A DNA stretch of 64,000 nucleotides from an uncultured delta proteobacterium (GCA_903906315.1 CAIVJW010000293.1:1-64000); one strand, 5' to 3'; counted from the first letter of the stretch, positions 1 to 64,000 are shown. Numbers and translations are program-made. The notes: generated from the sequence alone by a model not told the origin.

Positions 1-1
1 C

Positions 2-460
2 GACATCGCGCTGACGATCTCGCAGAAGCTCCGCACGACGGGGGCGATCATCGTCACGACGCCGCAAGAGGTCGCGCTGCAGGACGTCTACAAATCCGTC
101 TCGATGGCGCAGAAGGTCGGCATCCCGCTGCTCGGCGTGGTGGAGAACCAGAGCTGGTTCGTGTGCGACGGCTGCTCGAAGAAGCACACGATCTTCGGCT
201 CCGGTGGCGGCGCGAAGGTCGCCGAGTTCGCCGGTGCGCCGCTGCTCGGTCAGATCCCGATCGACCCGTCGGTGCGCGAGTGGGGCGACGCCGGCACGCC
301 CGTCGTCGAGGCGGCGCCCGAAAGCCCGGTCGGCCGGGCCTTCCTCGAGCTCGGTCGAAAGCTGGCTGGGCGCGTGAGCGCGCAGAACGTCGGCCGCTCC
401 GGAGGGCTTCGGATCGACCGCAGCGGCGGCGTGCAGCGACACCTGCCGATCGCCCGCTGA
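2..460 (+). CDS. apbC: Mrp/ApbC-type P-loop ATPase, iron-sulfur carrier (C-terminal part)
   Basis: The gene is cut by the window edge; the frame is open from base 2 to the TGA at 458-460. The visible part matches the C-terminal half of Mrp/NBP35/ApbC scaffold ATPases, cytoplasmic proteins that carry and deliver Fe-S clusters. Seen directly: the TPQEVALQDV segment, the GVVENQSWFVC stretch, a CxxC pair (C-D-G-C, the family's cluster ligands), the IFGSGGG motif and the GQIPIDPSVRE strand. The Walker A region lies outside the window. About 35 residues after the conserved core look like an ordinary variable tail. The family call is secure; substrate proteins cannot be inferred. Confidence 0.9.
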   Translation, partial: DIALTISQKLRTTGAIIVTTPQEVALQDVYKSVSMAQKVGIPLLGVVENQSWFVCDGCSKKHTIFGSGGGAKVAEFAGAPLLGQIPIDPSVREWGDAGTPVVEAAPESPVGRAFLELGRKLAGRVSAQNVGRSGGLRIDRSGGVQRHLPIAR

Positions 461-701
461 GGGCCTCGGCGACGTCCGCCCGGCTCGCGGGGCTGAACCG
501 GTGATCCGGTGAACGAGCGTCTCCGCGTGGTCGGCGGCGCTTCCTCCCTTCCTCGCTTCGCGCGCTCGGCGCGCTCGGTTGTCCTCTCGCACTGACGCGC
601 GAGGTACGATATGTTCCCGCTCCCTGAAGACGGCGACTACCCGCCGTCTCACACAGCTCGTACGTGGCCAATCGGCTGCGAACGCGAGGCGCGAAGGCGC
701 A

Positions 702-3005
702 ATGACCACCAACGACGACGACACCACCCCGGCGGAATCCGCCCACGAGCGGTCGCAGGCCGAGCAGCCCGCGGCTCACGAGTCCCACGACGCACCGGTC
801 GCGCACGAGGCAGAGCCTGCGCAGCCGCCGCCTCCGCGTCCTGCGGCGCCGCCGAGACGGCGCTCGGAGGAGCCGCACGAAGAGCCCGGCGACGACGTCG
901 GCAACCGGATGCCCGCGGGGCTCCCGGCGTATGCGCAGCGGTACTTCGTGCCTCAGGCGCGGCCGCAGGGACCGGGCCCGGGCCCGCGCGGCGAAGGCCG
1001 AGGCGGTGCTCCGCGCGGCCGGCCGGGGCCGAATCCCCCGCGCGAGGACCGTCGCGTTCCGCAGCAGCGGGGCGCGCCGAGGCGCGAGGGTGATCCCGCC
1101 GTCGAAGGCGCCGACGGGGCCGAGCGCGCCGCGACGAGCGACCCGCAGCTCGAGGGCGCCGCGCCCGTCGAGGGCACCGACGCGACCGCGGTCGTGGCCG
1201 GCGAGGCTGGAACGACGACCGATGGGCAGGCGCCCGCGAAGAAGCGTCGCCGTCGTCGTCGCCGCAAGAAGGGCGCGAGCGCGGTGCCGGGAGCTCCGGG
1301 GGTACCGGGCTCCGAGCAGGCTGCCGCCGCCGAGGGCGAGGGCGACGACCACGAGGACGGCGACCACGAGGACGGCGAGGCCGAGGGCGCCGAGGGCGAG
1401 GCTCACGTCGCGGCTGAGGCCCGCGTCGAGGGCGAGGCTCGCGCGGAAGGCGAGGCCCACGCCGAAGGCGAGCACGCGGAGGGCGCCGAGGGCGAGGCCC
1501 AGGCCGAGGGCGGGCCTGAAGGCGAAGGCCATGAAGCCGGCGACGACCACGAGGGCGGCGAAGGGCCGCACGCCGAAGGCGAGGAGGGCGCCAAGCGTCC
1601 TCGCAAGAAGCGCGGAGGCCCGGCCTACGCGCACCACGAGCACGCCCCCTTCCGCGTCGGGGAGGAGGTGTTCGGTCGCGTGCACATGCTCACCGACCAC
1701 GCGGTGTGGGTCGACATTGCCGCCAAGGCGATGGGCCTCTTCGATCGTCGCGAGCTCACGCTCGACGAGCCGCCGGTCGAGGGCGACCAGTTCATCGCGA
1801 CGGTGGCGAGCACGGGCGTCCGCGGCGGCATGCTGGTGCTGTCGCGCCAGGCGGCCGATCTCGAAGCCACCCGCGCTCGGGTCGAGGTGGCGCTCAACGA
1901 CGGCGCCCTCCTCGAGGGCTTCGTCACGGGCGCGGTGAGGGGCGGCCTCGAGGTCGACATCGGCGGCCTGCGGGCGTTCGCGCCTGCGTCGCACGTCGAT
2001 CTGCGCCACGGCGCGGACCTCGGCTACCTCGTCGGGCAGCTGCTCGAGTGGGAGATCACCCACTTCGCGAAGAAGGGCCGCGACATCGTGGTCTCGCGTC
2101 GCCGGGCGCTCGAGGGTGAGGCCCAGAACGCGCGCGTTCAGGCGCTCAGGACGCTCGAGCCGGGCAGCGTCCACAAGGGCATCGTGCGCAAGGTCGTCGA
2201 CTGGGGCGTCTTCGTGTCGCTCCCGGAAGCGGGCGGCGCCGAGGGCCTCGTTCACATGACCGAGGCGAGCCACGACCGCGGAGCCCGTCTCTCCGGCTTG
2301 TTCAAGCCGGGCGAGGAGATCGAGGTCAAGGTCCTGCGCGTCGACGAGAAGGGCAAGCTCTGGCTCAGCCGCAAGGGCGCCGTGGCCGACCCGTGGGACG
2401 CCGTGCGGGAGAAATACGCGATCGGGTCGCGCCACAAGGCGATCGTCGCGCGCATCCAGCCGTTCGGCGTGTTCGTCGAGCTCGAGTCGGGCATCGACGG
2501 CCTCATCCACACAGCCGACCTGTCGTTCAAGCCGATCAACGATCCGAGCGAGGTCGTGAAGGTCGGCGACTCCCTCGATGTCGTCGTCGCCTCGTGCGAC
2601 GCCGGATCGCACCGCATCGGCCTGCACCCCGCCCCCCCGGCGGGCGAGGAGGACGAGCCGCGCCAGCGCGTCGTCCAGTACAAGAACGTGAAGGCCATCG
2701 TGGCCCAGATCGTCGAGGGCGGGCTCGTCGTCCGCATTCTCGGCACGACGGGCCGCGCGGCGCGCGCGTTCATTCCGGCCGGCCACACCGGCACGGCTCG
2801 CGGGGCCGACCTTCGCAAGGACTTCCCCGTCGGCCTGCGCATCGACGCGAAGGTGCTCGAGGTCGATCCGCGCCGCGGAGAGGCCAAGCTCTCGATCCGT
2901 GCGCTCAAGGACGACGCCGAGAAGCACGCCTACCAGCAGTATCGGCAGGGCGTGCAGCGCGAGGCGAAGTTCGGCACGTTCGCCGATCTCATGAAGAAGG
3001 GCTGA
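702..3005 (+). CDS. S1 RNA-binding domain protein with five S1 repeats and acidic N-terminal region
   Basis: The protein has 767 residues starting at ATG 702, preceded by a GAAGG ribosome site. The frame runs upstream to a possible start at 579, but the stretch before 702 does not look coding. Residues 1-310 are low complexity: proline/arginine-rich, a short Arg/Lys block near residue 175, then many E-G-E-A type repeats with His and Asp. Five S1 (OB-fold) modules follow at about 316-385, 400-480, 486-565, 572-645 and 660-745; the third and fourth have the clearest G-(V/F)-F-V motifs. S1 repeats bind single-stranded RNA, as in ribosomal protein S1. It may be an accessory S1 paralogue acting in translation or RNA turnover; it is not clearly rpsA because its N-terminus differs. 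Confidence 0.85.
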   Translation: MTTNDDDTTPAESAHERSQAEQPAAHESHDAPVAHEAEPAQPPPPRPAAPPRRRSEEPHEEPGDDVGNRMPAGLPAYAQRYFVPQARPQGPGPGPRGEGRGGAPRGRPGPNPPREDRRVPQQRGAPRREGDPAVEGADGAERAATSDPQLEGAAPVEGTDATAVVAGEAGTTTDGQAPAKKRRRRRRRKKGASAVPGAPGVPGSEQAAAAEGEGDDHEDGDHEDGEAEGAEGEAHVAAEARVEGEARAEGEAHAEGEHAEGAEGEAQAEGGPEGEGHEAGDDHEGGEGPHAEGEEGAKRPRKKRGGPAYAHHEHAPFRVGEEVFGRVHMLTDHAVWVDIAAKAMGLFDRRELTLDEPPVEGDQFIATVASTGVRGGMLVLSRQAADLEATRARVEVALNDGALLEGFVTGAVRGGLEVDIGGLRAFAPASHVDLRHGADLGYLVGQLLEWEITHFAKKGRDIVVSRRRALEGEAQNARVQALRTLEPGSVHKGIVRKVVDWGVFVSLPEAGGAEGLVHMTEASHDRGARLSGLFKPGEEIEVKVLRVDEKGKLWLSRKGAVADPWDAVREKYAIGSRHKAIVARIQPFGVFVELESGIDGLIHTADLSFKPINDPSEVVKVGDSLDVVVASCDAGSHRIGLHPAPPAGEEDEPRQRVVQYKNVKAIVAQIVEGGLVVRILGTTGRAARAFIPAGHTGTARGADLRKDFPVGLRIDAKVLEVDPRRGEAKLSIRALKDDAEKHAYQQYRQGVQREAKFGTFADLMKKG

Positions 3006-3056
3006 TCGCGCTGGCGGGTCTCCCTCTCGGAGGCCCGCGGCTCGGTCCGACGGCGG

Positions 3057-3089
3057 GGCCGCTCACGCGAGCGGCCTCGTCGCTTTTTT
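3057..3089 (+). terminator. Rho-independent terminator after the S1-domain gene
   Basis: A perfect 8-bp stem (GGCCGCTC at 3057-3064, GAGCGGCC at 3069-3076) with a four-base loop is followed seven bases later by six T residues at 3084-3089. It lies 52 bases after the stop of the plus-strand S1-domain gene and just before the stop of the convergent ABC permease gene, so it could limit read-through between the two. Confidence 0.85.
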
Positions 3090-3098
3090 GTGCGCTGA

Positions 3099-4330
<1,232 letters not shown>

Positions 4331-4334
<4 letters not shown>

Positions 4335-5557
4335 TCGTGCCTCAGCGCGTCGATGGGGTCGAGGCGCGCGGCGCGGCGCGCAGGGAAGAAGCCGAAGACG
4401 ATGCCGATCGCGCCGCTCGTGCCGACCGCCGCGACGACGGCCTGAAGCGGCAGCTCCATCGACCACTCGAGCGCGCGGCTCAGGACGGCGATGATCGCGA
4501 CGCCGAACGCGAGCCCGACCACGCCGCCGAGCACCGACAGCGTCACCGCCTCGACGAGGAACTGCACCATGATGTCGGCCTCGCCCGCGCCGATGGCCAT
4601 GCGGATGCCGATCTCCCGCGTCCGCTCGGTGACGCTCACGAGCATGATGTTCATCACCCCGATGCCGCCCACGAGCAGCGACACGGCCGCGACCGACGCG
4701 AGCAGCGCCTGGAGCGTGTCGAAGATCTGCTCCTGCGACTTGCGGAACTCGGCCTGCGTTCGGATCACGAAGTCGGGCTCCTCGTCCGGCCCGATGTGGT
4801 GGCGCTGCCGCAGGATCTGCTCGATTTGCCCGACGGCGCGGTCGACCGTGAGGGTGTCGGTCGCCGACGCCATGAGCTGCTGCACGCGGCCGGGCGCCGT
4901 CGGCAGGATGCGCGACCGGAAGCTGCCCATCGGCATGAGAATGCGGTCGTCCTGGTCCTCGCCGAAGGGCGACTGGCCCTTCTTCGCGAGCACCGCGATC
5001 ACGCGGAAGGGGTACTTGCCGATGCGCACGTACTCACCGATGCCGTCACCGCTGCCGAAGAGGTTCTCGCGCACGGTGTCGCCGAGGACGATGACCTTCG
5101 TCTTGAGCTGCTCGTCGGCCTCGGTCCACGACTGGCCCTTCGAGAACTCGAACGCGCGCACCTCCCAGTACGATCGCGTGACGCCCATCACGCTGGTCGC
5201 CCAGTTCTTGTCGCCGGCGACCACCTGCATGCTCGTCGAGCTGAAGGGCGCGACCAGCGCGATGCTCGTCGCCTCCTTGCCGAGGGCCATCCCGTCGGCC
5301 TCGGTGAGGCGGCCGGAGTCCTTGGCGCTCCCTTTCGCGCCGGACACCTGGGTGGCCTGCGGCCAGATGTAGATGAGGTTGGCGCCGAGGCTCGAGATCT
5401 CGCCGCCGATGCGGTTGCGCACGCCGGTGCCGAGCGCGACCACGACGACGACCGCCGCGACGCCGATCAGGATGCCGAGCACCGTGAGCGACGCGCGCAG
5501 CTTCGAGCGCAGGATGGCCCGCAGCGCGAGGCGGACGGCGGCGAGGATCGACCTCAC
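4331..5557 (-). CDS. MacB-type ABC transporter permease (first of two)
   Basis: Start taken as GTG 5557, overlapping the TGA of the ATPase gene; 408 residues. It carries the N-terminal membrane segment (LRASLTVLGILIGVAAVV), a periplasmic MacB-type domain of roughly 230 residues, three C-terminal helices, the motif GGIGVMNIMLVSVTERTREI and the FGFFPARRAARLDP tail that contacts the ATPase. Stop and start overlaps on both sides show tight translational coupling with the ATPase and the second permease. In Escherichia coli MacB the ATPase and permease are one chain; here they are split, as in LolCDE-like and many Gram-positive systems. Confidence 0.9.
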
Positions 5558-6345
5558 GACGCCGGCGCCTCCGGGGCGGCCTCCTCGTCGGGGCGCGGCA
5601 GCTCGGCGAGCGCCGCCGCCGCGTCGACCGCCGGCCGGTTGTACTGGTCGGTCTTCACCAGCCCGTCGCGCATCGTGATGACGCGCGTCGCGCACGCCGC
5701 GATGTCGTGCTCGTGCGTGACGAGCACGATCGTGATGCCGCTGCGGTTGAGCCGCTGCAGGAGCTCGAGCACCTCGTAGCTCGTCCGCGTGTCGAGGTTG
5801 CCCGTTGGCTCGTCGGCGAGGAGCAGCGGCGGCGAGGTGACCAGCGCGCGCGCGATCGCGACGCGCTGCTGCTGCCCGCCCGAGAGCTGGTTCGGCGTGT
5901 GGTGCATGCGGTCGGCGAGGCTGACGGCCTCGAGCGCGGCCTCGGCCTGCCGGTGGCGCTGCGCGGCGGGGATGCCGCGGTAGACGAGCGGGAGCTCGAC
6001 GTTCTCGAGCGCGGTCGTGCGCGGCAGCAGGTTGAAGCCCTGGAACACGAAGCCGATGAGCCGGTTGCGCACGATCGCGCGGGCGTCGTTGCTGCGCGTC
6101 CCGACGTCGATGCCGTCGAGCACGTAGCGGCCGCTCGTCGGGCGATCGAGGCACCCGAGGATGTTCATCATCGTGCTCTTGCCCGATCCGCTCTGTCCGA
6201 CGATCGCGACGAACTCGCCGCGCGGGATGCAGAGATCGATCCGGCGCAGCGCGCGCACGGTCACCGCCTCGGTGGCGTAGACCTTCGTCACCTCCTCCAG
6301 CTGGATGAGGTCGTCCGCCCCGTCGTCCGCGCCCGCTCCGGCCAT
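5554..6345 (-). CDS. MacB/LolD-type ABC transporter ATP-binding protein
   Basis: The protein has 263 residues from ATG 6345, with an AGGAG ribosome site about ten bases upstream. Clear motifs: Walker [11 protein letters not shown]-loop FQGFNLLPR, signature [15 protein letters not shown], Walker [13 protein letters not shown] and the switch His in VTHEHD. The D-loop and the absence of extra domains place it in the MacB/LolD/FtsE class, which drives mechanotransmission permeases. It lies between the adaptor gene (59-base gap) and two MacB-type permeases, and presumably energises both. The last 25 residues are an Ala/Pro/Glu-rich extension. Confidence 0.94.
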
Positions 6346-6404
6346 GTCCCGCCGCTCCTGCCTCACCCGGCGCGCCCCGTCCCGCGGGCGCGCGCCGCGC
6401 GCGG

Positions 6405-7763
6405 CTAGAACGTCCTCCCCTTGGATTTGCCCTTGCCCGAGGGGTCGTCCGTCTCGTCGGTGACGATCTTCGAGCCCGCGAGGTCGGTCAGGATCACGGT
6501 GTTGATGCCGTCGGTGATGCCGACGTCGACCACGCGCGCGTCGGCCTTCTCGGCGCCCGGCTTGTCGTCGGTGACGACGTAGACGCGGCCCTTCTTCGCG
6601 CCCAGCGCGGCGAGCGGCTCTTGCGGCAGCTTCTTGCCGTCCTTGTCGACGGGCGGCGACGGCTTGTAGCGGAGCGCGGCGTTCGGCACGCGCATCGCGC
6701 CCTTCGCGGAGGCCGTGCGGATGGTCACCGTCGCCGTCATGCCAGGCCGGAGCTTGACGTCCGGGTTGTCGACCTCGACGACCGCGGCGTACGTGACGAC
6801 GCCCGACACGGACTGCGGGCTGAACCGGACCTGGCTGACCTTGCCGCGGAACGACTCTCCCGGGAACGCGTCGACGGAGACGTCCGCCTCCATGCCCTCC
6901 TTCAGCTTGCCGACGTCCGCCTCGTCGATGTCCGCGAGCACGCGCATCTTGCGGAGATCCTGCGCGATGACGAAGAGCACCGGCGCCTGGAAGCTGGCCG
7001 CGACCGTCTGGCCGGGGTCGATCGCGCGGTTGATGACCACGCCGTCGATCGGCGAGAAGATCCGCGTGTACTCGAGGTTCGTCCGCGAGGAGCGCAGCGT
7101 GGCCTGGATCTGGGCGATTTGCGCCTTGGCCGCGGCGACGTCGGCTACCGCGACCTCGTAGGCGCCCTGCGCGGTGTCGAGGTCGGCCTGTGATCCGATG
7201 CCCTCCGCCACGAGCTTCCTCGCGCGGTCGAGGCGCTGCCTGGCCGTCGCGAGCGAGGCCTCGCCCTTGACGGTCTGCGCCTGCGCGGCCGCGAGCTGGG
7301 CCCGGTTCGCGTCGATTTGCGCCCCGAAGAGCGTCGGATCGATCTCGGCGAGGACGTCGCCCTTCTTCACGGTGCTGTTGAAGTCGACGAACACGCGCAT
7401 GAGGCGGCCCGACACCTGCGCGCCGACCTGCACCTCGGTGAGCGGCTTGACCTGCCCCGTCGACTGCACCGTCTCGGTCACGTCGCCGAGCGTCATCTGC
7501 CCGACCACGTACTTCGGCGGAGGCGGCGGTCGCGTCTTGACCCGCCAGGTGACGAGTCCGCCCACGACGGCCGCGAGCGCCACGAGGATCACGAGCCGGC
7601 GGCGCCACTTGCCGCCCTCCGCGCGTCCGAGCTCCCGCTCGAGCGCCGGCCGGCCCCTCGCGGCGGTCACGGTGCCCGGCGGCGCGCCCGCCGAGCTTCC
7701 GTTGCTGGGCTTGCCCTGGAGCGCGCTCGGCGCGGCGCGCAGCTCGGCGGACGGCTCGGACAT
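6405..7763 (-). CDS. MacA/HlyD-type periplasmic adaptor (membrane fusion protein)
   Basis: The protein has 452 residues from ATG 7763. A cytoplasmic N-terminal tail of about 55 residues precedes one membrane helix (about 57-73), then a biotinyl-lipoyl hybrid half-motif (TEVQVGAQVSGRL), a long alpha-helical hairpin rich in Ala/Gln (about 140-240), the returning lipoyl half (IFSPIDGVVINRAIDPGQ) and beta-barrel domains. This is the RND/MacA adaptor architecture linking an inner-membrane pump to an outer-membrane channel. It is the first gene of a four-gene adaptor-ATPase-permease-permease unit. No TolC-like channel gene is present in the window, so the exit duct must be encoded elsewhere. Confidence 0.92.
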   Translation of the reverse strand: MSEPSAELRAAPSALQGKPSNGSSAGAPPGTVTAARGRPALERELGRAEGGKWRRRLVILVALAAVVGGLVTWRVKTRPPPPPKYVVGQMTLGDVTETVQSTGQVKPLTEVQVGAQVSGRLMRVFVDFNSTVKKGDVLAEIDPTLFGAQIDANRAQLAAAQAQTVKGEASLATARQRLDRARKLVAEGIGSQADLDTAQGAYEVAVADVAAAKAQIAQIQATLRSSRTNLEYTRIFSPIDGVVINRAIDPGQTVAASFQAPVLFVIAQDLRKMRVLADIDEADVGKLKEGMEADVSVDAFPGESFRGKVSQVRFSPQSVSGVVTYAAVVEVDNPDVKLRPGMTATVTIRTASAKGAMRVPNAALRYKPSPPVDKDGKKLPQEPLAALGAKKGRVYVVTDDKPGAEKADARVVDVGITDGINTVILTDLAGSKIVTDETDDPSGKGKSKGRTF

Positions 7764-7889
7764 GCGGGCGTCATAGCACGGGACCTGCACCAGCCCACGT
7801 TCGAGGACCGACCGCCAGGGCCCCGCCGGGGGGCGGTCGGACGCTTCGGATTGAAAAACGTCGGTCGACGTGGCAAACCCCCGCTCCAC

Positions 7890-8486
7890 ATGACCGACCT
7901 CCCCGTCGCGCCGGACACCTACGTGGTCCTCTCGTACGAGCTCTTCGACGAGCAGGGGGAGGCCGTCGACCGAGCGACGAAGAGCGATCCGCTCTCGTAC
8001 GTCCACGGATACGCCCAGATCGTCCCCGGCCTCGAGAAGGGCGTCGAGGGCATGAAGGCGGGCGAGCGGCGCACGATCCGGGTCGAGCCGGAGCACGCGT
8101 TCGGCGAGCACGACGACGAGGGCGTCTTCGAGGTCGAGAAGGCCGAGTTCCCCAACGAGGCCAAGGTCGCGCCCGGCGACGAGTTCGTCGCCGAGAGCCC
8201 CGACGGGTCGCAGATCGCGATGCGCGTCGTGGAGGTGCTGCCCGAGGGCTTCCTCGTCGACACGAACCACCCGCTCGCCGGCCAGACGGTGCGGTTCGAG
8301 GTGGAGGTCACGAGCGTGCGCGCTGCGACCGAGGAGGAGATCGCGAGCGCCCAGTCGGACCTCGACGACCTGCTCGACGAGGGCGACGGCTGCGGCTGCG
8401 GGCACGATCATGGCGACGACCACGGCCACGCGCACGACGAGGTGCACGTCCCGGCCGAGGGCCTCGTGCGCGCCCGCAAGGCGTAG
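7890..8486 (+). CDS. SlyD-like FKBP-type peptidyl-prolyl cis-trans isomerase
   Basis: The protein has 198 residues from ATG 7890. It has the SlyD split FKBP domain: YVVLSYELFDEQGEAVD, PLSYVHGYAQIVPGLEKG (catalytic fold), the inserted IF chaperone domain, and the returning NHPLAGQTVRFEVEV strand. The C-terminal part holds a Cys/His-rich stretch (CGCGHDHGDDHGHAHDEVH) like the metal-binding tail of SlyD, which can bind Ni and Zn. Expected role: cytoplasmic folding helper and possible metal reservoir. It is divergent from the MacA-like gene, with about 125 bases between starts. Confidence 0.93.
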   Translation: MTDLPVAPDTYVVLSYELFDEQGEAVDRATKSDPLSYVHGYAQIVPGLEKGVEGMKAGERRTIRVEPEHAFGEHDDEGVFEVEKAEFPNEAKVAPGDEFVAESPDGSQIAMRVVEVLPEGFLVDTNHPLAGQTVRFEVEVTSVRAATEEEIASAQSDLDDLLDEGDGCGCGHDHGDDHGHAHDEVHVPAEGLVRARKA

Positions 8487-8573
8487 CTCGGGTACGGACA
8501 GGTTCTGGGGGCGACGCGCCGCGAGCGCCCGCGCACGACGGACGGACGGCGTCATCACGCCCAAGGAGATGCG

Positions 8574-8812
<239 letters not shown>

Positions 8813-8816
<4 letters not shown>

Positions 8817-9124
8817 CGAAGCCCGACGACGCCGCGGCCTACGCACAGGGGCCGCTCCCGAAGCTCGACTTCTCGACCTTCGTCCTGTCGGTCGTGGGCA
8901 GCGCCTACGTCCACCTCGGCGACGCGCCGGGGCCCGATGGCCACCCCGACCTCGACCTCGACCTCGCGCGGCAGGACGTCGACCTGCTCGGCCTGCTCGA
9001 GGAGAAGACCAAGGGCAACCTCACCGGCGAGGAGGAACGGCTGGTCCAGCAGGCGCTCTACGACCTGCGCCTGCGGTGGCTCGAGGTCGCGCGCGCGGCA
9101 GGCCGGCCCGACGCCGGCGTGTAG
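8813..9124 (+). CDS. DUF1844 domain protein
   Basis: The protein has 103 residues from GTG 8813, which overlaps the stop of the previous gene (GTGA). It matches the DUF1844 family: the core LDFSTFVLSVVGSAYVHLG, the ARQDVDLLGLLEEKTKGNLTGEEE segment and the LYDLRLRWLEV helix are characteristic. The family is common in Deltaproteobacteria and other bacteria but has no assigned biochemical role. The protein is soluble and helical. Its coupling to the poly-Asp protein hints at joint function. Confidence 0.85.
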
Positions 9125-9137
9125 CGGCGAGCAGCCC

Positions 9138-10301
9138 ATGCGCGGCGTCCCGATCGCGATCGCTTCGGTGCTCCTGCTCTCGATCGCGGCCGCCGGCTGC
9201 GGTCGCGGCGGCGTCGGCGGCACGACCGGGGCGCCGGCGGCATCGGCGGGCTCCGTGCCCGTGTCGGCTCCTCTCGCTCTCGCGCCCCCGGCGGTTCCCG
9301 CGCCGCCGCCGGGCGTCCTCGCCCCGGCGATCGTGACCGGCGAGGGCATGCCCATCTCGTTCGCCCCGCTCGCTCGGCGCGCCGACCCTGCGGTCGCGAC
9401 GGTGAAGGCCCGCGTCGAGCGCGAGACGCCCTCGGGCCGGCGCCGGATCATCGCCGAGGGGCTCGGCACCGCGTTCGTCTACGATGCGGGCGGGTTCCTG
9501 CTCACGAACCACCACGTGATCGATGAGGCGACCGACGTCTTCGTCGGCTTCGTCGGCGGCGCCGAGCTGAAGGCCACGGTCGTCGGCCGCGACAAGCACA
9601 CCGACATCGCCGTGCTCAAGATCGAGGAGAGCGGCCTGCCGTTCCTGCCCCTCGGCGACTCGGACGCGACGGAGGTCGGCGACTGGGTGGTCGCGATCGG
9701 CAACCCGTTCGGCCTGTCGCACACGGTCTCGGCGGGCATCCTCTCCGCCAAGGGCCGCACCAAGGACGACGTGAAGGGCCTCGACGAAGACGGCTACTTC
9801 AACTTCCTCCAGACCGACGCGAGCATCAACCCAGGCAACTCGGGGGGTCCGCTGCTCAACCTGCGCGGCGAGGTCGTCGGGATCAACTCGGCCGTCCGGG
9901 CGAACGCCAACAGCATCGGCTTCGCGATCCCCATCAACATGGTCAAGCAGCTGCTGCCCATGCTGCTCAAGGACGGCAAGGTCCGGCGCAGCGCCATGAT
10001 GGTCGAGGTCGGCGCGCTCAACGCCATCGAGGCCGCTCGCCTCAAACGTCCCGACAGGAAGGGCGCCTGGGTCATGCGTGTCCTGCCCGGCGGCCCGGCC
10101 GACCGCGCCGGCATCGCGCCCGACGACGTCATCATCGGCTTCGACGGCAAGCCGGTCGCCGATCCGAACGACCTGCGCTGGATGGCGAGCATCGCAGGGG
10201 TGAGCAAGGCGGCGATCGTGAAGGTCGCCCGTCAGGAGCGAGTCTTCGACGTGAAGCTGACCCTGGCCGAGAAGCCCGATCGCGACGAGGACGACAAGTG
10301 A
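9138..10301 (+). CDS. HtrA/DegP-type serine protease, lipoprotein
   Basis: The protein has 387 residues from ATG 9138. A signal peptide ends in a lipobox (A-A-G-C, Cys21), so it should be an anchored periplasmic lipoprotein. A Pro/Ala-rich linker (22-65) precedes a trypsin-like domain with the complete triad: His126 in LTNHHVID, Asp156 in HTDIAVLK, Ser235 in NPGNSGGPL. One C-terminal PDZ domain (about 290-375, with GGPADRAGIAPDDVIIGFDG) follows. Role: degradation or folding control of misfolded envelope proteins. It sits 93 bases upstream of an ECF sigma factor gene, as expected for an envelope-stress locus. Confidence 0.93.
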   Translation: MRGVPIAIASVLLLSIAAAGCGRGGVGGTTGAPAASAGSVPVSAPLALAPPAVPAPPPGVLAPAIVTGEGMPISFAPLARRADPAVATVKARVERETPSGRRRIIAEGLGTAFVYDAGGFLLTNHHVIDEATDVFVGFVGGAELKATVVGRDKHTDIAVLKIEESGLPFLPLGDSDATEVGDWVVAIGNPFGLSHTVSAGILSAKGRTKDDVKGLDEDGYFNFLQTDASINPGNSGGPLLNLRGEVVGINSAVRANANSIGFAIPINMVKQLLPMLLKDGKVRRSAMMVEVGALNAIEAARLKRPDRKGAWVMRVLPGGPADRAGIAPDDVIIGFDGKPVADPNDLRWMASIAGVSKAAIVKVARQERVFDVKLTLAEKPDRDEDDK

Positions 10302-10394
10302 CCGCGCTCTGCGGCGAGCGCTCGGCCGAGGCCGCCGTCTGGCGGGGCTCCGGCTGCGCTTCGTCGGTGCGTCGCCCGCACCCCCTGCGATAAG

Positions 10395-11177
10395 GTGAGC
10401 GCCGTGTCGCCTCTCGATCGGCCGCCTGCTGCTCCGTCCAGGCCGGGCGCGCCCGCGGATGTCGGCGCTCCGCGGCCGCCTCCGAGCCCGCCCGTGAATA
10501 CCCCCTCCCCGGGGGCGTCCAACAAGGAAGCACGGCGGCGTGAAGCGGAGGAGGATCGTGAGCTCATCGTTCGAGCACAGGGCGGCGACCCTTCCGCGTT
10601 TCGGCGCCTCGTCGAGCGGCACCAGCGGCGCGCGTTCTCGATCGCCCTCGGCCTCGTCCGCGACGAGCAGGACGCCCGAGAGGTCGTCCAAGAGGCGTTC
10701 CTCCGCGTCCACAAAGGCCTCGCCTCGTTCGAGCACGGCTCATCCTTCTTTACCTGGCTGTACCGGATCGTCACCAATCTCGCGATCGACCTGGTCCGCA
10801 AGCCCGGCCGCCGCGACGCCGAGCTGCTCGAGGAGCGCTCGCCCGCAGACGAGGACACCGGCGGCGAGCTCGCCCTCGTGTCGCGCATCGACGGCGCCGA
10901 TCCGCTCGACGTGGTGCGGCGCCGCGAGATCGCCGGGCGCATCCAGTCCGCGCTCGACGCGCTACCGCCTTACCACCGCGGTGTCATCCTGATGCGAGAG
11001 GTCGAGGGTATGTCGTACGAGGAGATGGCCGAAGCGATGGGGGTCTCGAAGGGGACCATCATGAGCCGCCTCTTCCACGCGAGGCAGAAGATGCAGCGCG
11101 CGCTCGCCGATTGCTACGCGGAAGAAGGCGGCGCGCCTCGCGCGAGCAACGCGACCGCCGAGGAGGACGACCGGTGA
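10395..11177 (+). CDS. ECF-family RNA polymerase sigma factor
   Basis: Start taken as GTG 10395 (GTG 10404 is an equal alternative); about 260 residues. Residues 1-50 are a Pro-rich extension. Region sigma-2 (about 53-120) includes DPSAFRRLVERHQRRAF, the DEQDAREVVQEAFLRV motif and FFTWLYRIVTNLAIDLVRK. An acidic linker leads to sigma-4 (about 180-235) with ALPPYHRGVILMREVEGMSYEEMAEAMGVSKGTIMSRL. This is the RpoE-like ECF organisation without sigma-1 or sigma-3. The downstream gene overlaps it and is a good anti-sigma candidate, so transcription control by sequestration at the membrane is likely. Confidence 0.93.
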   Translation: MSAVSPLDRPPAAPSRPGAPADVGAPRPPPSPPVNTPSPGASNKEARRREAEEDRELIVRAQGGDPSAFRRLVERHQRRAFSIALGLVRDEQDAREVVQEAFLRVHKGLASFEHGSSFFTWLYRIVTNLAIDLVRKPGRRDAELLEERSPADEDTGGELALVSRIDGADPLDVVRRREIAGRIQSALDALPPYHRGVILMREVEGMSYEEMAEAMGVSKGTIMSRLFHARQKMQRALADCYAEEGGAPRASNATAEEDDR

Positions 11178-11794
11178 GCACGCGACCGACCGATCTGGAG
11201 CTGATGGCCTACGCCGACGGCGAGCTCGACGATCCGCGCCGCGCGCAGGTCGAGGCGTTCCTCGCCGTGTCGCCCGACGCGCAGGCGAAGCTCGCGGGGC
11301 TCCGGGTCGTGGGGGACGTCGTGCGTGAGCTCGCCCGCGAGCCCGCGAGTGGCGCCGCCGACGTCGACCTCACGGACGCCATCCTGGCCCACGTGGAGCG
11401 CGAGGCACTCCCTGCTCGCAAGCGGCTCCCGCGCGTCGAGGTAGGCGCACCGCCGCCGCGCTCGCGGCGCTCGGCCAACGACAACGCGTTTCGCATCTTC
11501 TCGTTCGCCGCCGCGGCCGTCGCCGTCGCAGCAGGCGTCATGATCTGGGCGCGCACCGAGCCGGCGGCGCCGCTCGTGGCGCTGGGCGTCCCCTCCAGCG
11601 CGGTCTCGATCGGGGCCGCGCCGGGGCCGATGCCCTCGCACGCGGCTGCGGCCTACGAGGCCGAGGCGGAGGTGGGGGCGTCCATCGCAGCCGTCGATTT
11701 CGGCTCGAATACGGGCTCGATCTTCTACGTCCCCGCCGGCCTCGCCATGACCACCGTGGTCTGGGTCGCCGAGACTGGTCCTGGAGAACAATGA
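11174..11794 (+). CDS. Putative anti-sigma factor, single-pass membrane protein
   Basis: Start taken as GTG 11174, overlapping the TGA of the sigma gene; 206 residues. The N-terminal 50 residues (LELMAYADGELDDPRRAQVEAFL) have the helical layout of anti-sigma factor domains but lack the HxxxCxxC zinc site. A single membrane helix (about 107-127, FRIFSFAAAAVAVAAGVMIWA) follows. The C-terminal 75 residues would lie in the periplasm. The position directly after an ECF sigma gene with overlapping codons strongly supports anti-sigma function, though the sequence itself is only loosely diagnostic. Confidence 0.8.
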   Translation: MSTRPTDLELMAYADGELDDPRRAQVEAFLAVSPDAQAKLAGLRVVGDVVRELAREPASGAADVDLTDAILAHVEREALPARKRLPRVEVGAPPPRSRRSANDNAFRIFSFAAAAVAVAAGVMIWARTEPAAPLVALGVPSSAVSIGAAPGPMPSHAAAAYEAEAEVGASIAAVDFGSNTGSIFYVPAGLAMTTVVWVAETGPGEQ

Positions 11795-12306
11795 TGACGC
11801 GTCCGGCCGCTGTGATCTCTTCCCTGGCGCTCGCGTGCGCGCTCGGCGCGCTGCCGTCGGTCGCACGCGCCGACGACGCGGGCGCCCCGGCGCAGGCGGC
11901 GAGCCAGGCCGTGGCCGCCGAGGTGCTGATGCTGCACGGCACGAACGAGGGCAGCGGCATCGACCCCAAGATCGGGAAGATGAGCGAGCTCGGCGCGCCG
12001 CCGTTCTCCTCGTACAACAGCTATCGGCTGATCGAGCGCGGCGCGCTCTCGCTCGCCCGCGGGGCCGCGACCACGACGAAGCTGCCGAACGGCCGCGTGC
12101 TGATGGTCACGCTCAAGGACGTCACCCAGCCGAAGACCCGGGGTGAGCCCAGGAAGTACACCCTGAGCGCGAGCATCGAGAGCCCGGCCGGCAAGACGTT
12201 CCTTCCGCTCGTCGAGGTGAGCACGAAGGGCAACACGTGGATCGTGCTCGCGGGCCAGTCCTACAAGGGCGGCATGCTCGCGATCGGCATCAAGATCAAC
12301 GAGTAG
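11791..12306 (+). CDS. Exported protein of unknown function, co-transcribed with sigma/anti-sigma genes
   Basis: The protein has 171 residues; ATG 11791 overlaps the stop of the putative anti-sigma gene (ATGA) and GGAG lies about six bases upstream. A signal peptide (AVISSLALACALGALPSVARADD) is evident. The mature protein is beta-rich with segments such as EVLMLHGTNEGSGIDPKIG and SSYNSYRLIERGAL. No family was recognised with confidence. As the last gene of the sigma operon it may be the envelope component monitored or affected by this stress response. Confidence 0.85.
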   Translation: MMTRPAAVISSLALACALGALPSVARADDAGAPAQAASQAVAAEVLMLHGTNEGSGIDPKIGKMSELGAPPFSSYNSYRLIERGALSLARGAATTTKLPNGRVLMVTLKDVTQPKTRGEPRKYTLSASIESPAGKTFLPLVEVSTKGNTWIVLAGQSYKGGMLAIGIKINE

Positions 12307-12477
12307 CGCGATCGCCGGCGTGGCGCGCTCGGGCCCGCCGGCGGCCCCGGCGAGGCCCGTCGCGCGCCCGTGGCGGGTGGGGTGCGGTCTCGCGCGTGGC
12401 CGCCGATGCCGGGCTCGCTGGGCCGAACGCGCCGATTGGGGCCCCATCGAAGCCCGCGGCACCGGAGGCCCGCGAGA

Positions 12478-13797
12478 CTACCCGTCGTGGTCGGAGGCGA
12501 CCGGCAGGTGCACCTCGAACGCCATTCCCCGCGGCGCGAGCCCGTCGGCGCGGACGCGCCCCCCGTGCGCGACGACGATGCTGCGGACGATGCTGAGGCC
12601 GAGGCCGGTGCCGCTGCCGTCGGTCTTCGTCGTGAAGAACGGGTCGAAGAGGTGCGGGAGGTGCTCGGCCTCGACGCCGTGGCCGTCGTCGGCGACCGTG
12701 ACCGTGACCTCCGCTGCGTCCGGGGAGGCGGTCGTGAGGCGCAGGACGCCGCCGCCGTCGTCGCGCATCGCGTGGGCGGCGTTGGTGAACAGGTTGACGA
12801 AGACCTGCGTGAGCTGGTCGGCGACGCCGCGCACCCGCGGGAGGCGGCCGAAGCTGCGCTCGACGCGGACGTCGGCCTGATCGAGCACATGCTCGCAGAA
12901 GAGCAGCGCCCGATCGATGACCTCGTCGAGCGCGAAGATCGACGGCGTCGCGCTGGCCGGCCGTGAGAACGTGACCAGGTCGCGCGCGAAGCGCTGGATG
13001 CGCTCGGCCGCCTCGCCGATGCGCCGGAGGCGCTCGACGTCGGCCGGGTCGCCGCCGCCGCGCTCGCCCTTCTTCTGCAGGAAGTCCGCGTACGCGAGGA
13101 TCGACGTGAGCGGGTTGTTGAGCTCGTGGACGATGCCCGCCGCCATCTGGCCGAGCGACGCGAGCTTGCTCTGGTGAATGAGCTGGGCCTCGAGGCCGCG
13201 TAGCTCGACCACGCGCCGTCGCGCGGCCGCGTGCCCTCGCGCGTGTCGGAGCGCGCCGCCGAGCACGCGCGCGAGCCGCTCGACGAAGGTCTGCGCGCGC
13301 GACCCCGGGCCGACGAGCTCCGCGACGACGCTGGCGAGGTGGACCGTCGATCCCTCGTCGTCGTGCACGCGGAAGACACGCTCCGCTGCGTGGTCGGGGA
13401 ACAGGCGGGTGGGGCTCGGTGGGGCGTCCGCGGCGTCCCCCTCGGCGAGGCGCACCACGACCTGACCGCCGTCGCAATCCGGGATGCAGCCGCCCACCGC
13501 GACGCCCGGCAGCGCACGTGCGGCCACGCCGAGCAGCGCGGTGGCGACCTCCCGGACCGAGGCGTCGGGCCCGATCGCCGCCGCCGCGAGGGCCAGATCG
13601 TCGGTCCATTCGGGGGGCGGGAAGGTGCTCGTCGGCAGGTCGCCGTCGTGGCGCTCGCCACCCGCGAGACCGGCCGAATCGCTCCCGTTTGCCGGGCGCG
13701 AGCCATCGGAGCGCGCGGCGCCGGACGCGGGCGACGGCGCCGTGTCCGAGGTCGCCGCGCGGTCGCCCTCCGTCCGGCCGAGGCTCTTCGCTCCCAT
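12478..13797 (-). CDS. Sensor histidine kinase with complete HisKA and HATPase domains
   Basis: The protein has 439 residues from ATG 13797, four bases after the stop of the upstream REC-GAF-PAS gene. The first 200 residues are an unassigned, GAF-like sensory region without membrane helices, so the protein is cytoplasmic. The H-box ASLGQMAAGIVHELNNPLTS carries the phospho-acceptor His. The ATPase domain is intact: N-box QVFVNLFTNAAHAM, G1 VADDGHGV, F-box DPFFTTK and G2 GSGTGLGLSI. It should autophosphorylate and could phosphorylate the receiver domain of its neighbour. Confidence 0.9.
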   Translation of the reverse strand: MGAKSLGRTEGDRAATSDTAPSPASGAARSDGSRPANGSDSAGLAGGERHDGDLPTSTFPPPEWTDDLALAAAAIGPDASVREVATALLGVAARALPGVAVGGCIPDCDGGQVVVRLAEGDAADAPPSPTRLFPDHAAERVFRVHDDEGSTVHLASVVAELVGPGSRAQTFVERLARVLGGALRHARGHAAARRRVVELRGLEAQLIHQSKLASLGQMAAGIVHELNNPLTSILAYADFLQKKGERGGGDPADVERLRRIGEAAERIQRFARDLVTFSRPASATPSIFALDEVIDRALLFCEHVLDQADVRVERSFGRLPRVRGVADQLTQVFVNLFTNAAHAMRDDGGGVLRLTTASPDAAEVTVTVADDGHGVEAEHLPHLFDPFFTTKTDGSGTGLGLSIVRSIVVAHGGRVRADGLAPRGMAFEVHLPVASDHDG

Positions 13798-13801
13798 GGT
13801 C

Positions 13802-15832
13802 CTATTCGCTCGTGCCGCCGGGCTCGTCGTCGCTCGCTCGGTCGAGGTCGATGATCTTGGCCGTGCCCACGTACATCTTGGTCTCGTACCTGGTTATCTT
13901 ACCAATCTTTCGCACTATGTCCGCCATTCTTCCGGCCTCCTCGAGGATGACCGCGGCGGCGTTCGCCACGGGAGAGTCGCCCCCTACCCGGCGCCGGATG
14001 ATGTCCGCGTAGCCGATCACGCTCGTGAGGGGTTGGTTGAGCTCGTGGGCCGCGGCGCCGGCCAGCTCGGCGACGATCGCCTGCTTCTCGCGGGCGCGGA
14101 GCGCTTCCTGGGCCTCCTCGAGGCGCGCCTCCATGCGCAGGCGCTCGCGCAGGTCGGTGATGACACCGACGGAGCCGAACGGGGCGCCGTTCTCGAGGAT
14201 GAGCGCCGCCGACAGAAGGACGGGGATGCGCGTGCCGTCGCGCGAGAGGACCTCGGTGCGATAGCCCTCGAGGCGGCCGGGCACGCCGTGCTCGTTCGAC
14301 CGAATGAGGCGCATGATGTCGCGCGCGAGGCCGGGCGGATACAGGTCGCGGGCGTTGCGGCGGCCCACGACCTCGGCCGCGGGGTGGCCGAACGTGCGCT
14401 CGGCGGCGCGGTTGTAGAGCAGCACGAGGCCCGTCGTGTCGGCCGACACGATCGCGTCGGCGGAGCTCTCGATCACGCGCTCGAGGAAGTCCTTGGTCTT
14501 GGTGAGCTCGGCCTCGGTCGCGCGCTCGGCTGTCACGTCCCTGAAGCTGACGAGGATGGCGCCGCCGTCCTCGTGCAGCACCGATCCGAAGCTCACCGAC
14601 AGCGTGCGGCGATCGCCGCCGCCTGGCGCCTGGCGCCGGATCGAGAGGTCGACCATGTGCGGGAACTCGTCTTGCGCGAAGCCGGCGCGGATCTGCGAGA
14701 GCCGGGGGAGGTCGGCCGGATCGACGAGCCCGGCGAACGTGCCGCGGCCGAGCTCGGCCTCCGACCGGCCGGTGATCTCGTGGGCGCGCGGGTTCGAGAA
14801 GAGGACCTGCCCGTCGGCGTCGATGACGAGGATGCCGTCGGCGGCCGAGTGGAAGAAGTCGGCGTAGCGCTGCAAGGCCTTCAGGCGGCGCTCGGCCTCG
14901 ACGCGAGCGAAGGAGATTTGCTGGGTCTGGTCGCGGAGCGACTGGAGGATGCGCGCGTTGCGCAGGGCGATGGCCGTCGCGTTCGCGACCGTGCGGCCGA
15001 GGCTGAGCTCGTGCTCGCGGAGCGCGTTGGGCTGGCGCCCGCGCAGGAAGAGGACGCCCATCGGCTTGTCCTCGAACAAGATGGGGAGGATGGCGAGCGA
15101 TCGGAACGCGTCGGCCGGCAGATCCGAGCGGACGAGGTCGAGCAGCGGGTGCGTGGACGCGTCGCCGATGACGAGCGGCTCGCCGCTCGAGAGCACCTGC
15201 TCGATCTCGGGGTAGCGCGCGAGGTTGATGGGCAGATCGCGCAGCTCCTTGTCGTCGCTCGCGGCGATGACGTACCCGACCGCGCCCTTGTCGCGGACCA
15301 GGACGATGCTGCAGCGGTCGACGCGCGCGACCTCGGCGATGCGGCGCACGACGGCGAAGAGGATGTTGCGGAAGTCGAGCGTCGACGCGAGGGCCTGCGT
15401 GAGCTCGAGGACGACCTTGGCGTCGTGCTCCTTGCGCGCGAGGGCCTCGACGTACTCGCGGATGCGGAGCTGGCTGCGGATGCGCGCGACGAGCTCGCTC
15501 GGGCGGAAGGGCTTGCGGAGGAAGTCGTCGGCGCCGAGCTCGAACGCGCGGCCGACGTCGTCGTCGGCGTCGAGGCCCGTCAGCACGAGCACGGGGACGT
15601 CGGCGGTGCGTGGGTCGTCGCGCAGCGCGCGGAGCACCGCGTAGCCGTCGGGGGGCGGCATCACGAGGTCGAGCAGGACGACGGAGGGGACGTGATCGGC
15701 GAGCCAGTCGAGGGCCTCGCGGCCGGAGCTCACCGCCACGGGGTCGAGGCCGGCGCGGGTGAGCGCCTCGGAGAGGACGTGCCGACTGACGGCGTCGTCG
15801 TCCACGACGAGCACGACCTCCCGGGAAACCAT
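13802..15832 (-). CDS. Response-regulator hybrid: REC-GAF-PAS-PAS-HisKA, no ATPase domain
   Basis: The protein has 676 residues from ATG 15832. Domains in order: receiver (about 1-120; acidic pocket VVDDD, phospho-acceptor Asp in VVLLDLVMP, Lys in FLRKPF), GAF (about 155-300), PAS (about 325-440), PAS (about 455-570), then a histidine dimerisation helix pair with H-box VAELAGAAAHELNQPLTS. It ends about 80 residues later, with no N, G1 or G2 boxes: the catalytic ATPase domain is missing. There is no membrane segment. The kinase gene directly downstream has a full ATPase domain and a similar H-box, so it may supply phosphate in trans. Confidence 0.9.
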   Translation of the reverse strand: MVSREVVLVVDDDAVSRHVLSEALTRAGLDPVAVSSGREALDWLADHVPSVVLLDLVMPPPDGYAVLRALRDDPRTADVPVLVLTGLDADDDVGRAFELGADDFLRKPFRPSELVARIRSQLRIREYVEALARKEHDAKVVLELTQALASTLDFRNILFAVVRRIAEVARVDRCSIVLVRDKGAVGYVIAASDDKELRDLPINLARYPEIEQVLSSGEPLVIGDASTHPLLDLVRSDLPADAFRSLAILPILFEDKPMGVLFLRGRQPNALREHELSLGRTVANATAIALRNARILQSLRDQTQQISFARVEAERRLKALQRYADFFHSAADGILVIDADGQVLFSNPRAHEITGRSEAELGRGTFAGLVDPADLPRLSQIRAGFAQDEFPHMVDLSIRRQAPGGGDRRTLSVSFGSVLHEDGGAILVSFRDVTAERATEAELTKTKDFLERVIESSADAIVSADTTGLVLLYNRAAERTFGHPAAEVVGRRNARDLYPPGLARDIMRLIRSNEHGVPGRLEGYRTEVLSRDGTRIPVLLSAALILENGAPFGSVGVITDLRERLRMEARLEEAQEALRAREKQAIVAELAGAAAHELNQPLTSVIGYADIIRRRVGGDSPVANAAAVILEEAGRMADIVRKIGKITRYETKMYVGTAKIIDLDRASDDEPGGTSE

Positions 15833-15936
15833 GCAGGCAGTATCCGCCGGAACCTCGCGAAAGGCACGGACGCAGGCCGGTCGGGCGCGGCGCTACGCGA
15901 GCGCGTCGGTTGCGCGGCGCGCGGGCGCGCGCGAGG

Positions 15937-16956
15937 TCACGAGAAGAGGTCGCCCTGCGGTTTGCGGATGGGGCGGCCGAGGTGCTCGTGCGCCTTGCGC
16001 GTGGCGACGCGGCCGCGGGGCGTGCGCGCGAGGAAGCCCTGCTGCAGAAGGAAGGGCTCGTAGACGTCCTCGATCGTGTCGCGCGGCTCCGCGAGGCCGG
16101 CCGCGATCGTGTCGATGCCGACGGGGCCTCCGTCGTAGTTGTCGATGACCATCGCGAGCAGGCGGCGGTCCATCTCGTCGAGGCCGGCCTCGTCGATCTC
16201 GAGGCGCTCGGCGGTGGTGCGCGCGATCTCGGCCGTGATGCGGCCCGTGCCGATCACCTCGGCGAAGTCGCGCACGCGCCGGAGGAGGCGGTTGGCGACG
16301 CGCGGGGTGCCGCGCGAACGGGCCGCGATCTCGCGCGCGCCGACCGGATCGATCGGGACCTCGAGCAGGCGGGCGCTGCGCATGATGATCCGCTCGAGGT
16401 CCTCGACGCCGTAGAAGTCGAGGCGCAGGACGTCGCCGAAGCGCGAGAGCAGCGGCGCGGTGAGCAGGCCCGTGCGCGTCGTCGCGCCGATGAGCGTGAA
16501 GGGCTTGAGGTCGATCTGGATGGTCGTCGCGTACGGGCCGTCGCCCGTCATGATGTCCATCCGGAAGCCCTCGATCGCCGGGTAGAGCGTCTCCTCGACG
16601 GCGGGCGTCAGGCGGTGGATCTCGTCGATGAAGAGCACGTCGTTGCGATCGACCTTCGTGAGCAGGCCGGCGAGCGCGCCCTTGTGCTCGATGGCCGGGC
16701 CGCTCGTCGAGTGGAGCTGCGTGCCCATTTCGCGCGCCAGGATGTACGCGAGGGTCGTCTTGCCGAGGCCAGGGGGCCCGCAGAGCAGGACGTGGTCGAG
16801 CGGCTCGCCGCGACGGCGCGCGGCCTCGACGTAGACCTTGAGGTTCTCGCGGTGCTTGTTCTGGCCGATGTACTCGTCGAGCGTCTGCGGCCGGAAGAGG
16901 CGGTCGAAGCGATCGTCGTCGCCCGCCTCGGTCGGGGTCACCACGCGGTCGGCCAT
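15937..16956 (-). CDS. ruvB: Holliday junction branch migration ATPase RuvB
   Basis: The protein has 339 residues, the usual RuvB length. The N-terminal motif [11 protein letters not shown], Walker A GPPGLGKT (60-67), Walker B VLFIDEIH (about 107-114), sensor 1 GATTRTG and the arginine-finger region [14 protein letters not shown] are all present, followed by the winged-helix domain with RTPRGRVAT. It drives branch migration of Holliday junctions with RuvA. Neither ruvA nor ruvC is adjacent. It lies between the REC-GAF-PAS gene and the VOC protein gene on the same strand. Confidence 0.98.
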
Positions 16957-16998
16957 GGGGAGGGGGTAGCTCGCTCCAGGCGCGAAGGGAAGGCGCTG

Positions 16999-17754
16999 CT
17001 ACGCCGAGGCGCCGAGGTGGAAGACCCCGAACGTCGCGCCCTCGGGGTCGGCGAGGACGGCGAAGCGGCCCATGCGAGGCAGCTCGGTCGGGGGCATCTT
17101 CACGGTCGCGCCCAGGGCCTTCGCGTGCGCGGCGGTGCCGTCGCAGTCGTCGACGGCGAAGAAGACGAGCCAGTGCGCCGGGACGGGGCCCCAGTCCTCG
17201 GTGATGCGCTGCATGCCGCCGACGGGCCGCTCGCCGAGCAGGAACTCGGTGTAGCGCACGGGGCCAAGGTCGACGGTCGTGGTGGTCCACTCGAAGGCGC
17301 CCGCGTAGACCTCCGCGGCGCGGCGCGTGTCGTCGGTGGCGAGCTCGCACCAGCAGATGGACCCGGGCTCGTTCAGCAGCGCGGAGCCCGGGTGCTCGCG
17401 CGCCTCCCACACGCCGAGCTCGGCGCCCGAGGGGTCGCGCAGCACGGCCGTTCGCGCGCGGGCCCCGTCGTCGGAGGGCGCGGCCGTCACGGTCACGCCG
17501 GCCGCTGCGGCGCGCTCGGCCGTCCGATCGGCGCTCTCGACCGCGACGAACAGGAGGAAGTCGGAGGCTGCGTCGGCGCGCTGGCGGATCGCGGCGACGG
17601 GCTTGCCGCCGCGCGAAGCGAGCGCGCGTCCGGCGCCGTCCGCAGCGACGGACCACCCGAAGATTTCGCCGTAGAAGGCGGCCGCTGCCGCCGCATTCGT
17701 CGTCGACAGCTCGACCCAGCAGAAGGTGCCGGGGGCGTGCGAGCTCATCTCCAT
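16999..17754 (-). CDS. VOC (glyoxalase/bleomycin-resistance) family protein, two tandem domains
   Basis: The protein has 251 residues from ATG 17754, with a GAGGAG ribosome site; two further Met codons are close. Two VOC domains repeat the pattern F-C-W-V/C-E-L (residues near 10 and 135) and F-Y-G-E-I-F-G-W / V-Y-A-G-A-F-E-W, ending in LRDPSGAELGVWE and LADPEGATFGVFH. The arrangement matches the two-domain CFP30B/lactoylglutathione-lyase-like proteins of uncertain substrate. It is cytoplasmic. It is upstream of ruvB on the same strand, with a 42-base gap, without an obvious functional tie. Confidence 0.88.
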   Translation of the reverse strand: MEMSSHAPGTFCWVELSTTNAAAAAAFYGEIFGWSVAADGAGRALASRGGKPVAAIRQRADAASDFLLFVAVESADRTAERAAAAGVTVTAAPSDDGARARTAVLRDPSGAELGVWEAREHPGSALLNEPGSICWCELATDDTRRAAEVYAGAFEWTTTTVDLGPVRYTEFLLGERPVGGMQRITEDWGPVPAHWLVFFAVDDCDGTAAHAKALGATVKMPPTELPRMGRFAVLADPEGATFGVFHLGASA

Positions 17755-17893
17755 GGAAGCGTCTCCTCGCGCGCTCGGAGCGCGGCGCGACGGGCGCGCT
17801 CGCGCGGACGGGCCGCGATGGCGAGCGTAGTCACCCCCGGGGCCGGGCCTCAAGCTGGACGGCGGATCGCAGCATCGATCGGCCGCGGCGGTC

Positions 17894-19795
17894 TCAACCC
17901 AGGGTGGTGATGGACGTCAGCCGGGGACGGTAATCCGGCACGTCGAGCGGGAAGCGACAGCGGGCGACGGGCGCGCCGGTCGCCGTCGTGGCGGCCTCGA
18001 CGGCGCCGCCGTGCAGCTCGATGACGGACCGGGCGAGGGTGAGGCCGAGCGTGAGCCCGCGCGCGCGCGTGGCGATGCGGCGCGCGAACAGGGCGTCGAG
18101 GTCGGCGCGCGAGGTCGCGTCCGAGGGGTACTCGACGTCGAGCTCGAGGCCGTTGGGCGCTGCCCGCGCGCAGAGGCGGACCGCGCGCCCCGCGCCCGTC
18201 GGGGTGGCTGCCGTGGCGCGCAGCGCGTGCGCGAGGATCACGCCGATCGCGCGCGAGGCGTAGGGGAGATCGATCGGGATCGACGGCGCGCGGGGATCGA
18301 TCTCGACCTCGAGCCGCACGCGCGCATCGGTCGCGAGCTCGCGCGCTTTCGCCGCGGCCTCGGCGCAGAGCTCCTCGGGCGTCGTGTCGCGCTCGAGGAG
18401 CGTGAGCTGCCCGGCCTCGAGGCGCGCGGCGTCGAGGATGGTCTCGATGAGCGCGAGCAGCTCGCGGCCTCGCGTCGCGATGAGCGTCAGGCTCTCGTGC
18501 TGCGCGGGCGTGAGAGGCTCGGCGAAGAGGATCTCGGTGAAGCCGAGGACCGCGTTGAGCGGGCTCTTCAGGTCGTGGCTCACGCTCGCGAAGAGCAGCC
18601 CGCGCGCGCGCAGGGCGGCCTCCCGGGCCTCGATGGCGCGCTCCTGCGCTGCGGCGAAGACGCGGAAGCGGGTCGTCAGCACCTCGATCGCGCGGGCGAG
18701 ATCGGCGACGACCCCGAAGCGCGCTCGGTGGGCGATCTCGGTCTCCCCGCGGAGGACGCTCTCGGTGCCGAGCAGTCGGACGCGGCGGGTCGCGTGGTAG
18801 AGGTCGTCCGAGAGGATCGTGCCGAGGAAGCGGCCCGCGCCGAGCGCGAGCAGCACCGCCGTGATCGCGATCGCGGCGCCCTCGGCCAGGACGGCCGGAT
18901 CGAGATCGGGGGCGAACCGCACGACGGCTTGGCCGTCCTCCAGCCCCGCGGTCACGGCGATCTGACCATCGGATTCGCGGAGGAACGCGGGCGCGCTCGT
19001 CGCCGGCCCGCGATCGAGGCGCGCGACGAAGCCGAGATCGGAGAGCGCCCGCAGCGCGTCGGCGCGGCCGGCGCCCGAGAGCGCGCCGGGGGTGGGCTCG
19101 AGGGCGGCGCGGGCGACGGCGATCGCGGTGTCGGCGCGGGTCTCCTCGACGAGGGTGCGGAGGTGCGCGTGCACGACGAGCACGGCGCCGATGCCGACGA
19201 GCGCGACGGGGAGCGACACCGCGAGGAGCAGCTTGCGCGCGACTCGCTGCCGAGGCGCGCCGCGCACGTCGTCGAGATCGAGGAGCGCGCCGAGCCGGTC
19301 GGCCGGCGCGAGCTCGAGCAGGCGGCTCGTCGCCGATCGAGCCACCACGTAGTGCGGGATGGCCGACGCCCCGAGGATCGTGATCGCCAGGATGGAAAGG
19401 CTCGCGGTGCGCCCGACGTCGAGGCCCTCGGGCCTCACGCCCGGCAGGTTGACGAGCGCCGCGGCCGCGGCCGTGACGAGGAAGAACTGGAGGGTCAGCG
19501 CGCCGGGGAGGCGGCTCAGGGCGGCGAGGTCGTCGGCCTCGATCGCGCCGGACCCGAGCGCGAGCGCGCGCAGGGTGAATCGGTGCCGACGCAGGTGCAG
19601 CCAGGTCGACGTCGCCGCCACGGCGAGCCCGATCGCGCCGAGCGCCGCGTCGACGGCGAGCGCGCCGGGCATGACCCCCGCGTCGAGGCGGAGCAGGGTC
19701 GGCGCGAGCAGCGCGATCGCGATGAACGCGGCGAGACCGACGAGGATCTGCCGCGCCACGACCCGCGCGACGAAGCGCCCTGCTGCGGCGTTCAT
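17894..19795 (-). CDS. Membrane histidine-kinase-like protein with degenerate ATPase domain
   Basis: The protein has 633 residues; ATG 19795 overlaps the stop of the preceding kinase gene (ATGA). The N-terminal half contains about six hydrophobic segments (near 15-35, 45-65, 100-118, 130-148, 190-210, 320-345) around a periplasmic-type stretch. The H-box LLFASVSHDLKSPLNAVLGF is intact. The ATPase domain is not: the N-box position reads AIGVILAHALRATA with no Asn, the G1 box D-x-G-x-G is absent (EYPSDATS), and only a relic of G2 remains (GLTLGLTLARSVIELHGG). It probably cannot bind ATP, and could serve as a partner, substrate or sensor for the intact kinase. Confidence 0.85.
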   Translation of the reverse strand: MNAAAGRFVARVVARQILVGLAAFIAIALLAPTLLRLDAGVMPGALAVDAALGAIGLAVAATSTWLHLRRHRFTLRALALGSGAIEADDLAALSRLPGALTLQFFLVTAAAAALVNLPGVRPEGLDVGRTASLSILAITILGASAIPHYVVARSATSRLLELAPADRLGALLDLDDVRGAPRQRVARKLLLAVSLPVALVGIGAVLVVHAHLRTLVEETRADTAIAVARAALEPTPGALSGAGRADALRALSDLGFVARLDRGPATSAPAFLRESDGQIAVTAGLEDGQAVVRFAPDLDPAVLAEGAAIAITAVLLALGAGRFLGTILSDDLYHATRRVRLLGTESVLRGETEIAHRARFGVVADLARAIEVLTTRFRVFAAAQERAIEAREAALRARGLLFASVSHDLKSPLNAVLGFTEILFAEPLTPAQHESLTLIATRGRELLALIETILDAARLEAGQLTLLERDTTPEELCAEAAAKARELATDARVRLEVEIDPRAPSIPIDLPYASRAIGVILAHALRATAATPTGAGRAVRLCARAAPNGLELDVEYPSDATSRADLDALFARRIATRARGLTLGLTLARSVIELHGGAVEAATTATGAPVARCRFPLDVPDYRPRLTSITTLG

Positions 19796-21639
19796 CGGCG
19801 CTCCTCGTCGGGGCCGCCGGGCGGGCGCGGAGCGGGCGGGTCCTCGGTGCGGGGCGCGGGGCGCGGGGGTGCAATCGCGGGCGGCAGCGGCGCTCCCGTG
19901 AGGCGAGGCGGGCTTGGGGGCTGGAGCCACGGCCCCCGCCAGCCCGGAGGGCGCCTCGATCCCGCGGCCGGCGCCGGCGTGATGCGCGGTGGTGGTTGCG
20001 ACGCGACGCGCGCGGAGATCGCCTCTGCGAAGGCGGGCGTGGGCGTCGTCGCCACGCGCGGGAGCGCCGGCACGCGCCCGATCGGATCGTCGGGGGGCGG
20101 GGCGTCGAGGCTCGCTTCGGCAGGCGGCAGCGGGGGCAGCGGGGGCAGCGACGATTGGTTGTAGACCTCCGAGATCGACAGGGGATCCGACAGGTCGAAG
20201 TGGTCGCCGACGTAGAGCGGCAGCGTGAACCTGAACGTGGCGCCACGCCCGAGCTCGCTCGTGACGTCGATGGTGCCTCCGTGCATGACGACGAGCCGCC
20301 GCGCGATCGCGAGCCCGAGGCCTGTGCCCGCGCGCCGCGCCCGAGCGTCGCCAAGCTGCCGGTATTCCTCGAAGATCGCGGCCGTGGCTTCCTTCGGGAT
20401 GCCCGGTCCGGTGTCGCGCACCTCGACGATCGCGTAGCCGCGCTGCGCGGAGACGGCGATGTCGATCGACCCCCTGCTCGTGAACTTGAGCGCGTTGGAG
20501 ACGAGGTTCGTCAGGACCTGCCGCACGCGCCGCTTGTCCGCGTGGGCGAGCACGCCGGACTCGCCCCCCACGGCGATCGCGAGGCCCTTGTCGCGGCTGA
20601 CGGGGCGCGCCTCGCGCACGACCGACTCGGCGATCTGCCGCACGTCGACCGCGCGCAGCGACAGCACGAGCGCGCCCGTCTCGAGCGCGGACAGGTCGAG
20701 GATGTCGCCGATCAGCGTGCGCAGGTGCTCGCCGCTCGTGCGGATGACCGCGATCGACTCGCGCGCGTCGCTCGAGAGCGGGCCGTCGACCTCGCTCTCG
20801 AGGACGTGTGCGAAGCCGAGGATCGCGTTGAGCGGCGTGCGAAGCTCGTGGCTCAGGCCCGCCAGGAACTCGGATCGCTCGCGGTCGCTCGTCGACGCCT
20901 GCTGCAGATCGGATCGGTAGCTGAGCTCGGCGGCCGCGAAGCGCGTCACGAGGACGTTGAAGGCGGCGGTCAGGACGCCGACCTGGTCGATCGACCGGAC
21001 CGGGATCGGCTCGGCGATCGTGCCCGCTTCGGGGCGCGCCATCGAGGCGATGCGGCGGCGCACGTAGTCGACGTCGCCGCTAGCCGCGCGGCTGAAGGTG
21101 AAAGCGACCGCGATCGCGACGCCGAGCAGCGCGACGGTGAGCGCGGCGACCGATCGCACGAGGTCGGTCGTGCCCGGCGCGGGCCTCGGCGCCGCGACGA
21201 ACGTGACGAGCGACAGGTGGTGCAGGGGCGCGGCGAGCGGGAGCGCGGCGTAGCGCGCGCGGCCGATCGCGGTGTCGGCCTCGCCCTCGCCGCGGATCAG
21301 GAGCTCGACGATCTCGCCCTTGTCGGGAGCGCGCAAGGTCGCGTTCGCCTCGATCGTCCCGTCCTGCCGGACGAGCAGCATCTCGGCGGCGGACCGCCGC
21401 GCCGCGCGATCGATCACCTCGCTGCGGTCCTCGTTGGCGGTCGACCGGAGCCGCGCCGCGAGCGTCCGGCAGAGCGCCACCGCGCGCAGGCCCGAGGCGT
21501 CGTCGCTGGTGCGCTGCAGCTGCACGACGCCGAGCGCGCCGATGGCGAGCGCCGTGGCGATCCCGACGAGCAGGACGACCGCGGGCGCGAGCGCGCGCAG
21601 CGGCAGCCCGCGCCGAGGGAAGGACGTTCGTCGGATCAC
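19792..21639 (-). CDS. Membrane sensor histidine kinase with Pro-rich tail
   Basis: Start taken as GTG 21639; TTG 21648 is the alternative. About 615 residues. One N-terminal and one further membrane helix (near 20-40 and 160-182) flank a periplasmic domain of about 120 residues; a HAMP-like linker follows. H-box EFLAGLSHELRTPLNAILGF, N-box QVLTNLVSNALKF, G1 VRDTGPGIP and G2 RAGTGLGLAIA are complete. After the kinase core comes a Pro/Ala-rich tail of about 140 residues with PPLPPLPP and similar runs, unusual for this family. The downstream gene overlaps its stop and encodes a related, degenerate kinase. Confidence 0.9.
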   Translation of the reverse strand: MIRRTSFPRRGLPLRALAPAVVLLVGIATALAIGALGVVQLQRTSDDASGLRAVALCRTLAARLRSTANEDRSEVIDRAARRSAAEMLLVRQDGTIEANATLRAPDKGEIVELLIRGEGEADTAIGRARYAALPLAAPLHHLSLVTFVAAPRPAPGTTDLVRSVAALTVALLGVAIAVAFTFSRAASGDVDYVRRRIASMARPEAGTIAEPIPVRSIDQVGVLTAAFNVLVTRFAAAELSYRSDLQQASTSDRERSEFLAGLSHELRTPLNAILGFAHVLESEVDGPLSSDARESIAVIRTSGEHLRTLIGDILDLSALETGALVLSLRAVDVRQIAESVVREARPVSRDKGLAIAVGGESGVLAHADKRRVRQVLTNLVSNALKFTSRGSIDIAVSAQRGYAIVEVRDTGPGIPKEATAAIFEEYRQLGDARARRAGTGLGLAIARRLVVMHGGTIDVTSELGRGATFRFTLPLYVGDHFDLSDPLSISEVYNQSSLPPLPPLPPAEASLDAPPPDDPIGRVPALPRVATTPTPAFAEAISARVASQPPPRITPAPAAGSRRPPGWRGPWLQPPSPPRLTGAPLPPAIAPPRPAPRTEDPPAPRPPGGPDEERR

Positions 21640-21687
21640 GGGGGGCAAGGCGCTCCGCGAGCTTAGCGCGCGCCGGGACGCGGGGCG

Positions 21688-23187
21688 TCAGGCGAGCCGA
21701 AGGCGCAGCGCCGCGCCGGGACGCAAGCGCGCGAAGAGGGGCTGAGACGATCGGCGGAGCGTGGCCAGCACGGGGTAGCCGCCGGTCGCCGGGTGGTCGG
21801 GGCCGAGCACGATGGGCGTGCCGTCGGTGGCGATCTGGATCGCGCCGCGGATCATGGGCGCGGGGAGGGCTAGGTCCGCGCCCTCGCGGGGCACGCGGTC
21901 CCCCTCGAGGCGCACGCCGACGCGATCGCCGAGGTGCGAGACGCGCCAGGAGACCGCGGCGAGGGCGTCGAGGGCCCCGGCCGGGAAGCGGCGAGCGTGC
22001 GGGCCCGCATCCACGTCGATCACGATCGATCCGCGCGGGTCCTCGATCGACGCCGGCGTAGAGGTTGGCATCGGCGCTTCGTCGCCGGCCAGCAGGACGT
22101 CGCCGGCCCGCAGCGAAAGTCCGCCGAGCCCGCCGAGGCCTGCGACGAGCAGCGTCGCGCGGGCGCCGATCGCGCGCGGGACGTCGACGCCGCCCCGGAT
22201 CGCGACGTATCGGACCGCGCGGGCCGTGGGCGGCACGACGATCGAGTCGCCGTCGCGGAGCCTCCGCGCCGGATCGCCGTCGATGGACGCGAGGACCTCG
22301 CCCCGGGCGAGGAACGACGCGCGGCCGAGCGGGATCTCGATCGCCGCCGCACCGTCGGCGTTGCCCACGGCCGCGTTCGCGGCGGCGTGCGCCTCCACGT
22401 CGAGGGGGCCCGACGGCGGCACGCCGCGCGCGAGCAGGCCGGGGCGCCCGCGGTCCTGGATCGTCGAGCCCGGCGGCGCACTCTCGACGACCAGCCCGCC
22501 GCCGCCACCACGAGGCGAGGCGTCGCCCGCGCGCAGCGAGACCGCGGGCGCACGCGGGGTCGGCGCCCCTGGCACGGCCTCGAACCGCACGCGATCCCCG
22601 GGCGCGAAGAGGGTGACCGGATCGCGCGCGGGATCGAAGAGGGCCGCGTCGTACGCGCGCCCGAGCAGGCTCCACCCGCCCGGCGAGGCGAACGGGTACA
22701 CGCCCGTGAACTCGGACGCGACGGCCACGCTCCCGGCGGCGACCCGCGGGCGCGGCGACGGCCGGCGCGGCACGACGAGGCGCGGGTCGAGGCCGCGGAG
22801 GTAGCCGAACCCGGGCAGGAAGCCGACGATCTCGACGACGTACTCGCGATCGGCGTGCCGGCTGGCGACCCCCTCGGGGGTGAGGCCCGTGGCGGCCGCG
22901 ATCGCGGGGAGATCCGGCCCGTCGTACGTCGTCGCGATCACGTGCGCGCGCCCCGGCGGCGTGTCGACGCGGGCGCGGGCGAGCACCGCGCGAGCGACGG
23001 CCGCGAGCGCGTCCGCGTCGCGCGCCCCGTGCACCGCGACGCACCCGCCGCCCACGACGACGTCGGCGTCGGGCCTGGCGCGCGAGATCGCGAGCGCGAC
23101 CGCGTGCGTCCGCTCTGCGCGGTCGGTCGCGCCGTCGATCGCGAGATCGAGGTAGACGGCGCTCTCGCCGAACGCCTCCGCGATCAC
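21688..23187 (-). CDS. pxpBC: 5-oxoprolinase subunits B and C fused (KipI-KipA type)
   Basis: The protein has 499 residues; GTG 23187 overlaps the stop of pxpA. Residues 1-200 match PxpB/KipI (FGESAVYLDL, REYVVEIVGFLPGFGYLRGLD, ASEFTGVYPFASPGGW). Residues about 225-499 match the PxpC/KipA carboxyltransferase-like domain (VVESAPPGSTIQDRGRPG, GVPPSGPLD, RGAIQIATDGTPIVLGPDHPATGGYP). Together with PxpA it should open 5-oxoproline to glutamate using ATP. Subunits B and C are usually separate; the fusion occurs in some bacteria. KipI and KipA of Bacillus also regulate a sporulation histidine kinase, and here two histidine-kinase genes follow on the same strand. Confidence 0.9.
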   Translation of the reverse strand: MIAEAFGESAVYLDLAIDGATDRAERTHAVALAISRARPDADVVVGGGCVAVHGARDADALAAVARAVLARARVDTPPGRAHVIATTYDGPDLPAIAAATGLTPEGVASRHADREYVVEIVGFLPGFGYLRGLDPRLVVPRRPSPRPRVAAGSVAVASEFTGVYPFASPGGWSLLGRAYDAALFDPARDPVTLFAPGDRVRFEAVPGAPTPRAPAVSLRAGDASPRGGGGGLVVESAPPGSTIQDRGRPGLLARGVPPSGPLDVEAHAAANAAVGNADGAAAIEIPLGRASFLARGEVLASIDGDPARRLRDGDSIVVPPTARAVRYVAIRGGVDVPRAIGARATLLVAGLGGLGGLSLRAGDVLLAGDEAPMPTSTPASIEDPRGSIVIDVDAGPHARRFPAGALDALAAVSWRVSHLGDRVGVRLEGDRVPREGADLALPAPMIRGAIQIATDGTPIVLGPDHPATGGYPVLATLRRSSQPLFARLRPGAALRLRLA

Positions 23188-23897
23188 GGCGCGACCTGCG
23201 CGTCGAGGAGCGCCGCGGTCGCGAGAGCGGTCCGCACCGCGCGCGCGATCGCGACCGCCCGGGCCCCGTCGCCGTGCACGCAGATCGTCTCGACCGCGCC
23301 CGACCTCGCCAGCCGGAGCGCCTGCGTCGCGGCCTCGTCCGGCTCCTCGATCGACGCGCCGGGATCCCCCCTCGGCACGAGCGAGCCGTCCGCCCGGTAC
23401 GCCCGATCGGCGAAGCCCTCCCGCGCGTACGCGATCGCCCGAACGCGGGCCTCGTCGGCGAGCGCGCCCCTCGGTGGGCCGACGAGGCGCACGCCGCCGC
23501 CGAGCGCGGCCGTGACGCCGTCGATCAGCGCGCGCGCGATCGCCGGGTCTCGTGCTGCGTCGTGGTAGAGCGCGCCGTGCGGCTTCACGGCGTCGACCGC
23601 GATCCCCGCCGCGCGGGCGATCCAAGCGATCGCCCCGCATTGATCGGCCACGCACTCCGCGAGCGCGCTCGGCGCCATCGAGACGCTCGCGCGCCCGAAC
23701 CTCGCGCGGTCCGGGTACCCCGGGTGCGCGGCGAGCGCCGCCCGCGCGCGCGCGACGCACCCGACGGCCCGTCGCATCGACCCCTCGTCGCCCGCGTGCC
23801 CGCCGCACGCGACGTTGCACACCCCGGCGAGCGCGTAGAGCTCCTCGTCCTCGCCGGGAAGCTCGCCGAGGTCCACGTTGATCGTCACGCGCGCCAT
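23184..23897 (-). CDS. pxpA: 5-oxoprolinase subunit A (LamB/YcsF family)
   Basis: Start taken as ATG 23897 because GGAG lies six bases upstream; ATG 23912 is in frame. 237 residues. Family hallmarks: INVDLGELPGEDEELYAL, NVACGGHAGDEGSM, AAHPGYPDRARFGR, DAVKPHGALYHD and ICVHGDG near the end. PxpA acts with PxpB and PxpC in ATP-dependent cleavage of 5-oxoproline, a damage product of glutamine and glutamate. It overlaps the pxpB-pxpC fusion, making a complete two-gene operon. It is slightly shorter than the 245-255 residues usual for PxpA, mainly through trimmed loops. Confidence 0.92.
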   Translation of the reverse strand: MARVTINVDLGELPGEDEELYALAGVCNVACGGHAGDEGSMRRAVGCVARARAALAAHPGYPDRARFGRASVSMAPSALAECVADQCGAIAWIARAAGIAVDAVKPHGALYHDAARDPAIARALIDGVTAALGGGVRLVGPPRGALADEARVRAIAYAREGFADRAYRADGSLVPRGDPGASIEEPDEAATQALRLARSGAVETICVHGDGARAVAIARAVRTALATAALLDAQVAP

Positions 23898-23932
23898 CCC
23901 GGGCTCCGCCATCCTCGGGCCTGCGGCGCCCG

Positions 23933-25099
23933 TCAGGGAGCCGTGCGGATCACCGCGTAGGTGAGGCCGTGCCACCACGGCGCCGGCTGCACGCCTGGGT
24001 AGCCGCCGATCGCCACCAGCGCGAAGCCGGCGCCGTCGACGAAATCCGTCGCGTCCAGGCCGGCCTGCGCCAGGAGCGGAGCGATCGGCGTCGCCGAGGT
24101 CGGCGTCGAGTCGCCGGGTGCGTGCGTGCTCAGGAACGCCTTGTCGAGCGCCCCGTACGCGACCTGGTCGAGGTCGTCGAACGGCGGCACCGGGCCCACC
24201 GAGCCGAGCGAGAGCGACGACGCGACCTGCCAGGGCGCCGCGCCGTCGGTCCCCGGCGTGACGCGCACGTCCACCATCGGCAGCGCGAGGTCCGCGTGCA
24301 CGACCTGGAGGCTCACGTGCCCGGGGTCGGCCGCGTGGTACACCGCGACCAGCGCGAGGGACGCCGTCGGCGCGTCCGGCCCGTAGGCGTCGCCGCACGC
24401 GAGCTTCATCGACGCGTCGACGTGCGCCGGCCCGCCGAGGCAGCCCATCGGCACCATCACGAGGCTCTTGCCGCTCGTGAACGCCGACCGCGGTACGACC
24501 GGCAGCGCGGCCGTGACGACCCCCTCCGGCGGCGCCGCGAGGATCGCCGAGCAGGTCTTTCCGAGGGTCTTCGCGAGATCGCCCGCGATCACGGTCGGTC
24601 GCACGTCGACGCCGGCCGGTATCACGTCGGTCACGTCCACCGCCTCGGCGTGCGCGAACGGCAGGCCCCCCGCCGGCCACGGTGGCGCGTCGCCGTTTTC
24701 GCCGCCCGGGTGGCCGATCAAGCACAGGCGCACCGACGGATAGTCCGCGACCCCGTCGACGATCGTCAGCGTCGTGGGGCCCGGCGGGCCCGCGTCGACC
24801 GCGCTGCCTCCTGCGCCGCCCGCCCCGCCCGTGGCCGACGAGCTCGTCGTGCCCCCGCCTCCGGGCTGCCCCCCGGCGCCGCCGTACCCCCCGCCGCCCG
24901 CGGATCCCGTCGTCGTCGCGGTCGAGGTCGTCGTCGCGGCCGCGCCGCCCGCCCCGCTCGAGTCGCTCGCTGCCAGCAGATCGTGGCGGTTCGAGCACCC
25001 GGCCGCGAGCGCGACCCCGATCCCCGCGACCGCGGCCGCCCACGCGGTCGCGTTCGGGGCTTCCCGCGTCAACGCGCTTCTCCTCCGGCTCCGAACCAC
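23933..25099 (-). CDS. Secreted lipoprotein of unknown function with Gly/Ser/Thr linker
   Basis: The protein has 388 residues from GTG 25099. A lipobox-type signal (GIGVALAAGC) indicates lipidation. A low-complexity linker of about 65 residues (Thr/Ser runs, then Gly-rich) follows, as in many myxobacterial surface lipoproteins. The remaining 270 residues form an unrecognised globular domain with scattered Cys (SVRLCLIGH, KTCSAIL, MGCLGG, LACGDAYG) that may form disulfides. The gene is 35 bases upstream of pxpA on the same strand, but a shared role is not obvious. Similar short domains recur in several Polyangiales lipoproteins, by general recollection of that group. Confidence 0.85.
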   Translation of the reverse strand: MVRSRRRSALTREAPNATAWAAAVAGIGVALAAGCSNRHDLLAASDSSGAGGAAATTTSTATTTGSAGGGGYGGAGGQPGGGGTTSSSATGGAGGAGGSAVDAGPPGPTTLTIVDGVADYPSVRLCLIGHPGGENGDAPPWPAGGLPFAHAEAVDVTDVIPAGVDVRPTVIAGDLAKTLGKTCSAILAAPPEGVVTAALPVVPRSAFTSGKSLVMVPMGCLGGPAHVDASMKLACGDAYGPDAPTASLALVAVYHAADPGHVSLQVVHADLALPMVDVRVTPGTDGAAPWQVASSLSLGSVGPVPPFDDLDQVAYGALDKAFLSTHAPGDSTPTSATPIAPLLAQAGLDATDFVDGAGFALVAIGGYPGVQPAPWWHGLTYAVIRTAP

Positions 25100-25212
25100 G
25101 CATAGAGACTACCGTGCGCAACGTCCGAAGGAAGCAAGGTTCTCCCCCGCGACGCGACGATCGGCCCGCCGCGCCCGCGCCCAGGCCGCCGTCGGCGCCC
25201 CCGTCGGCCGCG

Positions 25213-26379
25213 GTGCTGACGGTCTCCGCCGCCGCGACCGTGCGGCGCGGCCACCCGTGGGTGTACCGCCAGGGCGTTGCGCGCGCGCCCGTCGGCCTCT
25301 CGACGGGCGACGTCGTCGACATCGTCGACGAGGCGGGATCGCACCTCGGCGCCGGCCTCTGGGACGCGATCTCCCCCATCGCGGCCCGCGTCTACGAGCA
25401 CGACCGCGCCGTCCGCGTCGACGTCGCGTCGATCGCGCGCCGCTTCGATCGCGCCCTCGAGCTGCGCGACGCGCTCTTCCCGGCGGGGTCGGGCACCACC
25501 GCGTTCCGCCTCTGCAACGGCGAGGGCGACCGCATCCCCGGCCTCGTCGTCGACCGCTACGGCGAGGTCGCGATCGTGCGCCTCGACGGGGCGATCCTCG
25601 ATCCCTGGCTCGACCGCCTCGCCGACCCGATAGCGGCCGCCCTCGCGCGTCGCGGCGTCCGATCCGTCGCGCTGCGCGTGGCCTCGGAGGACGGCGGCAG
25701 CAAGCTCCGGCGCCTCCGCGGCGACGACCCGCCCGACCGCGTCGTCGTCACCGAGGCCGGCGCGCGCATGGAGGTCGACCTCGCGCGCGGCCAGAAGACC
25801 GGCGCGTTTCTCGACCAGCGCGACAACCGCGTCCGCGTGCGCGCGCTCGCCGCAGGTCGCGCTCGCGTCCTCAACCTCTTCAGCTACGCCGGCGGCTTCT
25901 CGGTCGCCGCCGCGCTCGGTGGCGCCGTGCGCGTCACCTCCGTCGACGTCGCCGCCGCCGCGCACGCCACCGCGCAGCGCACGTTCCGCGAAAACGGCCT
26001 CGATCCCTCCGCGCACGCCTTCGTCACGGCCGACGCCTTCGCGTACCTCGACCAGGCCCGCGCGCGCGGCGAGCGCTTCGACCTCGTGGTCTCCGATCCG
26101 CCGAGCTTCGCGCCCAGCGAGCGCGCCCTGCAGCGGGCCCTCGCCGCCTACCGCAAGCTCCACGCGGCCGTCGCGGGCGTGCTCGCGGACGGCGGCATCC
26201 TGTGCGCCGCGTCCTGCTCGAGCCACGTCGACGCGAACGACTTCCTCGCCACGCTCGACGACGCAGCGATCGGCCGCGACGACCTCCGGGTGCGCGCGAT
26301 CCATGGTCCTCCCGAGGACCACCCCTCGCTCCCCGCGTGGCCCGAGGGGCGCTACCTGAAATTCGTCGTGCTCTGGTAG
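25213..26379 (+). CDS. RlmI-like class I SAM-dependent RNA methyltransferase (PUA-methyltransferase)
   Basis: Start taken as GTG 25213 (388 residues). GTG 25114 is also in frame, but it would leave only 14 bases to the divergent lipoprotein start. An N-terminal PUA-type domain begins TVRRGHPWVYRQ; the linker contains GDRIPGLVVDRYG. The SAM domain has EVDLARGQKTGAFLDQRDNR, the motif I region VLNLFSYAGGFSVAAA, VTSVDVA, and the catalytic DPPSFAPSE with C-S-S-H near the end (LCAASCSSHV). This matches RlmI, which methylates 23S rRNA C1962 to m5C. There is no strong ribosome site, so the start is uncertain. Confidence 0.88.
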   Translation: MLTVSAAATVRRGHPWVYRQGVARAPVGLSTGDVVDIVDEAGSHLGAGLWDAISPIAARVYEHDRAVRVDVASIARRFDRALELRDALFPAGSGTTAFRLCNGEGDRIPGLVVDRYGEVAIVRLDGAILDPWLDRLADPIAAALARRGVRSVALRVASEDGGSKLRRLRGDDPPDRVVVTEAGARMEVDLARGQKTGAFLDQRDNRVRVRALAAGRARVLNLFSYAGGFSVAAALGGAVRVTSVDVAAAAHATAQRTFRENGLDPSAHAFVTADAFAYLDQARARGERFDLVVSDPPSFAPSERALQRALAAYRKLHAAVAGVLADGGILCAASCSSHVDANDFLATLDDAAIGRDDLRVRAIHGPPEDHPSLPAWPEGRYLKFVVLW

Positions 26380-26380
26380 C

Positions 26381-26419
26381 GCACGCGGGCAGCACGCGGG
26401 CAGCGCGCGGGCAGCACGC
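26381..26419. repeat. Short tandem repeat of an 11-base unit
   Basis: Three and a half copies of GCACGCGGGCA (third copy has GCGCG) lie directly after the stop of the RlmI-like gene and before the end of the convergent kinase gene. It may be a slippage product; no terminator was seen here. Confidence 0.85.
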
Positions 26420-26424
26420 CGAAT

Positions 26425-28071
26425 TCAGAAGCCGGGGTTCGTGACCTTCGGCATCCCGCCGCCAGTGCTCGTCGGCGCGGGCGCGATCGTCGGTGCCGTC
26501 GTCGTCGGCTTCGGCAGCGGCCCGCCGAGCTTCGCCGTCGTCGGCACGTTCGGGATCGCCGTCGTCGCGCTCGGCGCGCTGCCCACCGGCGGTGCGCTCG
26601 CGATCGCCGGCGCCGCGCTCGCAGACCCGCTCGCGGCAGGCGCGCCCCCGGCCCCCGCGGATGCGGCCTGGGTCGTCGCCGCGGTCGTGGGCGCTGCGGT
26701 CGTCGTCGTCGTGGGCGAGGGATGCGGCGGGCGCGCGGAGGTCGGCTGCGCGGGCTGAGCGGGCTGGGCGGCGGGCTGGCGCGCGAACAGCATCGCCCCG
26801 GCGCCGAGCCCGCCCGCGGCGAGGAGCCCGAGCACGACCATCGCGGCGCGCCCCGTCGACGACCCTGGCGGCGCGACCACGCTGTCGGGCACGACGAACC
26901 CGGTCGCCGCGCTCGCGTGCGTGCTGTGCGTCTCGATCCGCGTCACCGCCGAGAGCTGCCCGCTCGGCGGAGCGATCGACTCGAGCGGCGGCGGGTCCGT
27001 GAGCAGGCTGGGCCGGTCGCCGCCGGCCACGGCCCCGCTCGTGTCGCCGATCTTGCGCGCGACGAGCCGGGCGTCCGCGAGCCGGATCGCGTCCTTGATC
27101 GCGTTGCGGCGCTTCTCCGCTCGGTCGCCGAGCACCGCGCGCACGAACGTCGCGAGGTCCTCGCTCTCCGAGGCCGCGGTCATCTCGGCGAGCGCGCGGT
27201 CGAGCGCCTTGGCCATCTCCTGCATCGTCTGGAAGCGACGCCCGACGTCCTTCTCGAGCGCCTGGCAGATCGCCAGGTCGAGCGACGTCGGGCAGTCCGG
27301 CCGCAGCGAGCTCGGGGGCGGCACCGGCGCGGCGTCGGTGATGCGGTGGAGCGTCGCCATGTCGTTGTCGCCGCGGAACGGGTGCTTCCCCGTCACCATC
27401 TGGTAGAGCACGATCCCGAGCGCGAAGATGTCCGTGCGCCGGTCGACCTCCTTGCCGATCGCCTGCTCCGGCGACATGAACGGGACCTTGCCCTTGAGCT
27501 GCCCCGCGTGCGTGTGGCTCGCCTCGGCCTCGGTCGCCTTCGCCACGCCGAAGTCGACGATCTTCACCACGCCGTCGTAGGTGACGAGGATGTTCTGCGG
27601 CGAGACGTCGCGGTGGACGAGGCCCACGAGCTCACCCCCGTCGTTCTTGAGCTCGTGCGCGGCGTGCAGGCCGAGCGCCGCGTGGAGCGAGACCTTCGTC
27701 GCGACGTGCAGAGGGATGCCGCCGCGGGCCCGCGCGGCCTTGTGCAGCGCCGACAGCGGCTCGCCGTCCACCCACTCCATCACGAGATACAGGACGCCCT
27801 CCTGCTCGCCGAGATCGAGGATCTCGCAGACGTGCGGGTGGCGGATGCGCGACGCGAGCTCGGCCTCGGCCAGGAACATCTGCTCGAACTGCGGGTCGTC
27901 CGAGAGCGCTGGCAGCATCGACTTGACGGCGACGATCTTCTGGAAGCCGCGGGTGCCCTTCAGGCGGGCGGCCCAGACCACGGCCATCCCGCCCTGCGCG
28001 ATCGGGACGAGGAGCTCGTAGCGGCCGAGCGTGTGGCCCGCGCCGACGTCGCCGAGGCTCTTCACGCCCAT
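26425..28071 (-). CDS. Eukaryotic-like Ser/Thr protein kinase with C-terminal membrane helix
   Basis: Start taken as ATG 28071 (548 residues) because GAGAGGG lies six bases upstream; ATG 28077 is in frame. The kinase domain (about 18-290) has the Gly-loop LVPIAQGGMAVVWAA, VAVKSM Lys, the catalytic loop HRDVSPQN (Ser replaces the usual Lys, common in myxobacterial kinases), KIVDFGVAK and VPFMSPEQ. After a linker comes one membrane helix (about 415-437, MVVLGLLAAGGLGAGAMLFA) and an extracytoplasmic tail of about 110 residues made almost only of Ala, Pro, Thr, Ser and Gly. It is likely a membrane-anchored signalling kinase, upstream signal unknown. Confidence 0.93.
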   Translation of the reverse strand: MGVKSLGDVGAGHTLGRYELLVPIAQGGMAVVWAARLKGTRGFQKIVAVKSMLPALSDDPQFEQMFLAEAELASRIRHPHVCEILDLGEQEGVLYLVMEWVDGEPLSALHKAARARGGIPLHVATKVSLHAALGLHAAHELKNDGGELVGLVHRDVSPQNILVTYDGVVKIVDFGVAKATEAEASHTHAGQLKGKVPFMSPEQAIGKEVDRRTDIFALGIVLYQMVTGKHPFRGDNDMATLHRITDAAPVPPPSSLRPDCPTSLDLAICQALEKDVGRRFQTMQEMAKALDRALAEMTAASESEDLATFVRAVLGDRAEKRRNAIKDAIRLADARLVARKIGDTSGAVAGGDRPSLLTDPPPLESIAPPSGQLSAVTRIETHSTHASAATGFVVPDSVVAPPGSSTGRAAMVVLGLLAAGGLGAGAMLFARQPAAQPAQPAQPTSARPPHPSPTTTTTAAPTTAATTQAASAGAGGAPAASGSASAAPAIASAPPVGSAPSATTAIPNVPTTAKLGGPLPKPTTTAPTIAPAPTSTGGGMPKVTNPGF

Positions 28072-28361
28072 GCGCATCCCTCTCGCGCGCACGGCTGCCC
28101 GATCGTGGCGACGCCACGACGCTCGCCGGTCCCCGCGGAGCCTCGGTCTCGATGCACGGTCTGCCGGAGGATCGCAGAACGCCCGGGAATCCTCAAGAAG
28201 CGAGCCACACCAAGCACCCACTCGGGAAGCTGTCCGACCGACCGAGAGGGGGCAAGCCCCTAACTCGACTTTTCCCGCCGCGCGGCACCGGATAAGCTGG
28301 GAGCGTGCATCCTTCCACCTGGCGCGCGTCGCCGGCCCGCATCGTCCCGGCCGGGCTCACC

Positions 28362-30629
28362 ATGGCTCGCATCCTCGGCTTCTTCACTCTGGCGCTGGCC
28401 GCAGCGCTCGGGCAGGCCGCCTGCGGTTTCCCCGAGTACGGCGGCTTCGCGGCCGAAGGGCAGGGTGGCGCAGGAGGAGCCACGGTCGGCACCGGCGGCG
28501 CCGGCGGTCAGGCGGCGTGTGCCGCCGGGTTCGCGCATTGCTCGGCCAACCCCAAGGATAGCTGCGAGACGGATCTGCTCCGCTCGGTCGACGACTGCGG
28601 CAAGTGCGGTGTCACCTGCCCCAAGGTCAATGGCACCGCGTCGTGCAACGCGGGCGTGTGCGAGATCGCCTGTGACCCAGGCTTCGCCGACTGCGACCAG
28701 AGCGTCAAGAACGGCTGCGAGGTCGACACGACGAAGAACGTCGACCATTGCGGCGGTTGCGACAAGGCGTGCGCCGAGATTGGCGGCACGCCGTCGTGCG
28801 TGGCCGGCAAGTGCGGCGTGTCGAAGTGCGACGACGGCTTCGGCAACTGCGACGGCGACCCGAAGAACGGCTGCGAGGCGAGCTTCGCGAGCGACCCGCT
28901 GAACTGCGGCGGCTGCGGCAAGGCCTGCGTCGCCGCCAACGGCACCGGCAAGTGTGTCGGCGGCCAGTGCGCCGTCGAGACGTGCGGCGCCGGCTTCGGC
29001 GACTGCGACGGCGACTACACGACCGGCTGCGAGACCCCGACCGACGCGGACGCGAGCAACTGCGGCGCCTGCAAGAACGCCTGCGCGTACAAGAACGCCG
29101 CGGGCGTGTGCAAGGCCGGGGCGTGCGGGATGGGCGACTGCGAGAAGGGCTTTGCCGATTGCGACGCCAAGGCCGACAACGGCTGCGAGGTCTCGACCGA
29201 CGACGACAAGAAGAACTGCGGCGCGTGCAAGACGGTCTGCGCCGACAACACGCACGGCGCGGGCTCCTGCCAGGCGGGAGTCTGCGCCTTCGTGTGCTCG
29301 GCCGGCTGGGAGCACTGCAGCCCGCTGCCCGCGTTCGGCTGCGACACGCAGGTGCAGCAGGACCTCAACAACTGCGGCGCGTGCGGAAACGCCTGCTCCG
29401 TCGTGAACGGCTCGGCGATGTGCCAGGCCAAGAAGTGCAGCATCCTGGGCTGCAACCCGGGGTTCAAGGACTGCGACCTCAAGTACGAGACGGGCTGCGA
29501 GGCGCAGCTCCTCGGCGACGTGAACAACTGCGGCACGTGCGGCCACGTGTGCTCGAACCCGAACGGCGGCGCGACCTGCACGAACGGCATCTGCACCCCG
29601 TCGTGCGCCGCCGGCTCCGCGAACTGCGACGGCAACGTGGACAACGGCTGCGAGGTCGCGACGAGCAGCGACGCGGCGAACTGCGGTGGCTGCGGCAAGG
29701 TCTGCGGCAAGCAGAACACGAGCGCGTCCGCGTGCACGAACGGCTCGTGCAAGTTCACGTGCCTCCCCGGGTTCTCGGATTGCAACGGCCTGGCCGAGGA
29801 CGGCTGCGAGTCCTCGACCAACGACGACGTGTCGAACTGCGGCGGCTGCAACCTCAAGTGCACGAACGCGAACGGCACGACCAGCTGCTCGGTCGGCAAG
29901 TGCGTGCCGATCTGCAACGCCGGCGCGTCGAGCTGCGACGGCAACCCGAACAACGGGTGCGAGGCGAACACCAAGGCCGACGCGAACAACTGCGGCGGGT
30001 GCGGGGTCGTGTGCCCGGCCAACCAGCCGCAGTGCCTCAATAGCGCGTGCTTCGGCGACTGCCCGCTCGACGCCTACGAGCCGAACAACACGCCGTGGTG
30101 GCCCGTGACTCCGCCCCCCGGCGCGAACCAGAAGCCTCTCGACCCGAACAACAACGTGTGGCCCGTCAGCGGCCGGACGGCGTCGTACACCGCGAGCTTC
30201 ACCAACAACAACGACGTCGACATCTACTGGGCCAAGGTCACCGACGACCTGATGAACCTCACCGACGTCGCCCTCGAGGTGAAGCTCTCGAACGTGCCGG
30301 CGGGCGCGACGTATTCGGTCACCTCGCGCTTCTACTGCCAGGGCGGCGACCACCAGGACATGGCGATCTACAACGCGATCCCGCCCCTGTGCACGCCCGG
30401 GGCCGTGAACACCGACTGGAGCAACGCCTGGTTCAGCTGCCAGCGCGACGCCGCGTCGCCGGGGACGACGGTCGCGTTCGGCGCTGCCTGCACGATCGGC
30501 GCGAACAACCCGCCGACGATCGTCACGGACACGAGCGGCTGGCTCGAGATCGAGGTCAAGTCGATCACGCCGCCCGCGAACCCGACGTGCAACCCGTACA
30601 CGTTGCAGCTCAGGACCTACAGCCTCTGA
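28362..30629 (+). CDS. Cys-rich lipoprotein with ten 51-residue repeats and PPC-like end
   Basis: Start taken as ATG 28362 (755 residues), which gives a clean lipoprotein signal ending LGQAAC; GTG 28305 is an alternative. After a short Gly-rich linker come ten tandem repeats of 49-52 residues, each with eight Cys in the pattern C-x-x-G-F-x-x-C, G-C-E, N-C-G-x-C-x-x-x-C, C-x-x-x-x-C. The last 200 residues begin DAYEPNN and contain DVDIYWAKVTDD, resembling bacterial pre-peptidase C-terminal domains. It should be a disulfide-stabilised, rod-like protein at the cell surface. Such repeats are frequent in myxobacteria, but their ligand is not known. Confidence 0.88.
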   Translation: MARILGFFTLALAAALGQAACGFPEYGGFAAEGQGGAGGATVGTGGAGGQAACAAGFAHCSANPKDSCETDLLRSVDDCGKCGVTCPKVNGTASCNAGVCEIACDPGFADCDQSVKNGCEVDTTKNVDHCGGCDKACAEIGGTPSCVAGKCGVSKCDDGFGNCDGDPKNGCEASFASDPLNCGGCGKACVAANGTGKCVGGQCAVETCGAGFGDCDGDYTTGCETPTDADASNCGACKNACAYKNAAGVCKAGACGMGDCEKGFADCDAKADNGCEVSTDDDKKNCGACKTVCADNTHGAGSCQAGVCAFVCSAGWEHCSPLPAFGCDTQVQQDLNNCGACGNACSVVNGSAMCQAKKCSILGCNPGFKDCDLKYETGCEAQLLGDVNNCGTCGHVCSNPNGGATCTNGICTPSCAAGSANCDGNVDNGCEVATSSDAANCGGCGKVCGKQNTSASACTNGSCKFTCLPGFSDCNGLAEDGCESSTNDDVSNCGGCNLKCTNANGTTSCSVGKCVPICNAGASSCDGNPNNGCEANTKADANNCGGCGVVCPANQPQCLNSACFGDCPLDAYEPNNTPWWPVTPPPGANQKPLDPNNNVWPVSGRTASYTASFTNNNDVDIYWAKVTDDLMNLTDVALEVKLSNVPAGATYSVTSRFYCQGGDHQDMAIYNAIPPLCTPGAVNTDWSNAWFSCQRDAASPGTTVAFGAACTIGANNPPTIVTDTSGWLEIEVKSITPPANPTCNPYTLQLRTYSL

Positions 30630-30690
30630 ACGACGACGGCGCGCGCTCCTCGCAGGGCGCGCGCTGCACGTCGCGCCTTGGCTCGCGACG

Positions 30691-30714
30691 CCCCCTGCGG
30701 GCGCGCCGCGGGGG
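30691..30714. other. GC-rich hairpin between convergent genes
   Basis: CCCCC-T-GCGG pairs with CCGC-GGGGG around a five-base loop (nine base pairs, one bulge). It lies between the stops of the Cys-rich protein gene and the TPR/PEGA gene. No T-run follows on either strand, so it is only a possible transcription-end structure. Confidence 0.35.
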
Positions 30715-30717
30715 CGC

Positions 30718-31779
30718 CTAGAACCGACCGACGAGCGACATCCCGCCCGAGGCCCCGGCCGCGCCCGGTGACAGGACGATCTCTGCCTTCGACCGGTCCT
30801 TGCCGTCCTTCGCGCCGCCGCTGCTCGGGGAGAGCAGGATCAGGCCGCCGCCGACGGCCAGCCCCGTGAGGCCGACGACGAAGGTCGCCGTCGAGGCCGC
30901 GGCCATGCTCGTGCCGCTGTCGATGTCCGATTGGACGGCCGACTGCGGGACCGCGCAGCTGAGGCGGTCCGCGCCGCACTTGTCGTCGACGCGGCCGACC
31001 GCACCCGCGCGCAGGCCGTAGAAGACCCCGGACAGGGCGAGGCTGACGATGCCGACGCCGCCGACGACGTAGCCCGCCGTCCTCATCGTGCTCGACTTCT
31101 TCGGCTCGGGCTTCGGCCTCTCGTCGGGCGGAGGGGCGATCGACACCGGAGGCGCGACGACCGGGGCTTCCTCGAGCTTGAGCTTGATCTCCTTCCGATC
31201 GCGCTCCGTCACGGAGAACTCGACGTTCATGTCGACGTGACCGGGCGCGATCGCCTTGAGCTGGTGCGGGCCCGGGTTCACGGGCAGGGGCGCGCCGATG
31301 GCGGTCGCGCCGAGCGGGACGCCGTCGAGGATGACCTCGGCCCCGTTGGCGCCGGAGCCGCGCGAGAGCGTGAGCTGCGGGACGCGGGGCTCGATCGCGG
31401 TGAGGGCCTCCTGCGCCGGTCCCTCGACGTCGGCGGCCTTCGCCTCGTGCGCCTCGTGGAGCGCGAGGCGGTAGCTGCCGAGCGCCTGCACGAGGTCGCC
31501 GGTCCTCTCCTGGCAGACGGCGATGTGGAAGCGCACCTGGGGCGTCGACTTGACGACCGCGACCTCCTTGAACTCCTTCAAGGCGCGAGAGAAATCGCCG
31601 GCCGCCTCGAGCGACAGGCCTTGTCGGAACTGCTCGCGCGCCTTGTCGATCGCGGCCTTGTCGATCGCCGGCGCGGCCTGCGCGAGGGCGAACGAGGGAG
31701 CGACGGCGACCGTGCACGAGCCCAGGAGGACGGCGACGAGGGCGCGCGAGGTCGCGCGGCGGACGGGAGAAAGCCCCAT
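30718..31779 (-). CDS. Exported TPR and PEGA domain protein
   Basis: The protein has 353 residues from ATG 31779. A signal peptide ends near SFALAQA. Residues about 38-115 form TPR-like helices (REQFRQGLSLEAAGDFSRALKEFKEV, FHIAVCQERTGDLVQALGSYRLAL). A PEGA-type beta domain follows (about 130-200: AEVILDGVPLGATAIGAPLPVNPGPHQLKAIAPGH). Two hydrophobic segments near 230-250 and 295-318 bracket a Cys pair, giving a membrane-anchored end. The arrangement TPR-PEGA-two helices is very common in myxobacterial genomes; these proteins are thought to be envelope scaffolds, with no defined partner here. Confidence 0.85.
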   Translation of the reverse strand: MGLSPVRRATSRALVAVLLGSCTVAVAPSFALAQAAPAIDKAAIDKAREQFRQGLSLEAAGDFSRALKEFKEVAVVKSTPQVRFHIAVCQERTGDLVQALGSYRLALHEAHEAKAADVEGPAQEALTAIEPRVPQLTLSRGSGANGAEVILDGVPLGATAIGAPLPVNPGPHQLKAIAPGHVDMNVEFSVTERDRKEIKLKLEEAPVVAPPVSIAPPPDERPKPEPKKSSTMRTAGYVVGGVGIVSLALSGVFYGLRAGAVGRVDDKCGADRLSCAVPQSAVQSDIDSGTSMAAASTATFVVGLTGLAVGGGLILLSPSSGGAKDGKDRSKAEIVLSPGAAGASGGMSLVGRF

Positions 31780-31829
31780 GGGGCGAGTCTACACGACCGA
31801 GGCGCAGGGCGTCGCGTCCGCGACGCGGG

Positions 31830-32993
31830 TCAGCGACCGGTGAGCAGAAAGCGGGCCAGCGCTTCGGCCTTGGGGGCGAGGGACGCGACCTCGACCACCT
31901 CGTCGGTCGTGTGGAAGCCGGACCCGCGCGGGCCGAGGCCGTCGATCGACGGGATGCCCATTGCCGCCGTCGTGCTGGCGTCCGATCCGCCGCCGAGGAG
32001 GGGCGCCTCGCCGTCGCCGAGGCCGGCGGCCCGCGCGCACGCGCCGTACGCTCGGTAGAGCGCGACGTTGCGGTCGTCGCGCACGAGGGGCGCGCGGGAA
32101 GGGCCCCGCACGACCTCGATCGACGTCCCCGGCAGGGTCGCTGCGGAGTCGCGGGCGCCCGCGTCGAGCGCGGCGAGCAGGGCGACGCCGTCCGGCGGGG
32201 TGACGAAGCGCAGGTCGACCGCCGCTTCGGCGCGGTCGGGCACCGTGTTCTTGCTCGTGCCGCCGCCGACCGTGCCGACGTTGACCGTGAGGCCGCGCGC
32301 GTAGTCGGTCAGGCCCTGCGCGCGCTCCACGAAGCGGGCGAGCGCCCAGATCGCGTTGGCGCCCGCTGCGTGCGCGTTGCCGGCGTGCGCGGCCTTGCCC
32401 GTCGCGATCACGCGCGCGCTCGCGGTGCCCTTGCGCGCCGTGATGATCGCGTCTCCCGCGCGGCCGGCCTCGAAGACCAGCGCCGCGCGCGCGCCGCGCA
32501 CCTCGCGGGCGATCACGTGCCGGCCCTCGGGCGAGCCGACCTCCTCGTCGGACACGATGACCACGCGCACGGGGATCGCGCCGAGCGCGCCTGTCGCCGC
32601 GAGCGCGCGGAGCGCCTCGACGACCACGACCAGCCCGCCCTTCATGTCGAGCACGGCCGGCCCTCGGGCGAGCGGCCCTTCGCGGCGGAAGCCCTCGAAC
32701 GTCCCGGTGGGGAAGACCGTGTCGAGGTGGCCCACGAGCGCCACGGCGCCCTCGGCCGACGCCTCGGCTGCGCGCGTCCAGGCGACGACGTGGGGCGCGA
32801 ACCGCCCGCTCTCGCTCGGCACGAGCCGCGCCGCGAGCCCGTCGATCGAGGCGAGCTCGCGCTCGATCAGGTGCGCCACGCGCGTCCCGCCGGCCACGTT
32901 CTCGGTGAACGATCCCTCGTTCACCAGCCGTTCGAGCAGCGCGAGCGCCGACGCCTCCCGCGACGCGAGGAGCTCCCGGATGCGCTCGCCCAT
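31830..32993 (-). CDS. M20-family metallopeptidase (carboxypeptidase G2-like)
   Basis: The protein has 387 residues from ATG 32993. Metal and catalytic residues of the M20 family are visible: His and Asp in GHLDTVFP, Asp in VLDMKGG, the Glu pair in VSDEEVGS, the metal Glu in LVFEAGR, and a late His in GFHTTDE. A dimerisation (lid) domain contains GKAAHAGNAHAAGANAIW. Family members cleave peptides, N-acyl amino acids or folate-type glutamates. It is divergent from argC (about 90 bases between starts) and might process an acyl-amino acid, but the sequence does not identify it as ArgE. Confidence 0.9.
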   Translation of the reverse strand: MGERIRELLASREASALALLERLVNEGSFTENVAGGTRVAHLIERELASIDGLAARLVPSESGRFAPHVVAWTRAAEASAEGAVALVGHLDTVFPTGTFEGFRREGPLARGPAVLDMKGGLVVVVEALRALAATGALGAIPVRVVIVSDEEVGSPEGRHVIAREVRGARAALVFEAGRAGDAIITARKGTASARVIATGKAAHAGNAHAAGANAIWALARFVERAQGLTDYARGLTVNVGTVGGGTSKNTVPDRAEAAVDLRFVTPPDGVALLAALDAGARDSAATLPGTSIEVVRGPSRAPLVRDDRNVALYRAYGACARAAGLGDGEAPLLGGGSDASTTAAMGIPSIDGLGPRGSGFHTTDEVVEVASLAPKAEALARFLLTGR

Positions 32994-33083
32994 GCGCGCG
33001 AGCCTAGCACCCCACCGGCGACGCGCGCCGCGTGCGCGCCCCGTCTCCCGGCCGGCGCCGGCCGGTGCTAGACCCGCGGCCCC

Positions 33084-34133
33084 ATGAAGAGGTTCAAGGC
33101 GTCGATCCTCGGCGGCAGCGGCTACGGCGCGGCCGAGATCATCCGCAGGTTGCTCATCCACCCCGACGTCGAGCTCGTCCGCGTCGCCTCGATCGACCTC
33201 GTCGGCGAGCCGCTCTCGGCAGCTCACCCGAACCTCGAGGGTCTCACCGACCTCCGGTTCGAGAAGCTCCCGCCCGAGGAGGCCGCCGCGGGCGTGGACG
33301 TCGTGTTCCTCGGTCTGCCGCACAAGGTCAGCGCGACGGCGGTGCCCGCGATCCTCCCGACGGGCGCGCGCGTCATCGACCTCTCGGGCGATTTTCGCCT
33401 GAAGAGCGCGGCCGAGTACGAGCGCTTCTACGGCGCGCCGCACCCGTGCCCGGAGCTGCTCGCCGGCGCGGTCTACGGCCTGCCCGAGCTCCACCGCGAG
33501 GCCATCCGCACGGCGCGCCTCATCGCGTCGCCAGGTTGCTTCGCCACGTCGATCGAGCTCGGCCTGCTCCCGCTCGCCAAGGCCGGGCTGCTCGAGGGCG
33601 CGGTCGAGACGGTCGCCATCACCGGCTCGAGCGGCAGCGGCGCGGCGCCGCAGGCCGGGACGCACCACCCCGTCCGCTCGCAGAACCTCCGCACGTACAA
33701 GCCGCTCCACCACCAGCACATCCCCGAGATCGCCCAGACGCTCCGCCTCGCGGGCGCGCGCGACTTCGCCATCCACTTCGTGCCGGTCAGCGCGCCGCTC
33801 GCGCGCGGCATCTTCGCGACCTCGTTCGTGCGCGTACCCGCCGCCGTGACCAAGGAGCAGATCGCGGCCGCGTTCGCCGCGGCCTTCGACGACGAGCCCT
33901 TCGTGCGCGTGCCGAAGAGGCGCCTGCCCGAGGTCATCGCCGTCGCCGGGTCGAACTACGTCGAGGTCGGCTTCGAGCTCGGCGCGCCCGAGGGCGCGAC
34001 CCGCACGCTCGCGTGCTTCTCGGCCATCGACAACCTCATCAAGGGCGGCGCCGGGCAGGCCGTGCAATCGATGAACCTCGCGCTCGGCCTGCCCGAGAAG
34101 ACCACCCTCGAGGACGCCGGAGGCTTCCCGTGA
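33084..34133 (+). CDS. argC: N-acetyl-gamma-glutamyl-phosphate reductase
   Basis: The protein has 349 residues from ATG 33084. It has the NAD(P) fold (ASILGGSGYGAAEIIRRLL), the DLSGDFRLK strand, the active-site Cys152 in SPGCFATS and the family His/Gln run KPLHHQHIPEI. It reduces N-acetylglutamyl phosphate to the semialdehyde in arginine synthesis. The stop overlaps the GTG start of argB, giving a coupled argC-argB unit. The segment around residues 190-205 (SGAAPQAGTHHPVRS) is slightly reminiscent of the LysY branch, but the ArgB partner and general context favour arginine synthesis. Confidence 0.95.
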   Translation: MKRFKASILGGSGYGAAEIIRRLLIHPDVELVRVASIDLVGEPLSAAHPNLEGLTDLRFEKLPPEEAAAGVDVVFLGLPHKVSATAVPAILPTGARVIDLSGDFRLKSAAEYERFYGAPHPCPELLAGAVYGLPELHREAIRTARLIASPGCFATSIELGLLPLAKAGLLEGAVETVAITGSSGSGAAPQAGTHHPVRSQNLRTYKPLHHQHIPEIAQTLRLAGARDFAIHFVPVSAPLARGIFATSFVRVPAAVTKEQIAAAFAAAFDDEPFVRVPKRRLPEVIAVAGSNYVEVGFELGAPEGATRTLACFSAIDNLIKGGAGQAVQSMNLALGLPEKTTLEDAGGFP

Positions 34134-34966
34134 CCGACCCCAGGACAGGCGCGCTCGTCGTCGTGAAGCTCGGCGGCGAGGTGATCGGCAACCCCGAGCT
34201 GCTCGGCCCCATCGCCAGCGACCTCGCCGCGCTCGCAAACGGCGAGACCCGCGTCGTCATCGTGCACGGCGGCGGCCCCCAGGCGACCCGCCTGCAGGAG
34301 CGCCTCGGCCAGCCCGTCCGCCAGGTCGCCGGCCGCCGCGTCACCGACGAGGCCACGCTCGACGTCATGAAGATGGTCGTCGCCGGCAAGCTCAACGTCG
34401 ACCTGTGCGCCGCCTTGCTCGCGGCCGGCGCGCGGCCCGTGGGCCTGCATGGCGCGAGCGCGTGCGTCATCGAGGCCGAGCGGCGCCCGCCCCGCGTCTA
34501 CGTCGGCGCGGGGCCCGATCCGGTCGATCTGGGCCTCGTCGGCGACGTCACCGCCGTCAACCGCGACCTGCTCGCCGTCCTCGCGGGGCAGGGCTACGTC
34601 CCCGTCCTCGCGTGCCTCGGCGCCAGCGCGAGCGGCGAGGTCTTCAACATCAACGCGGACGCCGTCGCCAACCGCGTCGCCGTCGGCCTCGGCGCGGCCG
34701 GCCTGCTCCTCGTGAGCGACGTCCCCGGCGTCCTCCGCGACGTCGCCGACCCGGGCTCGCGCATCCCGCGGCTCACCGTGGCCGAGGGGCGCGCGCTCAT
34801 CGCGTCGGGCGCGGTGACCAAGGGCATGATCCCGAAGCTCGAGGAGTCGTTCGCCGCCCTCGCCGAGGGCGTCCGCCGCATCCACATCCTCGGCCGGCTG
34901 CGCCCGGGCGACCTCGAGCGCGAGGTCGCGAGCCCCGGCTCGGTCGGCACGGTCCTCGTGCCCTGA
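34130..34966 (+). CDS. argB: Acetylglutamate kinase
   Basis: The protein has 278 residues; GTG 34130 overlaps the stop of argC. Amino-acid kinase motifs are present: VVKLGGEVI, VIVHGGGPQ, the RVTDEATLDVM segment that contacts substrate, and NINADAVANRVAVGL with the late GAVTKGMIPKLEE. The enzyme phosphorylates N-acetylglutamate, the step before ArgC. The N-terminal helix that mediates hexamer-type arginine inhibition is not evident, but TDEATLDVM and the overall length suit a standard ArgB. Other arg genes are not in the window. Confidence 0.95.
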   Translation: MTDPRTGALVVVKLGGEVIGNPELLGPIASDLAALANGETRVVIVHGGGPQATRLQERLGQPVRQVAGRRVTDEATLDVMKMVVAGKLNVDLCAALLAAGARPVGLHGASACVIEAERRPPRVYVGAGPDPVDLGLVGDVTAVNRDLLAVLAGQGYVPVLACLGASASGEVFNINADAVANRVAVGLGAAGLLLVSDVPGVLRDVADPGSRIPRLTVAEGRALIASGAVTKGMIPKLEESFAALAEGVRRIHILGRLRPGDLEREVASPGSVGTVLVP

Positions 34967-35013
34967 CCCCACCGGTTGCCCCTTGCCGTGGGCGCCCTAC
35001 GCTGTCTCTCGCC

Positions 35014-35505
35014 ATGCCGCCACTCGTGGACCTCGCGGCTCGCCTCGACCTCACCTGGGCGAACGCGGGGTGGGGCGTGCTCCTGCTCGTAATCAGCGCG
35101 GGCGGCAGCCTCGCGTTCGTGACCACGGTCCTCGTCCGCCTGCCGGCTGCCTACTTCCTGGGCGAGGGGCCCGTGCTCGGCAGCGGCGGCCTCCCCGCGC
35201 GCATCGCGAAGAACCTCCTCGGCGCGATGCTGGTCGCCATCGGCCTCGTCCTCGCCATCCCCGGCGTCCCTGGTCAGGGCGCGCTGACCATCCTGCTCGG
35301 CGTGATGCTCCTCGATTTCCCGGGCAAGCGGCGCATCGAGCGCCGCTTCGTGTCGAGGCCTCGCGTTCGGCGGGCCGTCGACGACCTTCGCGGGCGTTTC
35401 GGGCGGCCCCCGCTCGTCCTCGAACCGGCCGACCTTCCGCCCGACGAAGCGGCTCAGGACTCGACCGCACCGAAATCGCGGAGGGGGTCTGGCGGTAATG
35501 CTTGA
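35014..35505 (+). CDS. Small integral membrane protein (PGPGW-like)
   Basis: The protein has 163 residues from ATG 35014. Two or three hydrophobic segments are seen (near 17-40, 66-80 and 85-97); the second is followed by AIPGVPGQGALTILLGVMLLDFPGKRR, a pattern like PGPGW-type membrane proteins of unknown function. The basic C-terminal 60 residues should face the cytoplasm. It is 47 bases downstream of argB. Its stop codon overlaps the -35 box of the tRNA promoter. Confidence 0.75.
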   Translation: MPPLVDLAARLDLTWANAGWGVLLLVISAGGSLAFVTTVLVRLPAAYFLGEGPVLGSGGLPARIAKNLLGAMLVAIGLVLAIPGVPGQGALTILLGVMLLDFPGKRRIERRFVSRPRVRRAVDDLRGRFGRPPLVLEPADLPPDEAAQDSTAPKSRRGSGGNA

Positions 35506-35529
35506 CAGGCAGGGCGGCGCGGGTAGAGT
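35502..35529 (+). promoter_or_regulatory. Sigma-70-type promoter of tRNA-Ala
   Basis: A perfect -35 box TTGACA (35502-35507) and a -10 box TAGAGT (35524-35529) are separated by 16 bases; the tRNA begins 12 bases further on. The -35 box overlaps the stop codon of the upstream membrane protein gene. Confidence 0.78.
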
Positions 35530-35541
35530 TCGCGGCTCACC

Positions 35542-35614
35542 GGGCCTGTAGCTCAGCTGGGAGAGCGCTAGAATCGCACTCTAGAGGTCTGGGGTTCGAT
35601 CCCCCACAGGTCCA
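35542..35614 (+). tRNA. tRNA-Ala (anticodon CGC)
   Basis: 73 bases folding into a full cloverleaf: acceptor GGGCCTG/CAGGTCC, D-arm GCTC/GAGC, anticodon stem CTAGA/TCTAG with loop ATCGCAC (anticodon CGC, reads GCG alanine codons), variable region AGGTC, T-arm TGGGG/CCCCA with TTCGATC. The G3-U70 wobble pair, the alanine identity signal, is present. CCA is not encoded; the gene ends with discriminator A followed by CCG. The GCG codon is common in this GC-rich genome. Confidence 0.97.
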
Positions 35615-35631
35615 CCGAAGCAGTATCGATG

Positions 35632-35660
35632 AACGGCCGGGTCTTCCCGGCCGTTTTCGT
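35632..35660 (+). terminator. Rho-independent terminator of tRNA-Ala
   Basis: A perfect 10-bp stem (AACGGCCGGG at 35632-35641, CCCGGCCGTT at 35646-35655) with loop TCTT is followed by TTCGTTTC, a T-rich tail. It begins 17 bases after the tRNA. Confidence 0.88.
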
Positions 35661-35681
35661 TTCGAACGACCGATCGACGCG

Positions 35682-35705
35682 CCGGCGGGGAGAGCGCCCC
35701 GCCGG
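35682..35705 (-). terminator. Possible terminator hairpin downstream of the HPF gene
   Basis: A perfect 9-bp stem CCGGCGGGG/CCCCGCCGG with six-base loop lies 40 bases beyond the stop of the minus-strand HPF gene. There is no clear U-run on either strand, so it may act only as a transcript-end stabiliser. Confidence 0.4.
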
Positions 35706-35745
35706 TCGAGCCGAGCCGCCTCGGCGAGCGTTGCCGCCCTCGAGC

Positions 35746-36099
35746 TCAGCCGATGGCGTCGCGGCCCTTGCCGTCGCCACGGCGGCGCGCGGCGTACTCC
35801 TTCAGTTGCCTGCCCGCGGCGTCGAAGGCGTCGCGCAGCGCGGCGCGGATGCTCTGGTCCCCGGCGTCTTCGTCGGCCTCACGGTCGACGTCGATCGTCT
35901 CCTCCGGGACGGCGAGGTGGATGTGGACGTGGAAGCGCTTGCCCTTGTGCTGGTGGCGGTGCGGCGCGTCGACGGTGACGCGGCACGACTGGATGCGGTC
36001 GAAGAACCTCGAGAGCTTCTCGGCGTCCTCGTTGACGCTGGCGACGAGGTCGTCGCTCGGTTGAAAGTCGCGGAACCGGATTTCGGGCGAACCCATCAT
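35746..36099 (-). CDS. Ribosome hibernation factor (HPF/RaiA family)
   Basis: The protein has 117 residues from ATG 36099 (the next codon is also ATG), with GGAGAA about six bases upstream. The fold pattern of short HPF proteins is visible: EIRFRDFQPSDDLVASVNEDAEKLSRF, SCRVTVDAPHRHQHKGKRFHVHIHL and the DAFDAAGRQLKEYAARR helix. Such proteins bind the 30S decoding site and stop translation in starved cells. The His-rich strand and the basic C-terminus match. It lacks the long C-terminal dimer domain of HPF-long, so it is of the short type. Confidence 0.85.
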   Translation of the reverse strand: MMGSPEIRFRDFQPSDDLVASVNEDAEKLSRFFDRIQSCRVTVDAPHRHQHKGKRFHVHIHLAVPEETIDVDREADEDAGDQSIRAALRDAFDAAGRQLKEYAARRRGDGKGRDAIG

Positions 36100-36287
36100 G
36101 GCTTCTCCGTTCCCCCTTCGTCGCAGGGGAGCCTGCAGCGGTCGTGCCGTGCGAAATCGGGCACTTCGCCCCATTCCGCTGCACCTCGCGGTGCGGGGCG
36201 CGCTCCCCTTGCGGCACGTTCGCGCAGCGTTTTCGCACGCGGGCTCCGACCACCGAGGCTCGGCGGTGCGGGGCGGGCGTGGCCGGC

Positions 36288-36683
36288 TCAGCGGCGGGAG
36301 CCGCGCAGCTCGATGGCGACGGCGTCGACGCTCACGGCCGTCGGCGGCCCGAATTTCTTCACCTGCACCACGACCTCGGTCGCGGGCGTGTCGGCGAGCA
36401 CGCGCGAGATGAGCCGCGCGCCGATCGTTTCGAGCAGGAGGTACGACGTGCTCGTTCCCTCGTCGACGATCAGCGTCGCGAGCTGGTCGTAGTCGAAGAC
36501 GCGGGCGCGGGCGTCGGCGCTCGGCAGCAGCGATGCCGGCAGCGCCACCTCGAGGTTTACGACGAAGTCCTGCGGGAGCTCGCGCTCGGCTGGCGACACG
36601 CCGTGGCGCGCGCGGAAGCGGATGCCCTCGAGACGAATGCGGTACGTGTCGACCGTGTGAGCCACCGAAGCGGCGCGTAGCAC
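36288..36683 (-). CDS. folB: Dihydroneopterin aldolase
   Basis: Up to 131 residues from GTG 36683; a start a few codons later is possible. FolB features: the first strand IRLEGIRFRARHGVSPAERELPQ with the conserved Glu after the Gly-Val turn, the FVVNLEV strand, the DYDQLATLI helix start, LLLETIGARLISRVL, and the late VVVQVKKFGPP containing the candidate catalytic Lys. It converts dihydroneopterin to 6-hydroxymethyl-dihydropterin in folate synthesis. No other folate genes are adjacent. Confidence 0.85.
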   Translation of the reverse strand: MLRAASVAHTVDTYRIRLEGIRFRARHGVSPAERELPQDFVVNLEVALPASLLPSADARARVFDYDQLATLIVDEGTSTSYLLLETIGARLISRVLADTPATEVVVQVKKFGPPTAVSVDAVAIELRGSRR

Positions 36684-36886
36684 GCTCGCAGCCCGGGGTC
36701 AGCCGTGGTGATGGCGCGCGTCCGACGGCTCGTTCGGGAGCGTGCGAATTCGCCTGCTGCGCACCCCGGCGCGTCGGTCGCCCTCCTCGGAATACCGAAG
36801 TATTTCGCGGTCGGGCTCCCTCGCGCCGGGTCGCACGCTACGCTCGAGGCTCGCAGTCCGACCGGCGGCTGGCCGGGCGGTTCACG

Positions 36887-37252
36887 TCACTTCGGGTTTT
36901 CGAGGCGCTTCGTGTGCGGCTTGTTCGGGTTGTCGTTGTTGGTCGGCGCGGGCGCGGGCGCGGGCGTCGGCGGCTCGCGGTCCTTGTCGGCCTTCTGATC
37001 GTCGTCGAACTTGATGCCGGCGCGCGTCTCGGTGATCGCGATCTCGACGGCCGCGAGCGCCTTCACGCGGTGGCCGCCCTTGTCGGGCGTCGCGGCGTCG
37101 AGGAGGCGCTTGGCTTCGACCAGCTTCTCGACGGCCTTGTGCATCGCCGGCTGCGGCTCGGCGGCGACGTCGCTGACGACGGCGCTGCGGCCGACGACGA
37201 GGGCGAGGGCCCCCGCGAGGAACAGGGTCGAGGCTTTCCACACGTTGATCAT
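36887..37252 (-). CDS. Small exported protein with Pro/Asn-rich tail
   Basis: The protein has 121 residues from ATG 37252. An uncleaved or cleaved N-terminal hydrophobic segment (about 7-22, STLFLAGALALVVGRSA) suggests export. A helical core follows (KAVEKLVEAKRLLDAATPDKGGHRVKALAAVEIAITETRAGI), then a disordered tail rich in Pro, Ala and Asn. The family is not recognised. Just upstream of the start is a perfect 12-base palindrome that overlaps the likely ribosome site. Confidence 0.75.
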   Translation of the reverse strand: MINVWKASTLFLAGALALVVGRSAVVSDVAAEPQPAMHKAVEKLVEAKRLLDAATPDKGGHRVKALAAVEIAITETRAGIKFDDDQKADKDREPPTPAPAPAPTNNDNPNKPHTKRLENPK

Positions 37253-37255
37253 GGC

Positions 37256-37267
37256 GAAGGTACCTTC
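37256..37267. promoter_or_regulatory. Palindrome GAAGGTACCTTC near a start codon
   Basis: A perfect 12-base palindrome lies four bases upstream of ATG 37252 on the minus strand and contains the GGAAGG ribosome-site sequence of that gene. It could be an operator or a translation-control hairpin; chance is also possible. Confidence 0.3.
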
Positions 37268-37405
37268 CGGGTGTCTCGGCGGCCGACGATTCGGCCGCGC
37301 AATCGGGGCACCGCGACGCTCTCGGACCGTCCGGCGCGTCGCGCGGCCCCGTTGGACGGGGCCGGCAGAGAAACGAAGCAAGCCGCCGCTCGGGCCAAGC
37401 CGAGG

Positions 37406-38131
37406 CTACATGCGCGTCGCGAGGGCGTCTCGGTCGCGGACGATGAACCTCCTACCCGCGACGTCGAGCAGACCTTCCCTGCGAAGCGCGCCGAGGGTGA
37501 GCGTCACCGTCTCGCGGGTGGACCCGATGCTTTGCGCGATCTCGAGGTGGGTGATCGGTGCCGAGATGAGCGCCCCGCGCGGCGTCGGGACCCCCCAGCG
37601 GTCCGCCGCCTGGAGCAGGAACTCGACGAGGCGCCCCTCCACGTTGCGGAAGAGCATGGATTCGATGCGGTTCTCGACCTGGCGCTGTCGATCGAGCAGC
37701 AGCGACACCACGGACGCGCCGAGCGTCGGGTCGGTCGACATGAGCTGCAGGACGAGGTCGAGGGGGACGCGGACCACCTCCGCCTCCTCCATCGCGAGGG
37801 CGGACTCGGTGTGCTTTCGCGAGCTGCCGAGGCAGGACTCGCCGATCACGTCGCCGCTGCCGCGATAGCCGAGCGGCACCGAGCGACCCTCTGGCGTCGC
37901 GCGCTCGACGCGCGCGCGGCCTCTCCCGAGGACGACGAGCGAAGCGGCTTGCGTGTCTTGCTGAACGATCCTGGTCTCGCCCGGCACGACCTCGACGGAG
38001 GCCGCGTCGGTGACCGCGTCGCGGGACTCGCGCGACGCGCGATCGAACATCGGAGACTGTCGCAGAGCCCGCTGGATGCGGCTCGTCGCGCTCTCGGTTC
38101 CCCCCCGCTGCGCTTCGTGAATCGTGACCAT
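37406..38131 (-). CDS. Crp/Fnr-family transcription regulator
   Basis: The protein has 241 residues from ATG 38131. The N-terminal cyclic-nucleotide-binding-type beta roll (about 25-145) contains VVPGETRIVQQDTQAASLVVLGRGRARV and GDVIGESCLG. The Crp-type winged helix (about 165-230) contains ALISAPITHLEIAQSIGSTRETVTLTLGALRREGLL, with the recognition helix around GSTRETVT. No N-terminal Fe-S Cys cluster is seen, so it is not a classical oxygen-sensing Fnr; the ligand is unknown. It is upstream of the small exported protein gene on the same strand (about 153 bases). Confidence 0.92.
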   Translation of the reverse strand: MVTIHEAQRGGTESATSRIQRALRQSPMFDRASRESRDAVTDAASVEVVPGETRIVQQDTQAASLVVLGRGRARVERATPEGRSVPLGYRGSGDVIGESCLGSSRKHTESALAMEEAEVVRVPLDLVLQLMSTDPTLGASVVSLLLDRQRQVENRIESMLFRNVEGRLVEFLLQAADRWGVPTPRGALISAPITHLEIAQSIGSTRETVTLTLGALRREGLLDVAGRRFIVRDRDALATRM

Positions 38132-38325
38132 GGTGGGTGCATCCTCGATGTGGAGCCGTCGTCGGCGCCGGAGTCTCGGAGGACCTTAGTACGCGCGTTG
38201 CGACCCGCCAGGGCGGACCGCGCCCGCCATTACCGAGGCTTCGCCATCGCAATGGGCGCCGCACGGAACCTGGCGTGGCTCAAGGCGTCGCTCCCATGGC
38301 GGGCGCGACGCGATGTCGCACGAAG

Positions 38326-41300
38326 CTAGGGGGTCGCCCGCAGGGCGATCACGACGTCGCGGTGCAGGGCCGCGTCCGCGCTCCGAGCGAACTCCTGGAA
38401 CGCGCCGTAGGCGTCGGGCTGCACGCGGCCGGCAGGTACGTCGACGACGCGCTGGAAGACGATCGCCGTGGGCTCCGCGCGATCGCCGATGGTCGCGGTG
38501 CGGGGCCCGTCCGCGGCCGTCACCGGCGCGAGCACCGTCACGACGCGCGCGCCGTCGGGCAGCTTCACGCGGAGCGACACCGAGGTGCGCGTCGCGAGCT
38601 GCTCCGAGAGGTAGAGCGGCGTCTCGCGGGCGGGCAGCGCCGCGAGCCCGCCGATGTTCACGAGGAACGGCGGCGAGAGGACGAGCTCGGCGCCGCGCGT
38701 TCGCGCGAAGCTCGCCGTCTCGACCTTCATCACGAGCGTGAGCGGCGCATCGAGGTCGGCGAGGTTCTTCACGTCGATCGAGATCAGGTGGGCACCGGGG
38801 AGCGCCTGCGAGAGCAGCCGTGACTCGATCGTGTCCTTCAGGCGCGCGTCGGGCAGCGTCTCGAGCGCCGCGCGCACCGCGATGGCGAACTTGCCCTCGA
38901 AGCGCTGCTCGAGGTCGAGGCGCGCGGAGCCGTCGGGCGAAAGCTCGGCCGTGCCCTCGTACGTCACGCCGTCCTGCGGCCCCGTGGTCGGCGTCGTCTC
39001 GCGAGGCGTGCTCGGGACGAGCACCGCCGCGGGCTGCCCGCGCAGCGAGCTCGGCAGCCAGCCGTACGGCGCGAACTTGTCGCGCACGAGCATCCACCGC
39101 GGGCCCCGCTCGGTGCTCACGCGCACCGCGACGGCGCCGAACGACTCGGCCTCGCTCATCGGCCCCCGGCTCGGCGGCGTGAGCCGGTCGCGGACGACAC
39201 CGAGCTTCGTGTCGATCCCGAGCAGGCGGCAGAGGTACATGAACGCCTCGGTGCGGTTGCCGCTCTTGCCGAGCACCACGCGCCGAGGGTCGCTCTCGCG
39301 CCCGTTCTCCACGTTCGCGAGCACCCAGTGGTAGATGCGGCGCGCGCGGTCGTCGAGCGATGCGGGCATCGGGCCGAGGCCGTCCTCCTGATCGGCCGGG
39401 GATTTCATGCGCGGCGCGTCCTTCGCCGGGGCCGCCGCAGGCCCGCTCCGCACGATCGACTCGGCCACGCGCGCGAGGCGCGGGTCGCGCGGCGTCTCGT
39501 CGCTCGCGGCGTCGACCATGCGTGAGAGCACCTCGCCGAGCGTGATGCCCCAGCCGATGCGCACGTTCGGCAGGAACTCCTGAATGGGCGCGCTGCCGGG
39601 CTCCTCGGGGAGCGCCGGGCTCTTGTCGACGCGCCAGCGCCGCGTGACGAGCGCGCCGCTCTCCGTCACGACGGGCGGAGGCACCTCACCGCCCGTCTCG
39701 ATGTCGAGCGGGCGGCTCTTCGGCGAGACGACGATGAACTCGCTGCGCCAGTAGGCGATCTTCTCCTCGCGGAAGAACCAGCGCGGCCCCTCGAAGATGC
39801 GCCCGCCGCCGCCGTCGCCGCCGAGCGTCGTGATGCTCTCCGTCTCGATGTAGTCGCCGACCTCGAGGTGCGGCATCGTCACCGTGGGCTTGCCGTCGAC
39901 GAGCTCGGGCTCGAGGACGCGCCCGTCCTTCTTGACCGTGCGGAGCTTGATGACGAGGCCTCGCGGCACGCGCTGCTCGGCGTGCTCCTCGATCGCCTCG
40001 CGCGACTGGATGAAGATGATCTCGTGCTCGAGCATCCGCGCGACGCCGCTCGGGTGGACCCAGATCGCGGAGTAGTCGAGGACGCGCGCGGCGGCCGCGG
40101 GCAGCTTCTGGCCCGTCGCCTCGAACTCGGCGATGACCTTCTTGCCGTCCATCCGAAACGGGGAGAGCTCGGTCACGCCCTCGACGAGCTCGATGGCCTC
40201 CCTTAGGCCGGCCGTGTCGGATCCCGTCTGGATCGCGTCGACGAGGGATCGATGGAGCGCCCCGCGATCCCCCCGCGCGTAGCGGGCGTCGGCGATCGCG
40301 AGGCGCGCGGAGGCGTCGGTCGGCTTCAGCGCCAGGGCGCGCTCGAGCTTGTCGAGCGTCTCGTCGCTCGACCCCGCGCGGGTGAGCAGGTCGGCGATGC
40401 GCAGCGCGATGTCCTTGCGGTCCTTGCGGCGCGATCCGAGGCGCTCGAGCTCCTTGATCGCCCCCTTGTAGTCGCGGCGCTCGAGCGCGCGCTCGAAGTC
40501 GAGCTCCGACTCCGGATCGAGGTCGCGGATGCGCGCGGCGACCTTGTCGGCCTCGGCGACGTAGCCCTGCTCGTCGTAGAGCTTGAGCAGCGCGCCGAGC
40601 GCCTCGACGTCGTCGGGGAAGCGCGCGGCCGCGTCCTTGATGGCGCGCGACTGCTCCGGCTTCCAGCCGATGCGGCCGTACATCTGCGCGAGGCCCTTGC
40701 GGATGTCGGGCACCTCGCGGAACTCGTCGGCGAGGGCGGCGACCTTCGGCGCGGCCTCCGGGAGGCCCTGCTTGTCGGCCGCGTCGAGCGCGAGCCAGAG
40801 GCGCGGCCACCAGAGGTGCGCGTCCTTCGCGGCGGCGCGCGCGCGCACGTCCTTGACGAGATCGCGCGCCTCGCCTGGCGGGAAGATCGGGTCCTTCTCG
40901 GTGAAGATGGCCTGCATCGCGAGCGCGGGGCCGGTCGCGCGGGCCGGGTCCTTCACGAGCGGCTCGATGAGCACGTCCGCGACGTCGTCCTGCGACTCGA
41001 CGTGCGCGAGGTAGGCGGCGAGGTAGCGCGAGGTGGCGTCGGTGACGCCGACGGGCGCGGGAGAGCGAGGCGTACCGGCTTGCGGCGGCACGCCGAGCGC
41101 GATGAGGAAGCCGTCGAGCGGGTTCGGGTCGGCGAGGACCTCGGGCGGCGTGACGGCGTACGGGGGGCCGGGGTCGACCGAGCTCTCGAGGTCCGCCGGC
41201 GTGCCCGCGGGGGTCATCACGCGGATCGAGGTCTCGGGCGTACCGACGCGCGCGAGGATGCGGTGGCGGCCCGCCGTGAGCCGCACGTGGGCGCCGAAGC

Positions 41301-42243
41301 GCGGCCAGACGCCCCACTGGCGCGTGTCGCGCGCGAGCACCTCGACGTCGTCCACGCGCACCGAGTAGGCGCCCTGCACGGCGATCGTGACCTCGCGCTC
41401 CGCGGGCGCGTCGACGAACGTCTCGGCGTAGAACACGCCGCCGCCGACGGGCTCGGTCGCGCGGACGATGCAGCCGCGCCGGTCGCTCTTGAGGACGCGC
41501 GGCGCCTCGAGGCGGCGCGGATCGCGCGGGAAGACGAGCGGCCAGGGGCCGGGGCGCTCGGGGTCGAAGCGGCCGCGGTGATCGGTCGGCGCGTGGTGCC
41601 CGAAGGGGCCCGCGAGGCGGGCGCGTTCGACGCAGCCGTACTTGCGCGCGAGCGCGTCGAGCACGCTGCCGCCGGGCAGCTCGGCGGCGACGGCGCCGCG
41701 CAGGCCGTCGACGCTCCACCACTCGACGAGCTCGCCGCGCGCGCGCCAGCCCACGTTGCCGGGGTGATCGATCGTGCGGACGACGACGTCCTTCGCCTTG
41801 CCCCAGAGGCCCTGCACGCTCGATCGGAGGCGCAGGAGGTGGTTGGCGGAGAACCACCCGACGAGCGGCGCGTCCGGCGACGCGGACGACCGCGCGGCCA
41901 CGAGCGCGTCGAGGTGGGCCGCGGCCGCGTCGGTGAAGCGGCCGTGCGCCTCGGCGTCGATCGCGCGGCCGAGCGAGGCGTAGAGGCCCTTCGCGTCGCC
42001 GAGCCGCTTGGCCGCGTCGGCGGCCCGGGTCGCGTCGCCGCCGGGGGCCACGAGCTCCGCGAGCAGCCAGCGGCCGACGACCTCGCCGTCGGTCGACGCG
42101 GCCGCGGCCTCGCGCGCGGCCTTCACGGGGTCGGCGGGCGCGGGCGCCGCGGCGGGGCCGCACGCCCCGATCGCGATCGCGACGCCGGCCGCGGTGACGA
42201 GCTTCGCCAGGAGCCTGGGCGCGCGGTGAGTGCGAGGGGCCAT
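38326..42243 (-). CDS. Large TPR lipoprotein with DUF3857 and degenerate transglutaminase domains
   Basis: The protein has 1305 residues from ATG 42243. A lipobox (AIAIGAC) marks an anchored lipoprotein. The middle third (about 450-680) has TPR-like helices. A DUF3857 beta domain follows (about 720-870: RVLDYSAIWVHPSGVARMLEHEIIF, PHLEVGDYIETESI). A transglutaminase-like domain (about 960-1090) contains ARRIYHWVLANVENGRESDP. The expected nucleophile Cys position reads Ser in LGKSGNRTEAF, and the usual His and Asp are missing, so it is probably not an active enzyme. The C-terminal 200 residues form another beta domain. The gene is the last of a run of three large minus-strand genes. Confidence 0.88.
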   Translation of the reverse strand: MAPRTHRAPRLLAKLVTAAGVAIAIGACGPAAAPAPADPVKAAREAAAASTDGEVVGRWLLAELVAPGGDATRAADAAKRLGDAKGLYASLGRAIDAEAHGRFTDAAAAHLDALVAARSSASPDAPLVGWFSANHLLRLRSSVQGLWGKAKDVVVRTIDHPGNVGWRARGELVEWWSVDGLRGAVAAELPGGSVLDALARKYGCVERARLAGPFGHHAPTDHRGRFDPERPGPWPLVFPRDPRRLEAPRVLKSDRRGCIVRATEPVGGGVFYAETFVDAPAEREVTIAVQGAYSVRVDDVEVLARDTRQWGVWPRFGAHVRLTAGRHRILARVGTPETSIRVMTPAGTPADLESSVDPGPPYAVTPPEVLADPNPLDGFLIALGVPPQAGTPRSPAPVGVTDATSRYLAAYLAHVESQDDVADVLIEPLVKDPARATGPALAMQAIFTEKDPIFPPGEARDLVKDVRARAAAKDAHLWWPRLWLALDAADKQGLPEAAPKVAALADEFREVPDIRKGLAQMYGRIGWKPEQSRAIKDAAARFPDDVEALGALLKLYDEQGYVAEADKVAARIRDLDPESELDFERALERRDYKGAIKELERLGSRRKDRKDIALRIADLLTRAGSSDETLDKLERALALKPTDASARLAIADARYARGDRGALHRSLVDAIQTGSDTAGLREAIELVEGVTELSPFRMDGKKVIAEFEATGQKLPAAAARVLDYSAIWVHPSGVARMLEHEIIFIQSREAIEEHAEQRVPRGLVIKLRTVKKDGRVLEPELVDGKPTVTMPHLEVGDYIETESITTLGGDGGGGRIFEGPRWFFREEKIAYWRSEFIVVSPKSRPLDIETGGEVPPPVVTESGALVTRRWRVDKSPALPEEPGSAPIQEFLPNVRIGWGITLGEVLSRMVDAASDETPRDPRLARVAESIVRSGPAAAPAKDAPRMKSPADQEDGLGPMPASLDDRARRIYHWVLANVENGRESDPRRVVLGKSGNRTEAFMYLCRLLGIDTKLGVVRDRLTPPSRGPMSEAESFGAVAVRVSTERGPRWMLVRDKFAPYGWLPSSLRGQPAAVLVPSTPRETTPTTGPQDGVTYEGTAELSPDGSARLDLEQRFEGKFAIAVRAALETLPDARLKDTIESRLLSQALPGAHLISIDVKNLADLDAPLTLVMKVETASFARTRGAELVLSPPFLVNIGGLAALPARETPLYLSEQLATRTSVSLRVKLPDGARVVTVLAPVTAADGPRTATIGDRAEPTAIVFQRVVDVPAGRVQPDAYGAFQEFARSADAALHRDVVIALRATP

Positions 42244-42302
42244 CGGGCCGCGGATCTAGCGCGAACCCGCGGGCGTTGCGAGGGGCAGGCGGGCGGGCGC
42301 GG

Positions 42303-44351
42303 CTACTTGGGAGGCTCGGGCTCCGAGCACGTGCCCGCGATGCACTGGAGGGTGCCGCAGCAGTCCGTGCTCTTCTTGCATGCGTCGAACTCGGCCGAGC
42401 AGAGGTTCGACGAGTTGGCGCAGACGTACTCGCCGGCCTTCGGGTTGCAGAAGCCGTCGCAGCACTCGTCGCCGGACTCGCAGCCGACGCCGACCTTCTT
42501 GCACGGGTCGAGCGCCCAGAATCCGCGGCTGTTGGCCGACCCGAGCTCCTGCCCGGGGACGTAGAAGGCCGGGTGCGACGGGTCGACGCCGTCGGCTGCG
42601 TCGGCGTCGAACGCGGCGATCCAGAGGCGCTTCGTCTTCGAGGCGTCGCCCGTGAGCTTGTTGCCGTACGTGCGGCGCGAGGTGAAGAGCAGCCAGTAGT
42701 AGCCGCCCGACGCGACCGGCGCGAAGCCCGGCTCGAAGTTGAGCGCCTCGTCGCGCTTGCCGCCCGGCATGGCGCCGTCGCCGTTCACCTTCGCGAGGTA
42801 GGTGACCTGCCGCGTGGCGACGTCGATCGCGTAGAGCTTGCCGGTGTTGAACGGGACGCTCGACAGGTCGTCGCCCGTGCCGTCCTGGTAGATGACGAAT
42901 CGGCTGTCGGGCGTGAAGACGGGCCACGAGAAGTGGCGGCCCTCGGGCGGCGTCGCGAGCACGTCGTAGCCCGTGAGCTTGCGGGCCGCGTCGTCGTACG
43001 CCATGAGCGCGATCTTGCTCCTGTACGGCGGGAGCGGGGACCGATCGACGAACACGAGCCGCTTGCCGTCGTTCGAGAACGAGGGCGTCTGCGCGTACAT
43101 GCCCTCGATGCCGCTGCCGGCGACGGGCGTCCCGTCGCGCAGGCGCAGCTCGCTCGTCCAGGGGCCTCCCTTGAGGGTCATCTGGTTGGGCGGGCCCTCG
43201 GCGACCGGCGCCGCGTTCGTCACGAGGACCGTCCCGCCCTTGGGGTAGAGCGCGGCGAAGGCGCCCTTGCGCTTCTCGTCCCACAGGTTGGTCGGGACGC
43301 CGCCCGTCAGGTCGAAGGTGCCGCCGACGCCGATCTCGTAGTTGGCCGCGGCGGCCGTCGAGCCGTCGGCCGAGATGCTGTGGCAGACCGTGCACTTGCC
43401 CAGCACGACCTCGGGTTGCGAGCTCGTGCCTTTGACGCGCATGATCGCGCCGTTCTTCTCTTGCGTCTTCGGGTCGACGGCGAGCGGCGAGTCGTAGGTG
43501 TTGTAGTAAATCGTGCCGTGGAGCGTGCCCTTGGCGACGCGCCACGTCTGGGTGAGCGGCCCGTACTTGGTGCCGCCGGCGATCTTCGCGACCGTTACCG
43601 TGAGCGTCCGCCCGCCCGACGAGAGGCCGATCGTGTCCCACGAGGCCTGGCTCATCGCGAGCGAGGCGCCGTCGTCGAAGAAGCCCTCGTAGTCGACGCC
43701 CGTGCCGGTCACGTGCAGGTAGAACTTTTCCGCGGGGACGGCGCCCGGCGCGAACTGCACCGCGGGCGCCGCGATGCCGCGCGCGAAGACGGTGCCGTCG
43801 TAGGGGTAGACGAGGCTCCACCCCTTGTCCGTGGCGCCGCCGTCGCTGCCGAGGAGCTTCTTCGCGTCGCGCGAGAGGGAGTCGCCGTTCTCCTGCCAGT
43901 GCAGGTTGACGAGGAGCGTGGTCTCGCCGTGGGCGCCGCCGTTCTCCGCGATGACCTGGATCTCGCCGCCGGCCTTGCCGTTCGCCGTGAAGAGGCCGTC
44001 GTTGGTGATCGTGCCCGCGTTCGAGGACCCGAGCGAGAAGTGCGCGGAGACCTTCTGGCCGTCGGCGTCCGTCGCGGAGAACTGCACCGTGGCGCCCGCG
44101 GCGCCGAGCTCGACCGCGAGGGTCGGCTTCGACGGCGAGACCACGAGGGCCTTCGCGCTGCCCGCGTCGAAGAGGGCGCTGCCGCCGCCGGACCCGCCGG
44201 CGTTGCCGCCGCCGTTGCCCGTCCCGTCGTCGGGCGGCAGGACGAACTCGGGCTTGCCGCAGGCCGCGGCCCACGCGGCGCCGAGCGCCAGCGCGAGGGG
44301 GAGGGTGGCGAGGCCGGCCCGGCGGAGTCGAAGCGAAACCATCGCGCGCAT
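42303..44351 (-). CDS. Beta-propeller lipoprotein with CxxCH motif and Cys-rich C-terminus
   Basis: Start taken as ATG 44351 (682 residues); ATG 44342 is close. The signal ends in a lipobox (AAWAAACG), followed by a Gly/Asn-rich linker. Residues about 70-150 resemble an Ig-like or big-type beta domain. At about residue 320 is GKCTVCHSIS, a single c-type haem-binding CxxCH. A TolB/WD40-like propeller follows (SFSNDGKRLVFVDR, PVFTPDSRFVIYQDG). The end has paired Cys motifs (CESGDECCDGFCNP, CKKSTDCCGTLQC). It is likely a surface or periplasmic electron-transfer or binding protein; haem attachment is inferred only from the motif. Confidence 0.85.
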   Translation of the reverse strand: MRAMVSLRLRRAGLATLPLALALGAAWAAACGKPEFVLPPDDGTGNGGGNAGGSGGGSALFDAGSAKALVVSPSKPTLAVELGAAGATVQFSATDADGQKVSAHFSLGSSNAGTITNDGLFTANGKAGGEIQVIAENGGAHGETTLLVNLHWQENGDSLSRDAKKLLGSDGGATDKGWSLVYPYDGTVFARGIAAPAVQFAPGAVPAEKFYLHVTGTGVDYEGFFDDGASLAMSQASWDTIGLSSGGRTLTVTVAKIAGGTKYGPLTQTWRVAKGTLHGTIYYNTYDSPLAVDPKTQEKNGAIMRVKGTSSQPEVVLGKCTVCHSISADGSTAAAANYEIGVGGTFDLTGGVPTNLWDEKRKGAFAALYPKGGTVLVTNAAPVAEGPPNQMTLKGGPWTSELRLRDGTPVAGSGIEGMYAQTPSFSNDGKRLVFVDRSPLPPYRSKIALMAYDDAARKLTGYDVLATPPEGRHFSWPVFTPDSRFVIYQDGTGDDLSSVPFNTGKLYAIDVATRQVTYLAKVNGDGAMPGGKRDEALNFEPGFAPVASGGYYWLLFTSRRTYGNKLTGDASKTKRLWIAAFDADAADGVDPSHPAFYVPGQELGSANSRGFWALDPCKKVGVGCESGDECCDGFCNPKAGEYVCANSSNLCSAEFDACKKSTDCCGTLQCIAGTCSEPEPPK

Positions 44352-44501
44352 CCTACGGGCGCGAGCGACGCGCCGCAAAGGAGGGAGGGAAGCGCGCGCG
44401 CCGCGTCGGCCCGGCGCGGAGGGGCGTTCGACCGGAACGCCAGCGGCGCCCTCGTGGCGAGGTCTCAGCTCCGCGCGCGTGCAGGGCCGCGCGCTGCGGA
44501 T

Positions 44502-46640
44502 TCAGCGGTCCTGCAGCGCCCCCGAGAGCTGGTGCAGGAGCGCGCTCTGCTCCTGCACGGCGTCCTCGGCCGGGCGCGTCGCGCGGAGCGCCGCGAGATC
44601 CTCGCGCGCGGCTCTCAGCGCGCGCTCGAGGTCGTGGTGTGTGGCCTGGGCACCGTCCGTGCGCTCGTCGTCGAGCTCGCGCTCGAGCTGCGTGATGCGC
44701 CACCGCGCGGCCACCAGGTCGGCCTCGCAGTTCGCCGCGGCCTGCGCGAGCGAGTCCAGGCGCGCGGTCAGGTCGAGGACCAGGCCCGCGGGGGCCGTGG
44801 CCGCTTCGGCGGGCGGCGGCGTGCTCGGGGGCCGCGCGGTCTCGAGCTCGGCGACGAGCTCGCGGCCGATGCGCTCGCCCTCGCGCAGATCGCGCTGCAG
44901 CTGCGCGACGACCTGACCGCGCTCGCGAAGGAGCGCCTCCAGCCGCCCGATCTCCGCGGCGGCGGCCTCGTCCTCGACGGGGAGCACCGCGCGCCGCGCG
45001 ATCTCGTCGGCGCTCGCCTCGAGGACGGCCACCTCGTCGCGCAGACCGTCCACCTCGTTGGCGAGCGCGTCGGCCTGCGCGACGGCGGCGTCGCGGCTGC
45101 GCGCAGCCTCGCCGAGGCGCTGCTCGGCGGATCGGAGCGACTCGGCGAGCTCGTCGGCGCGCAGGGCGGCGCCGTCGCGCTCGGAGAGGGCGGCGTGGAG
45201 CTCGCGCTCGGTCGCCGCGCGCAGGCGGGTCACGTCGTCCAGCAGGGTTCGCGCGAGCGCGAGCTCGCCCTCCCGGTCGGCGAGGCGTGCGCGCGCCTCG
45301 TCGCGCTCGGCCACGGCATCGAGCACGCGCTGGCCGGCCGACTCGATCGCGTCGTCGCGGTCCTCGATCTCCGGGAAGATTGGGTTCGGCGGCGGCCTCG
45401 GGACGGTCTGCAGCTCGCTCGGCTCCGGCATCGGCGGCGGCACCACCCGGGTCGTCGCCACCTGGTCGAGCTCGCCCTCGAGCTCGGCGATGCGCGTGCG
45501 GGCGAAGTCGAGCTCGCCGGCGAGGGCGGTCGCGTGCTCCTTCGGCATCGGCGCGTCGAGCACGCCGCGCGCGAGGCCGAGGTCGACCTCGGCCTTGGTG
45601 CGGGCGCGCTTCTCGTCGTCGAGCTGCTTGGTCAGGCGGGCCGCGCGATCGCGCTGACGGCGCAGCTCCTCCTCGAGGTCGCGGAGGTCGTGCCCGAGCC
45701 GCTCGGCGCGGACGTGCGCGTCGCCCGCGCGGCCCTCGACCTCCCGTAGCCGCCGGGCCTTGTCCTCGATCGCGGCCTCGAGCTCCGCGACGCGCGTCGC
45801 CAGCGCGGCCTGCGCCCGGGCCTGCCGCTCGCCCTCGCCGCGCTCGCGCTCGCGCATCCGCTCGAGCTCGGTGCCGAGCATCGACACGCGCGTCTGCGCC
45901 TCGGTGAGCGCCAGCACGCTCGAGGAGGGCGGATCGTCGGACGCGGCCTCCGCGATCGCGATGTCGGCGAAGGGCAGCTCGACGACCGTGAACGGCTCGA
46001 GGTGCGTCGGGCGCTCGCCCGCGACGGCGACGAACCACTCGGGCTCCTCGGTGGTCTCGATCAGCGACGTGTCGACCGAGACCTCGACCTCACCGTCCGG
46101 CGCGAAGTCGACGACGGAGTAGCCGACGAACGGCGCCTGCCCGAGCATGCGGACGACCGGGAACTGCAAGGCGACGGCGTCGTAGAGCTGGTAGTAGTCG
46201 ATCCGCGTCGCCCCGATCGCCGGCGCGCGCGCGAGCAGCGGCCGGGTGACGGTCGGGTTCGGCGTCGCGGCGACGAGCACCCCGTTCGCGGGCAGGAGGC
46301 GCCGCGCGCGCCGGAGGATCTCGCTCGCATCCGCGAAGGCCGAGAGATCAGGCACGACGACGACGTCGAACGCGCCGTCCCGCACCCCGAGATCGCCCTC
46401 GAGCACGGCGAACGCGACGGCCTTCGGCCCCGGCCCCGCGGCGCCGGCGCGCGCGATCGCCTCGGCCGTGCGGGCCGGATCGGGGTCGTAGGCGTGCACC
46501 AGGCGCGCCCCGCGCGGAGCCAGGCGTTCGGCGAGGCCGAGCGTCGCGTCGCCGAGCACCGCGACCCGACGGCCGCGCACCAGCGTCTCCAGGACCGCGC
46601 CGAGCACGACGGACGGGTGCATGGAAGCGGAGAGCTTCAT
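44502..46640 (-). CDS. Methyltransferase-like domain fused to a long coiled coil
   Basis: The protein has 712 residues from ATG 46640, with GAGG seven bases upstream. The first 180 residues have a SAM-methyltransferase-type fold (VLGDATLGLAERLAPRGARLVHAYDPD, DGAFDVVVVPDLSAFA, NGVLVAATPNP), but the glycine motif I is degraded (G-D-A-T-L-G), so activity is uncertain. Residues about 250-700 are almost entirely Glu/Arg/Ala/Leu-rich heptads broken by a Pro-rich hinge near 415-430 (VVPPPMPEPSE). The coiled-coil half suggests a structural or polar scaffold. No transmembrane segment is present. Confidence 0.83.
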   Translation of the reverse strand: MKLSASMHPSVVLGAVLETLVRGRRVAVLGDATLGLAERLAPRGARLVHAYDPDPARTAEAIARAGAAGPGPKAVAFAVLEGDLGVRDGAFDVVVVPDLSAFADASEILRRARRLLPANGVLVAATPNPTVTRPLLARAPAIGATRIDYYQLYDAVALQFPVVRMLGQAPFVGYSVVDFAPDGEVEVSVDTSLIETTEEPEWFVAVAGERPTHLEPFTVVELPFADIAIAEAASDDPPSSSVLALTEAQTRVSMLGTELERMRERERGEGERQARAQAALATRVAELEAAIEDKARRLREVEGRAGDAHVRAERLGHDLRDLEEELRRQRDRAARLTKQLDDEKRARTKAEVDLGLARGVLDAPMPKEHATALAGELDFARTRIAELEGELDQVATTRVVPPPMPEPSELQTVPRPPPNPIFPEIEDRDDAIESAGQRVLDAVAERDEARARLADREGELALARTLLDDVTRLRAATERELHAALSERDGAALRADELAESLRSAEQRLGEAARSRDAAVAQADALANEVDGLRDEVAVLEASADEIARRAVLPVEDEAAAAEIGRLEALLRERGQVVAQLQRDLREGERIGRELVAELETARPPSTPPPAEAATAPAGLVLDLTARLDSLAQAAANCEADLVAARWRITQLERELDDERTDGAQATHHDLERALRAAREDLAALRATRPAEDAVQEQSALLHQLSGALQDR

Positions 46641-46779
46641 GGCGCGCCTCTTACCATGGCGGCCGCGTGGGCGTCCGGTCGGCGCGCCGGGGCGCGGTGC
46701 CCGATGACGCGACGGGACGCCCACGAGTGCGCTCCGGCCTTGCGCCCAGGGCGTCTGGACGCTAGGCCGACCCCGCGCG

Positions 46780-47928
46780 ATGACCATCGAGATTCGAGAG
46801 CTGCCGGCCGATCCGAAGCGCGACAAGAAGCTGCTGCGCGACTTCGTCGACCTCGTCGACGACGTCTACGCGGGCGACCCGACCTACGTCCGCCCGCTCG
46901 ACGTCGAGATGGAGGACCGCCTCGACCGCGCGAAGAACCCATTCTTCGAGCACGCCGAGCTCGCCGCCTGGGTCGCCTACAAGGACGGTCGGCGCGCCGG
47001 TCGCGTGACCGCGCAGGTCGATCGCGAGCACCTCCGCTGCCATCAGGACGGCGCCGGGATGTTCGGCTTCCTCGACACGGTCGACGACCCGGAGGTCGCG
47101 CGAGCGCTGCTCGACACCGCCGCCGCGTGGCTCACGGCGCGCGGGATGAAGCGCATCCGGGGGCCGCTGTCGCTGTCGATCAACGACGAGACCGGCGTGC
47201 TCGTCGAGGGGTTCGACACGCCGCCGATGGTGATGATGCCGCACCACCGCCCCTACCAGAGCGGCCTCATCGAGGCGGCCGGCTTCACCAAGCTCAAGGA
47301 CTTCTACGCCTGGGACTACCAGGTCGGCCTGGTGCCGCCGCGCGCCCAGAAGGCCCACGACGAGGTCGCCGCGCTGCCCGAGGTCACCGCGCGCCCCATG
47401 GACCCGCGGCGCGTGCGCGAGGATCTGGGCACCATCATGGGCATCTTCAACGACGCGTGGAGCGACAACTGGGGCTTCGTCCCGCTCACGGAGCGCGAGC
47501 TCGAGAAGCTCGCGAGCGACACGCGCATCCTGCTCATGCCCGAGCTCACGCGCATCGTCTTCATCGACGGCGAGGCCGCGGCCGTCCTCTTGACCTTGCC
47601 GAACCTGAACGAGGCCATCGCCGACCTCGACGGCAAGCTCCTGCCGTTCGGCTTCGCGAAGCTCCTGTGGCGCCTGAAGGTTCGCGGCCCGAAGACCGCG
47701 CGCCTGATCATCCTCGGCATCCGCAAGAAGTGGCGCCACGTGCGCCGCTACGCCGGCCTCTCGGCCTACCTCTTCGTGGAGGCGAACCGGTCCGCGCACC
47801 TGCTCGGGCTGCGCCGCGGCGAGCTCTCGTGGACGGTCGAGGACAACGCGCCCGTGAACGTCGCGATCAAGCTGATGGGCGGTCGCATCTACAAGAAATA
47901 CCGCGTCTACGAGCGCGAGCTCGCCTGA
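46780..47928 (+). CDS. GNAT-fold N-acyltransferase, candidate bacterial ceramide synthase (bCerS-like)
   Basis: The protein has 382 residues from ATG 46780. The family signature is clear: DDVYAGDPTYVRPLDVEMEDRLDRAKNPFFEHAE, AGRVTAQVD, FGFLDTVDD, RGPLSLSINDETGVLVEGFDTPPMVMMPHHRPYQSGLIEAAGF. This family of two-lobed GNAT proteins is widespread; some members in Caulobacter acylate the amino group of 3-ketosphinganine in ceramide synthesis. The gene is 13 bases upstream of an NAD-dependent epimerase/dehydratase, a pairing that fits ceramide formation. No serine palmitoyltransferase is in the window, so the role is an inference. It is divergent from the methyltransferase-coiled-coil gene (139 bases). 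Confidence 0.75.
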   Translation: MTIEIRELPADPKRDKKLLRDFVDLVDDVYAGDPTYVRPLDVEMEDRLDRAKNPFFEHAELAAWVAYKDGRRAGRVTAQVDREHLRCHQDGAGMFGFLDTVDDPEVARALLDTAAAWLTARGMKRIRGPLSLSINDETGVLVEGFDTPPMVMMPHHRPYQSGLIEAAGFTKLKDFYAWDYQVGLVPPRAQKAHDEVAALPEVTARPMDPRRVREDLGTIMGIFNDAWSDNWGFVPLTERELEKLASDTRILLMPELTRIVFIDGEAAAVLLTLPNLNEAIADLDGKLLPFGFAKLLWRLKVRGPKTARLIILGIRKKWRHVRRYAGLSAYLFVEANRSAHLLGLRRGELSWTVEDNAPVNVAIKLMGGRIYKKYRVYERELA

Positions 47929-47941
47929 GGAGAAGGTCGCC

Positions 47942-49000
47942 GTGATCCCCCCGACCGCTTCCCCCATCCACTCCACGTCCGCGTGGGGTAGCGACGTCGT
48001 CCGCTCCGCGCGCGAGGCCTTCGCCGGCAAGCCGGTGCTCGTCACGGGCGCGAGCGGGTTCATCGGCCGCCGGCTGCGCGACGCGCTGATCGAGCTCGGC
48101 GCCGACGTCGTCGCCCTGCGGCGCGCGGCCTCGCCGGCCCCTTCGCGCGGACGCTCGGTCGTGGCCGAGTACGCGGACGCCGCCTCCCTCGAGCGCATCG
48201 TCGGCGAGGTGCGGCCGGAGGTCGTCCTTCACGTCGCCGGCGCGACGAAGGGCGTGACCTACGACGACTTCCGGCGCGCCAACGTGCTGCCGACGGAGAA
48301 CCTGCTCGCCGCCCTCCGCGCCGCGCACCCGAGCGTCTCGCGCTTCGTCCACGTCTCGTCGCTCGCTGCGTACGGCCCGTCCGAGCCGGGGCTCCCCCAC
48401 GGCGAGGGCGCTCCGCGGCGGCCGATCGAGTTTTACGGCGAGAGCAAGCTCGAGGCCGAGCGCGTCGTGGAGGCGCAAGGGGAGGCGCTCCCGTGGACGA
48501 TCCTGCGCCCCGCGGGCGTGTACGGGCCGGGCGACGTCGACTACCTCGGGCTCTTCAAGCCCATCGAGCGCGGCCTGAACGTCTTCTTCGGCAACCAGGC
48601 GATCGCGACCTCGATGGTGTACGTCGACGACGTCGTGCGCGCGACGCTGGCCGCCGCGACGAGCCCCGCGACCCGCGGCAAGGGCTACTTCGTCTGCGAC
48701 GGCGCGCCCGTGAGCTTCAAGGCCCTCGGCGACGCGATCGTCGAGGCCAGCGGCAAGCGCGTGACGACGGTCGATTTCCCCGATTTTCTGGTCGACCTCG
48801 CCGCGCTCGGAGGCGAGATCGCGACCCGCCTCGACGGGCGCCCGCGCCTCTTCAACCGGCAGAAGGCGAAGATGGGGCGTCACCACTGGACGTGCCGGCA
48901 CGACGCGCTCCGCGCCGACGTCGGGTACGCGCCCGAGGTGTCGATGCCCGAGGGCGTCCGCCGGACGCTCGCGTGGTACCGCGCCGAGCGCTGGTTGTAA
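47942..49000 (+). CDS. NAD-dependent epimerase/dehydratase, candidate ceramide reductase (CerR-like)
   Basis: The protein has 352 residues from GTG 47942, with a GAGGAGAAGG ribosome site. It is an extended short-chain dehydrogenase: glycine motif VTGASGFIGRRL, DVVALRR, HVAGATKGV, the catalytic YGESK with Ser in HVSSLAAYG, and substrate region FGNQAIATSMVYVDDVVRATL. The C-terminal AKMGRHHWTCRHDALRADVGYAP matches the 3-beta-HSD/CerR-like group. In Caulobacter a similar epimerase-type enzyme is needed for ceramide synthesis. It is coupled to the upstream acyltransferase by a 13-base gap. Sugar-nucleotide chemistry cannot be excluded from sequence alone. Confidence 0.8.
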   Translation: MIPPTASPIHSTSAWGSDVVRSAREAFAGKPVLVTGASGFIGRRLRDALIELGADVVALRRAASPAPSRGRSVVAEYADAASLERIVGEVRPEVVLHVAGATKGVTYDDFRRANVLPTENLLAALRAAHPSVSRFVHVSSLAAYGPSEPGLPHGEGAPRRPIEFYGESKLEAERVVEAQGEALPWTILRPAGVYGPGDVDYLGLFKPIERGLNVFFGNQAIATSMVYVDDVVRATLAAATSPATRGKGYFVCDGAPVSFKALGDAIVEASGKRVTTVDFPDFLVDLAALGGEIATRLDGRPRLFNRQKAKMGRHHWTCRHDALRADVGYAPEVSMPEGVRRTLAWYRAERWL

Positions 49001-49082
49001 CGCGATCGGCGACGCCGGCCGCCGCGCCGGTTTCGCCCTCGGTGCGGTTTGACCGTCGGTCGCGCCGTTCGTACCGTAGAGC

Positions 49083-49859
49083 ATGGCCGTCGCCATTCGC
49101 AGAGCTCGCGCCGCCGCCCTCGGCTGCGCGCTCCTCGCCGCGGCCGCGCCGGCGTGGGGTGCGGACGGCGCCCCCGGCACCGCGCCCGAGCCACGCGGAG
49201 CGGTCGTGGTCGCGCTCGGTGAGGGCGCGTCCGCGGCGGCTCGCCCGCTCGCGCACGATGTCTACCGCGACGAGGTGCTCCGCCCTTCGATCGACGAGGC
49301 GACGGCGCGCGTGCTCTGCGGCGACGCCCCCGCGACCGACGCGCCCCAGGCGCTGCGCGATCTCGGCGAGCTTCGGCGATCCATTGCGCCCGGCGGATCC
49401 GACGCGGCGTCGCGGCGCCTCCTCGGATCGCTCGGCGCGGACGTGAGGGCGCGGCTCGTCGTGTCCGTCGCGGTCGTCGATGGCAAGCCCGTCGCCCGCG
49501 TGCTCCGCGTCGCCGGCGCCGCCTTCGAGTGGGTGACCTTGTCGGTCGCGGTCACGCCGCCCGCCGCCTCCGGCGAGGCGACGTACGCTTGGCCGGGCGC
49601 CGTCGCGGCGTTGCGCGGGCTCTCCCCGGCTGCGCCTCCTGCTCCGCTCGCGCCGGTGGCCGCGCCCGCGATCGGGCCGAAGGGCGCCGTGGCGCCCGAC
49701 GCCGCGCCGGTCGCGACGAGCAAGCCGTTCTGGAAGTCGGCGTGGTTCTGGGCGCCCCTCGGCGTGCTCGTGGCCGCCGGCGTGGCCGTGATCGTCGTCT
49801 CGCAGACGACCGACACGGCGTCGAGCTCGCTGCACCTGCAGGGGCGCGTGGCCCCATGA
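49083..49859 (+). CDS. Exported protein with C-terminal membrane helix, unknown function
   Basis: The protein has 258 residues from ATG 49083. A signal peptide ends near APAWGAD. The central region (about 35-165) is an unrecognised alpha/beta domain (RGAVVVALGEGASAAARPLAHDVY). An Ala/Pro-rich linker is followed by one membrane helix near 220-240 (SAWFWAPLGVLVAAGVAVIVV). The stop overlaps the ATG of the next gene, so the two proteins are probably partners in the envelope. It may present a periplasmic domain to the peptidase-like protein encoded downstream. Confidence 0.8.
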   Translation: MAVAIRRARAAALGCALLAAAAPAWGADGAPGTAPEPRGAVVVALGEGASAAARPLAHDVYRDEVLRPSIDEATARVLCGDAPATDAPQALRDLGELRRSIAPGGSDAASRRLLGSLGADVRARLVVSVAVVDGKPVARVLRVAGAAFEWVTLSVAVTPPAASGEATYAWPGAVAALRGLSPAAPPAPLAPVAAPAIGPKGAVAPDAAPVATSKPFWKSAWFWAPLGVLVAAGVAVIVVSQTTDTASSSLHLQGRVAP

Positions 49860-51025
49860 CCGCGCGCCGCGCGCCGACCCGCGTCGCGATCGTCCGCCCG
49901 GCGGCCCTGCTGCTCGCCGGCTGCGTCCTCGGGGTGATCGCGCTGTCCGCCGCGACGGCCGGCCGCGCCCACGCCTCGCCGCCCGATCCGGCGCGATCGC
50001 TCGATGCTCCGCGCGTGGAGAGCGGAGCGCGCGTCCCGCCGGCGCCGCCCGAGTACCTCGTCGAGGACGGGGGCTGGGTGCGCTTCGCGTACCACCCCGC
50101 CGCGCGCGAGCGGGTGAGGGCGCTCGCCGCGCGCGCCGACGGCATCCGCGCCGAGCTGCTCGCGGAGCTCGGCCCCGGCGTGCTCGACCTCTCGGCGCCG
50201 GTCGAGGTCCGCGTGGCCCTGCTGCCGACGGAGCTCTCGCGTCTCGTGCCCGCGGAGGTGCGCGCGCCCGTCGACGTGCTCGCGCTGTGGGACCGCCGCC
50301 TCGTCGTGCTGAGCCTCGCGTCGGCGCTCGGCGGCGACCCGCCGGACCCGGAGGTCGCGCTGCGCCACGCGCTCGCCCACCTCGCGCTCGACGACGCGCT
50401 CGCCGGCAAGGCCGCGCCGCTCTGGTTCGCCGAGGGGCACGCGGTCCAGTTCGGCGGCGATCGGGCGGTGGAGCGCGCGTCGGCGATCGGCGTCGCGGCC
50501 CTCCGTGGGCGGCTCGTGCCGCTCGCCGCGATCGGGGCCGCGCTGCCCGCGGATCCGGGCCTCGCGGCGGGGTCGATCGAGGGCGCCGAGGCCGCCGATC
50601 TCGTGCGGTTCGCGTCGAGCGCGCGCCTCCGAGGGCTCGCGGCGCGCGTGCGCGCGGGCGAGTCGTTCGACCGGGCGATCGAGGGCGCGTTCTCGATGGA
50701 CCTCGTCGAGATCGGGCGAGCGTGGCGCGAGGACGCCGTGCGGAGGTACGCGCTCGTGCCGACGGTGACCGGGCTCGGCCTGATCTTCGGGGCGGCGGCG
50801 GCGCTCCTCGCGGCTCGGCGCCGCCGGCTCCTCGAGGCGCTGGCGTCGCCCGCGACGCGCGCGGCCCTCCGCGGCGAGGTGATCGAGGTGCGCCTGCGCA
50901 CGCCGCGCGCGCGCCGCATCGCCGACGACGCGGACGACCCGGGCGAGCGCCTCCAGGGCCCCCGCCCGCCCGATCCCGGCGTGCCGAAGGTCGAGCACGA
51001 GGGGCAGTGGCACACGCTGCACTGA
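49856..51025 (+). CDS. Exported gluzincin-like protein with lost catalytic Glu
   Basis: The protein has 389 residues; ATG 49856 overlaps the previous stop. A signal peptide ends near RAHASPP. Residues about 170-205 show a peptidase-MA-like layout: LRHALAHLALDD takes the place of the HExxH zinc motif (Glu replaced by Ala), and WFAEGHAVQF has the third-ligand Glu. A membrane helix follows (about 300-320, VTGLGLIFGAAAALLAARR), with a basic tail. The fold is therefore that of a metallopeptidase, but the catalytic Glu is missing. It may bind a substrate without cutting it. It overlaps the CPBP gene downstream by 19 bases. Confidence 0.78.
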   Translation: MTARRAPTRVAIVRPAALLLAGCVLGVIALSAATAGRAHASPPDPARSLDAPRVESGARVPPAPPEYLVEDGGWVRFAYHPAARERVRALAARADGIRAELLAELGPGVLDLSAPVEVRVALLPTELSRLVPAEVRAPVDVLALWDRRLVVLSLASALGGDPPDPEVALRHALAHLALDDALAGKAAPLWFAEGHAVQFGGDRAVERASAIGVAALRGRLVPLAAIGAALPADPGLAAGSIEGAEAADLVRFASSARLRGLAARVRAGESFDRAIEGAFSMDLVEIGRAWREDAVRRYALVPTVTGLGLIFGAAAALLAARRRRLLEALASPATRAALRGEVIEVRLRTPRARRIADDADDPGERLQGPRPPDPGVPKVEHEGQWHTLH

Positions 51026-51837
51026 AGGGGCACGCGGCGCTTGCCGACGGCCGGGGCCTCGATCTCGCGATCGGCGCCGCGTGGCTGGTCGGCCTCGGCG
51101 CGGCGCTCCGCGTCGTCGACGTGATCGTGGGGCAGAGCCCTCTCGCGGCTGCGGTGGTCGGCGCCGTCCTCGTCGACCTGCTCCTCTCCCGCGCCGGAGT
51201 GCGCTGGGACGAGGCCGGCGGGCGGCCGCTCGAGGGGTACCTGCGGAGCGCCGTGGTCGGCGCCGGCTTCGGAGCGCTCGCCGTCGCGGTCCCGGTCGTC
51301 CTGCTCACGCTCGCCGGCGCGGCTCACGTCGCGCCGGGGCGGCCCTCGTTCGCGCTCGCGCTCGGCCTGGTCCGCGCCGGGGCGGTCGCCGTGCGCGATG
51401 AGCTCCTGTTCCGCGGGCTCGTGCTCGCTGTCGTGGCCCGCGCGGGGTTGCCGGTCGCCGCGGGGCTCGGCTTCTCGGCCGTCGCCGGCGGCGCGGCGGT
51501 CGCGCTCGAGCGCGGGTCGAGCCCCGCTTCGGTCGCGCTCGTGGTCGCGTCGGGGCTCCTCTTCGCCGTCCTGTGGCGCCGCGATCGCGGGGCGTTCCAG
51601 GCCGTCGGCGCGCACGCTGCGTTCGCCCTGCTCGCGGGGGTGGGGCTCCGCGGTGGCCTGATCGAGGTGACGTGGGCGTCGGGCCTGCTCGGCGCGGGGA
51701 CGCACGCGCAAGGGGCGCCGGCGTGGGTCGCGGCGATCGGCTGTCTCGCGATCGCGCTCGTCGTCGGCCGGAGCGTGGGGGTGCGCCGGGGCGAGACCTC
51801 GGGCGAAGCCTCCAGCGACCGGGGTGGGGCGACGTGA
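51007..51837 (+). CDS. CPBP-family intramembrane protease-like protein
   Basis: Start taken as GTG 51007 (276 residues), inside the end of the previous gene, with GAGG five bases upstream. Seven or so hydrophobic segments are visible. The CPBP (CAAX protease and bacteriocin-processing) motif 1 is RDELLFRG, where the first Glu of EExxxR is Asp; motif 3 has HAAFALLAG with the conserved His. Members cleave or modify membrane-embedded substrates. Overlap with two upstream envelope genes makes a three-gene set, possibly for surface-protein processing. The mildly altered motif leaves the activity uncertain. Confidence 0.78.
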   Translation: MAHAALKGHAALADGRGLDLAIGAAWLVGLGAALRVVDVIVGQSPLAAAVVGAVLVDLLLSRAGVRWDEAGGRPLEGYLRSAVVGAGFGALAVAVPVVLLTLAGAAHVAPGRPSFALALGLVRAGAVAVRDELLFRGLVLAVVARAGLPVAAGLGFSAVAGGAAVALERGSSPASVALVVASGLLFAVLWRRDRGAFQAVGAHAAFALLAGVGLRGGLIEVTWASGLLGAGTHAQGAPAWVAAIGCLAIALVVGRSVGVRRGETSGEASSDRGGAT

Positions 51838-51891
51838 GCGACGGGCCGCTCACGCTGCCAGGCGCAGCGTCGGCGTGCGACACTCGGCGCC

Positions 51892-52584
51892 ATGGCCTTT
51901 ACGGGGTTCTCCGACGGCAAGCGCTCCTTCTTCCGTAAGCTCGCGAAGAACCAGACCCGCGAGTGGTTCGCGGCCCACAAGGACGAGTACGTCGAGGGCT
52001 GGCAGAGGCCGATGGAAGCGCTGCTCGCCGACGTGCGCGCGAAGGTCGACGACGACTTCCCGTACTGCGATCTGGCCGAGCCGAAGGTGTTTCGCATTCA
52101 CCGTGATACCCGCTTCGCCAAGGACAAGACGCCGTACAAGACCTACGTCGCCGGCATGATCATGGCGCGCGGGCGCGGAGGGTCGAACGTCACGGAGGTC
52201 CCCGCCGCGCTGTACGTCGGCGTCGGCGTCGGCGACGACGACCTCACCGCGCATGGGCAGTACGCGATGGCGCCCGCGCAGCTCCAGCGGTTCCGCGCGG
52301 CGCTGCTCGACGACGCCCGCGGCGCCGAGCTCGCGAAGCTCACGAAGGCGCTCGAGAAGGCCGGCTTCCGCCTCGGGGCCGCCGAGACGCTGAAGAAGGT
52401 GCCGCGCGGCGTCGACCCGGATCACCCGCGCGCCGAGCTCCTCCGGCACAAGGGCCTCGTCGCGATGGGGCCTGCGATCCCCGACGAGCTGCTGACGTCG
52501 CCCAAGCTCGTCGATCACCTCGCGAAGCAGACCCGCAAGGCCGCGGCGCTCGTGTCCTGGCTCGTCGAGGTGACGGCGGTCTGA
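51892..52584 (+). CDS. DUF2461 domain protein
   Basis: The protein has 230 residues from ATG 51892. It matches the DUF2461/TIGR02453 family throughout: FSDGKRSFFRKLAKNQTREWFAAHKDEYVE, KVFRIHRDTRFAKDKTPYKTYVAG, AALYVGVGVG, and the VPRGVDPDHPRAELLRHKGL motif. The protein is soluble. The family is found in bacteria and fungi, with no established function. It lies between the CPBP gene and the CDP-alcohol phosphotransferase gene on the same strand. Confidence 0.92.
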   Translation: MAFTGFSDGKRSFFRKLAKNQTREWFAAHKDEYVEGWQRPMEALLADVRAKVDDDFPYCDLAEPKVFRIHRDTRFAKDKTPYKTYVAGMIMARGRGGSNVTEVPAALYVGVGVGDDDLTAHGQYAMAPAQLQRFRAALLDDARGAELAKLTKALEKAGFRLGAAETLKKVPRGVDPDHPRAELLRHKGLVAMGPAIPDELLTSPKLVDHLAKQTRKAAALVSWLVEVTAV

Positions 52585-52622
52585 GCGGGCACCCCGCCGC
52601 GAGCGTGGTAACGGTCGCGTCC

Positions 52623-53900
52623 ATGGATGCCGTCGCTGCCCCGAGAGGCCTGATCCTCGCGCTGCCGGTGCCCGGGGCCGCGCCGCTCGACCGGCTCGCG
52701 GGCCTCGGGCTCGCGCTGCGCGCGGCGCTCACGCTGAAGAAGGAGCGCTGCGCGCCGCTCGCGCTCGTCGTCGCGCCCGGCGCTCCCGACGTCGGCGCGG
52801 CGGTCGCTGGCGATCCTCGCGTGGGCGAGCTCGACGTGGTGCGCGCCGGCGACCTCGCGGGGGTCCGCGCGGCCGCCGGCGACGGCCCGTTCGTGCTCGC
52901 GCTCCACCACGTCGTCGTCGATCCCGCGATTTACCGCGCGCTCCGCGAGGCGACTCTCGGCTCCGGCGAGGTCGCCGTGATCGCGACCGACGGCGGTCGC
53001 GCGCTCGGCCCGTTGCTCGCGACGGCCGCCTTCCTCGACGACGTCCCGCCGGGCGACGAGCCCCTCGCCGTGCGCCTGCGCGAGGCCGCCGACGCGCTGC
53101 TCGCCAGCGGCCGCGCCCGCGCGCTCGACGTCGATGGCCGATGGTGCGCGCGCGTCGACGAGCCCGAGGGGCGTCGCCGCGCTTTCGAGGCGCTCTTCGA
53201 CGCCTGCCGCAAGTCCGTCGACGGCCTCGTCTCTCGGCACCTGAACCGCCACATCTCGATCTTCATCTCGAAGCGCATCGTCGAGACCCCGCTCACGCCG
53301 AACATGACGAGCGCCATCACGTTCGTGTTCGCGCTCGCGGGCGCCGCGTGCGTGGCGCAGGGCTCGTACGCGCTGCTGCTGCTCGGCGCGTTCCTCTTCC
53401 AGTGGAACTCCATCCTCGACGGCGTCGACGGCGAGCTGGCGCGCGTGCGCTTCCAGCAGAGCCGCCTCGGCCAGTGGATCGACACAGTCGCCGACGACGT
53501 CTCGAGCCTCGTCTTCTACGCCGGCCTGGCGCTCGGCAGCGCCTCCCTGCCGCACGGGCGCCTGCTCGTCGGCTGCGCCGCCGTCGCGATGGGGTCGCTC
53601 GTCGGCATGGCCGCGCAGTACTACGTCGAGCTCGTGCGGCTCGGCTCGGGCGACTTCTACTCCCTCGAATGGAGCTTCCAGAAGGCGCCGCGCAAGACCC
53701 TGGTGCAGCGCCTCGTCGAGGGCGTGAGCCTGCTCCTGAAGAAGGACTTCTTCATCTTCCTCTACCTCGTGATGGCGGTCTTCGGCGTGCTCCCGTGGGC
53801 GCTCCCGATCGCCGCGCTCGGCCACGCGACCGCGTTTGGCGCGGCGACGGTCCGCACGGTGGGGCGAGCGTTCGGGAGAGGGCGGTCGTCGTCGGTCTGA
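52623..53900 (+). CDS. CDP-alcohol phosphatidyltransferase with degenerate nucleotidyltransferase-like N-terminus
   Basis: The protein has 425 residues from ATG 52623. Residues about 1-190 resemble a nucleotidyltransferase fold (RGLILALPVPGAAP, PFVLALHHVVVDPAIY) but lack the G-x-G-x-R signature. The CDP-alcohol phosphotransferase domain (about 210-425) has the full motif at residues 266-291 (DGVDGELAR with the following G, D and D) and about five membrane segments. Such enzymes join a CDP-activated lipid to an alcohol, for example inositol or glycerol phosphate. The N-terminus recalls bifunctional inositol-1-phosphate cytidylyltransferase/phosphotransferase enzymes, but its catalytic residues seem absent. 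The product lipid is unknown. Confidence 0.85.
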   Translation: MDAVAAPRGLILALPVPGAAPLDRLAGLGLALRAALTLKKERCAPLALVVAPGAPDVGAAVAGDPRVGELDVVRAGDLAGVRAAAGDGPFVLALHHVVVDPAIYRALREATLGSGEVAVIATDGGRALGPLLATAAFLDDVPPGDEPLAVRLREAADALLASGRARALDVDGRWCARVDEPEGRRRAFEALFDACRKSVDGLVSRHLNRHISIFISKRIVETPLTPNMTSAITFVFALAGAACVAQGSYALLLLGAFLFQWNSILDGVDGELARVRFQQSRLGQWIDTVADDVSSLVFYAGLALGSASLPHGRLLVGCAAVAMGSLVGMAAQYYVELVRLGSGDFYSLEWSFQKAPRKTLVQRLVEGVSLLLKKDFFIFLYLVMAVFGVLPWALPIAALGHATAFGAATVRTVGRAFGRGRSSSV

Positions 53901-53935
53901 CCCTCGGGTGCGGCCCGCGCGGCCGGAGCCGTCCG

Positions 53936-54766
53936 CTACCTCGCGCGCGCCCGCCACGTCACCAGCGCGTTCGGCCCCGTCTTGCCGAGCCGGTGCTGCC
54001 CGCTCACGTCGGCTGGGGCGATCGCGTCGAGCGCCGCGCGCACCCGCGCACGCCCCGGCTCGTCGGGGTCGACGTTCACCCGCAGGCAGAGCTCGTCGAT
54101 CTCCTCGTCCGACGCGCCGAACACGAGCTCGCGCTCGCTGCCCGGCAGCAGGCGCAGCTCCGCCGGGAGCCCGAGCTGGTGCAAGAGCGCCAGCGCGTCG
54201 AGCGCCGCCGGCCGTCTTGGTAGCACCGCGCCGTGCACGCGAGCCCGCAGCGGCGCGAGCGCGTCCGCCGGCGCCGTCACGCCGAGGCAGAGCGCGCACA
54301 GCCGTCGCGCGGCGGCGTCCATCGCGAGCACGAACGCGGGTGCATCCTCGACGCCGTAGAGCACGTGCGCCGAGAGCACCACGTCGCCCGCGACGCGGCT
54401 CGGGCATGGCCATCGATCGCTGAGCACGTCGACGTTGACGAGACCCTCCTCGGCGACGCGGCGCTCGAGGTGCGCGCGCATCGACGCCGAGGGTTCGACG
54501 GCGATCATTCGCCGGCACGCGCGCGCGAGGGGGACGACGTGCCGGCCCGTGCCCGCGCCGATGTCGACGACCACGTCGTCCGCGAGGAGGTGCGAGCCAA
54601 CCACGTCGACGAGCGGATCGGCCGCGCCTGCCTCGCGGCTACGTCGGTCGAAGCGGCCGGCCCGCCGCGCCCAACGGTCCCCGGGCGTCGGTCCGTCCGG
54701 CTCGCGCGTGGCGACGACCATGGCGCGCCATTCGGCCGCGAGATCAGCGTCGAGCGCGACGCTCAC
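53936..54766 (-). CDS. Class I SAM-dependent methyltransferase
   Basis: The protein has 276 residues; GTG 54766 overlaps the stop of the NTPase gene. The methyltransferase fold is clear: motif I VVVDIGAGTGRHVVPLA, acidic MIAVEPSASM, and DVVLSAHVLYGV. It is the fifth and last gene of a strictly coupled unit with the lipoprotein, TonB receptor, ECF membrane protein and NTPase. The substrate is not evident; it could methylate the imported compound, a chelator, or be unrelated in activity. Confidence 0.85.
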   Translation of the reverse strand: MSVALDADLAAEWRAMVVATREPDGPTPGDRWARRAGRFDRRSREAGAADPLVDVVGSHLLADDVVVDIGAGTGRHVVPLARACRRMIAVEPSASMRAHLERRVAEEGLVNVDVLSDRWPCPSRVAGDVVLSAHVLYGVEDAPAFVLAMDAAARRLCALCLGVTAPADALAPLRARVHGAVLPRRPAALDALALLHQLGLPAELRLLPGSERELVFGASDEEIDELCLRVNVDPDEPGRARVRAALDAIAPADVSGQHRLGKTGPNALVTWRARAR

Positions 54767-55314
54767 GCGAGCACCTCGCCCGCGGCATCGGCGAGCGCGT
54801 CGACGAACGCGCCGAGGTCGCCGCCCTCGGCCGTCTCGAGCGCGGCGACCGGCGCTCCGAGCTCGAACCTCTCGAGCACGCCGAAGACCTGCGCCGCCTG
54901 CACGGAGAGCACCACGATCGCGTCGCCGGCGAGCGCGTCACGGATGGCCGCGTGGTGACCCCGACCGGCGACCTCGAGCTTGCTCACCTCGTCCAGGAAG
55001 AGCACGCGCGCCGTGGGCGCGTCCTCGACGAGCCAGCGCCGCGCCTCGTCGAACGCGCCGAGCTCGAACACGTACGAGCAGAACGCCTCGTCCTCCGGCC
55101 CGCGCGGGGTCGCGTTCTTGCGCGCGACGACGCGCGTGTCCGGGCGGCCGAGCCGGCGCAGTCGATAGCCGACGCGCTCGCCGTCCGCCTCGATGGCGTC
55201 CTGCACGAAGCCCGCGATCGCGACGCCGCGCGCCGCGAGGGCCTCCGCGGCCCGGTTCACCGCGCGGCTCTTGCCCGTGCCCTTCGTCCCCGAGACGAGC
55301 GCCCATCTGCTCAC
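54763..55314 (-). CDS. P-loop NTPase of the THEP1/NTPase_1 type
   Basis: The protein has 183 residues; GTG 55314 overlaps the preceding stop. Walker A is GTKGTGKS (9-16) and Walker B is VLFLDEVSKLE (about 100-110), the DE pair being typical of the small nucleoside-triphosphatase THEP1 family. It is a soluble, single-domain protein without ABC signature LSGGQ. Its position directly after a membrane protein with ECF S-like and T-like parts suggests that it works with that transporter. Whether it replaces the usual ABC ATPase is not shown. Confidence 0.8.
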   Translation of the reverse strand: MSRWALVSGTKGTGKSRAVNRAAEALAARGVAIAGFVQDAIEADGERVGYRLRRLGRPDTRVVARKNATPRGPEDEAFCSYVFELGAFDEARRWLVEDAPTARVLFLDEVSKLEVAGRGHHAAIRDALAGDAIVVLSVQAAQVFGVLERFELGAPVAALETAEGGDLGAFVDALADAAGEVLA

Positions 55315-56606
55315 GTGCCGACCTCCTGCTCACTCACCCCGCCGAGCTCTTCACGATCCGCGCCGAGCGAGTCTGCCGCGGACTCCGCGAGCGCCGACGC
55401 GTGCGCGACGGCGGCCACCAGCGATTCGAAGGCGCGCCGCGGCGCGTGGCGCAGGCCCGGGCTCTGCGCCTCGGCCTCGCGTCGCGCCTCGCCGAGCCGC
55501 GCGACGAGCGTCGGGACGAGCTCGAGCGCGACGACGAGCACCTCGGCGAAGCGCCTGCCTCGCGTGCCGCGCAGCCGCGCGAGGGCCTCGGCGGGCGGGA
55601 AGCGCGCCATCACCGCCGCGCCGAGCAGGACGATCGCCGCGGCGCGCGCGAGCATCGTCGTCGCGGCCAGCGCGCCCGCGAAGGACACGGCGTGCCCGGC
55701 CAGGTGCGCGTCGCGCGGCCCGAGCCACAGGCCGAAGAGCGCGAGCACCGCGCCCGTCACGACCCAGCGAGCCGGCCGCCCGAGCGCGCGCGCGACCCCT
55801 CGATCGAGGGCGAACGCGAGCACGACGAGGGCGAGGCCGAGCGGCGCGTGAAGGCCGGCGCGCGTGGTCGAGAGCGCGACGAGGAGGGCGAGGGAGAGGG
55901 CGAGGATGGCCAACCTCCCCCCGCCAGCCCCCCGATCGCCGAGGCGCGAGGCAGACGCTCCCGAGCGCGAGTCCGAGCCCCCTCTCCGTTCAGGGAGAGG
56001 GGGTTGGGGGTGAGGTCCGTCAGGCAGAGGCGCCTCGCGGCGAGCCCCCCCCGCGCGCCTCCCGGCGAGCGCGGCGGTCGCGCCGATCGCGAAGACGAGC
56101 GCCGCGAACGGCGCGACGACGCGCACGCCGCCCGAGGGCGCGAGGCCGATCCACGCCTCGGCGCGCTTCAGGACCTCGCGGTAGAGGTCGATCACCGGCG
56201 CGCCGTAGAGCACGATCTGCGTCAGCACCTTCTGCGAGAGCGCCCAGAGCGTCGCCAGGCCGCCGCCGAAGATCGCGGCGGGCGCGCTCGCGCCGAAGAG
56301 GCACGCGAGCTCCACGAGCACGCTCTCGACGAGGATACCCACCATCGGGCCGACCACGACCGTGGCCGGCGAGCAGAGCTTCACGCCCGCGCACACCGCG
56401 CCCGCCGCCACGAGCACGCCGCGCCGCGGGTACGTGACGCGCAGGGCGATCAGGAGCGCCGCGCCCGTGGCCGCGAGCATCGTGCCGCCGAAGGGCACCT
56501 TCAGCGCGTGCAGGAACGACCCGACCGTCGCCTCGAGCGCGCCCCACAGCGCGCCGAACGCGGCCGCGTGGCCCCAGAACCGATCGCGCTCGGACGCGTC
56601 GCTCAC
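55311..56606 (-). CDS. Fused ECF-transporter S-like and T-like membrane protein
   Basis: The protein has 431 residues; GTG 56606 overlaps the receptor gene stop. Residues about 1-185 form an S-component-like membrane domain (FGALWGALEATVGSFLHALKVPFGGTMLAATGAALL, GPMVGILVESVLVELACLFG). Residues about 235-431 form an EcfT-like domain with several helices and the coupling helices FPPAEALARLRGTRGRRFAEVLVVALELVPTL. The linker of about 35 residues between them is encoded by a REP-like hairpin. No EcfA ATPase genes are nearby. Substrate specificity cannot be read from the sequence; metal ions, cofactors and vitamins are the usual cargo of the class. Confidence 0.75.
   Translation of the reverse strand: MSDASERDRFWGHAAAFGALWGALEATVGSFLHALKVPFGGTMLAATGAALLIALRVTYPRRGVLVAAGAVCAGVKLCSPATVVVGPMVGILVESVLVELACLFGASAPAAIFGGGLATLWALSQKVLTQIVLYGAPVIDLYREVLKRAEAWIGLAPSGGVRVVAPFAALVFAIGATAALAGRRAGGARREAPLPDGPHPQPPLPERRGGSDSRSGASASRLGDRGAGGGRLAILALSLALLVALSTTRAGLHAPLGLALVVLAFALDRGVARALGRPARWVVTGAVLALFGLWLGPRDAHLAGHAVSFAGALAATTMLARAAAIVLLGAAVMARFPPAEALARLRGTRGRRFAEVLVVALELVPTLVARLGEARREAEAQSPGLRHAPRRAFESLVAAVAHASALAESAADSLGADREELGGVSEQEVGT
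55978..56003. repeat. REP-like palindrome inside the ECF fusion gene
   Basis: A perfect 10-bp inverted repeat CCCCCTCTCC/GGAGAGGGGG with a six-base loop GTTCAG is embedded in frame in the S-T linker, where it encodes the HPQPPLPERRG stretch. Its core resembles the hairpin at 61445-61496 and the CCCTCTCC type of repeated intergenic elements. Confidence 0.85.
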
Positions 56607-58555
56607 GAGCCCGCCTTCGCCGCGAGGCCGACGAAGAGCTGCCGCCCCGGCTCCGGGAACGCGTATTGCCCCTCGACGTTGGCGTCGGCGAGGTTCGTGC
56701 CGCGCACCCACGCAGAGAGGCCCGGCAAGAACGCCCAGTCGACGCGCGCGTCGAACATCCGGTAGCCGCCGAGGTGGCCCCAGCGGCCCGTGTCGGGGTT
56801 CTGGAAGTCCTGCCCCCCGACCGATCGCATCACGCCCGTGGCCGACACGCCCGCGAAGGGCCCGACCGTCAGCGTCACGAGGCCCTTGTCGGAGGGCTTG
56901 TATTGCAGCGGATCCGCGAGGCCGTCGCCCGTGCGGGCCGAGATCACCATCCACCCCGCGCTCACGTCGATCCACGGCGTCGGCGTGAGGCGGAGCTCCG
57001 CCTCGCCGCCGACGAAGCGTGCGCGCGCCGCGTTCTGCAGCTGATCGGTGCCCGGCGCGACGAAGACCGTGGTGATCACGTCGCGCAGCTCCGAGTCGAA
57101 GAAGCCGACCGCGACGCGCAGCCACCTCGCGGGGCGGGCCGCGACGTCGATCGCGAGGTTCACGGCGCGCTCGGGCGAGAGGCCCGGGTTCGGGGCGCGC
57201 GCGCCGAAGACGGTGCTGAAGCGCTCGCGCAAGGTCGGGAAGCGCGTGCGGCTCGCGGCGCTCGCGGTCACGTCGATCCACGCGGCAGGCGTGAACGTGA
57301 TCGCGCTCATGGGGCCGACGCCCGCGGAGGCCTCGGGCGAAGGGCCGGTCTCGGGCGCGCCGGGCAGCTCGCCGGACAGCTCGGCGCCGACCGACGCGCG
57401 GAGCCACCGCGGCAGCACCGTGACCTCGGCCTCCGCCGACGTCGTGAGCAGCGTGGTCGCGGCGTGGAGCCAGGGGTCGACGGTCGAGGCCTGGCTCGCG
57501 TGCAGGTCGCGCCGCACGCCCGACCACGACCGCAGGACGATCTCGCGCGCCGCGCCGAGCGGCGTCGTCCACGAGGTGCGCACGAAGCCGCCGATGGCGC
57601 CGTCGTCGTAGAGGCTGTGGAACGCCTTGCGGAGCCGCTGCGTCGCGTACCGGCCGTCGTCGTAGGCGTCGAGCGCGTTGGCGAAGCGGCTCGCGTAGAT
57701 GGCGGCCTCGGTCGCGACGGGGCCGCGGCGGAAGGCGTGCGATGCGCCGACGGACTGCGTGGTCCAGTCCGTCCAGCGCCAGTTGCGGACGGTGAACGCG
57801 CGCGTGCCGGGCGGGACGCCGTAGCGGCCCTCGAGCTGCGAGGCCGCCACCGAGACGCGGTGCGCGTCGCCCGCGTCCCACGTCCACTTCGTCGTGAGGT
57901 TGCCGGCGAGGCGGTCGGAGTTGTCGCGCGCGCCGCCGTCCTCGTTCGCCGTCGGCGTGAAGCGCGCCGACATCGGCACCTGACGCACGCTCTCGAACGA
58001 CGCCCCGACGAGGCCGCCGACGGGGCCGAAGCGGCTCGCGCCGACGAGGCTCGCGCGCGCCGCGCCACAGACGCCGGCCTCGGTGCGCGCGCGGACGCTC
58101 GGACGCTCGGTCGGCTCGCGGGTCACGATGTCGATCGCGCCGCCGAGGCCGTTCGGCCCGTACAAGAGCGCGCTCGCGCCCTTCACCACGGCGACGCGCT
58201 CGACGAGATCCACCGGCAGCTTGTCGAGGTCGAGCTGCCCGTCGTACGGCACGGCCACGGGCACGCCGTCGACGGATACCGCGATCTGCCGCTGATCGAA
58301 GCCGCGGAGCGAGAGGATGCGCTCGCCGCGTGATCCCGACGCGCCGCTCACCGCGGGCAGCTCCTCCAGCGTCGTGCCGACGCTGGTCGTGCCGAGGCGA
58401 TCGATGCGCGCGGCGTCGATCACGGTGACCGCGGTGCCGCGATCGACGCGGCGCGCGCCCTCGACGACGACCTCGGGGGTCGGCTCGTCCGCGCGCGCGA
58501 CGCCCGGCCCGATCGCGGTGATCGCGCCCGCCGCGAAGAGCACGCGCCCCTTCAC
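56603..58555 (-). CDS. TonB-dependent outer-membrane receptor
   Basis: The protein has 650 residues from GTG 58555, overlapping the lipoprotein stop. A signal peptide (VLFAAGAITAIGPGVARADE) is followed by a TonB-box-like segment PEVVVEGARRV, then the plug domain (about 50-155: TTLEELPAVSGASGSRGERILSLRGFDQRQIAVSVDGVPV, KGASALLYGPNGLGGAIDIVTREP). The remaining 490 residues form the 22-strand barrel, ending in FVGLAAKAGS. It takes up scarce solutes across the outer membrane using TonB energy. Its length is in the range of cobalamin and metal-chelate receptors. The neighbouring lipoprotein may be an outer-surface binding partner. Confidence 0.93.
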   Translation of the reverse strand: MKGRVLFAAGAITAIGPGVARADEPTPEVVVEGARRVDRGTAVTVIDAARIDRLGTTSVGTTLEELPAVSGASGSRGERILSLRGFDQRQIAVSVDGVPVAVPYDGQLDLDKLPVDLVERVAVVKGASALLYGPNGLGGAIDIVTREPTERPSVRARTEAGVCGAARASLVGASRFGPVGGLVGASFESVRQVPMSARFTPTANEDGGARDNSDRLAGNLTTKWTWDAGDAHRVSVAASQLEGRYGVPPGTRAFTVRNWRWTDWTTQSVGASHAFRRGPVATEAAIYASRFANALDAYDDGRYATQRLRKAFHSLYDDGAIGGFVRTSWTTPLGAAREIVLRSWSGVRRDLHASQASTVDPWLHAATTLLTTSAEAEVTVLPRWLRASVGAELSGELPGAPETGPSPEASAGVGPMSAITFTPAAWIDVTASAASRTRFPTLRERFSTVFGARAPNPGLSPERAVNLAIDVAARPARWLRVAVGFFDSELRDVITTVFVAPGTDQLQNAARARFVGGEAELRLTPTPWIDVSAGWMVISARTGDGLADPLQYKPSDKGLVTLTVGPFAGVSATGVMRSVGGQDFQNPDTGRWGHLGGYRMFDARVDWAFLPGLSAWVRGTNLADANVEGQYAFPEPGRQLFVGLAAKAGS

Positions 58556-59118
58556 GGCACGTCGAGCGCGGTCACCTTCGCTACGGCCTTCACCGAGTAG
58601 CAGCCGGGCAGCCCGAGCGCGTCGTCCCACACGAGCGATCGCGTCTCGGGGATCAGGTAGCCCTGCGCGATCTCGGCGTACGTGATGTACGCCGCGCACT
58701 TCGACTTCTGCGACGGGTGGAAGCCGTCGTCGCCCTCGAAGTCGAACTCGAGCCTCGTCTGCCCCGCGGCGAGCCCGCCGGCGGCCCACACGGCCTGGAG
58801 CGGCACGACGAGCGTGCCCTTGTAGTCCTGCGTCGTCAGCTTCGTGAGATCGACCGTCGCCGTGTCGGCGCCGTGGACGACGGTCACGTCGGCGGCGCCG
58901 AGCGCGGTGGATCCGCCGGCCCCGCCCCCGCTGCCCGTCGCGGCCGCCCCGCCCGCGCCGCCCGTGCCGGTCGCGGTGGACGTGGACGTCGACGTCGAGG
59001 TCGACGTGGTGACCGCCGTCTGGGTGGGGTTCCCGGAGCTGACGTCTTGGTCGCTGCAGCCCGCGAGGGCGGTGGCGACGGTGAGGAGGGACGAGCGGAG
59101 AGCGCGGGCGACCGACAT
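58552..59118 (-). CDS. Surface lipoprotein coupled to a TonB-dependent receptor
   Basis: The protein has 188 residues from ATG 59118. The signal ends in a lipobox (TVATALAGC). A 45-residue Thr/Ser and Gly/Ala linker precedes a compact domain containing ADVTVVHGADTATVDLTKL and FDFEGDDGFHPSQKSKC, with one further Cys (LGLPGC) that could form a disulfide. The family is not recognised. The stop overlaps the receptor's start. By analogy with receptor-lipoprotein pairs in other bacteria it may capture the ligand at the cell surface; this is inference. Confidence 0.82.
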   Translation of the reverse strand: MSVARALRSSLLTVATALAGCSDQDVSSGNPTQTAVTTSTSTSTSTSTATGTGGAGGAAATGSGGGAGGSTALGAADVTVVHGADTATVDLTKLTTQDYKGTLVVPLQAVWAAGGLAAGQTRLEFDFEGDDGFHPSQKSKCAAYITYAEIAQGYLIPETRSLVWDDALGLPGCYSVKAVAKVTALDVP

Positions 59119-59169
59119 GCGCGAGCATGTACCATTGGGCCACTACGAGGATCAATGAGTAACAACTGT
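59119..59169 (-). promoter_or_regulatory. AT-richer region, putative promoter/operator of the receptor operon
   Basis: The 51 bases between the regulator stop and the lipoprotein start are clearly richer in A and T than the surroundings. Read on the minus strand they contain TTGATC and, 18 bases later, TACATG, a plausible sigma-70-type pair close to ATG 59118. The regulator gene upstream could act here. Confidence 0.4.
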
Positions 59170-60114
59170 CTACATGGGAGCGTCCTCGAAGTCGTACCGG
59201 ATGCTCCCCGCGCCGGCCGGGTCGTAGCCGGCTAGCGACGCGAGGGCCTCGCGGAACGCGGCGGACTGCGCGACCTCGCACACGGCCACGGCCTCGCGCG
59301 CGCCGAGGTGCTCGGCGTAGAGGACGAGGTCGTACGGCTCCTCGGCGATGGGCAGGAAGCGCAGGCCCACGCGCGCGGCCCAGGCCGACGTCGTGAGCGC
59401 CGCGTCCGCCTCGGCGCGCAGTACGGCGCAGACGCCCTCCCGGTGCGAGTCGACGACGGTCGCGGTCGCGTGGAGCGCGTCGAGCGTCACGCCCGCAGCG
59501 GCGAGCGCCCGTTCGAAGTGTGCGCGCACGCCGGCCGTCGGCGCGCGCGTCGCGAGGCGGCGCCCGGCGAGATCGCGCACGCTCGCCAGCGTGGGGCCCG
59601 CGTGCGCGAGCCCGACCTGGCGGCGGACGAGGTGGACGCGCGCGAGCCGCGCGGCCGCGACGTGCGTCGGCGGCGCCTCGCCGTGGAAGCCCGCGAGCAG
59701 CACCTCGCGGGCCGCGAGCAAGTGGAAGGCGGCGCCTCGGTCGGCCTGGACGAAGCCGACGAGCGGCTTCTTCTCGGTGCGAAGCCGCGTGAGCAAGGCC
59801 TCGATCACGAGATCGCCGTTTGCCGCGAGGAGCGGCGGCGGGGCAGCCGACGCGCCGGCCGCGGGCTGCGCGAGTGGGGCCACCTGCGGCGCCGGCGGCG
59901 TGGGGGGGGCCGCCCCGCCGCGCCCGGCGGACCACGCGAGCACCTCGTCGCGCAGGAAGCGCCACTCCGATCCGACGCGCCGGGCGGGCAGGCCCTGCTC
60001 GAGCAGCCGATAGACCTGCTTCGGGTGCACCCGGAGCAGGCGGGCGACCTCGGCGCTCTTCAGGAGGTCGTCGCCCGCGGGGGCGGCGCTGCGATCGCTA
60101 CGGTGCTCGCTCAC
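59170..60114 (-). CDS. Excisionase-type HTH regulator with periplasmic-binding-like ligand domain
   Basis: The protein has 314 residues from GTG 60114. The N-terminal helix-turn-helix (about 17-60: LLKSAEVARLLRVHPKQVYRLLEQGLPARRVGSEWRFLRDEVLAW) is of the excisionase/MerR-like type. After a Pro/Ala linker, residues about 100-310 resemble the substrate-binding domain found in regulators of molybdate-type uptake (LARVHLVRRQVGLAHAGPTLASVRDLAGRRLATRAPTAGVRAHFE, AEADAALTTSAWAARVGLRFLPI). It should sense a small molecule or oxyanion and control the adjacent transport operon. Confidence 0.82.
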   Translation of the reverse strand: MSEHRSDRSAAPAGDDLLKSAEVARLLRVHPKQVYRLLEQGLPARRVGSEWRFLRDEVLAWSAGRGGAAPPTPPAPQVAPLAQPAAGASAAPPPLLAANGDLVIEALLTRLRTEKKPLVGFVQADRGAAFHLLAAREVLLAGFHGEAPPTHVAAARLARVHLVRRQVGLAHAGPTLASVRDLAGRRLATRAPTAGVRAHFERALAAAGVTLDALHATATVVDSHREGVCAVLRAEADAALTTSAWAARVGLRFLPIAEEPYDLVLYAEHLGAREAVAVCEVAQSAAFREALASLAGYDPAGAGSIRYDFEDAPM

Positions 60115-60192
60115 GCCCCCGTCGTACCACGCCCCGCGCGCGCGACGTCGCCCGCACGCGGCGCGCGCCGGAGCCCGCGCGGCGGTTGTCGG

Positions 60193-61269
60193 TCAGCGGA
60201 AGTGGAGCAGGATGCTGACCACGAGCGCCGTCAGCCCGACCGCGAGCCCGATGCCCGCCACCGCGAGGGCCGCGTTGCCCTGCAGGATCGGCGAGACGCC
60301 CGCGCCCGTCGCCGACGCCGGCAGGCCCGGCAGCGAGCCCCGGCCCGTGCTTGGGCCGCTCGTGGGCATCCGGTCCGTCGCGCGCCGCCCGACCTTGCCG
60401 TAACGCGCCCCGCGCAGCTCCTTGATGGCCGCTTCCATCTGCTGAGCGAGCACGCCGGCCGAGGCCATGCGCTGATCGCGGTCGCGGCGCAGGCACCCGT
60501 CGACGACCGCGGCGACGACCGGCGGCAGGTTCGGGTTGCGCTTCGACACGGGGTCGGCGTCCTGCACGAGGATGCGGACCATGAGCGCGTTGTAGTTCGG
60601 CGCGTCGTGCGGGAGCGTCCCCGTCAGCGCCTCGTACATCACGACGCCGAGCGACCAGACGTCCGCGCGCCCGTCGAGATCGTCGCGCCCCGCGGCTTGC
60701 TCCGGGCTCATGTACGCCGGCGAGCCGACGACGGTGCCCGCGCGCGTGAGGTTGAACGCGCCGCGCCCCTCGCTCTCGAACACCTTGCTGATCCCGAAGT
60801 CGAGGACCTTCGCCACGCGCTCGCCCGAAGCGGCGTGGTGGACGTAGATGTTCGCCGGCTTCAGGTCGCGGTGGACGATGCCGAGCGCGTGCGCGATGTC
60901 GAGCGCTCGCGCGACGCCGACGAACAGCTCGAACAGCGGCTCGGGCTCGATCGTCCCCTCGCGCTTGAGCCAGGTGTCGATGCCCTCGCCCTCGAGCAGC
61001 TCGAACACGAGGAACGGCGAGCCGTCCTCGGCCTGACCGAGGTCGAGGATCTCGACGTTGCTCGGGCTGCGCACGCGGCCGCCGGCCTTCGCCTCGTTGA
61101 AGAAGCGCTGGAGCTTCACCGCGTCGTCGGCGACCTCGGGGCGCAGCACCTTGAGCGCGACGTCGCGGTCGATGAGCTCGTTCTTGGCGTGCCACACCGT
61201 CCCGCTCGCGCCGCTGCCGAGGATGCGGATGAGACGATAGCGGGAGTGGATCAGTTCGCCGGGCTGCAA
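60193..61269 (-). CDS. Eukaryotic-like Ser/Thr protein kinase with C-terminal membrane helix
   Basis: Start set at TTG 61269 (358 residues, LQPGELIHSRYRL as in related kinases); GTG 61362 is an in-frame alternative that adds a very basic stretch and would overrun a promoter-like sequence. Kinase motifs: Gly-loop ILGSGASGTVWHA, VALKVL Lys, HRDLKPANIYV, KVLDFGISK, PAYMSPEQAAG. One membrane helix lies at the C-terminus (ALAVAGIGLAVGLTALVVSILLHF), with only three residues outside. It is a membrane-tethered signalling kinase. It lies between the transport-operon regulator and glnA, all on the minus strand. Confidence 0.9.
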   Translation of the reverse strand: MQPGELIHSRYRLIRILGSGASGTVWHAKNELIDRDVALKVLRPEVADDAVKLQRFFNEAKAGGRVRSPSNVEILDLGQAEDGSPFLVFELLEGEGIDTWLKREGTIEPEPLFELFVGVARALDIAHALGIVHRDLKPANIYVHHAASGERVAKVLDFGISKVFESEGRGAFNLTRAGTVVGSPAYMSPEQAAGRDDLDGRADVWSLGVVMYEALTGTLPHDAPNYNALMVRILVQDADPVSKRNPNLPPVVAAVVDGCLRRDRDQRMASAGVLAQQMEAAIKELRGARYGKVGRRATDRMPTSGPSTGRGSLPGLPASATGAGVSPILQGNAALAVAGIGLAVGLTALVVSILLHFR

Positions 61270-61444
61270 CGCGAGGCCAGCATAGCGGGGAATTCGGCGG
61301 GGACTGAATCCCCTTTGCCGCGTTCCGCGACGGGTCCGTTTTCGCCCCGATCGCCCGCCCACGCCCGGCCCGCGCCGACCCGTCCGGATTGGCGTGCGCC
61401 CCTGCGCCGAGGGCGCACGGATCCCCCCGCCCCGTCCGCTCCCC

Positions 61445-61496
61445 GACGCGCAGAAGGCGCCCCTCTCGCTCGGGAGAGGGACGCCTTCTGCGCGTC
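61445..61496. repeat. Long perfect-stem hairpin downstream of glnA (REP-like)
   Basis: A 15-bp outer stem GACGCGCAGAAGGCG/CGCCTTCTGCGCGTC and a 7-bp inner stem CCCTCTC/GAGAGGG enclose a six-base loop; only one mismatched position separates them. It is 27 bases beyond the glnA stop. No T-run follows, so it is a poor intrinsic terminator. The inner core matches the hairpin at 55978-56003. Confidence 0.85.
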
Positions 61497-61523
61497 ACGA
61501 GGCGGGCGCGGTGCCCGCGCCGC

Positions 61524-62936
61524 TCACACGTCGTAGTAGAGGTAGAACTCGTAGGGCACGGGCCGGAGGCGGATCGCGTCGACCTCCTTCTCGCGCTTGA
61601 TGTCGATCCAGGTCTTGAGGAGATCGCGCGTGAACACGTCGCCCTTCAGCAGGAACTCGTGGTCGCGCTCGAGCGTGTCGAGGGCCTCGTCGAGCGAGCC
61701 GGGCATGTGCGGCACCTCCTTCAGCTCCTCGGGCGACAGCGCGTAGATGTCCTTGTCGAGCGGGTCGCCCGGGTCGATCCGGTTCTGCACGCCGTCGAGG
61801 CCGGCCATCATCATGGCCGCGAACGCGAGGTACGGGTTGCACGACGGGTCGGGGAAGCGCACCTCGATGCGGCGCGCCTTCGGCGAGTTGCCCGCGAGCA
61901 CCGGGATGCGGATCGACGCCGAGCGGTTGCGGCTCGAATACGCGAGGTTGACCGGCGCCTCGTAGCCCGGCACCAGGCGGCGGTAGCTGTTCGTCGTCGG
62001 GTTCGTCAGCGCCGCGATGGCCTTCGCGTGCTTGAGGATGCCGCCGATGTACCAGAGCGCCATGTCCGAGAGCCCCGCGTAGCCGTCGCCGGCGAAGAGC
62101 GGCTTGCCGTCCTTCCAGAGCGACTGGTGCACGTGCATGCCGCTGCCGTTGTCGCCGAAGAGCGGCTTCGGCATGAACGTCGCCGTCTTGCCGTTCTTCT
62201 TGGCGATGTTCTTCACGACGTACTTGAACCAGAGCAGGTTGTCGCCCGTCGTCGTGAGCGTGGAGTAGCGGAAGCCGATCTCGCACTGCCCGGCGGACGC
62301 GACCTCGTGGTGGCCGACCTCGACGTGGATGCCCGAGTCGATGAGCGCGGTCATCATCTCGCCGCGGATGTCGCCGAGAGCGTCCGTCGGGGCCACGGGG
62401 AAGTAGCCCTCCTTGTGGCGGACCTTGTGCGCGAGGTTCGGGCCGGCCTTGCCCGTGTTCCAGGCGGCCTCGTCGGAGTCGAGCTCGTAGAACGCGCCGC
62501 GCGGGTTGTTCTCGTAGCGGACGGAGTCGAAGAGGAAGAACTCGGCCTCCGGGCCCATGAAGACCGTGTCGGCGATGCCCGTCGACTTGAGGTGGTTCTC
62601 GGCCTTCTGCGCGATGTAGCGCGGGTCGCGGCCGTAGGGCTGCCCGGTCACCGGGTCGCTGATCTTGCAGACCATGCTCAGCGTCTTCTGCGCGTGGAAC
62701 GGGTCGAGCCGCGCCGACGACGGGTCCGGCGTGAGCTGCATGTCCGACGCATTGATCGGCTGCCAGCCGCGGACGCTCGAGCCGTCGAACCCGAGGCCCT
62801 CCTCGAAGAGCGTGTCGTCGAGCCGGCTCACCGGGATCGTCGTGTGCTGCCAGATGCCCGGCAGGTCGACGAACTTGAGGTCGACGAACTTGCACCCGTT
62901 GTCGCTCGCGAACGCGATGACGTCTTTCGGCTTCAT
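61524..62936 (-). CDS. glnA: Glutamine synthetase type I
   Basis: Start taken as ATG 62936 because GGAAGGGAAG lies seven bases upstream; ATG 62951 is in frame. 470 residues, the usual GSI-beta length. Motifs: [10 protein letters not shown] (latch and substrate), [62 protein letters not shown]. The adenylylation Tyr is at about 398 in [11 protein letters not shown], so activity can be controlled by covalent modification. The enzyme makes glutamine from glutamate and ammonia with ATP. glnB is 50 bases upstream on the same strand, likely one operon. Confidence 0.98.
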
Positions 62937-62986
62937 GGTCTTCCCTTCCAATGGTCCTGGCGAGGGCGAGCCCTCGCACGAGCGTT

Positions 62987-63361
<375 letters not shown>

Positions 63362-63510
63362 CTACGCCCTCCCTCGTTTCGGGAACGTTTCGACGAGGCG
63401 TCGCGTCGAGGAAAACCGCCGCCTCGCCGCGCGGATGCGTTGTCGAAGCGCGCCGGGTCGCCTACGCTGGCGCGCCGGTCCCCCGCTCGCCGAAACGCCC
63501 CGCGCCGACG

Positions 63511-64000
63511 ATGTCCGAGCCTCCCCACCCGAAGATCCCGGTCGGCCAGGTCCTGGCCGGCAAGTACCGGATCACGCGGGAAATCGGGCGAGGCGGCATG
63601 GCGGCCGTCTACGAGGCCGTCAACGTCGACATCCAGAAGCGGATCGCCATCAAGGTGCTGGCGGCCGAGCTGACGTCGTCGACGGTCGTCGTCGAGCGCT
63701 TCCTCCGCGAGGCCCGCGCCGCCGCCGCCATCCGCAGCCCGTTCATCTGCGACGTGTACGACTCGGGGCGCCTCTCGGACGGGCGACCGTTCCTCGTGCT
63801 CGAGCTCCTCGAGGGCGACTCGCTCTACGAGCGCATGACCAAGGTCCGCTGGCTCGACCTCGCGACGGCGCTCCTCGTGGTGACGCAGACGTGCCGGGGC
63901 CTGACGCGCGCCCACGCGGCCTCGATCGTTCACCGCGACCTGAAGCCGGAGAACCTCTTCCTGACGAAGGACGAGGAGGGCAAGGTCCTCACCAAGATCC
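63511..64000 (+). CDS. Ser/Thr protein kinase (N-terminal part, cut by the window end)
   Basis: The frame is open from ATG 63511 to the edge, about 163 residues. Kinase features: EIGRGGMAAVYEA Gly-loop, IAIKVLAAE Lys, the alpha-C Glu in VERFLREARAAAAI, and the catalytic loop HRDLKPENLFL with the canonical Lys. It is divergent from glnB. The rest, including DFG and any sensor domain, is outside the window. Confidence 0.94.
   Translation, partial: MSEPPHPKIPVGQVLAGKYRITREIGRGGMAAVYEAVNVDIQKRIAIKVLAAELTSSTVVVERFLREARAAAAIRSPFICDVYDSGRLSDGRPFLVLELLEGDSLYERMTKVRWLDLATALLVVTQTCRGLTRAHAASIVHRDLKPENLFLTKDEEGKVLTKI

Follow-up and report, generated by a model that had tools for sequence, protein, structure and literature searches.

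We read the myxobacterial operon at positions 53936-59118 of the window (the whole 64,000-nucleotide stretch of DNA analysed here) as a two-membrane uptake route, leading from the cell surface to the cytoplasm, whose cargo would be a pterin cofactor, most probably the molybdenum cofactor (Moco, Mo-molybdopterin) or metal-free molybdopterin, with a THEP1-class NTPase as its motor, and put the probability of this reading as a whole at roughly 0.5. In the proposed mechanism, a lipoprotein with a SUOX/PruR fold would capture the cofactor at the envelope, as its fold and a conserved motif suggest, and a TonB-dependent receptor would carry it across the outer membrane, in keeping with the known role of that family. 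The S-component would then bind the cofactor and the EcfT-type T part would couple S to the motor, functions suggested by the folds of a homologue. The NTPase, which is physically associated with the membrane protein in relatives, would hydrolyse NTP and may thereby drive import instead of an EcfA pair. Finally, MobA, MobB, MocA and XdhC, genes for which occur in several carriers, would finish and insert the cofactor. In the window genome, which can also make Moco, such a system would serve for additional salvage; in carriers that lack MoaA it would be the sole cofactor source.

Operon layout and the membrane protein

The five ORFs all lie on the minus strand. They encode a lipoprotein (P0001, 58552-59118) with the lipobox ALAGC and, by its AF2 model, a sulfite-oxidase/PruR-type fold; a TonB-dependent outer-membrane receptor of 650 aa (P0002, 56603-58555; plug PF07715, 2.5e-22); a membrane protein (P0003) with an ECF S-component-like domain (residues 1-188, 56043-56606), a linker (55932-56042) and an ECF T-like domain of EcfT/CbiQ fold (55311-55931); a THEP1-class P-loop NTPase (P0004, 54763-55314); and a SAM-dependent methyltransferase (P0005, 53936-54766; PF13649, 6.3e-8). 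Consecutive genes are joined by GTGA overlaps at 58555-58552, 56606-56603, 55314-55311 and 54766-54763, in agreement with the sequence-only reading, which had described five genes linked by four 4-base overlaps. That reading had also counted the methyltransferase in the coupled uptake set. The gene is inside the operon only in family f1, namely in the window and in two genomes of the sister genus g4 (L053, L054); L069 and L071 gave weak matches to genes that are not linked to the operon. It is treated here as accessory and rejected as a core part. The window's assembly holds, on the short contig C247 (L052; G000, 1-4375), a second copy of the regulator-lipoprotein-receptor-S-T segment, about 90% identical, which is either a paralogue or the result of strain mixture.

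Neither part of P0003 has a match in Pfam or NCBIfam. The evidence for an S-T fusion comes from relatives that encode S and T separately (L039, L043, L053, L054) and from the fold of the homologue L078, and in this way the earlier claim of a fused S-like/T-like protein is upheld. L078 is a single-chain S-T-NTPase protein, and it was this homologue (42-row alignment) rather than P0003 that was modelled, with a mean pLDDT of 88.6 and a pTM of 0.82. In the model, residues 17-207 align with 5edl, which we take to be YkoE, an ECF S-component, at Z 14.6 over 162 residues (VIA-align). For the T part, residues 228-414 align with 7nnu_D, the EcfT chain of the folate ECF transporter (Z 8.0, 184 residues), and residues 221-413 with CbiQ (5x3x_q; Z 6.8, 180 residues). 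These values are modest for a helical domain, and the predicted T-component fold draws partly on its context beside S. Foldseek on the same model returned 1ye8, 5edl and 7nnu_D at probability 1.00, with weak E-values. Since S and T are separate genes in g4 (L053/L054), where they share an ATGA overlap, the fusion in the window is a local one. Its linker contains, at window positions 55993-56020, a G+C-rich palindromic repeat (CCCCCTCTCCCTGAACGGAGAGGGGG) that is read in frame; the 90% identical L052 copy carries two such elements. The repeat looks like a mobile element that fused two genes.

The NTPase as candidate motor

A phylum sample of 284 genomes was searched with P0003. Matches were found in 24, and 21 were taken as confident carriers, those in G155, G015 and G211 being weak or partial. 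A contig scan with a narrower S alignment, which is biased against distant relatives and other phyla, added 10 genomes, almost all of which were assembled from metagenomes and carry the name Myxococcota, Deltaproteobacteria or Proteobacteria. Searching the loci with profiles showed S, T and NTPase together in 10 of the 14 sampled S-carrying genera and in all 10 added genomes, and the conservation of this set across relatives is not chance. Its arrangement varies. All three are separate genes at L039, L043/L080 and in g4 (L053/L054); S-T is fused and the NTPase separate in the window and at L038/L068; S is separate and T-NTPase is one ORF at 14 loci (L035/L061, L036/L070, L037, L040/L065, L042/L062, L046, L063, L064, L066, L067, L069, L071, L073, L075); and S-T-NTPase forms a single ORF at L072 and L078. 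T and NTPase thus share one chain at 16 loci, and at two of these the chain also includes S; for this reason the NTPase is assigned to the transporter. The sequence-only reading would have been weakened by frequent separation of the NTPase and membrane-protein genes in relatives; the opposite was seen, with widespread T-NTPase fusions and the two S-T-NTPase chains. Families f39 and f40 have no NTPase gene next to S-T; an NTPase of the same family with intact Walker motifs is encoded elsewhere in 6 of these 9 genomes, and was not found in the other 3. From these sequences and models, S, T and NTPase very probably form one functional unit. Many of the loci also encode a lipoprotein and a TonB-dependent receptor, the receptor being kept with S in most, and the two are the envelope partners of the module.

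P0004 belongs to the NTPase_1/THEP1 family (PF03266, E 1.3e-15, 58.1 bits against a cut-off of 23.9), with a second match to PF10649 (DUF2478; 5.2e-8). Both Walker motifs are intact (A, GTKGTGKS; B, LFLDE), the ABC signature (LSGGQ) is absent, and no ABC family matched the protein in Pfam or NCBIfam scans, all as expected from the earlier description of a THEP1-like NTPase lacking an ABC signature. An E-x4-G-H motif is present in most members of the NTPase family, and the T-fused copies all keep it together with both Walker motifs. In the L078 model, residues 416-582 align with THEP1 (1ye8) at Z 15.4 and with NTPCR (2i3b) at Z 13.7 (VIA-align), and less well with the transferase-type folds of thymidine kinase (Z 9.5) and ATP:corrinoid adenosyltransferase (Z 9.1).

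ABC ATPases are the defining feature of ECF transporters. No EcfA/EcfA' or CbiO pair is encoded in the operon, and the lack of EcfA reported for the window extends to the whole genome assembly (98.55% complete, 455 contigs): PF02361 (CbiQ) has no match, and a search for stand-alone ecfA genes gave 77 matches to TIGR04520 (ECF_ATPase_1), all below the cut-off of 315 bits (best score, 153.5), among which a divergent EcfA is possible by score. As it has no ABC ATPase pair, the system is not classed as an ECF transporter, although it very likely works like one. We know of no THEP1 protein that energises transport. The trans-envelope route with a new type of energiser that the sequence-only reading proposed is partly supported. 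Its core, an ECF-like S/T unit that works together with a THEP1-type NTPase, is strongly backed by the fusions and by the lack of any EcfA above the cut-off; use of the NTPase as an energy source is what we infer from that association.

The strongest competing explanation is that the NTPase is a cargo-modifying kinase, or a nucleotidyl or adenosyl transferase, which traps the cofactor inside the cell, with S-T working motorless, as has been suggested for S-components or S/T units on their own. Some vitamin transporters are encoded together with trapping enzymes, and this role would suit the likeness to thymidine kinase and the adenosyltransferase, the distance between NTPase and S-T in f39 and f40, and the degeneracy of second, stand-alone NTPase copies. 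However, THEP1 and NTPCR match the fold far better than any transferase, and the recognised cofactor-modifying enzymes MobA and MobB are separate genes in the L075 and L078 operons. The NTPase is also fused C-terminally to the EcfT-like domain, a natural site for a coupled motor, and S-T-NTPase triple fusions exist. We therefore regard a trapping enzyme as unlikely, and the NTPase as probably the energiser.

The degenerate copies deserve a description of their own. At L063 (9743-10294), L064 (10126-10677) and L069 (11648-12202), a second, stand-alone NTPase 3' of the receptor has degenerate Walker motifs and stands alongside an intact T-fused NTPase. By analogy with heterodimeric ATPases, it is possible that the degenerate protein is an inactive partner which pairs with the active one. 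The window NTPase is intact, yet it groups with the degenerate stand-alone copies by tree and motifs. The window genome also has a lone paralogue (L056, 8879-9433; G000, contig C48) with a broken Walker A (GRRGRGRI) and 43% identity to the window NTPase.

Evidence on the cargo

Most carriers of the system in the phylum sample have no MoaA. MoaA (PF06463) is present in 223 of the 284 genomes, with 2/21 confident S-carriers against 221/263 others (42 of the 263 are without it; Fisher p 2.5e-12) and 2/14 carrier against 149/174 other genera (p 4.5e-8), statistics which account for phylogeny down to genus level only. The deficit is also seen among good-quality genomes (p 8e-9), and when the 10 added genomes are included MoaA is present in 10/31 carriers (p 3.8e-9); absence of MoaA or MoeA here means absence from draft assemblies by one profile each. 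Eight of the 10 carriers from the contig scan are MoaA-positive, and the window genome is itself among the 10 MoaA-positive carriers. In families f1, f24, f26, f31 and f32, most carriers are without MoaA and most of the listed non-carriers have it. A MoaA-positive f24 genome (G211) contains S and receptor fragments (L059, 2817-3213), which are probably a decayed copy of the system.

Molybdoenzymes (PF02738, PF01568) were sought in 22 carriers. Twelve of the 22 are without MoaA, and molybdoenzymes were found in 12/12; judged by sequence, they look intact. MoeA is missing as well from nine of the twelve (G011, G040, G070, G090, G110, G141, G229, G289, G293), and most of these nine have no strong ModB (162 bits in G289, against a cut-off of 182.6). 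XdhB exceeds its cut-off in G040 and G141, NapA falls just under its own in G040, and in G070 the genes for a xanthine dehydrogenase are clustered with XdhC and MocA-like ones. G035 has no MoaA, yet encodes MobB, a molybdopterin oxidoreductase and a fusion of MobA with MoeA. Gene content of this kind in MoaA-less carriers is that expected of organisms obtaining the cofactor ready-made. The window genome encodes MoaA, MoeA and ModB, and the operon can therefore be at most a salvage route there. Absence of FolE was also considered as a sign of pterin auxotrophy and was rejected, FolE being found in 22/31 carriers; a general need for pterins is for that reason a poorer explanation.

Neighbouring genes give a second line of evidence. 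At L075 the operon runs moaA, moaC, a MOSC protein gene, mobB, S, T-NTPase, a triple lipoprotein and receptor, with mobB and S overlapping by ATGA, and at L078 the start of mobA lies 4 bases past the stop codon of the S-T-NTPase fusion. Upstream of the window operon is a regulator gene (59170-60114, minus strand) with an excisionase-type HTH (HTH_17; PF12728, 1.4e-10) and a PBP_like sensor domain (PF12727, 1.5e-22), which adjoins the operon in the window, L033 and L052. In three S-carrying genomes PF12727 is fused C-terminally to MoeA (L107, 1513-3408; L109, 1418-3319; L110, 807-2780), and the upstream regulator is putatively Mo/Moco-responsive.

The third line is the lipoprotein. It has no Pfam or NCBIfam match, a profile search against PDB sequences gave nothing useful, and Foldseek alone returned no E below 0.26; the SUOX fold came from a second look with VIA. 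The AF2 model of the domain (pLDDT 89) aligned there with SoxC (Z 11.8), sulfite oxidase (Z 11.4) and PruR (7kom; Z 9.9 over 134 residues), within an overall range of Z 9.2-11.8. Across 16 lipoprotein domains, D-G-F is nearly invariant and a W is invariant, a pattern that resembles, by motif order only, the pterin site of PruR, with N/D102, Y/F104 and W160 (PMC13259868). PruR is reported to bind small pterins and probably cannot hold Moco (PMC13259868, 2026 review), a point against the Moco reading. No DcpA/DTB-type regulator partner is present beside the lipoprotein, its neighbour being the TonB-dependent receptor. On its model, P0001 is a putative surface or periplasmic pterin/Moco-binding protein. 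Some relatives carry two or three copies of the domain within a single ORF (L063, L069, L073, L075), and at L073 and L075 the later repeats have lost a conserved cysteine pair.

From the lipoprotein fold, the moa/mob neighbours and the missing MoaA we infer that the cargo is probably Moco or molybdopterin. Molybdate or tungstate, free or chelated, could be carried in place of the finished cofactor, which would suit the PF12727 regulator, the Moco biosynthesis genes in the L075 operon and the presence of ModB above its cut-off in only 3/31 carriers; one of these three is, however, the window genome, and MoaA-less carriers with molybdoenzymes and the pterin-type fold of the lipoprotein would be left unexplained, which makes molybdate or tungstate a quite improbable cargo. 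Several loci point to metals of another kind and are a misfit with the Moco reading. At L067 (3203-8440), znuA, a znuB-like gene (identified by eye) and fur precede S, T-NTPase and receptor, perhaps marking a zinc-related branch of the family; Fur-like and cation-efflux genes are near L043/L080, a Fur-like gene is at L046, and znuAB-like genes (by eye) are near L066. These neighbours suggest zinc or another metal as cargo at the four loci. Extended to the whole family, with zinc or another transition-metal complex as the cargo and the nearby Moco genes as coincidence, the idea has a slim chance: the lipoprotein is missing at L043/L080, L046, L066 and L067, FUR is matched only weakly at L043, L046 and L067 (E 1e-5 to 2e-8), and neither the MoaA anticorrelation across genomes nor the pterin-type lipoprotein would be accounted for. 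A different pterin, e.g. a tetrahydropterin like the PruR ligand, would fit the PruR-like fold and motif and the 6-pyruvoyl-tetrahydropterin synthase gene divergent from L078, but FolE in 22/31 carriers makes their own pterin synthesis possible and the genome-level deficit is in MoaA, and we give this option little credence. Vitamin B12, hinted at by a receptor whose nearest relatives are BtuB-type and heme receptors, was rejected: P0002 is far below the cut-off of TonB-B12, its nearest NCBIfam family, Rfam matched no cobalamin riboswitch or other regulatory RNA family near the operon, and no cobalamin gene was noticed at the relatives' loci.

Relation to known systems

To our knowledge, no bacterial Moco importer has been described, nor any ECF module with a THEP1-type motor. 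A literature search, with subscription papers outside its scope, found nothing that combines THEP1 with an ECF transporter, and no bacterial Moco importer. The prevailing view is that cells needing Moco must make it, the nematode C. elegans being an exception, with the mechanism of membrane crossing unknown (PMC9793310, 2022), and how pterins cross bacterial membranes is likewise described as unknown (PMC13259868, 2026 review). Against this background we suggest, tentatively and with somewhat less than even confidence, that the operon represents the first bacterial import system for Moco or molybdopterin, in which a pterin-binding lipoprotein, a receptor and an ECF-derived pump with a THEP1-class NTPase replacing the ABC ATPases would free some Myxococcota from making the cofactor that their molybdoenzymes need. 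If so, a THEP1-class NTPase on an ECF S-T unit would be a second way to energise such transporters, Moco would be a vitamin for some bacteria, and the operon would supply candidates for the machinery that carries an unstable cofactor through membranes. As S-T-NTPase occurs naturally in one chain, the motor idea can be tested with a single gene.

Among known systems, ECF transporters (YkoE, EcfT/CbiQ, EcfA; folate ECF, CbiMQO) share with the operon the S fold, the T fold and the logic of the module, but here a THEP1-class NTPase, often fused to T or S-T, takes the place of EcfA or any other ABC ATPase. THEP1 and NTPCR share the fold, PF03266 and Walker A and B with this NTPase, whereas here the protein is joined to a membrane T-domain, E-x4-G-H is present in most members and some stand-alone paralogues have lost the Walker motifs. 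BtuB-BtuCDF and related TonB vitamin routes likewise pair a TonB-dependent receptor with an inner-membrane importer; the inner part here is ECF-like and has no ABC ATPase, a SUOX/PruR-fold lipoprotein is present and the window contains no cobalamin riboswitch. With PruR and the Moco domain of sulfite oxidase the likeness is in the lipoprotein fold and, for the pterin site of PruR, in the D-G-F and W motif (PMC13259868), while the lipoprotein here stands beside a TonB-dependent receptor instead of a DcpA partner and sometimes has 2-3 tandem domains. The ModABC molybdate transporter resembles the system in supplying molybdenum, but no homology was seen between the two, and the predicted cargo here is the finished or nearly finished cofactor.
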